Both the position numbers and the translations under genes were made by a program. Below, piece after piece: positions 1 through 31,104 of a stretch of DNA of 31,104 bases; within the stretch, counting starts at the first letter, position 1; each line of letters begins with the position of its first letter. The DNA is from a virus, in the IMG/VR virus record IMGVR_UViG_3300034374_008594, positions 1 to 31,104 of that record. One strand, 5' to 3'. A model generated the notes under the pieces. The model was given only the letters and a program-made list of their open reading frames with translations, did no database searches and had not been told where the DNA came from.

Positions 1-141
1 TTTCTTTGCCACCGAGTATCTCAACACTTTCATCCGTTCCTCGCCATCGGGAACGATTTGCACTGCGACATACATGTCAGGACCAGAGCGAGGGAATTGC
101 CCCTTCGCCTTCTGCGAGCGAATTTCTACATACGCTTTCAT
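1..141 (-). CDS. Conserved-looking hypothetical protein, 3' end cut by window edge
   Basis: An ATG on the minus strand at 141 is preceded by a clear GGAG ribosome site six bases upstream, and the frame stays open for 47 codons to the window edge. The visible N-terminus (MKAYVEIRSQKAKGQFPRSG, then a stretch with YVAVQIVPDGEERMKVL) looks like a compact beta-strand-rich domain. I do not recognise a named family. Its leader contains the same TTCTGTTTCTG pyrimidine tract found before the + strand genes of this module, so it probably belongs to the same unit and is expressed divergently from the gene at 433. No function is assigned. Confidence 0.6.
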   Translation of the reverse strand, partial: MKAYVEIRSQKAKGQFPRSGPDMYVAVQIVPDGEERMKVLRYSVAKK

Positions 142-432
142 TGGAATCTCCAAGAACAGAAACAGAAACAGAACGCATAACTATACACATCGTTCTGCCT
201 GGGTCAATACGGTGTGTAGAGTTTTCTTGAATCGACCCTCTTTGCGCCTTTCGACCCGCAGAAATCGACCCTCTTTGCGATAAGTCATCCACTTTCCAGG
301 CCGGGCGAAAGCTATTTCGGTTTCCGGGGAATTTTTTTTCTGTGTGGGCTTGTTGCTCTCGTCTGCAATGCGATTGCGCCGAATGATGTGGGCAGTCTGT
401 TTTTTCTGTTTCTCTCTCTTGAGGTGTTTGTG
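142..432. promoter_or_regulatory. Divergent intergenic region with 17-bp direct repeats
   Basis: This 290-base gap separates the minus-strand gene at 141 from the + strand gene at 433. It holds two identical 17-base copies of AATCGACCCTCTTTGCG at 230-246 and 263-279, 33 bases apart, with a partial copy (TTTCGACCCGCA) between them. Repeats of this size and spacing, about three helical turns, in a divergent promoter region are typical of operators. No convincing -35/-10 pair was found, so the regulatory role is inferred. Confidence 0.4.
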
Positions 433-675
433 GTGACTGCTTACCGAGTCGAGATTGATTGTTTTGTTTTGTCCTGCTCCGGCGCTGACTGGTTGTCTGA
501 CTGCTCGCCCTGCGTCTGGGATGCTTGGTTTGCTGCGAACGGTGGCAATGAATCCATTGCGCGGAACGAATTGCGTGAGCTTGGTTACTTCTTCAAGCGT
601 ATCGGTGACGGTTCTGTCAAGCAGGCTGCGTGGGATGCGTTTGGCGTCGAGAGTTTGCGCCTGCTCGTTCGGTAG
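433..675 (+). CDS. Small hypothetical protein
   Basis: I place the start at the GTG at 433, six bases after GAGGTG at 421-426. That spacing matches the neighbouring genes, which all use a GAGGTG site. The 80-residue product begins VTAYRVEIDCFVLSCSG and has a WLSDCSPCVWDAWFAANGG segment followed by a helical, charged C-terminal half (NELRELGYFFKRIGDGSVK). A GTG at 430 is the alternative start. No family is recognised. It is the first of a run of small + strand genes (433, 712, 1064, 1156, 1971) that share the same leader pattern. Confidence 0.5.
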   Translation: MTAYRVEIDCFVLSCSGADWLSDCSPCVWDAWFAANGGNESIARNELRELGYFFKRIGDGSVKQAAWDAFGVESLRLLVR

Positions 676-711
676 TTGTTTTCTGTTTCTCCTTCTTTGT
701 GAGGTGTTTTG

Positions 712-1029
712 ATGTCAAGTTTTGAATCTCTCGTTGGTGCGGCGCTGCTCGGTGGTGATCGCGATTTGGAGCTGTGCCGAATCGCTGTGAAGTCTGCGGT
801 GGTGTCTCGCATCTCCTGCCGTTGTGGTTCTGTCCTGGATCAATCAACTGCGGCGCTTCTGCACGTTGGGCCGATCTCCGGTGACGGTCCAGCAGTAGCG
901 GTTCTTTGCCCTGACTGCCTGGAGGCGTGCGGCGACGAGTGCCTGATTACTGCCTCTGATCGGGCGCGGGCTGATCACGGCGCCGGGTTGTTCGTGGTCG
1001 ATTGGTCCGGCCAACGTGAGATTGGCTGA
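712..1029 (+). CDS. Small Cys-containing hypothetical protein, possible zinc ribbon
   Basis: The ATG at 712 follows GAGGTG (701-706) by five bases, and a pyrimidine-rich leader precedes it. The 105-residue product carries CRCGS near residue 37 and CPDCLEACGDEC near residue 68. These paired cysteines could bind one zinc ion as a ribbon. No catalytic motif is seen. Zinc-ribbon proteins of this size in phages are often DNA-binding or accessory factors, but nothing here fixes a role. It ends about 35 bases before the next gene's start. Confidence 0.55.
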   Translation: MSSFESLVGAALLGGDRDLELCRIAVKSAVVSRISCRCGSVLDQSTAALLHVGPISGDGPAVAVLCPDCLEACGDECLITASDRARADHGAGLFVVDWSGQREIG

Positions 1030-1063
1030 TTCTGTTTCTGTTTCTGTTTTGGAGGTGTTTGTT

Positions 1064-1159
1064 ATGGGTACTGATTGGGTGTATGCGGCTTTCTTGGTCG
1101 TGTTGTCTGCGTGGTGCGTCTGCTTTGTTGGTTTCGTTTGCTGGGGGGCGCGCCGATGA
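1064..1159 (+). CDS. 31-residue membrane peptide
   Basis: This short ORF has the best ribosome site of the module (GGAGGTG at 1051-1057, six bases before ATG 1064). It encodes 31 residues that are almost entirely hydrophobic (VYAAFLVVLSAWCVCFVGFV) and end in CWGARR. This is one predicted transmembrane helix with a positive, probably cytoplasmic, C-terminus. Its TGA overlaps the ATG of the next gene in an ATGA junction at 1156-1159, so the two are probably translationally coupled. Function unknown. Confidence 0.55.
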   Translation: MGTDWVYAAFLVVLSAWCVCFVGFVCWGARR

Positions 1160-1893
1160 TTGCTTTGCCTCAGGTCGTGGACGTTGCGCACAAGTCCAAT
1201 AAAAAGATGGCGCCGGGTGCGTTTTGCGTGTCGTTCGGCGAATCCGGCGGCGCGTTGTGTGACGACGACTGCAAGCATAAGCGCGGATCGTGCTATTGGA
1301 TGCGGTTACAAGTCGGGCGTCCGACAACTCGTTCTGCAATGGCGCGGCTCGAATCGCTCGGTGGTTTGCGCGTCGTTCGCGCTGCGATTGCGACAATGCC
1401 TCGCCGGTTCGCCTGGATGCGGTGGTCTGTTTCTGCTGGTGTTCCGATGCCTGAGCATTTCGGGAATCGCGCTGACTGGCGGGCGTTCCGGCGTGAGTTC
1501 CGGCGCGCTAACCAGCAGGCGATAGAATCCGGCGCCGATGTCCACCTACCGACTGAATCGGCGCGCAAAGCTCGAATCCTGCGGCGCATGCTTTCGGGGC
1601 TAGGTGTAGTTGTGCGGCGTTCGGTCCAATCTGCTCGCGTGTCCGATCTACTGCGGGCAAAGGATCACCGCGCGTTCACTGTTTACGCTCCTGGCCATCG
1701 TGTGACGGCGGGGCCAGTCGGCAAGCTGCAAAAACGAGCCAACATCGAAGCGGCGCATGATCTGGCGCGTGAAGTCCGCGCTGCTGGCTCTTCGTGCGTG
1801 GTCTGTCCGTTCTCGTCTTCGGGGCGCCTTTGCGGTGATTGTCGGGCGTGTGCGTCTGATCGTGTCGATGTCGTTTTGTTTCCTGGTTCCTGA
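1156..1893 (+). CDS. Gp88/DUF7227-like cysteine-rich protein
   Basis: The start at ATG 1156 is set by the ATGA overlap with the upstream membrane peptide; a longer reading of this frame would overlap that gene almost completely. The 245-residue product has an N-terminal cysteine cluster (CDDDCKHKRGSCYW, about residues 34-47) and a C-terminal one (CVVCPFSSSGRLCGDCRACA, about residues 210-230) ending near VVLFPGS. From memory, this architecture resembles the Gp88/DUF7227 family of phage and plasmid proteins, which carry similar end clusters and have no agreed biochemical role. The middle is rich in Arg and Ala. Family assignment is by motif pattern only and is moderate. Confidence 0.5.
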   Translation: MIALPQVVDVAHKSNKKMAPGAFCVSFGESGGALCDDDCKHKRGSCYWMRLQVGRPTTRSAMARLESLGGLRVVRAAIATMPRRFAWMRWSVSAGVPMPEHFGNRADWRAFRREFRRANQQAIESGADVHLPTESARKARILRRMLSGLGVVVRRSVQSARVSDLLRAKDHRAFTVYAPGHRVTAGPVGKLQKRANIEAAHDLAREVRAAGSSCVVCPFSSSGRLCGDCRACASDRVDVVLFPGS

Positions 1894-1917
1894 TTCTGAT
1901 TCTGATTCTGTTTCTGT

Positions 1918-1955
1918 CCGGCGCCGGTCGATCCGGCGCCGGGTTTCTCTTTTTT
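1918..1955 (+). terminator. Rho-independent terminator after 1156-1893
   Basis: A perfect 10-bp stem (CCGGCGCCGG at 1918-1927 and 1933-1942) closes a five-base TCGAT loop and is followed by the T-rich run TTTCTCTTTTTT. It lies 24 bases after the stop of the Gp88-like gene. Each arm is itself the self-complementary GGCGCC core, so the structure is symmetrical. Confidence 0.75.
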
Positions 1956-1970
1956 GTGTGAGGTGGTTTG

Positions 1971-2387
1971 ATGGGTTGGTTTTATCCTTCTGACGTTGGA
2001 AGTCGTCGGGAGTTGCTCGATATGCTGTCTTCGGATTCTGCGGCGTTCGTGAGGTCGCGTCGGTACTGCTGCGGGAACGTCCTTTGGATCCTTTGGGAAC
2101 CTGTCGGCGCTGCGGCGCCGGTGTCTGATCCTTGGATCGGTTGTTATCTGCTGCGGCGTGACGGGGGCAGGTGGGGTTACAAGGCGTTGTGTGAGGAATC
2201 CGGACCGTTCTATTGGTCTTGCCCTCCGTCTTTCTTGGAAGCGGCGCCGGTCGTCAATGCAGAATGGCGGGAAGGTGTGCGGCTCTATTGGAAGCGACGC
2301 GCAGCGAAGCGGGCGGAACGTGCGGCGCTGCGGCGTTCCTGGGGTGATCTTCCAAAGCGAGCTCCTCGGGGTTGGTCGTCTGTCTGA
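1971..2387 (+). CDS. DUF6927-like hypothetical protein
   Basis: The ATG at 1971 follows GAGGTG by five bases. The 138-residue protein starts MGWFYPSD and contains GNVLWILWEP, IGCYLLRRDGGRWGYKAL, GPFYWSCPPSFLEAAP and NAEWREGVRLYWKRRAAKR. This order (MGW start, NVLW.VWE, WGYK, GPYYYSCP.., AEWR) is what I remember from the DUF6927 family found in phages and plasmids, which has no known function. The C-terminus is strongly basic, suggesting nucleic-acid contact. A strong terminator follows 25 bases after the stop. Confidence 0.6.
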   Translation: MGWFYPSDVGSRRELLDMLSSDSAAFVRSRRYCCGNVLWILWEPVGAAAPVSDPWIGCYLLRRDGGRWGYKALCEESGPFYWSCPPSFLEAAPVVNAEWREGVRLYWKRRAAKRAERAALRRSWGDLPKRAPRGWSSV

Positions 2388-2411
2388 TCACCTCGATTCC
2401 AGCTGAATCAT

Positions 2412-2446
2412 CCCGGCGCCGGTCGATTCCGGCGCCGGGTTTTTTT
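2412..2446 (+). terminator. Strong rho-independent terminator
   Basis: A perfect 11-bp stem (CCCGGCGCCGG at 2412-2422 paired with 2429-2439) encloses the six-base loop TCGATT and runs into seven T residues. It ends the 1971-2387 gene. It is nearly the same hairpin as at 1918, suggesting a duplicated terminator cassette. Confidence 0.85.
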
Positions 2447-3251
2447 GTGCGCGGTCGTCTGATTCCAGGTCATCCCGGCGCCGGTCCGTTTGACCTGGTT
2501 ACCTACTTTTGACCTGGTTGTCCGCCTCGATTCATCCCGGTTTTTGCTGGGTTTCTGCGCCTCGTTAAATCAAGTTTGCGCGCGGCTTGTCATTTTGCTG
2601 ACAATTGGCGGCGGTTTCGGTTGTCGATTCGAGGTCGATTCGAGCTCGATTCAACCAGCGCTGTCCTGGTTGCTCGATTCCAGCTGAATCATCCGCCTCG
2701 ATTCCAGCTCGATCCATCCCGGCGCCGATCATCCCGGCGCCCATTGCTGCCAGTCCTAGCGCCTCGCCGGGGAGGCGCTGCGGTGTAGTGCGTGCCTATG
2801 GCGTGGCATGCGGTGGCGTATATGCTTTGACGCTTGGCTGAATCGTCGTGAATGTCAGCTAGCGGTCGGACTCGCGCCATGGTCTGGAACGTCGAAGCTC
2901 GTAAAAAGCTGGCTGAATCGTCGTTATCGGTGCGCCGGTCGGTTAGTCGATTGGAGCGGTTCGGGCGTCGATAGGGGGGGGGGTGGTCGGCCCCGGCGGC
3001 GACAAACAGTATATGTATATCCAACCCCGAGAACGCGACACACCCTGGGGCCAATTGACCTGATCAGGCTAGAGCGGCTCAGATCGCGTCCGGCGAGTTG
3101 CTGGTGTGATTAGCCGTATTTTCAGTTTAGTCGCGTTAGGCGGCGTGCTAGGGGCGTGTACGGCGGTTCAGTAGTGTACGGGCGGATACTTCCTGCCTGG
3201 GATCGTGGTGCTGATCGGCTCTAAAACCGGGGAACATATGGTAGTAGATAC
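2447..3251. other. Non-coding, repeat-mosaic spacer
   Basis: I see no convincing gene in these 800 bases: the open frames lack ribosome sites and read through repeats. It contains further GGCGCC palindromes (2477, 2721, 2736). A 22-base copy of the segment before the terminator (2392-2413) recurs at 2673-2694. A 15-base direct repeat TGGCTGAATCGTCGT occurs at 2835-2849 and 2910-2924, and a run of ten G lies at 2974-2983. The scrambled re-use of short blocks looks like recombination-generated non-coding DNA next to the iteron field. Confidence 0.5.
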
Positions 3252-3398
3252 GGTTTGTGGCGATGCCATATGGCAGTCGGAAAGTTGTCGGAAAGTTATC
3301 GGAAGGTTATCGGAAAGTTATCGGAAGGTTATCGGAAAGTTATCGGAAAGTTATCGGAAGGTTTGTGGCGATGCCATACGGTTTGTGGCAATGCCACA
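3252..3398. repeat. 19-bp repeats flanking an iteron array
   Basis: GGTTTGTGGCGATGCCATA is present exactly at 3252-3270 and 3360-3378, bracketing the 11-bp iterons. A third copy with two changes lies at 3380-3398, and a degenerate trace follows at about 3400. Each copy contains the interrupted palindrome TGGC-GAT-GCCA, so each could be a site for a dimeric protein. With the enclosed array this resembles a replication origin or a partition site; that role is inference. Confidence 0.6.
3284..3360. repeat. Seven 11-bp tandem iterons (GTTATCGGAAR)
   Basis: Seven head-to-tail 11-base units run from 3284 to 3360. The first is GTTGTCGGAAA and the other six are GTTATCGGAAA or GTTATCGGAAG; a partial unit precedes them. 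The 11-base period puts every copy on the same helix face, as in iterons bound by replication initiators or in ParB-type centromeres. The array translates as an 11-residue repeat in one frame, but that frame has no ribosome site and runs through other repeats, so I treat it as non-coding. No initiator gene is recognisable next to it. Confidence 0.65.
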
Positions 3399-3425
3399 GG
3401 GCTTGTGGCGGATATGGTTGCCGAG

Positions 3426-3579
3426 TCGGTTTTTATCGGCTTTTACGATTTGTCAGGTTTTGTCAGCTTTTCTCAACTTTTCTCAACTTTTCTCAACTCA
3501 AGTCGGTTTTTATCGGGTTTTATCGGGTTTTACGTTTTGTCAGGTTTTGTCAGGTTTTGTCAGGTTTTGTCAGGTTTTG
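3426..3579. repeat. Phased 10-bp T-rich repeats
   Basis: Three short repeat families are arranged in blocks with a period of about ten bases: TTTTCTCAAC (three copies, about 3468-3497), GTTTTATCGG (two or three copies, about 3505-3527) and TTTTGTCAGG (four copies plus a variant, about 3535-3583). The T runs recur once per helical turn, which should give intrinsically curved, easily melted DNA. TATCGG is shared with the 11-bp iterons. The layout of iterons beside phased T-rich DNA fits a replication origin with an unwinding element, although no origin protein is identified here. Confidence 0.55.
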
Positions 3580-3954
3580 TCATCTTTCGGGGAACCAGGG
3601 CTTTCGCTGGTGCATGGAGAGCTTTTTCCTGTCTTCCATCTCTGGGTCGTGCGTAGTACGGCTCACCTTGAGGGTGCGAGCGGATGCTTGATAGATCACT
3701 GACCCCTTGTGGAAGGTGATTTGTCTTCGGCTGTTTTTCACCTCAATGAGGATTTCCTGGTCGGTGACGATGAAGAACTCACTGACGTAGTGATTTGGGG
3801 TGGGCCATTGCTGCCATCGCCAGAGGATGACCTGGGAGAAGCGGATATTTCCTTGGGGATCGCAGACATGATTGATTTCTGCGACATCGACGAGCCGCCA
3901 ATGGCGGGTGTTTAATGGGCTGGTGAGCGAGAGGACCAGAGCGATAGCGAGCAT
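3580..3954 (-). CDS. Conserved hypothetical protein, planctomycete-type
   Basis: On the minus strand, ATG at 3954 is preceded by AAGGAGG six bases upstream, the strongest ribosome site in the area. The 124-residue product starts MLAIALVLSLTS, possibly a short signal or membrane segment, then reads VDVAEINHVCDPQGNIRFSQ, VILWRWQQWPTPNHYVSEFF, a central strand-rich part, and TTHDPEMEDRKKLSMHQR near the end. The pattern NH..D..G...F.QVI...W with a closing DPE..R resembles a hypothetical family I associate with planctomycete genomes and their phages. Function is unknown. The stop lies at the edge of the T-rich repeats. Confidence 0.65.
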   Translation of the reverse strand: MLAIALVLSLTSPLNTRHWRLVDVAEINHVCDPQGNIRFSQVILWRWQQWPTPNHYVSEFFIVTDQEILIEVKNSRRQITFHKGSVIYQASARTLKVSRTTHDPEMEDRKKLSMHQRKPWFPER

Positions 3955-4016
3955 GGCAAACCTCCTTGTGCCATCTCGGTTTTCGCTTATTGGAGGAAGA
4001 CCGTAAAGTTTTAGGG

Positions 4017-4124
4017 ATGAACCCTCAGAAGATTGACCGGCTGATCTACTACTGCGCCGCCATCGTCGTTTGGCTGGTGATTTTCGATTCTCTGATCAAG
4101 ATGGTCTTGCGATTGGATGCGTGA
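4017..4124 (+). CDS. Possible 35-residue membrane peptide
   Basis: This short frame encodes MNPQKIDRLIYYCAAIVVWL followed by VIFDSLIKMVLRLDA, one clear hydrophobic helix flanked by charged residues. The only strong ribosome-like sequence (GGAGG at about 3992) is too far upstream, and AGGG directly abuts the ATG, so translation is uncertain. A good terminator at 4170 sits 45 bases downstream and would suit a gene here. It is divergent from the gene at 3954. Confidence 0.35.
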   Translation: MNPQKIDRLIYYCAAIVVWLVIFDSLIKMVLRLDA

Positions 4125-4169
4125 TCAGGCATACTTTGTTGGTCACACTCCAAAGTGACAGAAACAGAG

Positions 4170-4204
4170 CCTCTCGGCTGCTTCGGCGGTCGGGAGGTTT
4201 TTTT
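4170..4204 (+). terminator. Rho-independent terminator with TTCG tetraloop
   Basis: A 12-bp stem (4170-4181 with 4186-4197, including three G-U pairs) is capped by a TTCG tetraloop and followed by seven T. UUCG loops are unusually stable in RNA. It probably ends transcription of the short ORF at 4017. Confidence 0.8.
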
Positions 4205-4323
4205 GTGGAAGTTCTATCGAAAGTCGCGAGAGACTATTGCCGATTTAACGCACTATTATAGGGGCGGGGTATTTGATAGCCACATGACCGGACGTGTCAC
4301 TGCGTTCACTATCCTGCCTATTC

Positions 4324-4378
4324 GTCAGCCGGTACAGTGAAAGCGGCTGACCCTGATGCGAGTGCGAGTCGCATCAGG
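4324..4378. promoter_or_regulatory. Two adjacent perfect inverted repeats upstream of the excisionase-like gene
   Basis: GTCAGCCG (4324-4331) pairs with CGGCTGAC (4344-4351). Immediately after, CCTGATGCGA (4352-4361) pairs with TCGCATCAGG (4369-4378). The spacer loops are 12 and 7 bases, and neither hairpin is followed by a T run, so these are not terminators. They lie about 95 bases before the HTH/integrase operon and could be operators or arm-type recombinase sites. The rest of 4205-4472 shows no gene. Confidence 0.5.
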
Positions 4379-4472
4379 ATCACTTACACACTCACTCCAA
4401 TGGGATGGAGCGGATGCGCAAGCTCGCCGTGTATTGCTATGTATCTCCTTCGTCCATTGGGAAGGAGAGAGC

Positions 4473-4730
4473 ATGGAAAAGTCTGTAGAAGATTCGATCA
4501 CATACACGCTGGATGGACTGGCCGATGCCTTGGGGTTTCGGCAGACGCGCACGTTGGAGCGATTGCTGATTGAGATCGAGTGTCCGATTCGTAATTTCGG
4601 GCGAAAGAAGCTCGTATCTGGAAAACAGTTCCGGCTCGCGATTGAGAGAACATCGTGTTCACCAACATCAGGCGCTGGACGCTCGTCCGTCGCAAAGGGG
4701 CAAAGATATATCAGGTCCGTTACTTCCTGA
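4473..4730 (+). CDS. Excisionase-like helix-turn-helix protein
   Basis: The start at ATG 4473 has a good site (AAGGAG). The 85-residue product has a helix-turn-helix region (YTLDGLADALGFRQTRTLER, about residues 10-30) followed by CPIRNFGRKKLVSGKQFRLA. This matches the usual pattern of small excisionase/MerR-type DNA-binding proteins, in which an HTH is followed by a wing containing a conserved R.GRRRL..G. The last 76 bases overlap the integrase start in another frame, so the two are probably co-expressed. The Ser/Gly-rich tail is dictated by that overlap. The likely role is directionality factor or repressor for the integrase; the exact role is inferred. Confidence 0.6.
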   Translation: MEKSVEDSITYTLDGLADALGFRQTRTLERLLIEIECPIRNFGRKKLVSGKQFRLAIERTSCSPTSGAGRSSVAKGQRYIRSVTS

Positions 4731-5776
4731 ATGACGGGTCTGTCAGAGAACGCACCACCAAAGAAACGGTGCGAAGGCAAGCCGAGCGAAGGGCGATAGA
4801 GATCCTTCGTGAGGCGGATGAGTCTGGCTCTTTTGAAATCTATGGATGGGCAGAGTTTTGCGTCCGTTATGAGTCGGAGCAGCTTGCCGCCCGTCCCTTC
4901 AAAACGAGAGAGGCGTTTCGCACAGCGAGATCGAGGCTCGATCAGTTGTGTCCTGAGATTCGTTTTGTGTCTGACATCAGCGCAAAACTGCTGGTCGCCT
5001 TTGCCGTGAGACTTCGCCAGGAGGGCAAGAGTGAGGCGACGATCCAGGCGTATCGGAATCACCTGATGAGCGCGCTCAAGTGGGCGGAAGAGGTGGAGGT
5101 CATTAAGTGCCGTCCTAAGCCGCCTCGCTTGCTTCGGGTTCCGAGTGGATCGCGTGGACGGGCAGTGACTCGCGAGGAGTTTGAACGAATGATGGATCAG
5201 ATACCGGCGGTTGTTGGAAAAGAGTTTGAAAGCCGATGGCGATGGAACCTTGAGGCTCTTTGGTTGGGGGGCTTTCGTCTTGGCGAAACCTTTTCGATTT
5301 ACTGGGAGCAGTCGTATGAGGGGCATCATCTTGTCGATCTCGATTCTCCCAAGCCCAAGATTTCCATCAATCAAAATGCGGAAAAGGCATTTCGCAATCG
5401 CCTGCTGCCGATGCCAAGGGATCTTGCGGATCACTTTCGCAGCGTTCCAGCCAATCGACGAAATGGTCTGGTCTTTAAGTGGCCGATGAGCCGGGGCTAC
5501 TCCACCAGCAAGAGAACGGTTGGATGCCGAATCAGTGAACTTGGGAAGCTCGCCAACGTAAAAGTGGGTCAGAAAAAGTATGCCTCCTGCCATGACATCC
5601 GCCGATCATTCGGAAGTCGTTGGTCGATGCTGGTACAGCCGTTTGTACTTCGCACCTTAATGAGACATAGCAGTATCAGTACTACAGAGAGGTACTACGT
5701 CACAATTGAGTCTGATCGGATTGCCGATCAAATCGCAAAAGCGGAGGACACGGGACTCGAACCCGCAGCCCCGTAA
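4655..5776 (+). CDS. int: Tyrosine recombinase / phage integrase
   Basis: This is a 373-residue site-specific recombinase of the tyrosine (XerC/D, lambda Int) superfamily. It has an N-terminal DNA-binding part with a core-binding helix bundle (about residues 60-150) and a catalytic domain (170-350). Catalytic residues are visible: R208 in WLGGFRLGE, H313 and R316 in CHDIRR, H338 in LMRHSS, and the nucleophile Y347 in TTERYY. The start is a GTG inside the upstream HTH gene, with GAGAGA before it. The last 11 codons (AEDTGLEPAAP plus stop) are read from the complement of a tRNA-Ser, so the enzyme's C-terminus is encoded by the probable attachment site. A minus-strand frame across the whole gene is a shadow. 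Confidence 0.93.
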   Translation: MFTNIRRWTLVRRKGAKIYQVRYFLNDGSVRERTTKETVRRQAERRAIEILREADESGSFEIYGWAEFCVRYESEQLAARPFKTREAFRTARSRLDQLCPEIRFVSDISAKLLVAFAVRLRQEGKSEATIQAYRNHLMSALKWAEEVEVIKCRPKPPRLLRVPSGSRGRAVTREEFERMMDQIPAVVGKEFESRWRWNLEALWLGGFRLGETFSIYWEQSYEGHHLVDLDSPKPKISINQNAEKAFRNRLLPMPRDLADHFRSVPANRRNGLVFKWPMSRGYSTSKRTVGCRISELGKLANVKVGQKKYASCHDIRRSFGSRWSMLVQPFVLRTLMRHSSISTTERYYVTIESDRIADQIAKAEDTGLEPAAP

Positions 5777-5824
5777 GGGGTACCCCAGTTCCAGTGGGGC
5801 CGCTCACCAATTCGCTTATCCTCC
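5742..5824 (-). tRNA. tRNA-Ser (anticodon GGA)
   Basis: On the minus strand a complete 83-base serine tRNA folds: acceptor GGAGGAT with GTCCTCC, a short D arm with GGT in the loop, an anticodon stem CCCCA/TGGGG around the loop CTGGAAC (anticodon GGA, preceded by the required T33), a long class II variable arm (CCCC TTAC GGGG), and a T arm with TTCGAGT. The discriminator base is G, as expected for serine. CCA is not encoded. Its 3' 35 bases overlap the integrase 3' end. tRNA-Ser genes are common phage integration targets, so this is the likely att site. Confidence 0.93.
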
Positions 5825-5827
5825 GAG

Positions 5828-5866
5828 CGGTTCTTTGACACGGTTGGTCAAGGAGCCGTTTTTTTT
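5828..5866 (+). terminator. Rho-independent terminator downstream of integrase
   Basis: A 12-bp stem (5828-5839 with 5847-5858, two G-U pairs) and seven-base loop ACGGTTG are followed by eight T. It ends + strand transcription after int. It lies just 5' of the minus-strand tRNA-Ser, only four bases from its first base, so it also insulates the tRNA from antisense reading. Confidence 0.85.
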
Positions 5867-5870
5867 CATA

Positions 5871-5898
5871 TTGACTCATGCCGTGAGATTCGTATCAT
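5871..5898 (+). promoter_or_regulatory. Sigma-70-type promoter for the rightward early operon
   Basis: TTGACT at 5871-5876 and TATCAT at 5893-5898 are separated by 16 bases. The pair sits immediately after the integrase terminator and points toward the long + strand operon beginning at 6108. This is the best -35/-10 match I found. The predicted leader is about 200 bases. Confidence 0.55.
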
Positions 5899-6107
5899 CA
5901 TCCCAGTGCGAGTTTTTGTGAAGTTTGTTGAAATCTCCTTTGCATTGCTAGCGTTTTGGTTCGATGCCCTCCGTTCCAGTGAGGCCATCTCGTCATCTCG
6001 CTGCATACGAGTGACATTTCGCTGCGTTTAGCTTTGCTCAGACTTGCACTTTGTTCCGCAGATCACGGGGTTTGTGCTGCGGAAGGTGCGAAACGGAGTG
6101 AGTCTCT
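5899..6107. other. Long untranslated leader with a tRNA-arm copy and a hairpin
   Basis: No gene is seen here. GTTCCAGTGAGGCC at 5973-5986 matches 13 of 14 bases of the tRNA-Ser anticodon-arm complement at 5788-5801. TTCCGCAG (6054-6061) pairs with CTGCGGAA (6077-6084), giving an 8-bp hairpin with a 15-base loop about 25 bases before the first gene. The first could be a recombinase-related site or a tRNA remnant. The hairpin could modulate translation of the gene at 6108. Confidence 0.45.
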
Positions 6108-6605
6108 ATGAGTTCCGCAAAGCGGCGGCTGTATATACCGTCGCGAGTTTACGCAGGACGCTCATGGAGAGTCACCGAGGCTAGGAGAGCAATAGCAGTG
6201 TTTGCGAAACTCGGGGCGAGTATCAGCACATCCAGGGATCGTCAGTTCCTCGGATGGTACTCAACAAAGTCGGAAGAGCATCTCAGCGCCGACTTCACGA
6301 AGAGCAGGTTTCTGAAAGCCTGCGGAACAGAGGCGAAGACTCCATTCGTCCTCATCAGTGTTTGCGAAGACCAGATTCTGCTGGTCGAGCTTCTGGTTCT
6401 TGCCACGAACGGCGAATGCTACGACAGCAACGAGTGCCGAGCAAAGAATCTGGATCGCTATCCAACTCCTGAAAAAATCGCAGCCTACTGCGAAGAATTT
6501 AGGAAGAAACGTCCACGGTCTGGCTACCAGCAGATTTGGCATGGAAGCGAAGGGACATCAATTCGGGAAATCGGAATCAGGGAGATATTCGATGCTAGTG
6601 CTTGA
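6108..6605 (+). CDS. Hypothetical protein with YPTPEKI motif
   Basis: The frame opens at ATG 6108 after GGAGTGAG and codes for 165 residues. The N-terminal third is basic (MSSAKRRLYIPSRVYAGRSW), the middle is hydrophobic (FVLISVCEDQILLVELLVLA), and the C-terminal part contains DRYPTPEKIAAYCEEFRKKR. A PTPEEI helix of this kind recurs in planctomycete and planctomycete-phage hypothetical proteins. The stop lies within the start region of the CsrA-like gene (14-base overlap), so this is the first gene of the early operon. Function unknown. Confidence 0.6.
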   Translation: MSSAKRRLYIPSRVYAGRSWRVTEARRAIAVFAKLGASISTSRDRQFLGWYSTKSEEHLSADFTKSRFLKACGTEAKTPFVLISVCEDQILLVELLVLATNGECYDSNECRAKNLDRYPTPEKIAAYCEEFRKKRPRSGYQQIWHGSEGTSIREIGIREIFDASA

Positions 6606-6888
6606 ACGCAGGGATTTTGACGGGGTTGAGCTTATCACCAGCGATGGTGTTGCTCGCATCTACGTCGAGCGAGTGAAAAATCGAAGAGTGCGTGTGCATT
6701 GTGACGCGCCAATAGAAATCAAAATCCACAGGATAGACAGAGATGGAAACAGAGAAATTAAGTCTCAGCAACGAGCAGTACAGGGCAATCGAGGCACTCA
6801 GCGCGACGGACGCCAAAGTGGCGTACAAGAACCCAAGGGAATACGAAGCACAGTGCCTGAGCAAGACTCGCCCAAGGCCAGACTTTAG
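6592..6888 (+). CDS. CsrA-like RNA-binding regulator
   Basis: ATG at 6592 follows GGGAG by eight bases. The first ~50 residues match the CsrA/RsmA fold: MLVLERR at the N-terminus, then strands leading to NRRVRVHCDAPIEIKIHRID, equivalent to the family signature NxVRIGVxAPKEVxVHREEI. L4 and R47 (equivalent to R44 of E. coli CsrA) are present. CsrA dimers bind GGA motifs in mRNA leaders and alter translation. The usual length is 55-65 residues; here the frame continues to 98, with a polar tail that overlaps the RecE-like gene by 146 bases. It could regulate phage or host mRNAs; the target is unknown. Confidence 0.75.
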   Translation: MLVLERRDFDGVELITSDGVARIYVERVKNRRVRVHCDAPIEIKIHRIDRDGNREIKSQQRAVQGNRGTQRDGRQSGVQEPKGIRSTVPEQDSPKARL

Positions 6889-7630
6889 CGGGAAAAAGCA
6901 GGTCGTGACTGGGACCGTGGTGCATGAAGTTTTGTTGGAAAAGAGAGATGTCACTGAATTGGTGACGCACTATCCAGCGGATTGCCTCAACAAAGCAGGC
7001 GGTCTGATCGCGAAGCGTGCAAATGAATTTCGTGATCTGATGGCGAGCCAAGGGGTCATCGCCGTCAAAGACGACCAGTACAAGCAGATTGTCAGCGTCT
7101 GCAATGCGGTGATGGATCATGACCTTGGTCAATTGATCGGTCGCGATGACATCGTGTTTGAGCAGCCAGTCTTCTGGACTGACTCTTCGACTTCAATTGA
7201 CTGTAAAGCTCGCCCTGACTTTGTCTATGAAGATGAAAACTCAGTGCTGTGCTACGACTTGAAGGTGACTGAGTCGGTGCATCCATCGCAGTGGAGCAGG
7301 CTCGCAAACAATTTGATGTATTGGTTGCAGGACGCTCACTATTCGAGCGGGCTGGCTCACATCACTGGCAAGCCTGTGCGGTTTGTTTTTTGGGTGGTCG
7401 AGTCAGTTTGGCCGCACCGGATCGCTCGATACGAGTATGACCAGATTTCGCGTGAGCGGTCGGGTGAGGCATACGCTCGATTCATGACTGATCTTTCTCG
7501 TCGCCTTGACGAAAACGACTGGGCCGAGCGATGGGAGTCTGAGGTCAACATGCTCCAACTCAATCCGTGGGATGTGAACGCTGACGAAGACGGCGAACTG
7601 GAGGGCTTTGACGATGACGGAGATGCCTAA
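6743..7630 (+). CDS. RecE-like exonuclease, PD-(D/E)XK superfamily
   Basis: This 295-residue protein matches the exonuclease VIII C-terminal (YqaJ/Cas4-like PD-(D/E)XK) architecture: an N-terminal segment (YRAIEALSATDAKVAYKNPR), GTVVHEVLLE with H61, FEQPVFW near E140, then KARPDF (D159) and LCYDLKVTES (D172-x-K174), and a C-terminal helical part ending in an acidic tail. RecE-type enzymes resect 5' ends of duplex DNA for annealing-based recombination. It starts inside the CsrA-like frame and overlaps the next gene by 17 bases. No RecT-like annealase is recognisable nearby; the adjacent small OB-like protein may serve as partner. Confidence 0.8.
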   Translation: METEKLSLSNEQYRAIEALSATDAKVAYKNPREYEAQCLSKTRPRPDFSGKKQVVTGTVVHEVLLEKRDVTELVTHYPADCLNKAGGLIAKRANEFRDLMASQGVIAVKDDQYKQIVSVCNAVMDHDLGQLIGRDDIVFEQPVFWTDSSTSIDCKARPDFVYEDENSVLCYDLKVTESVHPSQWSRLANNLMYWLQDAHYSSGLAHITGKPVRFVFWVVESVWPHRIARYEYDQISRERSGEAYARFMTDLSRRLDENDWAERWESEVNMLQLNPWDVNADEDGELEGFDDDGDA

Positions 7631-7967
7631 AGGCGAAGTGTTTGAAGGTCGCAGTGCGGAGATGAAGGACAGTCCCTGGCTTGCATCAGAAGATTTGCTG
7701 GGTGCAGGCGAGGTGAAGGTAAAGATTGTCCGTTGCCATCGGTACAAGAACGTCGAGTTCGACAAAGGCCGGAAAGAGCCAACCGTTTATGCAATCGAGT
7801 TTGAAGGAAAGCAAAAGCAGTTGGTCCTTAATTCGACAAATCGAAAAACGCTGGTCGCCAAGTTTGGGACTGACGTTCGTGAATGGAGCGACAAGGAAGT
7901 CGTTCTGTTCGTTAATCAAAAGGTCAGGTTCGCTGGCAAAACTGTTTGCGGAATTAGGATTCGATAA
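7614..7967 (+). CDS. Small phage recombination-module protein, possible OB fold
   Basis: ATG 7614 is favoured by GGAGGG at about 7599-7604. The 117-residue product has a short polar N-terminus (MTEMPKGEVFEGR) and a strand-rich core (AGEVKVKIVRCHRYKNVEFD, KQKQLVLNSTNRKTLVAKFG, DVREWSDKEVVLFVNQKVRF) ending in GKTVCGIRIR. The pattern LNxTNxKTLxxxFG..W.GK.V.L....V...G....GIR is one I have seen in phage proteins beside RecE- or RecT-type genes. It may be a single-strand DNA-binding or annealing accessory, but that is inferred from position and predicted fold. Confidence 0.65.
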   Translation: MTEMPKGEVFEGRSAEMKDSPWLASEDLLGAGEVKVKIVRCHRYKNVEFDKGRKEPTVYAIEFEGKQKQLVLNSTNRKTLVAKFGTDVREWSDKEVVLFVNQKVRFAGKTVCGIRIR

Positions 7968-7978
7968 AGGAGTGTATC

Positions 7979-8632
7979 GTGTTTGAGATCACTGGAATGA
8001 GCGATAGAGAGCGGCTCGATAACCTTGAAGTGACGGTCGATCAGGGCATTCGTACTTCGCTCGATATGTATGCTGCCCTCAAAGAGATTCGGGATGACCG
8101 GCTCTATCGAGTTGCGGGGTACGAAACTTTTCAGGATTACTGCAAGGATGTTTGGGATCTCGGTCGGGATTATGTAGATCGCTGCATCACCGCCGTCGAG
8201 GTGCGTGGCCGAATCTCTGTTTTTCAGGACGTTGTGGATGTCAGCAGCATCGCAAAGGAATCTCAGCTTCGCGAGTTAGCCAACGTGCCTGACGATGCGA
8301 TGGAGGCGGTGCTGGTCGAAGCTTGTGAGTTGGCTGAGTCACAGGAAAAGCCGGTCACCGCCAAGATCATTAAGAAAGCGGTGAAGACCGTCATCCCGCC
8401 GACAATTGTCAGCAAACAAGAAAGCTCAAAAGTCGTCGAAGGCGAAATCGTTGACGACTCGGAACTGACCGCAGAGTCATACGCACAGATGACGCCAGAG
8501 CAGATTGCTCAATCAAAGAAAATATGCCAGCAGGCTCTCGACAAGCTGAATCGGCATTTGTCCAAGTTTACTTTTTTTTCGGGCGTCGAGCAGGAGCTTG
8601 CCGCCATTTCTCAACATGTAGAGGCACTGTGA
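7979..8632 (+). CDS. Phage DNA-metabolism protein with DUF3102/ParB-like helical domain
   Basis: The start is GTG at 7979, after AAAGGAG with six bases of spacing. Of 217 residues, the N-terminal half contains MYAALKEIRDDRLYRVAGYE then TFQDYCKDVWDLGRDYVDRC, a motif typical of phage and mobile-element proteins that combine a sterile-alpha-like helix bundle with an HTH. A low-complexity linker (residues ~140-165, EGEIVDDSELTAE) leads to a coiled-coil-like C-terminus. It sits between recombination genes and the helicase, so it may load or regulate them. Function is unproven. Confidence 0.6.
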   Translation: MFEITGMSDRERLDNLEVTVDQGIRTSLDMYAALKEIRDDRLYRVAGYETFQDYCKDVWDLGRDYVDRCITAVEVRGRISVFQDVVDVSSIAKESQLRELANVPDDAMEAVLVEACELAESQEKPVTAKIIKKAVKTVIPPTIVSKQESSKVVEGEIVDDSELTAESYAQMTPEQIAQSKKICQQALDKLNRHLSKFTFFSGVEQELAAISQHVEAL

Positions 8633-8633
8633 T

Positions 8634-10208
8634 ATGGATTGGTGGCCGCACCAAAACGCGATCAAGGAGCAGAACCGGCAGCTTGCGTTGTCGGGTGCAA
8701 AGAAGTGGGTTGTCGTTTCGCAGTGCGGAACCGGCAAGACTGCGATGATGATGCGTGACATCAAGGATGCAGTCAGAAAGGGCTTGAAGGTAGCGATCTA
8801 TTCTTGCCGCATTCAAAACACGCACCAACTGATTGACACGTTTGAAAAAACGAACATTCGGTATGGCGTTATGGCATCTGCTTTTCGTGGGCGAAATGAC
8901 ATTCATGCTCCGGTGCAGATCTGCCAAGTGCAGACATGCTTCCGGCGGAAACATATCTTCGCCAAGGCTGATCTCGTATTCATCGACGAGGTGCATCAGC
9001 AGATGAATGAAAGTGCGATGTGGTGTTGGGAGAGGCATGAGAGCGCTGGTGCGAGATGGATCGTCGGCTGGACAGCAACGCCAGTGGGCTACAAGCGCAA
9101 TGGTTTTTTCGAGACATGCACAACGCCGCCAAAGCATCAGGAATTGTTGGATTGCAAGGCTCATTTGCCATGCAAGGTCTATGCTCCCGATTTGCCGCTC
9201 TCGGTCATCAAGGGAACGCTGCGGGTGCAGTCCAATGGCGAGACTTCCGCCAAGCAGGATTTGGAGATCAACAATCCAAACAAATTGCAGTCACGAATTT
9301 ATAACTTCATGGACCGGCTGAATCCTGACCGACTGCCAACGGTCGGATTTGGACCTGATGTCGCGTCATGCCGTGCTTATGTCAACATGGGTCTGAAACA
9401 TGGAATCCGTTGCGCCTCGATGGATGCAGATCGGATCGCAGTCGCTGAAAAGCAGCCTAGCGGAAAGTATGAGATTCGTCATTACGACAGCAATCTCGCA
9501 AATCGCAGTCGTGTAATCGCCGGTAGCGAAAGCGGTGAATTTACCGTTTTGTGGAATCGCTTCATCTTGCGAGAAGCGGTGGACATGCCCTGGCTCGCTC
9601 ACTGTATCGTTGCGACCAGCATGTCAGGAATCGCGACGTATTTGCAATCGGTCGGTCGCGTGCTTCGGTACTTCCCTGCCTATGAGCATTGCACAATTCA
9701 AGACCACGGTGGCAACGTCTATCTGCACGGTTACCCAAACGAAGACAGGGACTGGGCAGAGTACGAGCAGTCGCAAACTCGCAAGAAGAAGTCGCAAGAG
9801 GACGGCGAAGAGAAGCAAGAGCCAACGGAGACTCGCTGTTGCATGAAGTGCCATTTGTCTTCGCCCAGGGTCGCTGGTCAGCACAATTGCCCACAGTGCG
9901 GCACGCCCTTTGATCGCCCTGTTTGGCACGCCAGAAATGAAGAAGGCGAGTTGGTTTTTGTTGAGGCGAGCAAGGCGAAGCGGAAAACGAAAAAGGATTT
10001 CGAGCATTACTATCGCCAGAAAATCAATGCTGCTCATCACAGCGGCGCGACAGTGCGATGGGCGTACACGCAGGCAAAGCGAATGGCGAAGAACGCAGGC
10101 GTTCGCACAAAGAAACCACGGGACATCCAAGGGATGTACGTTCCCGCCGAAGGATCACCCGAATGGAATCAGTCTGTCAATCACGTTTTTAAGGGGCGAA
10201 AGCGATGA
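8634..10208 (+). CDS. SF2 (DEAD/DEAH) helicase with zinc ribbon
   Basis: This 524-residue protein shows superfamily 2 helicase motifs in order: Walker A CGTGKTAMM (about residues 29-37), IDEVHQQM (DEVH, about 124-127), WTATPVG (motif III-like), and QSVGRVLRYF (motif VI). The spacer between the two RecA lobes is normal. After the second lobe comes an unusual insertion with CMKCHLSSPRVAGQHNCPQC, a four-cysteine zinc ribbon, then a basic tail. It likely unwinds DNA in phage replication or recombination. It starts two bases after the preceding stop, and its own stop overlaps the next ATG (ATGA). Confidence 0.9.
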   Translation: MDWWPHQNAIKEQNRQLALSGAKKWVVVSQCGTGKTAMMMRDIKDAVRKGLKVAIYSCRIQNTHQLIDTFEKTNIRYGVMASAFRGRNDIHAPVQICQVQTCFRRKHIFAKADLVFIDEVHQQMNESAMWCWERHESAGARWIVGWTATPVGYKRNGFFETCTTPPKHQELLDCKAHLPCKVYAPDLPLSVIKGTLRVQSNGETSAKQDLEINNPNKLQSRIYNFMDRLNPDRLPTVGFGPDVASCRAYVNMGLKHGIRCASMDADRIAVAEKQPSGKYEIRHYDSNLANRSRVIAGSESGEFTVLWNRFILREAVDMPWLAHCIVATSMSGIATYLQSVGRVLRYFPAYEHCTIQDHGGNVYLHGYPNEDRDWAEYEQSQTRKKKSQEDGEEKQEPTETRCCMKCHLSSPRVAGQHNCPQCGTPFDRPVWHARNEEGELVFVEASKAKRKTKKDFEHYYRQKINAAHHSGATVRWAYTQAKRMAKNAGVRTKKPRDIQGMYVPAEGSPEWNQSVNHVFKGRKR

Positions 10209-10411
10209 ACAGAGAAGTCAACAAGGACTTAATTTGGACTGCGATTAGAGAGGCGTCCACGATGAACGCTTTGAAGTTTTTTGGCGATGTCCTGCGAATC
10301 CATGCAGCATACCAGCTTCCGCATACCGCCGACCAGAATTTCATGACCGAGTGCCGACAAGCCTTTAAGTTGCGGCACGCAGAACTTAGCGAGGAAAGCA
10401 ATGAGCAATGA
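10205..10411 (+). CDS. Small hypothetical protein
   Basis: A 68-residue ORF joined to the helicase by an ATGA overlap and to the next gene by an 11-base overlap. The sequence (MNREVNKDLIWTAIREASTM, then ALKFFGDVLRIHAAYQLPHT) is mostly helical and charged with no recognised motif. Coupling suggests a helicase accessory, but that is inference. Confidence 0.6.
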   Translation: MNREVNKDLIWTAIREASTMNALKFFGDVLRIHAAYQLPHTADQNFMTECRQAFKLRHAELSEESNEQ

Positions 10412-10634
10412 GTACGACATGTCAGGGATTTTTAGTCGCAACGACTTCAAGAAGGAAGAGAAGCACCCTGACTACAAGGGCGATTGCGTGATTGAGGGAA
10501 AGAAAATGAAGATCGCTGGATGGATTCGCGACCGAAAAGACGGGTCGGGCAAATACATGTCTCTCAAGTTTGAGGTGATGGAAGACAAGCAGGTAAGTCA
10601 GGCAGCATCAAATGATGAAGAGGTTCCGTTTTGA
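10401..10634 (+). CDS. Small protein with SSB-like acidic C-terminal tip
   Basis: This 77-residue protein reads MSNEYDMSGIFSRNDFKKEE, then KGDCVIEGKKMKIAGWIRDR, KYMSLKFEVMEDKQ and an acidic end NDEEVPF. The G.C.I.GK...I.GW....K.G..Y.SLKF pattern looks like a compact OB-type beta barrel. The D/E-rich tail ending in PF is the hallmark of SSB C-terminal tips, which bind helicases, RecQ, RecO and primase. It could be a minimal single-strand-binding or hub protein. Its end overlaps a TTG-initiated frame (TTGA). Confidence 0.6.
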   Translation: MSNEYDMSGIFSRNDFKKEEKHPDYKGDCVIEGKKMKIAGWIRDRKDGSGKYMSLKFEVMEDKQVSQAASNDEEVPF

Positions 10635-10867
10635 TTGTTCCGTTTATTTTCCTTGCTTGTGCTTTGCTGGTCAGCGTGCTGGCAGAGTCGGCTCCGTTGT
10701 TAAAGGAATGCAATGACCGCAAATGTCAAAGCTCGCCTGGAAGGGACAGACAAGTGGATGAGTTACGGCGATGTGACTCATGCAGAGGCAGCAGCCTCGC
10801 ACGCAGCGACCTTTCCATTTCATGCGGGTCGAAGGATCGTAACGAAGTTGGAAGGTCGGAAGGCTGA
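10631..10867 (+). CDS. Possible small secreted or membrane protein (overlapping frame)
   Basis: A TTG at 10631, with AAGAGG seven bases upstream, opens a frame whose first 20 residues (IVPFIFLACALLVSVLAESA) form a signal peptide or membrane helix. From about residue 28 the frame overlaps the better-supported gene at 10713, where it becomes Cys/Arg/Ser-rich and looks like a shadow. If real, it would be a small exported peptide. The start codon and the overlap make this weak. Confidence 0.3.
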   Translation: MIVPFIFLACALLVSVLAESAPLLKECNDRKCQSSPGRDRQVDELRRCDSCRGSSLARSDLSISCGSKDRNEVGRSEG

Positions 10868-10928
10868 GTTTCTTCACGATGTGAAGAAGGTGATTAAGTA
10901 CGAAGTGAATAGTCTTCGCCAAGATTAG
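10713..10928 (+). CDS. Small hypothetical protein
   Basis: ATG 10713 follows AAAGGA. The 71-residue product (MTANVKARLEGTDKWMSYGD, then HAEAAASHAATFPFHAGRRI, then a helical basic tail) has no recognised family. It is the last gene before the tRNA-like element, whose first base lies eight bases after the stop. Confidence 0.55.
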   Translation: MTANVKARLEGTDKWMSYGDVTHAEAAASHAATFPFHAGRRIVTKLEGRKAEFLHDVKKVIKYEVNSLRQD

Positions 10929-10936
10929 TGAAGACT

Positions 10937-11008
10937 TCTCCCGCAACCTTGAAAAGAGCGTGACGCTCTTGATGGCGTGGTTCGCCGGTTCGATTCCGGC
11001 GCGGGAGA
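10937..11008 (+). ncRNA. Degenerate tRNA-like element
   Basis: An 8-bp outer stem (TCTCCCGC at 10937-10944 with GCGGGAGA at 11001-11008) encloses a perfect T-arm with the canonical TTCGATT loop (stem GCCGG/CCGGC) and a hairpin AAGAG-CGTGACG-CTCTT in the anticodon position. Between them is an extended variable region of about 13 bases. A normal D arm is missing (only AACCTTGA-like bases), and the loop has G rather than T at position 33. A TGA read there would be a serine anticodon, which together with the long variable arm hints at a worn tRNA-Ser. It may instead be a functional tRNA mimic. Confidence 0.55.
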
Positions 11009-11188
11009 TTACCGTCAGGCCGAGCGGTTCCAATTGATCGGGCGTCGTGAAATAAGGGTAAGCGGCGGTGTAGGTCGTGATGCGGAGACATCATGATCGC
11101 TCCTCCTTTCTCCGCAGGTTAAGTCCTGGGGGGGTAAGGGGGGGTGTAGGCCGATCCGCAGAAACATCATTGCTTTAGAGGTTATTAG
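11009..11188. repeat. Repeat- and G-tract-rich non-coding spacer
   Basis: No gene is seen here. An imperfect ~33-base direct repeat starting GGTGTAGG occurs at 11067-11101 and 11143-11173, both ending near ACATCAT. TGCGGAGA (11081-11088) pairs with TCTCCGCA (11109-11116). Two runs of seven G, at 11128-11134 and 11138-11144, are separated only by TAA and are followed by shorter G pairs, so a G-quadruplex on the + strand is possible. The spacer interrupts an otherwise gapless operon and probably has a control function. Confidence 0.5.
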
Positions 11189-11195
11189 ATGAGTA

Positions 11196-11420
11196 ATGGC
11201 AAGGAGGAAAGCATCGTGCAACAACTGCGGACAGCGTATTGCAGAGTGCCAGCATCGCACCATCTGCAATCAATGCTCATGCGGAAACTGTGGTCGTCTG
11301 AAAATGCTTTGCGATTGCGGGGTGCGAGATGATGAGAGAGCCGAATCCTCCCGAAACCATGCGAGCGGCTCGCATTCACCGAATGGAGATTCTTCTGCTG
11401 GGGATGGCCTTGGCTGTTGA
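11196..11420 (+). CDS. Cys-rich small zinc-binding protein
   Basis: The first 42 residues carry ten cysteines in CNNC, ECQH, CNQC, CGNC and CDC pairs, which strongly suggests a double zinc finger; such spacing is unlikely by chance. The ATG at 11196 has no good ribosome site (GAGG is 14 bases upstream). After residue ~44 the frame overlaps the next gene. A second frame in the same bases, 11189-11332, has a better site (GAGG, seven bases before ATG 11189) and ends in an ATGA overlap with the gene at 11329, but codes for an unremarkable 47-residue peptide. One or both may be translated. I favour the zinc-finger frame for its composition. Confidence 0.45.
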   Translation: MARRKASCNNCGQRIAECQHRTICNQCSCGNCGRLKMLCDCGVRDDERAESSRNHASGSHSPNGDSSAGDGLGC

Positions 11421-11736
11421 TGGTGATCGCGAAAAGATACTTGAGTCGGTGAATGTCGATGACTTGCAAAGTGAGTTGGTCGCAGACTGTCTCACGGCGA
11501 TCCGGACAAAAGATCCTGTGGACGTAAACATCATGCGACAGACGTTTTCGCGATGGGGAATGCCAGTGGGAGAGAGCGTCTTGAGTTCGCTGTTGGAGGC
11601 AGTGAAGGCAGCAAACTTAAAGCGACGAGTGCGGCGCGCCGCCGAGAACCTGACCAAATCACCTGATGAGTTTTTGCCCGAGGCTCTGGATGAAATCCTC
11701 GATGAAATCAGCACGCTTAAAGAAGCAGGAGTTTGA
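11329..11736 (+). CDS. Helical hypothetical protein, possibly DnaB N-terminal-like
   Basis: The 135-residue product (starts MMREPNPPETMRAARIHRME) is almost wholly helical: LLLGMALAVDGDREKILESV, LQSELVADCLTAIRTKDPVD, and a C-terminal LDEILDEISTLKEAGV. A bundle in which a phage gene reads ..LLLGM....DGD.E.L..V....L..EL...C..AI...DPVDV recalls the N-terminal domain of replicative helicases (DnaB_N) without the ATPase domain. That comparison is tentative. ATG 11329 or 11332 may be the start. Confidence 0.5.
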   Translation: MMREPNPPETMRAARIHRMEILLLGMALAVDGDREKILESVNVDDLQSELVADCLTAIRTKDPVDVNIMRQTFSRWGMPVGESVLSSLLEAVKAANLKRRVRRAAENLTKSPDEFLPEALDEILDEISTLKEAGV

Positions 11737-11737
11737 C

Positions 11738-11767
11738 ATGACACCATTACGAGGAGACGAGAAATGA
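11738..11767 (+). CDS. Nine-residue leader peptide
   Basis: ATG 11738 has a near-ideal AGGAG six bases upstream and encodes MTPLRGDEK, ending in an ATGA overlap with the next gene. Its own codons contain GAGGAGACGAG, the ribosome site of that gene. It looks like a translational-coupling leader rather than a functional peptide. Confidence 0.4.
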   Translation: MTPLRGDEK

Positions 11768-12240
11768 TTCGCCCAAACAACGCCAGTGATGAAAACTTTT
11801 CTTCGAGACAAAGTTTTAGTAACTACCTAAGCTCGCTTGGGTTTCCTCGCATCCCTGTCATTTCTCACCTTTGGCAAGGAAATGCAGATTTTATTCATGG
11901 TTGGCATCGCATTGATGTTCTTGCCTACTGGAATGATGGAGATGTGTATCTCTATCCGCAGATCCCAAATGATGCGGAGGCAATGTTTCATGCTGTGGAT
12001 GAACATGGCGATCCAGCATGGTTAGCTTCCACTGGGAATCTTTTAGTGCGGCAGACTGCGTGCGGGATTGAAGAGCATTACGACCTTGCAGTCAGGGCCA
12101 ATAAGGAAAAGGCCATTGAGCAGGGTTGGCGAGTTTTTGAGCCGCACAAGACCATCACAGTTGAGCTAGAGGATTGGCAAGACCCCGAAGACTTTTATTG
12201 CTTTCTTTTGCCAGAGGGAGTCAGTGATGACGAGCAGTAG
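11764..12240 (+). CDS. Hypothetical protein
   Basis: The start ATG 11764 is coupled to the nine-residue leader. The 158-residue product is acidic and aromatic-rich (HLWQGNADFIHGWHRIDVLA, GDVYLYPQIPND, VELEDWQDPEDFYCFLLPEG). It has no cysteine motif, signal or membrane helix. No family is recognised. It overlaps the resolvase-like gene by 14 bases. Confidence 0.55.
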   Translation: MIRPNNASDENFSSRQSFSNYLSSLGFPRIPVISHLWQGNADFIHGWHRIDVLAYWNDGDVYLYPQIPNDAEAMFHAVDEHGDPAWLASTGNLLVRQTACGIEEHYDLAVRANKEKAIEQGWRVFEPHKTITVELEDWQDPEDFYCFLLPEGVSDDEQ

Positions 12241-12643
12241 CAAAAGCAAAGGCAACTGTTTTGAACGCGAGTTAGTGAATCAGGCCAAAGAGTCTGGACT
12301 CGAATCAAAGCGAGCGTATGCAAGTGATGGTCGTTCACTTGGTCACCATGAAGAGGTTGACTTGCTTGTCGGGACCAAACGTGTCCAAGCCAAGCGTAGA
12401 AAGAGCATCGCAAAGTTTTTGAAGCCGACCGAAAACATGGATGCGGTTGCGTTTCGCGAAGACCGTGGAGACACATTAGTACTCATCACTTGGTGGGAGT
12501 ATCTCGATCTCGTTAAGTCGATGGAACAGGGTGCGAAAGTTCAGAAGTTGCTCGATGCGATTGACAACTGCGTTGGGGTTTGCATCGACGAAGAATGGCG
12601 AAAAGTAAACGAAGCACGGGAGGCACTACGAGGAGATGAGTAA
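12227..12643 (+). CDS. Holliday-junction-resolvase-like PD-(D/E)XK nuclease
   Basis: This 138-residue protein has KGNCFERELVNQAKESG (catalytic-type Glu in FERE, about residue 14-17), GHHEEVDLLVGTKRVQAKRR (D then QAK, the PD-(D/E)XK core) and DAVAFREDRGDTLVLITWWE. The order fits archaeal/phage Hjc-like resolvases. Such an enzyme would cut recombination or replication junctions before packaging. The C-terminal ~35 residues (VQKLLDAIDN...NEAREALRGDE) are not part of that fold and are shared with the next genes. GAGGGAG precedes ATG 12227. Confidence 0.7.
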   Translation: MTSSSKSKGNCFERELVNQAKESGLESKRAYASDGRSLGHHEEVDLLVGTKRVQAKRRKSIAKFLKPTENMDAVAFREDRGDTLVLITWWEYLDLVKSMEQGAKVQKLLDAIDNCVGVCIDEEWRKVNEAREALRGDE

Positions 12644-13046
12644 TGAGCGACGTGAATACGAAGTGTACTACGAAAGTGAGCTATCCCTTGGGATTGCAAT
12701 CGGACCAGAAGTGATACCGCACGGTGCAGAGGTCTTTAGTGTTCGAGAAGTTTTAGATGGCGATGTCAAGCGAGAGCGACTTATTCAAGAGTTGCTCGAT
12801 GCGTCCAAAGATTGCTTAGAACTATTAGAGGACTGGTTTCCGTCGATGGACGACATGCGTTGCTGGACTGAGGTTGACAGCAAGAAGATTGATCGACTGA
12901 AACAAGCACGGGAGGATTTAGCTGGCGATGATGATCGAGAAAAACAGATCCAAGAACTTCTTGATACGATTGACAGCGACTTCGACATGGGAAAGTTTGC
13001 GACTTGGAAGTTGAAAGTTCTTGAAGCACGGGAGGCACTGCGATGA
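12636..13046 (+). CDS. Hypothetical protein with two AREAL-type helical modules
   Basis: The 136-residue product starts after GAGGAG overlapping the previous gene's end. After a strand-rich N-terminus (EYEVYYESELSLGIAIGPEV) it holds two copies of one helical module: one ending IDRLKQAREDLAG, the other beginning REKQIQELLDTIDSDFD and ending LKVLEAREALR. The second module's DNA (13023-13039) is identical over 17 bases to the end of the resolvase gene (12611-12627). Function unknown; the modules may be small helical hairpins for protein contact. Confidence 0.6.
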   Translation: MSNERREYEVYYESELSLGIAIGPEVIPHGAEVFSVREVLDGDVKRERLIQELLDASKDCLELLEDWFPSMDDMRCWTEVDSKKIDRLKQAREDLAGDDDREKQIQELLDTIDSDFDMGKFATWKLKVLEAREALR

Positions 13047-13261
13047 GGCGACCTAAAGCGTCAGAAGGACCGTTGCCAGAAGAAAAGCTCATCGCATGGT
13101 CAAAGCAACCATACGGAGTTGGGTTTCAACGGGTTCGCCAACTTGCTGCGGAGTTGCTGGAAGCGAGACAACGCGAAAAGTTATTAAACGAGTTGGTGGC
13201 TGCGATTGACAAGCACGGTGCTTGTGGAGCGATACAGGAAGCACGGGAGGCATTGGAATGA
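13043..13261 (+). CDS. Small helical protein with AREAL module
   Basis: This 72-residue protein starts in an ATGA overlap with GGGAGG seven bases upstream, the GGGAGG being inside the previous gene's EAREAL codons. It is helical throughout, and its second half (QREKLLNELVAAIDKHGACG, then IQEAREALE) is another copy of the module. Its own final codons again provide GGGAGG for the next gene. Confidence 0.6.
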   Translation: MRRPKASEGPLPEEKLIAWSKQPYGVGFQRVRQLAAELLEARQREKLLNELVAAIDKHGACGAIQEAREALE

Positions 13262-13731
13262 GCCATGAAGTCATCTTGACCAAGTATGAAATGCAAATGG
13301 CTGGAAGCGTTGGACTGAGCCGAGGGATTGAATCAATTTCGGCGGGCAACAAGCAGGCGCACGGATGCTCAGGCGATGGATGGGGCCAAAACATTGAGGG
13401 TGCTTATGGTGAATTAGCGTTTGCAAAGTTCATAAACAGGTATTGGAGCGGAAGCGTCAACACGTTCAAGGATGGCGGTGACGTTGGTGACATACAGGTC
13501 AGGACCAGAAGCAAGCACCACTACGACCTCATCGTTAGAGATGGTGATCGCGACAACGACATTTTTGTCTTGGTCACTGGGTTGGCTCCGTCATACCTAA
13601 TTCGTGGATGGATAAAGGGCATCGAAGCAAAACGCATGGATGACTGCATCAAGGCTTATGGCGGTCGTCCATCAGCTTGGTTTGTCCCTGCGGATCGCTT
13701 GAAGCCGGTCCCAAAACGGGATCGAAAATAG
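13258..13731 (+). CDS. Phage nuclease-like protein (PD-(D/E)XK-type core)
   Basis: The start ATG 13258 is fixed by the ATGA overlap and the GGGAGG site seven bases before it. Its 157 residues contain GAYGELAFAKFINRYWSGSV, GGDVGDIQVRTRSKHHYDLI and DNDIFVLVTGLAPSYLIRGW. The layout E...(D)VGDIQVRT with strand-rich neighbours resembles a nuclease-fold family common in phages. The lysine of the usual D-x-K is replaced by R or T, so activity is doubtful. It may be a repair- or packaging-linked accessory. Confidence 0.6.
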   Translation: MSHEVILTKYEMQMAGSVGLSRGIESISAGNKQAHGCSGDGWGQNIEGAYGELAFAKFINRYWSGSVNTFKDGGDVGDIQVRTRSKHHYDLIVRDGDRDNDIFVLVTGLAPSYLIRGWIKGIEAKRMDDCIKAYGGRPSAWFVPADRLKPVPKRDRK

Positions 13732-13775
13732 AGGGTTTAGAAGGTTTTTTAGAAGGTTTTTTTCGAGGGCATCAA

Positions 13776-14015
13776 ATGATTAGAGCTTGGAGAGTTTATT
13801 GGAGTGATCCATCCGATGGGGCGAGATGCAGTTGGCGTCTTAGTTCGCGTGATGCGAGATCTCGATTGCGAAGAGCAAAGAAAGAGGTTCAGGATTCGCA
13901 TGGCAAAAAGGCATCAATCGAGCCAGCGGGCATTGCTGCCATCGACGTACCGACTCAGCGACAGGAATTGGTTGATTTTCTAAATCAGCACGCACTACAC
14001 CCATCGGAGGATTGA
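13776..14015 (+). CDS. Small basic hypothetical protein
   Basis: ATG 13776 follows GAGGG by six bases; the longer frame upstream runs through the T-rich spacer. The 79-residue product is basic in the middle (WRLSSRDARSRLRRAKKEVQ) and ends with a helix (DVPTQRQELVDFLNQHALHP). No family is recognised. The 44-base gap before it holds two direct copies of TTAGAAGGTTTTTT. Confidence 0.5.
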   Translation: MIRAWRVYWSDPSDGARCSWRLSSRDARSRLRRAKKEVQDSHGKKASIEPAGIAAIDVPTQRQELVDFLNQHALHPSED

Positions 14016-14019
14016 TTGA

Positions 14020-14262
14020 ATGTTTTTGTCAAAGCAAACAAATAGAAACTTTTCATCGTCGGAGAGGCAGCGAATGAGTTCATTGCGGCAGACGTTAGGA
14101 GAGTCAGTACGAGAGGGTCACAAGATCCGAATCAAGTACAGAGTCGGAGGTTCTCTCGATGCCATCGTTGAGTCGCCAAAGAGCTTTGCAGGGGAAGTCA
14201 TTACCTTGCAGTCGGGTGATCAGCTAACTTTGTCGCAAGTCGAGGAGGTGACCCATGTCTGA
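14020..14262 (+). CDS. Small hypothetical protein
   Basis: An 80-residue ORF with GGAGG nine bases before ATG 14020. After a polar basic N-terminus it reads KIRIKYRVGGSLDAIVESPK, FAGEVITLQSGDQLTLSQVE, a small strand-rich fold. No family is recognised. It overlaps the next gene by eight bases. Confidence 0.5.
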   Translation: MFLSKQTNRNFSSSERQRMSSLRQTLGESVREGHKIRIKYRVGGSLDAIVESPKSFAGEVITLQSGDQLTLSQVEEVTHV

Positions 14263-14593
14263 GCATTTTGATTTAGCTGATCGAGTGGCAGTCTTGAGCA
14301 ATGTATTTCTATCTCACGCCGAAGATGCGGAAAGCATCGAAGAGCAACTGAAATGGGTACACCGCAACCAGGGAGCGATGGCAGCTTGGGAAATAGTCAA
14401 GGAAGCGAGGGATGAGCAGCCAAAAGGCGATAGCGAGGGTTGTGAGGTCAGTGGTAAATACATTCCGCCGTCGTGGTTGGACGGTATCAGTCACAAAGTC
14501 CCCGAAGTCTCTGAGTCGGTACGTTCATGCGAGTCGGGGCAGAAGGCGTGTGGTTGTTCGGGTAAGCGATCACCGCCCAAATGCAAAGACTAG
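14255..14593 (+). CDS. Hypothetical protein overlapping a second frame
   Basis: GAGGAGG lies seven bases before ATG 14255. The first 52 residues (MSEHFDLADRVAVLSNVFLS to IVKEARDEQ) look like an ordinary helical protein. From about 14412 the frame turns Ser/Cys/Pro-rich and coincides with a better-looking gene in another frame (14412-14699). Either both frames are used or the C-terminal half is incidental. Confidence 0.45.
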   Translation: MSEHFDLADRVAVLSNVFLSHAEDAESIEEQLKWVHRNQGAMAAWEIVKEARDEQPKGDSEGCEVSGKYIPPSWLDGISHKVPEVSESVRSCESGQKACGCSGKRSPPKCKD

Positions 14594-14699
14594 GTGCGAT
14601 CTCAATTATGATCCATCCAGTTACCAGCAAAGCCGTTTAGCTTCCTACCTCGACGGCAGGAAGCGTCACGCAAGGCGAACACACCCGTTTAGTCGGTAA
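14412..14699 (+). CDS. Small basic protein with SRYV..VRVSDH motif
   Basis: The ATG at 14412 follows GCGAGGG. The 95-residue product has a helix (SSQKAIARVVRSVVNTFRRR), then GWTVSVTKSPKSLSRYVHAS, RRRVVVRVSDHRPN and DLNYDPSSY. The S.SRY......VRVSDH pattern is one I know from small phage hypothetical proteins, so I think this frame is real despite a 182-base overlap with 14255-14593. It converges with the minus-strand gene at 14689 (11-base overlap). Confidence 0.55.
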   Translation: MSSQKAIARVVRSVVNTFRRRGWTVSVTKSPKSLSRYVHASRGRRRVVVRVSDHRPNAKTRCDLNYDPSSYQQSRLASYLDGRKRHARRTHPFSR

Positions 14700-14982
14700 T
14701 GACGATGATTCGACCAGACTTGATCAGAGCTTTCGCCATCTCGTAGCTTGTCTCTTCAACAAACTCTTCGGAGAAACAAGTGAAGTTGGCCGCATGAAGC
14801 ATTTCGTGCAGTGCGGTGCATAGCACGTTGAACTGACTCAGGTCTGTGCGGCAGCGGAGCGTTTTTGTTTCGTCGTTCGCATCACCCCATAAGCCTGCTG
14901 GAATCTGACGTTTGTTTACAAACTCAAGCGTCCATGTTTGCTGATTCAGCTTGATCCCTGAAACCTTTTCTTTGTTTTTCAT
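14689..14982 (-). CDS. HExxH putative metallopeptidase-like protein
   Basis: The minus-strand start at 14982 is set by the ATGA overlap with the phosphoesterase stop. The 97-residue product contains LCTALHEMLHAANFTCFSEE, a HExxH zinc-binding motif in a helix, followed by EEFVEETSYEMAKALI, which could supply the third ligand. The order resembles short phage zincin or SprT-like domains. It could be a small metallopeptidase, perhaps DNA-bound; substrate unknown. A longer reading upstream overlaps the phosphoesterase and is not used. Confidence 0.65.
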   Translation of the reverse strand: MKNKEKVSGIKLNQQTWTLEFVNKRQIPAGLWGDANDETKTLRCRTDLSQFNVLCTALHEMLHAANFTCFSEEFVEETSYEMAKALIKSGRIIVITD

Positions 14983-15647
14983 AGCGGCATCGGCTCCAGT
15001 ATTGGTGACGTTCCGGCAAGGATTATCGCCGCCGAGATGATTGGCTTGGCTGAATACTTCTTTCCATACTCTTGCGCGTGATGTTTCCAATCGACGCCGC
15101 ATCCGGTCTGGCAACCAAAGATCCGAGTTTTTAGGTTTGCCGAGAAAATGATCTCAGATTTTGCGTGATGGTGACCTTGCACGCATGAGGCGAACTCTGC
15201 CTTGGCGTTGAGGATGGCAGATCCCTTGCCTCGATCCCCATGTTGGTAGATCACTTTGTCGATTACGAGTTGGCTAAACCTGGGCCAGACCCGCCATTTC
15301 TTTGGCAATTGCCATACAGCAGAAAAGTCCCGCATCATTGATTCAGGTATCCCAACTTCATTGCACCAGCGGTATGGCAAGACATCGTGATTTCCGAGCA
15401 TAAGGTCTGCTTTCGGAAAGGCATCGGTAATCTGCTTTACTTGCACCAGGGCTTTTTCGTATTCGGCAACTGGGTCTTTTTGATGAGGCTTTTTGAGGTG
15501 GAAGCTTAGCGCACAGTTATCGACTAAGTCACCGATGTGGACTACGCGATTGCATTCCCAAAACTCATAGCACCTCAATAAAAAATCGACATAACCATCG
15601 AGGAGACACGGCGCGTGCGTGTCTCCAATTACGAGTACATTCGCCAT
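14979..15647 (-). CDS. Calcineurin-like metallophosphoesterase
   Basis: The 222-residue protein carries the complete dimetal signature in order: IGDTHAPC (residues 7-14), VVHIGDLVDN, LMLGNHDVL, YQHGDRG and VQGHHHAKS. This matches the metallophosphoesterase (MPP) superfamily, which hydrolyses phosphodiesters or phosphomonoesters; phage members have been reported to act on nucleic acids or nucleotides. GGAG lies six bases before ATG 15647. It forms a minus-strand operon with the HEMLH gene and probably the HTH gene upstream. Confidence 0.88.
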   Translation of the reverse strand: MANVLVIGDTHAPCLLDGYVDFLLRCYEFWECNRVVHIGDLVDNCALSFHLKKPHQKDPVAEYEKALVQVKQITDAFPKADLMLGNHDVLPYRWCNEVGIPESMMRDFSAVWQLPKKWRVWPRFSQLVIDKVIYQHGDRGKGSAILNAKAEFASCVQGHHHAKSEIIFSANLKTRIFGCQTGCGVDWKHHAQEYGKKYSAKPIISAAIILAGTSPILEPMPL

Positions 15648-15658
15648 CCGTGACTCCG

Positions 15659-15895
15659 TTAAGTTGAGTCCTGTTGATTAAGAAAGTCCATCGTCCATTG
15701 GACTGACGACATTCTTCTGTTTCCGACTTTTCGAGTCTTGAGTTTGATTCGACCTTTGGGCGTAGAGACTCCGAGCAGATACCAGTTTCGCACCGTACTT
15801 CGTGGTACATCTAAGATCCCTTTTTTCTTAAGCTCATGCCGCAAATCTGTCAGAGGCATAAGTGCTTTGTTTTCAATTGCTGATTCACTTTTCAT
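15659..15895 (-). CDS. HTH DNA-binding protein, DUF1580-like
   Basis: The 78-residue product reads MPLTDLRHELKKKGILDVPR, STVRNWYLLGVSTPKGRIKL, TRKVGNRRMSSVQWTMDFL, an HTH followed by a wing of the type found in DUF1580 or excisionase-like planctomycete proteins. It is encoded 11 bases upstream of the phosphoesterase on the minus strand. The likely role is a regulator of the adjacent divergent promoter region. No strong ribosome site is seen. Confidence 0.6.
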   Translation of the reverse strand: MKSESAIENKALMPLTDLRHELKKKGILDVPRSTVRNWYLLGVSTPKGRIKLKTRKVGNRRMSSVQWTMDFLNQQDST

Positions 15896-15984
15896 AAGAA
15901 AAGCATTCCCCGAGGTTGTGTATTCCCGTCCAGTTCTGGCCGTTTTCTGCTGTGTTAGTTGAACGCAAGTTTTTGATTTGCAAG

Positions 15985-16015
15985 ATCCAGTGAAATCCCC
16001 AATAACTCACTGGAT
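15985..16015 (+). promoter_or_regulatory. Inverted repeat before the scaffold gene
   Basis: ATCCAGTGA (15985-15993) and TCACTGGAT (16007-16015) are perfect 9-base complements around a 13-base spacer and end six bases before the scaffold ATG. They could be an operator in DNA, perhaps for the HTH protein across the 126-base divergent gap. They could also be an RNA hairpin hiding the ribosome site. There is no T run, so it is not a terminator. Confidence 0.5.
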
Positions 16016-16021
16016 TACGAA

Positions 16022-17110
16022 ATGAGCGACGAAGAACTAAATGAAGTCGAGCAGGAAGCTCTCGCAGAGGCGGAAGCGGAGCTAGATGTTCAGGAAGATT
16101 CTTCGGAGCCTGAAAGTATCTTGCCTTCGGAATCGGAAGCCCCGTCCGGTTCCGAAGACGGCGAAGGCGGCATGGATGCCGCTGACGCCAAGCCTGCATG
16201 GCAGTCTCAGTTAGAGGACGCTGGATTTCAGACGTTTGACGATGTCGATAATGCAGTTCGGGCATTGGTTGATTCCAACCGGCAGCGTGACGAGCAAATC
16301 AAAACATACGCTGACCAACTTAAATGGTATCAAAATCAACTATCAAATCACGAACCAGCAAAGCCGCAGCCCGCGCCTGAGCCAAAGGAAGAGCTAGATC
16401 CGCTATCGGAATTGGTAACCGACTGGCAAGATCCAAGTTGGGCGAATCAGTACATCGAGGTTGACGAAGAAGGCAACCGAGTTGTTGCAGATCACGTTGA
16501 CGACGCAACACGCGAAAAAATCATGGGGATTGATCGCAAGTTACGTCAGTGGCAAGACGTTTTGCAAGACCCACGGCAGTTTGCTGCTGCTGTGGATAAG
16601 CGTGTAGAGCGAATGATTCGAGAGAATTTCGAGTCGAGTTACACGCAAAAGCAAACAGAGGCTATGGAGCGTTCCGAGGTAGACAACTTTGTCAACCAAA
16701 ACGCTAATTGGCTTTATCAACGAGATCCTGCAACTGGTCAATTTCTCACTGACCCAGTGTCTGGCGATTTCATCTACAGCGAGCAGGGAAATCAGTTCCT
16801 TGGACACATGGATCAGTTTGCGAGGGATGGAATCCAGTCGGTCCCAAGCCAGATTCGCTACGCCTCAATGGTAATGGGCGTAGGAAACCAGCAGTCATCT
16901 GCTGCCTCGCAACCAGCAACTCCACAGCCGACTGTTCAGCAAACAGCGGATCAGCAGCGGAGTGCAATGCGAGGAAGGAAAAACACAAGCCGCACTCCGC
17001 AGAAATCATTCAACGGAGTTACGGCAGAGAGTGGCGCAGATCCAGCAGGGAAAGCGCAAATGTCGTTTGGAGAAGAAACTCTTGCCGCATTGATGACAGG
17101 GCAAGAGTAA
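16022..17110 (+). CDS. Capsid scaffolding protein
   Basis: The 362-residue protein has a very acidic N-terminus (MSDEELNEVEQEALAEAEAE), a coiled-coil segment (VRALVDSNRQRDEQIKTYAD, YQNQLSNH), a Pro-rich linker, a central helical domain, and a Gln/Ser/Thr-rich tail with a basic patch (RSAMRGRKNTSRTPQKSF). It directly precedes the major capsid gene. This is the standard composition and position of tailed-phage scaffolds, which guide procapsid assembly and then leave. No strong SD is seen; the perfect hairpin at 15985-16015 lies just upstream. Confidence 0.75.
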   Translation: MSDEELNEVEQEALAEAEAELDVQEDSSEPESILPSESEAPSGSEDGEGGMDAADAKPAWQSQLEDAGFQTFDDVDNAVRALVDSNRQRDEQIKTYADQLKWYQNQLSNHEPAKPQPAPEPKEELDPLSELVTDWQDPSWANQYIEVDEEGNRVVADHVDDATREKIMGIDRKLRQWQDVLQDPRQFAAAVDKRVERMIRENFESSYTQKQTEAMERSEVDNFVNQNANWLYQRDPATGQFLTDPVSGDFIYSEQGNQFLGHMDQFARDGIQSVPSQIRYASMVMGVGNQQSSAASQPATPQPTVQQTADQQRSAMRGRKNTSRTPQKSFNGVTAESGADPAGKAQMSFGEETLAALMTGQE

Positions 17111-17140
17111 TCACACCGAGGTTTGCAAGGGAGGCAAACA

Positions 17141-18280
17141 ATGGCTCAGAATCAAAGTTTCGACAGGTATGGTTGGCAACGTAGCCTCCATAGCACGCTG
17201 CCCAAGCTGTTGCGTGAAATCGAGGATGCCTCGAAGCGCAACTACGCCATGATGGCGCTTCTTGAATCCGCTGGCCGAATTAGCCTTGGTCATGGCGGTG
17301 AAGGCTTGAAGTGGAATGTGATGTACCGCAATCACGCAGTTTCATCGGCCACCGGGCTTGGCAGCAGGAACTTCGTTGCCACGAACCAATTCAAGCAAGC
17401 TGCCTTGGACTACAGAGGCTACGAGTGTACTGATTCGATCAAGCGTCGTGAGGCTGAGAAAAATCGTGGCGAGGCTGCGATCATCAAGATTCTTGATGGC
17501 TTTAGCGAGCGACTCAAGCAGTCGATGATGCAAGCGCTTGGTCCTCAGTTTTACGTCGATGGAAATGACGCAGCAGCGTCTGAGTCATGGCATGGATTGA
17601 AAACGCTCGCCAAGACGAATGGTGAAACCATCACCACCAGTGGTAAGCGAACGAAAGACCAAGCCGATAAGGTTGCTGATTCAACAGCGGTTTATGCCGA
17701 CTTGAATTGCGCTCTTGGATCGTATGGCGGATCGCAAGAAGCGAACGTCGCATGGCCCGAAGGTGTTCAGAATGGGCAAGGTGCTTACGATTTCTGGACT
17801 CCATTGGTTGTGGTTCGCGATTCGACGAGCTTTAGCGGCTCGACGACTGGTGAAAAGCTTGAGAAAGCGATTCGTTACGGTCTGACTCATGGTCAGCGTA
17901 ATAGCTCGATTGATTCTCAGATCACCAACGTCTTCATGGATCGTCAACTCTTTGTTGACCTGAAAGACTTCAACGATGGTCGTCAAACCATTGAAGTTAA
18001 GAGCGCACCAGGGTCGCTTGTCGATCTCGGATTTCGCAATGTGGTGCGTCTGGACGGAGTTGAACTCTCGGCGGAGCACGCTTGCACCAGCGGATTTGCT
18101 TACGGTGTGAACATCAATGCAATCGAATTGATGGGCATGACTGACAATCTGCTTGAGTTGGACGGTCCCGAGTATGACATCAATACTCAGTCGCTCAATG
18201 TTGCTATCAGCACGTTGTCGAACTTGCGTTTCCAGTCGCCTCGTAACTTCTGCATCTGGAAACCATTCAGCGCAGTTTAA
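17141..18280 (+). CDS. Major capsid protein
   Basis: ATG 17141 follows GGGAGG by six bases. The 379-residue protein has an N-terminal helical arm (LHSTLPKLLREIEDASKRNY), GLKWNVMYRNHAV, a long middle, DSQITNVFMDRQLFVDLKDF, and a C-terminus with RNVVRLDGVELSAEHACTSG and SNLRFQSPRNFCIWKPFSAV. The length, glycine/asparagine content, position after the scaffold and the closing LR...PR motif fit tailed-phage capsid proteins, probably HK97-fold. The fold cannot be proved by eye. Confidence 0.8.
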   Translation: MAQNQSFDRYGWQRSLHSTLPKLLREIEDASKRNYAMMALLESAGRISLGHGGEGLKWNVMYRNHAVSSATGLGSRNFVATNQFKQAALDYRGYECTDSIKRREAEKNRGEAAIIKILDGFSERLKQSMMQALGPQFYVDGNDAAASESWHGLKTLAKTNGETITTSGKRTKDQADKVADSTAVYADLNCALGSYGGSQEANVAWPEGVQNGQGAYDFWTPLVVVRDSTSFSGSTTGEKLEKAIRYGLTHGQRNSSIDSQITNVFMDRQLFVDLKDFNDGRQTIEVKSAPGSLVDLGFRNVVRLDGVELSAEHACTSGFAYGVNINAIELMGMTDNLLELDGPEYDINTQSLNVAISTLSNLRFQSPRNFCIWKPFSAV

Positions 18281-18315
18281 GTGTCACCCCACACAATCAA
18301 TAAAGGATTTTACAA

Positions 18316-18894
18316 ATGCTAGATTCAGTAGCAGATTTCGGTGGCTTGGGTGATACCATCCAAGGCAAGAACGATGCTGGCGATTTAATCAACGTCCAAT
18401 TGCAGGGCTGTGAGTACACCTTCCCTGTGACCGAGGAAGTTGCCGCCGCATTCAACATGACAAAGCGAACGGTTGGTCGTCGGATCACTGCTCGTATCCT
18501 GAGAAACGAAACTGGCGCAACGCTTTACCCCGGTGAAGTTGTTGAAGTCGATTTGGCATCCGGCTTTGCTGGCCTTGGCAAGACGATCAGTCTGTCAGGC
18601 GCTGGCGACCGCTGCTGCTTGGTTGTTGATCCCGCCATCAATGCCACCACTGGTGTTGCAGATGACGACTTGTTTTATGCAATCGTCAGTGGTCCGGCTC
18701 AAGTCAAGCAGCCTGCGTCGTCCGCTCCAACCCTGGTGGTTGGTGATGTGATCAAGGCTGGTGCATCCGGTCGTCTTGCAAAAGGCGCGGTTGGAACCGA
18801 TGACGGTTTGATTCTCGGCACAGTGCTTGAAGCCGATGCGACTGGTGTTGAAGACGCACTGATCGACGTTGAACTCGCCCCTGTTTGGGTTTAG
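18316..18894 (+). CDS. Capsid accessory/decoration-like protein
   Basis: A 192-residue protein downstream of the capsid gene, Gly/Ala/Val-rich with repeated beta-strand patterns (ARILRNETGATLYPGEVVEV, GLGKTISLSGAGDRCCLVVD, PTLVVGDVIKAGASGRLAKG, DGLILGTVLEADA). Head decoration or DUF2190-like proteins look like this and are encoded here in many tailed phages. A terminator follows about 35 bases after the stop. Confidence 0.6.
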   Translation: MLDSVADFGGLGDTIQGKNDAGDLINVQLQGCEYTFPVTEEVAAAFNMTKRTVGRRITARILRNETGATLYPGEVVEVDLASGFAGLGKTISLSGAGDRCCLVVDPAINATTGVADDDLFYAIVSGPAQVKQPASSAPTLVVGDVIKAGASGRLAKGAVGTDDGLILGTVLEADATGVEDALIDVELAPVWV

Positions 18895-18929
18895 TTCACG
18901 CTGATCGACGGTTCATGATTGTTGTTCTG

Positions 18930-18966
18930 AGCGGACGAGCCGCATTGTTGGTTCGTCCGCTTTTTT
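18930..18966 (+). terminator. Rho-independent terminator after the capsid genes
   Basis: A 12-bp stem (18930-18941 with 18950-18961, one G-U pair) with loop GCATTGTT is followed by six T (18961-18966). It separates the abundant capsid transcript from the terminase operon, a common late-gene dosage arrangement. Confidence 0.8.
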
Positions 18967-18978
18967 CATGGATTCAAA

Positions 18979-19581
18979 ATGGCATACAGAGAAGACATTC
19001 CAGACCCTATCGAGGCTGTTAAAAGCAGCGGTGCAAAGTGGTGTACTCACTGTGGTGCGAGAAAAGAGCTTGATGACTTTCATCGCGACTCGTCCAAGGA
19101 AGACGGTCATCGGGACGTTTGCAAAGCATGTCGATCAAATCTGGATCAAGAGAAAAAGCAGAAGGGTCTGGATGCAGAATTGCAGAAGGTCGAGCAGGAA
19201 GGTCTTGAGGCGTTAGGGAACCTCTCTTCTGGCGGTAGCTTTGATCCACACATCAATGAGGTTTTTGAATCGCTGATGAAGCCGTTTGGTGGAGTCAATG
19301 GTTGGGCAAAGCATCTGTTTGCGACCTACTTGGCCTGTGATCCTGGCTCTCAAAAGCGTGTCAAGATTCATGACATGATGATGCAGTTAGCCGGGAAAGT
19401 AACCAAGCTTGGATTGACTGAGCGTCAGTTAGACATGATGGAAGAGCGTGATCTGCTGCAAGTCATGAAACAGTATCTGGTTGAATACCAAGAGGGAAAT
19501 GACCTTCCTTCCACGGCGATCCCTACGATCACTGGTGATGTTGTTGATGCGTCAGGAGGCGATAGTGAATCCGTCAACTGA
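18979..19581 (+). CDS. Small terminase subunit-like protein with zinc knuckle
   Basis: The 200-residue product has an N-terminal zinc motif (WCTHCGARKELDDFHRD, then CKACRSN), a helical linker, and a helical C-terminal domain (HDMMMQLAGKVTKLGLTERQ). It directly precedes and overlaps the large terminase. Small terminases recognise packaging DNA; a CxxC...CxxC finger in this place could serve that. The start at ATG 18979 has no SD sequence. Family assignment rests mainly on position. Confidence 0.6.
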   Translation: MAYREDIPDPIEAVKSSGAKWCTHCGARKELDDFHRDSSKEDGHRDVCKACRSNLDQEKKQKGLDAELQKVEQEGLEALGNLSSGGSFDPHINEVFESLMKPFGGVNGWAKHLFATYLACDPGSQKRVKIHDMMMQLAGKVTKLGLTERQLDMMEERDLLQVMKQYLVEYQEGNDLPSTAIPTITGDVVDASGGDSESVN

Positions 19582-21283
19582 AAGGAACAGTTACGCAAAA
19601 CGGAAGGCGATTCGTGTAGCGAATGAAATCGCTAGTCGCAGAATCGAGGCGTTAAATCTGTATGTTCCGCAGCCAACCCAGGATGAGTTTCACCGATGCA
19701 ATGCTCCTGAGTGCATGTTAATGGGTGGCAACCGTGGTGGAAAGTCTCTTGCGGCGTTTGTCGAATGTGCAAGAGCCGCTCTCGGAAAAGATCCGCATGG
19801 CAAGTATCCGCTGCGAGATGGAGTGCTTGGCATCGTGGGGTACAAGCAATGGCACATCGGCAACGTAATATACCCCTACCTCTTCAAGGCTGGCGCCTTC
19901 AAAGTCATCAGAGATGCAGAAACAGGGCTATGGAGAGTGTATCGCCCTTGGGTTCCGCAGGACGTTGCTAGAAAGAAAGAAGCAAAGCCAGCGCCGCCTT
20001 TGATTCCTCCAAGGATGGTGGAAAAGTTTGTTTGGCAAGACAGAGCAAAAAACATTTTTAGCAATGTGTTCTTGAAGACGGGCTGGGAAATAAAGGCTTT
20101 TTCGAGTGCCTCAAAGCCGGAACAGGGCTGGCAGGCTTCATTGCTGGCGTTTGATGAAGATATTCTAGATCCCTCTTGGTATGCCGAAGCCGCCGGTCGA
20201 TTGATTGACCGTGCAGGGCGGTTGATCTGGTCTGCATTGCCGCATGATGCGAACGATGCAATGGCGAGATTCGCAGAGAGAGCGGAGTCGCAGCAAGAAA
20301 GCTATGAGCGTGGAGGCGACAAGCCAACGTCAGTTGTGTACCGGATCTCGATGGAGGCTAACCCGTATCTTCCCGAAGACGCTAAGAAGGCTGCGGTCGC
20401 TGGCTGGAAGTCGATGGGTGACGACGTATATCGTAAGCGAGCGTTGGGCGAATTAGTCACAGATTCTGTATTGATGTACCCAGGGTTCAAGCAAGGAATA
20501 CATGGCGTCGATGCTTATTCAGGGCAGCTTGGGGGCGAAGTAGATAAATACCTGAACGACCGAGAAGTGCCTCTCGATTGGTGCAGGCGTCTTGCCGTTG
20601 ACCCTGGTCACGATACTGGCGCTGCGTTGATGATTGCCACCCCACCAAGCGGAAAGTGGCATTTGGTTTACGACGAAATCTACATTCATCAATGCACCGC
20701 AGCATTGATTGCCCAGGCACTCGAAAAGGTGACCAATAGCTTTTGGTTTCAAACATTTTTGATTGACTCTCATGGTGGTAATCTGACCTCAATCGACACG
20801 GGCATTTCTCCGAGGGAAGCTTACGAGCGTGAAATGGACCGATTGGATGTCAGGTGCGTGGAAACCAAGCATCGTTTCATCCCAGGCTGTAGTGTCATTC
20901 AGTATCGCGAAGAGATAACCAGAGGGATGCTTGCAGTTGCTGGCTCTGGCGCGCCGCAGTTGCTGGTGGACTTTGATCGCTGCCCCAATCTTGATCGCGA
21001 GATGAAGCGATTCAGGAAGAAGAAGGTAAATGGCGTTGTGACCGATACAGGCAATCGGCGTTCAAATACTCACCTAATCGAGTGCTTGGAGTATCTCAGC
21101 GCTTACCTGAATGACGCCAGCCAGCCTTACATCAGACCAAAGGGTCGTCGCGTGAAGGTGACCCCAGGACAACGCCGAGTGAGAGATTACTGGCGTCGGA
21201 AAAGAAAGCGGCAGGAGGCTGCGAATCCATATGGTGTGACTAGCACCATAATTCTAGGCCCAGAGGGATCAATTGATGGCTAA
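19565..21283 (+). CDS. terL: Terminase large subunit
   Basis: The start is GTG 19565, five bases after AGGAGG, overlapping the small-subunit end; the longer reading upstream is not needed. The 572-residue packaging ATPase-nuclease shows Walker A GGNRGGKS (residues 54-61), a Walker B-like SLLAFDED, and in the second half the nuclease segment LAVDPGHDTGA with further acidic residues (FLIDSHGGN). This is the terminase large-subunit architecture: ATP-driven DNA translocation and cutting. It is joined to the next gene by overlap. Confidence 0.92.
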   Translation: MNPSTERNSYAKRKAIRVANEIASRRIEALNLYVPQPTQDEFHRCNAPECMLMGGNRGGKSLAAFVECARAALGKDPHGKYPLRDGVLGIVGYKQWHIGNVIYPYLFKAGAFKVIRDAETGLWRVYRPWVPQDVARKKEAKPAPPLIPPRMVEKFVWQDRAKNIFSNVFLKTGWEIKAFSSASKPEQGWQASLLAFDEDILDPSWYAEAAGRLIDRAGRLIWSALPHDANDAMARFAERAESQQESYERGGDKPTSVVYRISMEANPYLPEDAKKAAVAGWKSMGDDVYRKRALGELVTDSVLMYPGFKQGIHGVDAYSGQLGGEVDKYLNDREVPLDWCRRLAVDPGHDTGAALMIATPPSGKWHLVYDEIYIHQCTAALIAQALEKVTNSFWFQTFLIDSHGGNLTSIDTGISPREAYEREMDRLDVRCVETKHRFIPGCSVIQYREEITRGMLAVAGSGAPQLLVDFDRCPNLDREMKRFRKKKVNGVVTDTGNRRSNTHLIECLEYLSAYLNDASQPYIRPKGRRVKVTPGQRRVRDYWRRKRKRQEAANPYGVTSTIILGPEGSIDG

Positions 21284-21668
21284 AAAAGTAGCGAGAAAGC
21301 AAGTAGTTCAGGCAGTCGAGCCAGAGCAAACCGCAGTCATAGAAGAAGAGATTGCTCCGGTTGAGCCTGAGCAATGGAAGATGCCCAAGCCATGCCGTGG
21401 CGAAACCGTAATTTTTTACTACGGCTGCTCGATGTCAAAGAACAACGAGGACATTGCTTTTATCACATCGGTTGAAGACCGCCAGGTTTCACTGGCTTTC
21501 CGATCTGTCGGATACGCAGATGTCTATCACGTTGATGATCCACGGCTAGTGGATAACCCTGATCTGCGAAACAGCATTGACGGCGTTTGGGAGTTCACTA
21601 GCGAAAAACTTAAACTCTACGCTCGCCTGGAAGAGATTGAGCAACGGATTGCTTCGCTTGAACAATAG
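21276..21668 (+). CDS. Small protein between terminase and portal
   Basis: ATG 21276 follows GAGGG. The 130-residue product has a basic Lys-rich N-terminus (AKKVARKQVVQAVEPEQTAV), a beta-rich centre (GETVIFYYGCSMSKNNEDIA) and a terminal coiled coil (LYARLEEIEQRIASLEQ). No family is recognised. Its position between terL and portal suggests a packaging or head accessory. Confidence 0.55.
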   Translation: MAKKVARKQVVQAVEPEQTAVIEEEIAPVEPEQWKMPKPCRGETVIFYYGCSMSKNNEDIAFITSVEDRQVSLAFRSVGYADVYHVDDPRLVDNPDLRNSIDGVWEFTSEKLKLYARLEEIEQRIASLEQ

Positions 21669-21678
21669 GAATTGATAC

Positions 21679-23733
21679 ATGGATGGGTACGATCAGCCAA
21701 CCGGAAAGCAGAAGTATCCGCTTCAACCGATTGTGAGCCGTTGGAAACGAGTGTTTGCCTCTGCGCGTAAAGAGCGAAAAAAGAAGTTCGACGTTTATGC
21801 GGACGAGGCAATGGAGTTCTTTGACGGTCCAATCAATCACATGTGGTCGTCGATGCGTTCCCAGATGCGTGGTGGCGGTGATCACGATGGTTTTCTAGCT
21901 CCCGATGTTCAACTGCCTCAATTTGAAATGAGCGTGAATCGCTTGTTTGAAGCGGTCGCCATCTTTGGGCCGGTTCTGTACCACCAAAATCCGGTGATTG
22001 CAGTAACTCCACGGAGCAATCCCGAAATCAGCATTGACACATTTTACGCTGGCAACATGGAAGCAACTCAGTTGCTGGCAATGACCCAGGCTGTTGAGCA
22101 GGGCGTTGTGACCGATCCATATATCGTTCAGTCAGTGCAGGCTCTCTATCAGCAATATGCTCAGTCTGTGCAGATGGACGAGAAAGCGAGTGTGATTGAC
22201 CGGGACCATGCCAAGATTCTTGAGTCTTTAAGCAACTACATCCAGCAAGAGGGCAGCAAGCAGGACGAAGCTAGGCTTGCCATCACCGAGGCAATCATCA
22301 CTGGACTTGGCTTGATGGAGGTGAAGGTAGAGCAACCGCCGGGAGGCGGTCCCAAGATGGCACGCAGTCGCTATCGCTCGAATAAGGACTTGCTGGTCGA
22401 TCCAGACGCAAAATACTGGCGTGATGTGACTTGGATTGCTCTTCGTCAGTGTGAGCCGGTCCATCAGGTGGAGGAGAAATTTGGATTGCCCAAGGGTTCG
22501 CTCAAAGGCAAGTACGCACGAATGGCAGCGACGGATAGTGCGAGTGGTCGCAAACGCAACGGCGATGGCACTTACGCTGGCGTGACGCATGATCTGATTG
22601 AGTATTACGATGTGTACTCAAAAGCTGGTGCAGGGCAAAACCTCAAACTTCAAGAGAAGGACAGTAAGGTCAAAGGGCTGGAAATGCTTGGAGACTTTGT
22701 TCATCTCGCAATATGCGAGCAGTGTCCTTACCCCTTAAATCTTTCTCCACAGGTTCTCGAAACAAACGATCTCGATTTCGTTTTGCAGCAGACCTCCTGG
22801 GAAGTGCCTTTCTGGGATGATGTGAATAGTGATGGTGGTTGGCCTATCTGCCGACTCAGCTTCTACGACAAACCAGGAGAAGTGTGGCCGATCTCGATGG
22901 TCAAGCCGTGCATCGGATTGCTCAAGTTCGTGAATTGGACGATGAGCTTTATTGCCGACAAGGTCGCATCGGGATCAAAGATTTATGTCGGCGTACTCAA
23001 AGAGGCTGGTGAAAACATCCGCCAGCAGTTGACGGGAGGCAAAGGACCATTCAGCGTCATTGATCTGGAAAGAATATCTGGCAAGAGCCTGAATGAGACA
23101 ATTTCGTTTTTGCAGGCTCCAAACTTCTCTATAGATATTTGGTCCATGACTGCCCAGGCAAACGAGCAAATCGACAAAGCCCTCGGCCTCACTGAACTAA
23201 TGTACGGAATGTCGGGTCGTCAGATGCGTTCGGCTGCGGAGGCTCAGTATCGCCAGCAGAACATCAACGTGCGCCCTGACGACATGGCATCGCGTGTCGA
23301 AGACTGGTTGTCGCTTTCTGCGACTAGGGAAATTCAAGCGATGCGTTACACGGCTAATTTTGACGACCTTGCTCCGGTGGTTGGGCAAACGGCGGCGAGA
23401 GTGTTTGAAGAGCAGATATTGACGACGGAAGTTAGCCGCATCACCAGAGACTTTCGGTACAGAGTAGAGGCTGGCACTGCTCGCAAGCCAAACCGTGATA
23501 CTCAGATTGCTCAATTGACTGACATCGGCCAGTACATCCTGCCGGTCATTCAGCAAGCGATGATGTCAGGCGTTACTCGCCCATACAACGCATACATGAA
23601 GGCGATGGGCCGCGCAATGGACATGGAAGTTGGTCAGTTTTTGCTTGGGCAAGATGAGCAGCAGTTGCTAATTCAAATGAATGCGCCGCCCCAACCGGCA
23701 GAAGAACCCCAATCAGAGGAATTGCAAGAGTGA
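21679..23733 (+). CDS. Portal protein
   Basis: A 684-residue protein with a basic N-terminus, GPINHMWSSMRSQMR, the stretch FEMSVNRLFEAVAIFGPVLY, an alternating helical middle, and GLTELMYGMSGRQMRSAAEA leading to RQQNINVRPDD and a Gln/Pro-rich tail. Portal proteins of this size often show such R.A.EA.....N.R...... regions in the stem. It forms the dodecameric DNA channel at one capsid vertex. RBS TAGGAATT precedes ATG 21679. It overlaps the following gene by four bases. Confidence 0.85.
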   Translation: MDGYDQPTGKQKYPLQPIVSRWKRVFASARKERKKKFDVYADEAMEFFDGPINHMWSSMRSQMRGGGDHDGFLAPDVQLPQFEMSVNRLFEAVAIFGPVLYHQNPVIAVTPRSNPEISIDTFYAGNMEATQLLAMTQAVEQGVVTDPYIVQSVQALYQQYAQSVQMDEKASVIDRDHAKILESLSNYIQQEGSKQDEARLAITEAIITGLGLMEVKVEQPPGGGPKMARSRYRSNKDLLVDPDAKYWRDVTWIALRQCEPVHQVEEKFGLPKGSLKGKYARMAATDSASGRKRNGDGTYAGVTHDLIEYYDVYSKAGAGQNLKLQEKDSKVKGLEMLGDFVHLAICEQCPYPLNLSPQVLETNDLDFVLQQTSWEVPFWDDVNSDGGWPICRLSFYDKPGEVWPISMVKPCIGLLKFVNWTMSFIADKVASGSKIYVGVLKEAGENIRQQLTGGKGPFSVIDLERISGKSLNETISFLQAPNFSIDIWSMTAQANEQIDKALGLTELMYGMSGRQMRSAAEAQYRQQNINVRPDDMASRVEDWLSLSATREIQAMRYTANFDDLAPVVGQTAARVFEEQILTTEVSRITRDFRYRVEAGTARKPNRDTQIAQLTDIGQYILPVIQQAMMSGVTRPYNAYMKAMGRAMDMEVGQFLLGQDEQQLLIQMNAPPQPAEEPQSEELQE

Positions 23734-24281
23734 GTCGTCAACGAGTTGAAATGATCGAGCGAGAGATGGATCGCGAGGGATTGCGTCAGATTTACGATCA
23801 GTTAATCAAAGACGGCAATTCTCCAAACATGGCAGCAATGCTCGCCAGCCAGCAGCCGCCTGTGTCAAAAAACACTGACAGCGACTTCTGCCGAAGGGAA
23901 AACAAGAGGATGGCGTCGATGGGCGATGATGACATTGCTGACATCGTAAAAATCGCTCGTCGAGCCGGGATCAATACTCATGGCAAGACCTACAACGGCC
24001 AGTTAGGGAAGTATGGCGATCCAGGCGCATGGGTATCGTGTACGAGCGATGTGAAAGAAACCGCAATCCGCAAGGGTATGAGCATTGACGGCATGGTGAA
24101 GGTGGACGCATCGCGCGGCCCAGTGAAGAAAAAGCGAATCGCTAAAGACATCCTTGATCGCCTCGAAACGAATGCTAGGTCTAGCAATCGCAAGTTAGAC
24201 GAAAAGTGTCGCAAAGACGATAATGCTAGACGCCAATTGCGGGACAAGCTGACTAAGAAGCACACAAAGAAACGAGACTGA
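23730..24281 (+). CDS. Highly charged hypothetical protein
   Basis: The start is GTG 23730, inside the portal stop (GTGA). The 183-residue product is strongly charged, with KIARRAGINTHGKTYNGQLG, KYGDPGAWVSCTSDVKETAI and a C-terminal run of Lys/Arg/Asp (KLDEKCRKDDNARRQLRDKL). The middle looks like a small folded domain. No family is recognised; the basic tail suggests DNA contact in the particle. Confidence 0.55.
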   Translation: MSRQRVEMIEREMDREGLRQIYDQLIKDGNSPNMAAMLASQQPPVSKNTDSDFCRRENKRMASMGDDDIADIVKIARRAGINTHGKTYNGQLGKYGDPGAWVSCTSDVKETAIRKGMSIDGMVKVDASRGPVKKKRIAKDILDRLETNARSSNRKLDEKCRKDDNARRQLRDKLTKKHTKKRD

Positions 24282-24282
24282 C

Positions 24283-24477
24283 ATGCCATCAGGAGAAGGC
24301 AAGGCAAAGTCAAAGGTCAACGAGGCTGGCAACTACACAAAGCCTGAGATGCGAAAGCGTCTTTTCAAAAGGATTAAGGCTGGTGGTAAGGGCGGCAAGC
24401 CAGGGCAATGGAGTGCCAGGAAAGCTCAGATGCTTGCCTTGGCGTACAAAAAAGCCGGAGGAGGCTACAGAGACTGA
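24283..24477 (+). CDS. Small basic protein with KGGKPGQWSARKAQ motif
   Basis: This 64-residue protein (SGEGKAKSKVNEAGNYTKPE, KRIKAGGKGGKPGQWSARKA, LALAYKKAGGGYRD) carries a motif I recall from short basic proteins of phages and some large viruses (TKPE.R..L...I.AG.KGG.PGQWSARKAQ.L...Y...GGGY). Function unknown; a DNA-bound or virion role is plausible. Its stop overlaps the next ATG (TGATG). Confidence 0.65.
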   Translation: MPSGEGKAKSKVNEAGNYTKPEMRKRLFKRIKAGGKGGKPGQWSARKAQMLALAYKKAGGGYRD

Positions 24478-24725
24478 TGGCAAAAATGGAGTCGCAGCGG
24501 AGTCTTGAAAAATGGACATCGGAGAAATGGAGGACAAGCGACGGAAAGAAAGCTGATCGAAAAGGCGGGACAGTTCGCTACTTACCAGACAAGGCTTGGG
24601 ACTCGCTTTCATCGTCGCAGAAAAAAGCAACGAACGACAAAAAGCGTGCTGGCTCCAAGAAGGGAAAGCAGTTTGTTTCAAATACGCCAGCGGCTAAGAA
24701 AGCCTCAAAGCGTGCAAGATCGTGA
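24477..24725 (+). CDS. Small basic protein, DUF5872-like
   Basis: The 82-residue product reads WTSEKWRTSDGKKADRKGGT, RYLPDKAWDSLSSSQKKATN and a very basic tail (RAGSKKGKQFVSNTPAAKKA). The W..EKW.TSDGK...R...RYLP..AW..LS...KKAT motif resembles the DUF5872-type proteins of viruses, as far as I can judge. It always travels with the KGG-type partner in the examples I recall, as it does here. Confidence 0.6.
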   Translation: MAKMESQRSLEKWTSEKWRTSDGKKADRKGGTVRYLPDKAWDSLSSSQKKATNDKKRAGSKKGKQFVSNTPAAKKASKRARS

Positions 24726-24759
24726 CAAAAGAGGCGACTCGCTAGTTAGCGGGAATATC

Positions 24760-25476
24760 ATGAGATTCATCAACTTACTAATCCTTTCTCTTTCATCGGC
24801 TTGTTGCTTCGGGCAGCTTGCGGTGACGAGCGAAAAGGCGACACGATTACTGGGAGTAGAGTCATCCCAGACAATCGGTGATGTCGTTTTGGTTGACCCA
24901 GATGCCAACATAAAGATGATCCCTGTCGTGATCATCAATGCGGACACTGACGCTTCAAATGTCTCATTCGAGGCAAGCGACATCAATCGCATCCCTGTTG
25001 ACTTCATTCCGCTTGATGGCAAAAGCATCTTGGTATCAGCAGCGGGAAAGACATGGGTTGATGTAAACGTAATTGACTTTGAGAAACAAATTTATGCTCG
25101 CACAACTGTAGTTGTGGAAGTTGGTGAATCTCCTCCAGATCCCACACCTCCTGGGCCGGAACCGCCAGGACCAACTCCTCCTGACCCAGAGGGTCTATTT
25201 GACGGGCTGGCCGCAAGGGTTGCACTTGCATCTGCTGGCGTCAGTGACAGCGTGAAGTCAGAGATTGCATCGGTCCTCAAGGATGCGGCTCGCAAGATGT
25301 CTGAGTATGACTTCCGCACCTTCCTCGATGTAAGGGATTACATTGCTGACAATTGGCCGGATGATGAGTCGGCGCGGTCGCTTTATAAGTTGCTGGCTGA
25401 TGACAGCGGCAACAGGATTCTAAGTTGGCAGCAGGCCCAGCAGTATTACCTAGAGATTGTGAAGGGGTTGCAGTAA
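24760..25476 (+). CDS. Secreted protein with proline-rich linker
   Basis: ATG 24760 follows GGGAA. The 238-residue product begins with a signal peptide (MRFINLLILSLSSACCFGQ). A lipobox is possible at the paired cysteines, but the -3 residue is not the usual Leu. A beta-rich domain (residues 20-120) follows, then a Pro-rich linker (about residues 125-143, repeating PPDP/PPGP), then a helical C-terminal domain (LAARVALASAGVSDSVKSEI). Exported phage proteins of this build could act at the envelope during lysis or superinfection exclusion; function unproven. It overlaps the protease gene by one base. Confidence 0.65.
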   Translation: MRFINLLILSLSSACCFGQLAVTSEKATRLLGVESSQTIGDVVLVDPDANIKMIPVVIINADTDASNVSFEASDINRIPVDFIPLDGKSILVSAAGKTWVDVNVIDFEKQIYARTTVVVEVGESPPDPTPPGPEPPGPTPPDPEGLFDGLAARVALASAGVSDSVKSEIASVLKDAARKMSEYDFRTFLDVRDYIADNWPDDESARSLYKLLADDSGNRILSWQQAQQYYLEIVKGLQ

Positions 25477-26480
25477 TGGACGATTTAGCATCCCAGTTGC
25501 CAGGGCAGCAAGGCTGGCTAGGTGACTTAGACATGGAGCATCGAGTCTTCGATGCACTTGGCAATGACTCACCAGAGATTGTTGCACGGCACAGTGCCAA
25601 GAAAGTGCTGAATCAGAAACTGCTTGATGAGATAAAAGAGATCCAGAAAGCGAACGGCATCGACGATGGGTTCTCGTTTCTGCATATGTGTGAGGCGATC
25701 TTTGGCGAGCAACTGCCCTGGAAAAAGCAACTCATTGGGTCATGCGTTGCATCGTCGGCAATGCGAACCTTTTCTTACCGATCACTTGCAGAGGTGTTCC
25801 TGCTGAATGACCCTGAGCGGATCAACGGATCTGGGATTGTCGGAAAGGAAGACAACCTCGCAGTCTTCGCTCCGTACTCATACAGGGCTGGCAGAAGACG
25901 AGGCAATCTCAACGGTGGAGATGGATCATTTTGCAGCGTGCAAATTGCTGGTCAGATTCACGATGGAGTGTTGATGTGCAATTCTGGCGTAGAGTCAGAC
26001 GCTTATCCTGAGCCACAGTCAACACGGTTGTACCGGCAGTGGGGGAACAGCAACTCCCTGATGGACAAGTGGAAAAGCAAAGCACAAGAGATCAAGCAAG
26101 TAGAGACAGAGGAAGTAAAAACGATTGACGATGTGAAGGAGTTGATTGTCAATCACCACAAGCCTCTTAACATCTGCTCAAACTGGGGCTTTGCTCCAAG
26201 CCACAAGCATCCTTCGTGGGAGCTTGCTGACGGTAGCCCTGTTTATGTCTACCGGCGATCAGGCAGTTGGGCGCACGCAATGGCCCTTGTAGCGATGGTT
26301 TCTCACAACGGCGAATGGTTCGTCATTGTTGAAAATAGTTGGGGAAGGAATGCCCACAAGAATGGGCGTTGGTTTGTGATACCAGCGTCTTTGGCGGCAA
26401 CGTGGTTGCGGTCGGCAAGTTGCTATTCAGTAGGTGAGATTGACTTGCCAGATAACGGTCCACTTTTCAAACCCATGTAG
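25476..26480 (+). CDS. Papain-like (C1 family) cysteine protease
   Basis: The 334-residue protein has the C1-type triad: QLIGSCVASSAM with Q85 and C90, SWAHAMALVAM with H267, and ENSWGRN with N287. A ~85-residue N-terminal part could be a propeptide. There is no signal peptide. Peptidase C1 domains are rare in tailed phages. It could process virion or spike proteins, act on the host envelope together with the secreted neighbours, or block host defence. The distance between C90 and H267 is long but normal for the family. ATG 25476 overlaps the upstream stop by one base. Confidence 0.8.
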   Translation: MDDLASQLPGQQGWLGDLDMEHRVFDALGNDSPEIVARHSAKKVLNQKLLDEIKEIQKANGIDDGFSFLHMCEAIFGEQLPWKKQLIGSCVASSAMRTFSYRSLAEVFLLNDPERINGSGIVGKEDNLAVFAPYSYRAGRRRGNLNGGDGSFCSVQIAGQIHDGVLMCNSGVESDAYPEPQSTRLYRQWGNSNSLMDKWKSKAQEIKQVETEEVKTIDDVKELIVNHHKPLNICSNWGFAPSHKHPSWELADGSPVYVYRRSGSWAHAMALVAMVSHNGEWFVIVENSWGRNAHKNGRWFVIPASLAATWLRSASCYSVGEIDLPDNGPLFKPM

Positions 26481-26488
26481 GTAGGTAA

Positions 26489-26809
26489 ATGGCACATTGC
26501 AATTTTCAACCGGAGTTACAACTCGGTTGTGTGAAGGAAATCATTGACATTGTTCGCAGTGGCGAGCTTGATCGCGAGAAGTCTCTGGAAGTCGTTGAGC
26601 ATGTTGCTTGCTTCCTTGGGAGCGGCGCGGCAATGCTCAAAGGTGACGGGCCAGAAGTCTTCGGAAGTTTGCCAAGCGATGTGGCTGATGAGCTTGAGTC
26701 TCTGATCCCTGACGAGGGAGAGCCGGTCGCGCAGGCAATTCCTTGGATTTCGATTGCTCGACTGCTGCTTCCATTACTGATCGACGTTTTGAGCAAGGAA
26801 GAAAAATGA
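26489..26809 (+). CDS. Hypothetical protein with C-terminal hydrophobic helix
   Basis: ATG 26489 follows GTAGGTAGG. The 106-residue product is acidic with a helical core (VKEIIDIVRSGELDREKSLE) and a hydrophobic C-terminal segment (IPWISIARLLLPLLIDVLSK). That end could be a tail anchor. No family is recognised. It overlaps the next gene in an ATGA junction. Confidence 0.55.
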   Translation: MAHCNFQPELQLGCVKEIIDIVRSGELDREKSLEVVEHVACFLGSGAAMLKGDGPEVFGSLPSDVADELESLIPDEGEPVAQAIPWISIARLLLPLLIDVLSKEEK

Positions 26810-27087
26810 GAAAGTTAATCATGGTGGTCGCAGCAGTGGTTGTGTTTCTGGGCAGTAGCTCTATGGCTCTTCCTGAAACTGCTGACGCTGGTTGTTTTCG
26901 TCGCGTACTACGCAGAGCATTTGTTCCGGCGCGTCGCGTCATTCGTCGAGTGAACCCTGTCAGTTGCAGTAGCCAGCAGGACAGCGTTGCGAGTGAGGTA
27001 GTCGTAGAGCAACAGGGTTATCCGATCCGGCCTTTGGCTGGTCGCCCCCTGCGTGTTCTGCGCTGCGTCAACGGACAGTGCAATTAG
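26806..27087 (+). CDS. Small exported basic protein
   Basis: The 93-residue product starts with a signal peptide (MRKLIMVVAAVVVFLGSSS, cleavage probably near ALPETADA) and continues GCFRRVLRRAFVPARRVIRR, a Cys/Arg-rich region, ending LRVLRCVNGQCN. Four cysteines after the signal could form disulfides. AAGGA lies seven bases before ATG 26806. It may act outside the membrane with the protease neighbours. Confidence 0.6.
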   Translation: MRKLIMVVAAVVVFLGSSSMALPETADAGCFRRVLRRAFVPARRVIRRVNPVSCSSQQDSVASEVVVEQQGYPIRPLAGRPLRVLRCVNGQCN

Positions 27088-27097
27088 TGAGTTAGTG

Positions 27098-27169
27098 ATG
27101 GTGGCGTTGATGTTCAGTTTTCTGAGCATCGCGCTGCTTTTAATTATTGAATTTGGGGATGGAGGGTGA
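27098..27169 (+). CDS. 23-residue membrane peptide
   Basis: ATG 27098 encodes MVALMFSFLSIALLLIIEFG plus DGG, essentially one transmembrane helix. The upstream ribosome site is poor. Its stop coincides with GTG 27166, a possible start of the next gene. Tiny membrane peptides next to lysis-like genes could be holin or antiholin components; this is inference. Confidence 0.3.
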   Translation: MVALMFSFLSIALLLIIEFGDGG

Positions 27170-27174
27170 AACGG

Positions 27175-27411
27175 ATGTCTGCACCAGATCCAACAACTAT
27201 CGGAATGCTTGTCTCCGCAATCGGTGGAATGGGTGGCGTGATTGGAATCCTGTGGAAACAGGTGCAAGGTCACTTTGCGGACATCGAACGAAAACTCGAT
27301 CTTAGCGAACAGAGATACATGGACTGTGAGCAGGACCGTCTAAGGATATGGCAGAAACTTGCAGAGCAGGCAGGCAAAGACGTACAAGACCTCAAAGGTG
27401 ACGCGAAATGA
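27175..27411 (+). CDS. Small membrane/coiled-coil protein, possibly lysis-related
   Basis: ATG 27175 follows GGAGGG by eight bases; GTG 27166 is an alternative that adds three residues. The 78-residue product has an N-terminal glycine-rich hydrophobic helix (TIGMLVSAIGGMGGVIGILW) and then a coiled coil (HFADIERKLDLSEQRYMDCE). A membrane helix with a following coiled coil is common in phage holin- or spanin-associated proteins. It overlaps the next gene by four bases. Confidence 0.5.
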   Translation: MSAPDPTTIGMLVSAIGGMGGVIGILWKQVQGHFADIERKLDLSEQRYMDCEQDRLRIWQKLAEQAGKDVQDLKGDAK

Positions 27412-28067
27412 TTGATTACCTATCCCAAGTGAAACCGCTGGAAGATGCGGGAATGACAGATGCAGAAATCGCAGCGTTGCTTGCGGCCAGTACAGCATCC
27501 GACATTCCGATTGCAGACTTAGAAAACTTCCTTGACTTTGAATCGCTGGCAAAACGCAATGCGATTACGGGAGCATGGGAGGGCGTGTTACCAGATGAAA
27601 TTATCAACAATGCGTTTGGCTTGTCCGATGGTTTAAGTTCGCTTTTCAATCACATCAACAAGCCCCGATCAGTAGTGATTGATACCACCGTGTCACCGTG
27701 GGCATCAGACGCAGCAGCACTGACTGATGGGTTAGTCGCAGCAGGGCTGATTACTGCGCAGCAGCAAACCGACTTCTATGCGTTGGGTGGTGGCTTACCG
27801 AATGCAGGTCTAACCGAAGCAGAAGTCACTCAATCGCGAGTCGATTGGGAAGCGGCAGAAGCAGCACGGCAAGCAGAAGAAGCAGCACGGCAAGCAGAAC
27901 TGCTCGCAATGCAGCAGCACAGTGATTGGGTATCCGATTACCAAGGTCGTTTCAACTTAAATGTTGCGGCTGTTTTGGATGACTCACCGAATCGAGACAA
28001 CGCAGCACTGGTTGCAGCATTGCGGACACTTGCAGACGACCTAGAGAACAACCCTTGGAGTCCGTAA
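27408..28067 (+). CDS. Phage tail-region hypothetical protein
   Basis: The 219-residue product has a helical N-terminus (DYLSQVKPLEDAGMTDAEIA), a middle with DGLVAAGLITAQQQTDFYAL, an Ala/Glu/Gln repeat (WEAAEAARQAEEAARQAELL) forming a coiled coil, and a polar C-terminus. Segments of the type LV.AGLIT..Q...L..LGGG occur in tail-region proteins of several phages. It precedes the spike genes, so a connector or tail-tip role is possible. Confidence 0.5.
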   Translation: MIDYLSQVKPLEDAGMTDAEIAALLAASTASDIPIADLENFLDFESLAKRNAITGAWEGVLPDEIINNAFGLSDGLSSLFNHINKPRSVVIDTTVSPWASDAAALTDGLVAAGLITAQQQTDFYALGGGLPNAGLTEAEVTQSRVDWEAAEAARQAEEAARQAELLAMQQHSDWVSDYQGRFNLNVAAVLDDSPNRDNAALVAALRTLADDLENNPWSP

Positions 28068-28070
28068 GAG

Positions 28071-29198
28071 ATGGCAACTGTTCATTACTACGTTGACCCA
28101 GTAAATGGTTCCGATGGAAACGCAGGCACAAGCGATGCTACGGCATGGCAGACGATCAACTATGCGATTACCAATACTGCGGGAACGTCAACGCAGATCA
28201 CGCAAGTTAATCTAAAGTCCAACGGAACTCATACGCTAACGGCTACCGCTGCTCTGTCTGGTGGTGGGAATCTCGGGGCGCACGTTTTGCGAGGGTACAG
28301 TTCAGTAGCGGGAGATGGTGGCATTGCAACGATTGATTGTGACGCCCTGTATGGCATCTCAATGCTTGATTACAGTGCCGCTGCCGACCTCTACATGATT
28401 AACCGAGGGACTGGGAGCTTCCTCGTCGGTGCTTATTCTGATAAAGAAATTCGAGTATTCAACTGTGGTTTTAACGGAGCCACCGGGAACGCGATTGACT
28501 TTAGTAATAACGCTAGCTATGCGGTTGAGCGGTGCTACTTCACTAACGTAAGCATAACTGTACAGACAGACGCTGGCATAGAGACAACAGTGAGCAGGTG
28601 CTTCGCCCAAGACGGCGATACAACTCAGTTCACCACTAGTGCGTTTTCCTCTCAGATGAATCTGATAGGAAACATGGCTTACGTTACTGGTACGAGAAGT
28701 GGGCTAACTACAATTTACAATGGATCAAAGAAAATAACAAGAAACAACAGCGTGTTTTCGGACGGAGGGACTGGAACAGGAATAAATCAAGCAGGCAACT
28801 CAACTGCGGCTCAGATCACGGCAAACAACGCAGTCGAGGGTTTCTCTGGTGCGGGTGGTCACGGAATGTCTCAAAATGTTTCCAACTTCAGACTGCATCA
28901 GAACATAAACAATGTCGTTTACGGCAATCATACAGACTACGACACTGGCGTTGAGACAAACAACTTATGGATGGAAGCACCCAAGGTAGCAACCGGCAAC
29001 TTGTTTCAAGGCGGAACGCTACCATCACCGGCATTGTTTGCCAGCGACAATGCTCAGTTTTGGCAAACGGTCCACAACTTCTTTCGCCCGACCGACGCAC
29101 TAATCGCCCAAGAAGATTCGACAGGTGTAGTCGCCGGTGCAGTGCCAGCTAGTGCGTCAACCGTCAGTCCCTCACGCCACCCACTAGCGAGGTTTTAA
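28071..29198 (+). CDS. Right-handed beta-helix tail spike-like protein 1
   Basis: The 375-residue protein begins MATVHYYVDPVNGSDGNAGT and continues with short repeating strands rich in Asn, Gly, Thr and Ser (IRVFNCGFNGATGNAIDFSN, YAVERCYFTNVSITVQTDAG), the signature of a parallel right-handed beta helix as in pectate lyase or phage spike proteins. It shares GYSSVAGDGGIA, a closing SDNA.FW..V..F.P segment and a C-terminal HPLA with the next protein. No catalytic residues are obvious. It likely binds or cleaves host surface glycans. Confidence 0.7.
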   Translation: MATVHYYVDPVNGSDGNAGTSDATAWQTINYAITNTAGTSTQITQVNLKSNGTHTLTATAALSGGGNLGAHVLRGYSSVAGDGGIATIDCDALYGISMLDYSAAADLYMINRGTGSFLVGAYSDKEIRVFNCGFNGATGNAIDFSNNASYAVERCYFTNVSITVQTDAGIETTVSRCFAQDGDTTQFTTSAFSSQMNLIGNMAYVTGTRSGLTTIYNGSKKITRNNSVFSDGGTGTGINQAGNSTAAQITANNAVEGFSGAGGHGMSQNVSNFRLHQNINNVVYGNHTDYDTGVETNNLWMEAPKVATGNLFQGGTLPSPALFASDNAQFWQTVHNFFRPTDALIAQEDSTGVVAGAVPASASTVSPSRHPLARF

Positions 29199-29201
29199 GA
29201 T

Positions 29202-30317
29202 ATGACAATGACAGAAAACTACGTCGATCCTTCTATTGCTGGCAACAGCGGTACAGGGACGATTGTTGATCCATACGGCGACCTTCAGTACGCACTGGAT
29301 AACATTCCTCGTGATACTATTGATGGCGATAGGATCAACATTAAAGCGGGAACGGAGGAAGTGTTTGCCAGTGCAATTAGTTACGCAACTTATGGCACCC
29401 CTACCTACGACGCCCCACTGATATACCAAGGATATTCTTCTGTCGCTGGCGATGGCGGAATCGCTGAAATTGATCTTGGCGGGAACGCATTGGCGGGGGA
29501 TTTTGTCAATTATGCCGACCTTAAGGTGCGGAGCGCCGGAAGCGGTATTTCCGGATTTGATATTGGTTATGCAACCGCGACGAATGTATGGTTTAGCGAC
29601 ACTGGTGCTACCCTTGGCTTCGTTCTGTCCGAATGCTCATTGTATAGGTGCGTATTCAGTGACTTTCCTACGGGTACATATGCATTGTATCCAGCTGGGG
29701 ACTCTCATGTGATTGGATGTTATTTTGAGATGGATTCGCGTCCGGTAGCAGGGTCGTGCATTTTCTCTGCTGGAGCGTGCGTGACTTCTTACAATTGCTT
29801 TAAGGTAGGAGGTGGAGCCACCGTTATTGATCAATATGATGACTCTCACGTTTCGTCCCATAACTCAATTCTCCGAACGGGAGCAAATGCTGGTATTGGC
29901 ATCAAGTTCCGAAATGGGTCAAAAGCGCAACGGTGTACTGGGAATATTGTTGAGGGATTTGCGACAGGCTATCAATGGGGAACCCAAGCCACGCCTCCGG
30001 GGGCAGCACATGAAAATGCTGCATACAACAATACGACCGAGTACGACTCGACATTTATCAATCCTTACTACAGAGACAATGAGACGCTTTCTGCATCTGC
30101 GTTTGCAAAGTCAGGCACGATTACCCTGAGCGACTTTGTTTCCGACAATGCAGGCTTTTGGGCATCGGTCGCTGCTTACTTTGAGCCACAGGACACTGGC
30201 AATGTGTTTGGCAACTTCGGTTTTCACGCCCTGACCAAAGGTGCAGTACCTCGCCCAGCCGGTACTGGTGCCGGCGGCGGAACAACATACTCACTACATC
30301 CATTAGCGTACAACTAA
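29202..30317 (+). CDS. Right-handed beta-helix tail spike-like protein 2
   Basis: The 371-residue protein has the same architecture as its neighbour: an N-terminal ENYVDPSIAGNSGTGTIVDP block, GYSSVAGDGGIAEIDLGGN, repeating short strands (VWFSDTGATLGFVLSECSLY, RCVFSDFPTGTYALYPAGDS), then SDNAGFWASVAAYFEP and HPLAYN at the end. It starts four bases after its paralogue, so the two arose by tandem duplication and diverged in the helix coils, as expected for two host-receptor specificities. Confidence 0.7.
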   Translation: MTMTENYVDPSIAGNSGTGTIVDPYGDLQYALDNIPRDTIDGDRINIKAGTEEVFASAISYATYGTPTYDAPLIYQGYSSVAGDGGIAEIDLGGNALAGDFVNYADLKVRSAGSGISGFDIGYATATNVWFSDTGATLGFVLSECSLYRCVFSDFPTGTYALYPAGDSHVIGCYFEMDSRPVAGSCIFSAGACVTSYNCFKVGGGATVIDQYDDSHVSSHNSILRTGANAGIGIKFRNGSKAQRCTGNIVEGFATGYQWGTQATPPGAAHENAAYNNTTEYDSTFINPYYRDNETLSASAFAKSGTITLSDFVSDNAGFWASVAAYFEPQDTGNVFGNFGFHALTKGAVPRPAGTGAGGGTTYSLHPLAYN

Positions 30318-30326
30318 GGCAGGACA

Positions 30327-30908
30327 ATGGAACAAACAGTCGAAGCGGGATCGGTAGCGAGTATCGTTGTCAATGTAATTGACGATAATGGCGACCACGT
30401 TGCAGCAATAATCGACCAAACAACGACTCGATTGCAAAAGGGGAATGCAAGCGACACAACGTGGAACAGCGTTGCTCCAACGTCTGTAGATGAAATTACA
30501 ACCGGCGTGTACCGAATACGCTTCACCAACGTCACTCCCGAGCTTACGTTGACCGACAACGATGAGGCGATCCGGCTGAAGATCAACGGCACGATTGCGG
30601 GTACTGCCTGGACCGAATACCACATGCCGCTACGAGTCGTTCCGGCAACTCCACGGGCAGTGGTCAAAGGCGAAGTGGATACTGGCACGACTCTGCCAAC
30701 AACCGATCAGTTTTCGACCACTGCAACAACTGACGAGCCTTACGAGGGTAGGACGCTAGTGTTCACTTCGGGCAACAACGAGCATCTAGCCGTGAAGATC
30801 ACTGGCACTTCGATTGTCAGCGGACAACTTAGCCTGGCAGTTGAAACACATGATGGATCAGCAATGCCTCTCGCCCCCGCTGACGGCGATACATTTGAGG
30901 TGATTTAA
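30327..30908 (+). CDS. Fibre-region beta-rich protein
   Basis: The 193-residue product (SVASIVVNVIDDNGDHVAAI, VAPTSVDEITTGVYRIRFTN, a Thr-rich linker VDTGTTLPTTDQFSTTATTD, then TLVFTSGNNEHLAVKITGTS) looks like two Ig- or BppU-like beta domains separated by a Thr-rich hinge. It directly follows the spike genes, so it probably acts in the same structure. RBS is weak (GGCAGGACA). Confidence 0.55.
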   Translation: MEQTVEAGSVASIVVNVIDDNGDHVAAIIDQTTTRLQKGNASDTTWNSVAPTSVDEITTGVYRIRFTNVTPELTLTDNDEAIRLKINGTIAGTAWTEYHMPLRVVPATPRAVVKGEVDTGTTLPTTDQFSTTATTDEPYEGRTLVFTSGNNEHLAVKITGTSIVSGQLSLAVETHDGSAMPLAPADGDTFEVI

Positions 30909-31104
30909 TGCCGCTTGGCTTAACTCGAATCGGATTATCGACTGCTCCAAGAACTCACTATTTTTGGGCGGCGGCAGCGTCAGGGACGACAGTCTCTCTT
31001 GGCACAGCAGCCGAGGTGGATTCGGCTCACACGTTGACGATCAGCCAAGCAATCCCAAAGTACGTCCCAGTTGGCACTGCTTCGGAAGTTGACTCTGCTC
31101 CATC
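30908..31104 (+). CDS. Repeat-containing tail-fibre protein, 3' end cut by window edge
   Basis: The ATG at 30908 overlaps the previous stop by one base (TAATG). The visible 65 residues start MPLGLTRIGLSTAP and contain two copies of a GTA.EVDSA motif 24 residues apart (LGTAAEVDSAHTL and VGTASEVDSAP). Repeats with a Gly-Thr-Ala and Asp-Ser-Ala core occur in fibre-type shafts. The rest lies beyond the window. Confidence 0.6.
   Translation, partial: MPLGLTRIGLSTAPRTHYFWAAAASGTTVSLGTAAEVDSAHTLTISQAIPKYVPVGTASEVDSAP

Follow-up and report, generated by a model that had tools for sequence, protein, structure and literature searches.

This study identified, in a partial virus record of 31,104 bp (hereafter the window, meaning the whole stretch of DNA analysed), an exchangeable gene cassette at positions 24,760 to 27,174 of the + strand, in which a papain-family protease is encoded among exported-type and membrane proteins. 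The unit is probably an envelope-directed protease module, as suggested by the exported and membrane neighbours that recur around the protease in other phages, by versions of the protease that carry their own membrane anchor, and by the exchange of different protease cassettes at one genomic site.

Papain-family membership and extent of the subfamily

Judged by its alignment and predicted fold, the 334-aa product of positions 25,476 to 26,480 (+ strand) is a genuine papain-family (C1) protease. The preliminary description had read it as a C1-type protease with a full C-H-N triad, and this was borne out, as the tetrad Q85, C90, H267 and N287 is invariant in 29 of 29 aligned family members, together with the SWG that follows N287. 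The Pfam matches of the window protein were sub-threshold (PF00112, E=0.18; PF03051, E=0.1), with a PF00112 score of 12.3 bits against a curated cut-off of 20.7, and a PHROGs search gave no match. PF00112 was matched by five of the 29 family members at E<0.01 (best 1.1e-7), and no Pfam family other than papain was matched by the protease or its family, which display one C1 domain. A search of the PDB with the 29-member profile retrieved xylellain at E=5e-8, as well as plant and animal papains. The structure prediction that the preliminary description had proposed as a check returned a papain fold, the AF2 model from the family alignment having a pTM of 0.82; a first model, based on a poor alignment with the papains of relatives, was discarded (pLDDT 34). 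With the AF2 model, Foldseek retrieved cathepsins B and S and xylellain at E of about 5e-7 and probability 1.00, with TM-scores of up to about 0.66 by target length at about 15% identity, along with C1 peptidases of uncultured phages.

The enzyme thus belongs to a known class, peptidase family C1 (papain; PF00112; xylellain, PDB 3ois), with which it has the Q-C-H-N residues, the predicted papain fold and a significant profile match in common. It differs from that family in being phage-borne, in not reaching the Pfam cut-off when searched as a single sequence, in its large insertions, in having no recognisable inhibitory prodomain and in being set in an island of membrane and export genes.

With reference to the extent of the subfamily, a degenerate DNA query for the His-to-Asn signature was run on viral contigs and returned at least 120 stretches. 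The window protein matched 54 of the first 80 ORFs extracted from these stretches; over all fetched ORFs, 64 other viral loci matched it at E<1e-3 (best 1.4e-11), and the 29-member profile found 119 of the at least 120 signature loci. Loci fetched with an unrelated PhoH motif included none that matched the window protease or the profile, indicating that the 64 matches are more than chance. A tblastn search of about 50,000 phage records gave no match for the window protease, for four other members of its type (type B) or for the second papain type described below, and tblastn against phage records and plasmids was likewise without a match. As far as these comparisons indicate, the window protease is a member of a large, mostly unrecognised phage subfamily. 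Papains with a long intein-like insertion starting at the catalytic Cys were also observed in L077, L117, L124, L135 and L312 (6259-8199), that of L135 ending in ISHN immediately ahead of the catalytic CVSH; these insertions are likely inteins, and conserved active sites are favoured by inteins.

Since the window protease has no signal sequence, it would need a pore or a partner to leave the cytoplasm. The same property, which most family members display, would suit an intracellular takeover or counter-defence role, in which cytoplasmic host proteins are the targets of the papain and its membrane neighbours are functionally unrelated. We consider this role unlikely, because the membrane and exported neighbours are consistent, 20 of 74 proteases of the subfamily carry their own N-terminal hydrophobic segment, and the gene lies in a late operon in the window.

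Gene content of the cassette

On the + strand of the window, scaffold-like, major capsid-like, decoration-like and terminase genes are followed by the portal gene (21,679 to 23,733), a 183-aa protein, two small basic proteins, the six ORFs of the cassette region, a 219-aa protein and two tail-spike-like proteins, the structural names being our interpretation of the sequences. This gene order agrees with the flanks given in the preliminary description, namely portal and basic proteins to the left and tail-spike-like proteins to the right. The ORFs between 24,760 and 27,411 are tightly packed on one strand with stop/start overlaps as in an operon (TAATG at 25,474; ATGA at 26,806 and 27,408). The tail-spike-like proteins of the window (28,071 to 30,317) and of L005, L012 and L020 differ, yet share a C-terminal motif containing HPL (SRHPLARF, LHPLAYN, VHPLYAN), which perhaps serves all of them as a tag for attachment or processing.

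The first gene (24,760 to 25,476, + strand) encodes a putatively exported protein of 238 aa with a hydrophobic N-terminus, a beta-rich part, a Pro-rich linker and a helical C-terminal part. It matched a gene located two places upstream of the papain in L085 (phmmer E=1.2e-4, 47,485 ORFs), and the same architecture occurs directly upstream of the papain in L076 and, less similar, in L118 and L133. Homology of its helical domain to the partner family of the large phages was also considered, and the comparison gave no support. Downstream of the protease, positions 26,489 to 26,809 (+ strand) encode a 106-aa protein with a hydrophobic C-terminal segment, a holin candidate by position only, and positions 26,806 to 27,087 (+ strand) a 93-aa exported-type, Arg-rich protein with four Cys, which reads TADAGC and, by eye, has no typical lipobox. 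Neither protein has a homologue in the fetched loci; an exported basic protein likewise follows the papain in L010, L012, L038 and G044. The signal-peptide protein with a Pro-rich linker, the hydrophobic-tail protein and the exported Cys/Arg protein of the preliminary description were therefore all recovered as such.

Two other genes named there fared differently. The 23-codon hydrophobic ORF (27,098 to 27,169, + strand), presented as a membrane peptide, is doubtful: it sits in an 87-nt gap that is missing in L038, where a TAATG junction is found, and it had no convincing match in the fetched loci. The gene for a protein with one TM segment and a coiled coil is present as described, at 27,175 to 27,411 (+ strand), and is better regarded as a lineage core gene adjoining the cassette than as part of it, since relatives retain it regardless of the cassette they carry (phmmer E values as low as 6e-39). 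Its start is most likely the ATG at 27,175 and not the GTG at 27,166 that had been assigned, because a Shine-Dalgarno-like GGAGGG lies upstream, relatives start there, and DNA homology returns at this point.

Exchange of protease cassettes at one site

Relatives of the window phage were obtained by portal searches, which returned 22 and then 49 viral loci. The blastn homology between the window and these relatives stops at 24,755 (L008), about 5 bp before 24,760, and is back at 27,175 (L038), both boundaries lying within a few bases of start codons, with another protease cassette between the same flanks in the relatives. The cassette has thus been exchanged cleanly, as a unit. Close relatives with 73-81% portal identity harbor another papain in the same slot wherever the slot is sequenced far enough. 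Their slot begins with a protein of about 93-109 aa with a hydrophobic segment, a two-TM protein and an anchored domain of about 150 aa, which is fused to the preceding protein in L005 and L007; these are followed by a papain of a second type (244-258 aa) and by a peptide, exported or anchored, whose end is usually basic; the TM/coiled-coil gene known from the window closes the series. The second papain type passed PF00112 in G005 (E=1e-7), matches plant papains and has an invariant catalytic tetrad in 11 of 11 sequences. Direct comparison between the window protein and this papain was weak (10%), and the homology of the two types was seen only at profile level, with the 29-member profile (95.8%, E=8e-9). 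In the distant relatives L050, L051, L052 and L061 (52-55%), an exported protease with Pro-rich and collagen-like tails, trypsin-like by our interpretation of the sequences, occupies the slot, and in L055 (42%) no protease was found at it. Read from these gene orders, a single site exchanges cassettes that carry either of the two papain types, A or B, or, in the distant relatives, the exported trypsin-like protease.

A thermonuclease-like gene, named by sequence interpretation, adjoins the protease slot in distant portal relatives (L050:12007+1146..1583) and in G044 (L314:6763-7176, - strand). The 63,415-bp G004 (L031-L034) has a portal region near each end, the two being different, and is either an assembly chimera or two joined related phages.

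Gene neighbourhood in other phages

In other phages, the type-B protease is surrounded by recurrent small co-directional genes, including those of a small 'SEFW/RRFW' membrane protein, a helical protein of about 130 aa and a one-TM protein. An anchored protein with a helical domain lies immediately upstream of the protease, and exported Cys proteins, some with a thioredoxin motif (WCGPC in L065, WCPPC in L085), lie downstream together with TM proteins. A hydrophobic N-terminus was observed in 37 of 48 (77%) genes at the -1 position and in 55-66% of those at positions -2 and +1 to +4, as against 7% of 250 distant genes located more than six places from the protease. These loci are partly related to one another; when each 60%-identity cluster contributed one locus, the proportions were 13/18 for -1 genes and 5/66 for distant genes, and under the strictest clustering (45%, 11 loci) 9/26 near genes and 2/39 far genes had such an N-terminus (p=0.005). 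A CxxGxC motif, considered as a mark of the exported neighbours, was dropped as it showed no clear enrichment (14/178 versus 19/385).

The order seen in L085 is repeated in L312, with a trypsin-like protein, a linker protein, a membrane protein, the papain and a thioredoxin-like protein, and the two linker proteins are 61% identical. In the 38-kb G044, a lipoprotein-like Cys protein and an exported Arg-rich protein come after the papain. The large phage G012 (L183-L189; 123,592 bp) also carries a papain module, and the 25 listed of its 87 Pfam families include those of an S8 subtilase and of a DNA polymerase III alpha.

The context of the module varies, being inside the structural operon in the window, beside fibre-like genes in the large phages and at a late/early boundary in G044, where the papain is on the strand opposite the structural genes. 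This bears on a virion-associated or capsid-maturation protease, which the slot between the portal region and the tail-spike genes in the window lineage would suit. We regard such a role as the least probable of those considered, and the occurrence of the module in different genome contexts disfavours the virion maturation unit that the preliminary description had offered. No stable linkage or co-evolution with portal, scaffold and capsid genes, as would mark a prohead maturation protease, was found, and an exported protease occupies the slot in distant relatives. Moreover, identity in the portal region stays at about 70-80% even though the protease has given way to a very different one, which is hard to reconcile with an enzyme that has specific cleavage sites in the capsid.

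A possible role in lysis

For the envelope-directed module, the leading role, at slightly less than even confidence, is that of a late-acting lysis system or of a part of one. This role fits best because an enzyme, small membrane proteins and an exported basic peptide are combined in a late operon, and because the module has fibre-like neighbours in the large phages. In such a system, the protease would travel to the host envelope together with its exported and membrane partners. There, the small membrane proteins would serve to open the inner membrane or disturb its order, and the protease, which is soluble in the window and anchored in other members of the subfamily, would have envelope proteins or wall peptides as its substrates. 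Anchoring or restraining the protease may fall to the exported linker protein, and the exported basic peptide could help to breach the outer membrane.

The preliminary description had proposed a proteolytic lysis module suited to planctomycete envelopes. The envelope-directed part of that proposal gains from the exported and membrane neighbours and the anchored versions; the lysis part is plausible, with no firm holin or spanin found and an argument from a missing endolysin that fails against controls. No peptidoglycan hydrolase was recognisable in the window, as had been stated, or in Pfam scans of G005 and G044, and the complete Pfam list of the near-complete G044 includes no known endolysin. 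In the papain-set contigs, lysozyme, Amidase_2 and SLT domains were found in 0/40 and M23 in none over the cut-off, and among 40 size-matched control contigs chosen by the PhoH motif, lysozyme was found in 2/40 and Amidase_2 in 0/40; M15_3 was found in 0/25 of both sets. Such absence being common in control viral contigs, it says little about lysis, and the lack of an endolysin domain was dropped as evidence for proteolytic lysis, since the size-matched controls were without such domains nearly as often. Planctomycetes, in addition, have peptidoglycan (PMC4432640, PMC4432595), so a purely proteolytic attack on the wall is not required by such a host.

Within the module, no holin, spanin or endolysin was confidently identified, and no cognate spanin pair was found; several small TM proteins are present, of which the best holin-like PHROG match, for one neighbour family, had E=0.022, and the layout of the TM/coiled-coil protein is similar to that of an inner-membrane spanin. 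In G005, a giant protein of 3,628 aa matched an 'endolysin' PHROG in part, over 58 aa. Giant proteins of 2.0-3.6 kaa occur at the end of the structural region (L025:6853-17736, - strand; L032 and L033 of G004; L315:47-5983), and the giant protein of G044 harbors an ART-PolyVal domain (E=1e-10).

The nearest precedent is found in the papain-family domains of mycobacteriophage lysins, where Lysin A, a multidomain endolysin, may contain an N5 (papain/C39-like) or N4 (NlpC/P60-like) cysteine peptidase domain (PMC3314691). Both are phage-encoded domains of the papain superfamily, and that of Lysin A is assigned to lysis; Lysin A, however, has other catalytic and cell-wall-binding domains, whereas the window protease is a single C1 domain closer to cathepsins, in which no wall-binding domain was recognised. 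The holin-endolysin-spanin cassettes of Gram-negative phages and the disruptin of phage phiKT (described in PMC12819732) resemble the module in that one late cluster unites an enzyme, small membrane proteins and a protein that is exported or basic; the module differs in being without a recognisable peptidoglycan hydrolase and in offering only putative counterparts of holin, spanin and disruptin. Lacking such a hydrolase, it is not classed as a lysis cassette, and may still work like one. A parallel of another kind is given by the baculovirus cathepsin V-CATH, a virus-borne papain-type protease tied to host release. V-CATH differs in belonging to a eukaryotic virus and acting on animal tissue, and its match, to a fragment, is a weak one at fold level (E=0.004).

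A wider reading, put forward tentatively and with clearly less confidence than the lysis role itself, is that phages of host groups from which no phage has been cultured may share a widespread system for lysis or envelope breach that had gone unrecognised, and that in it a swappable papain-type or trypsin-type protease with exported partners takes the place of the usual peptidoglycan hydrolase.

Lifestyle of the phage and an accessory role

The integrase gene of the window (4655-5824) has its 3' end inside a tRNA-Ser(GGA) gene on the other strand, an att-like arrangement suggesting that the phage is probably temperate. A search for a prophage or host in a genome collection, by portal profile and tRNA-Ser pattern, returned nothing. 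The region from 1 to 4600 is unlike the rest of the window (GC 0.56, AT skew -0.37 to -0.27, short tandem repeats at 3277-3582), and is perhaps host DNA or another element.

The probably temperate nature of the phage would suit an envelope-acting accessory ('moron') unit that does not serve lysis, its protease and exported partners remodelling or stripping host surface proteins for purposes such as excluding superinfecting phages, hindering competitors or altering the lysogen. The hydrophobic N-termini of the neighbours fit this role as they do the lysis role, and the swapping of cassettes as accessory units is in line with it. So are L085 and L312, in which the partners include exported thioredoxin and trypsin-like proteins. 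It is nevertheless rather improbable, though less so than either the intracellular or the virion role, because the module is embedded in a late structural operon with overlapping genes, and because some protease cassette occupies the slot of every sequenced close relative, a constancy greater than expected of an optional gene. The lysis role stays the leading one for the envelope-directed module.

Significance

Through this analysis, no fewer than 119 of the environmental viral loci fetched can be assigned to a single enzyme family, which is open to experimental test and had no match among about 50,000 phage records. The module also points to a way in which phages whose bacterial hosts are poorly cultured may get through the cell envelope. 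If the protease remodels the surface of a lysogen, phage proteases that act on the envelope would form a large class that has so far escaped notice. If it replaces a wall hydrolase, the module would lyse bacteria by an unusual route and would offer new antibacterial enzymes.
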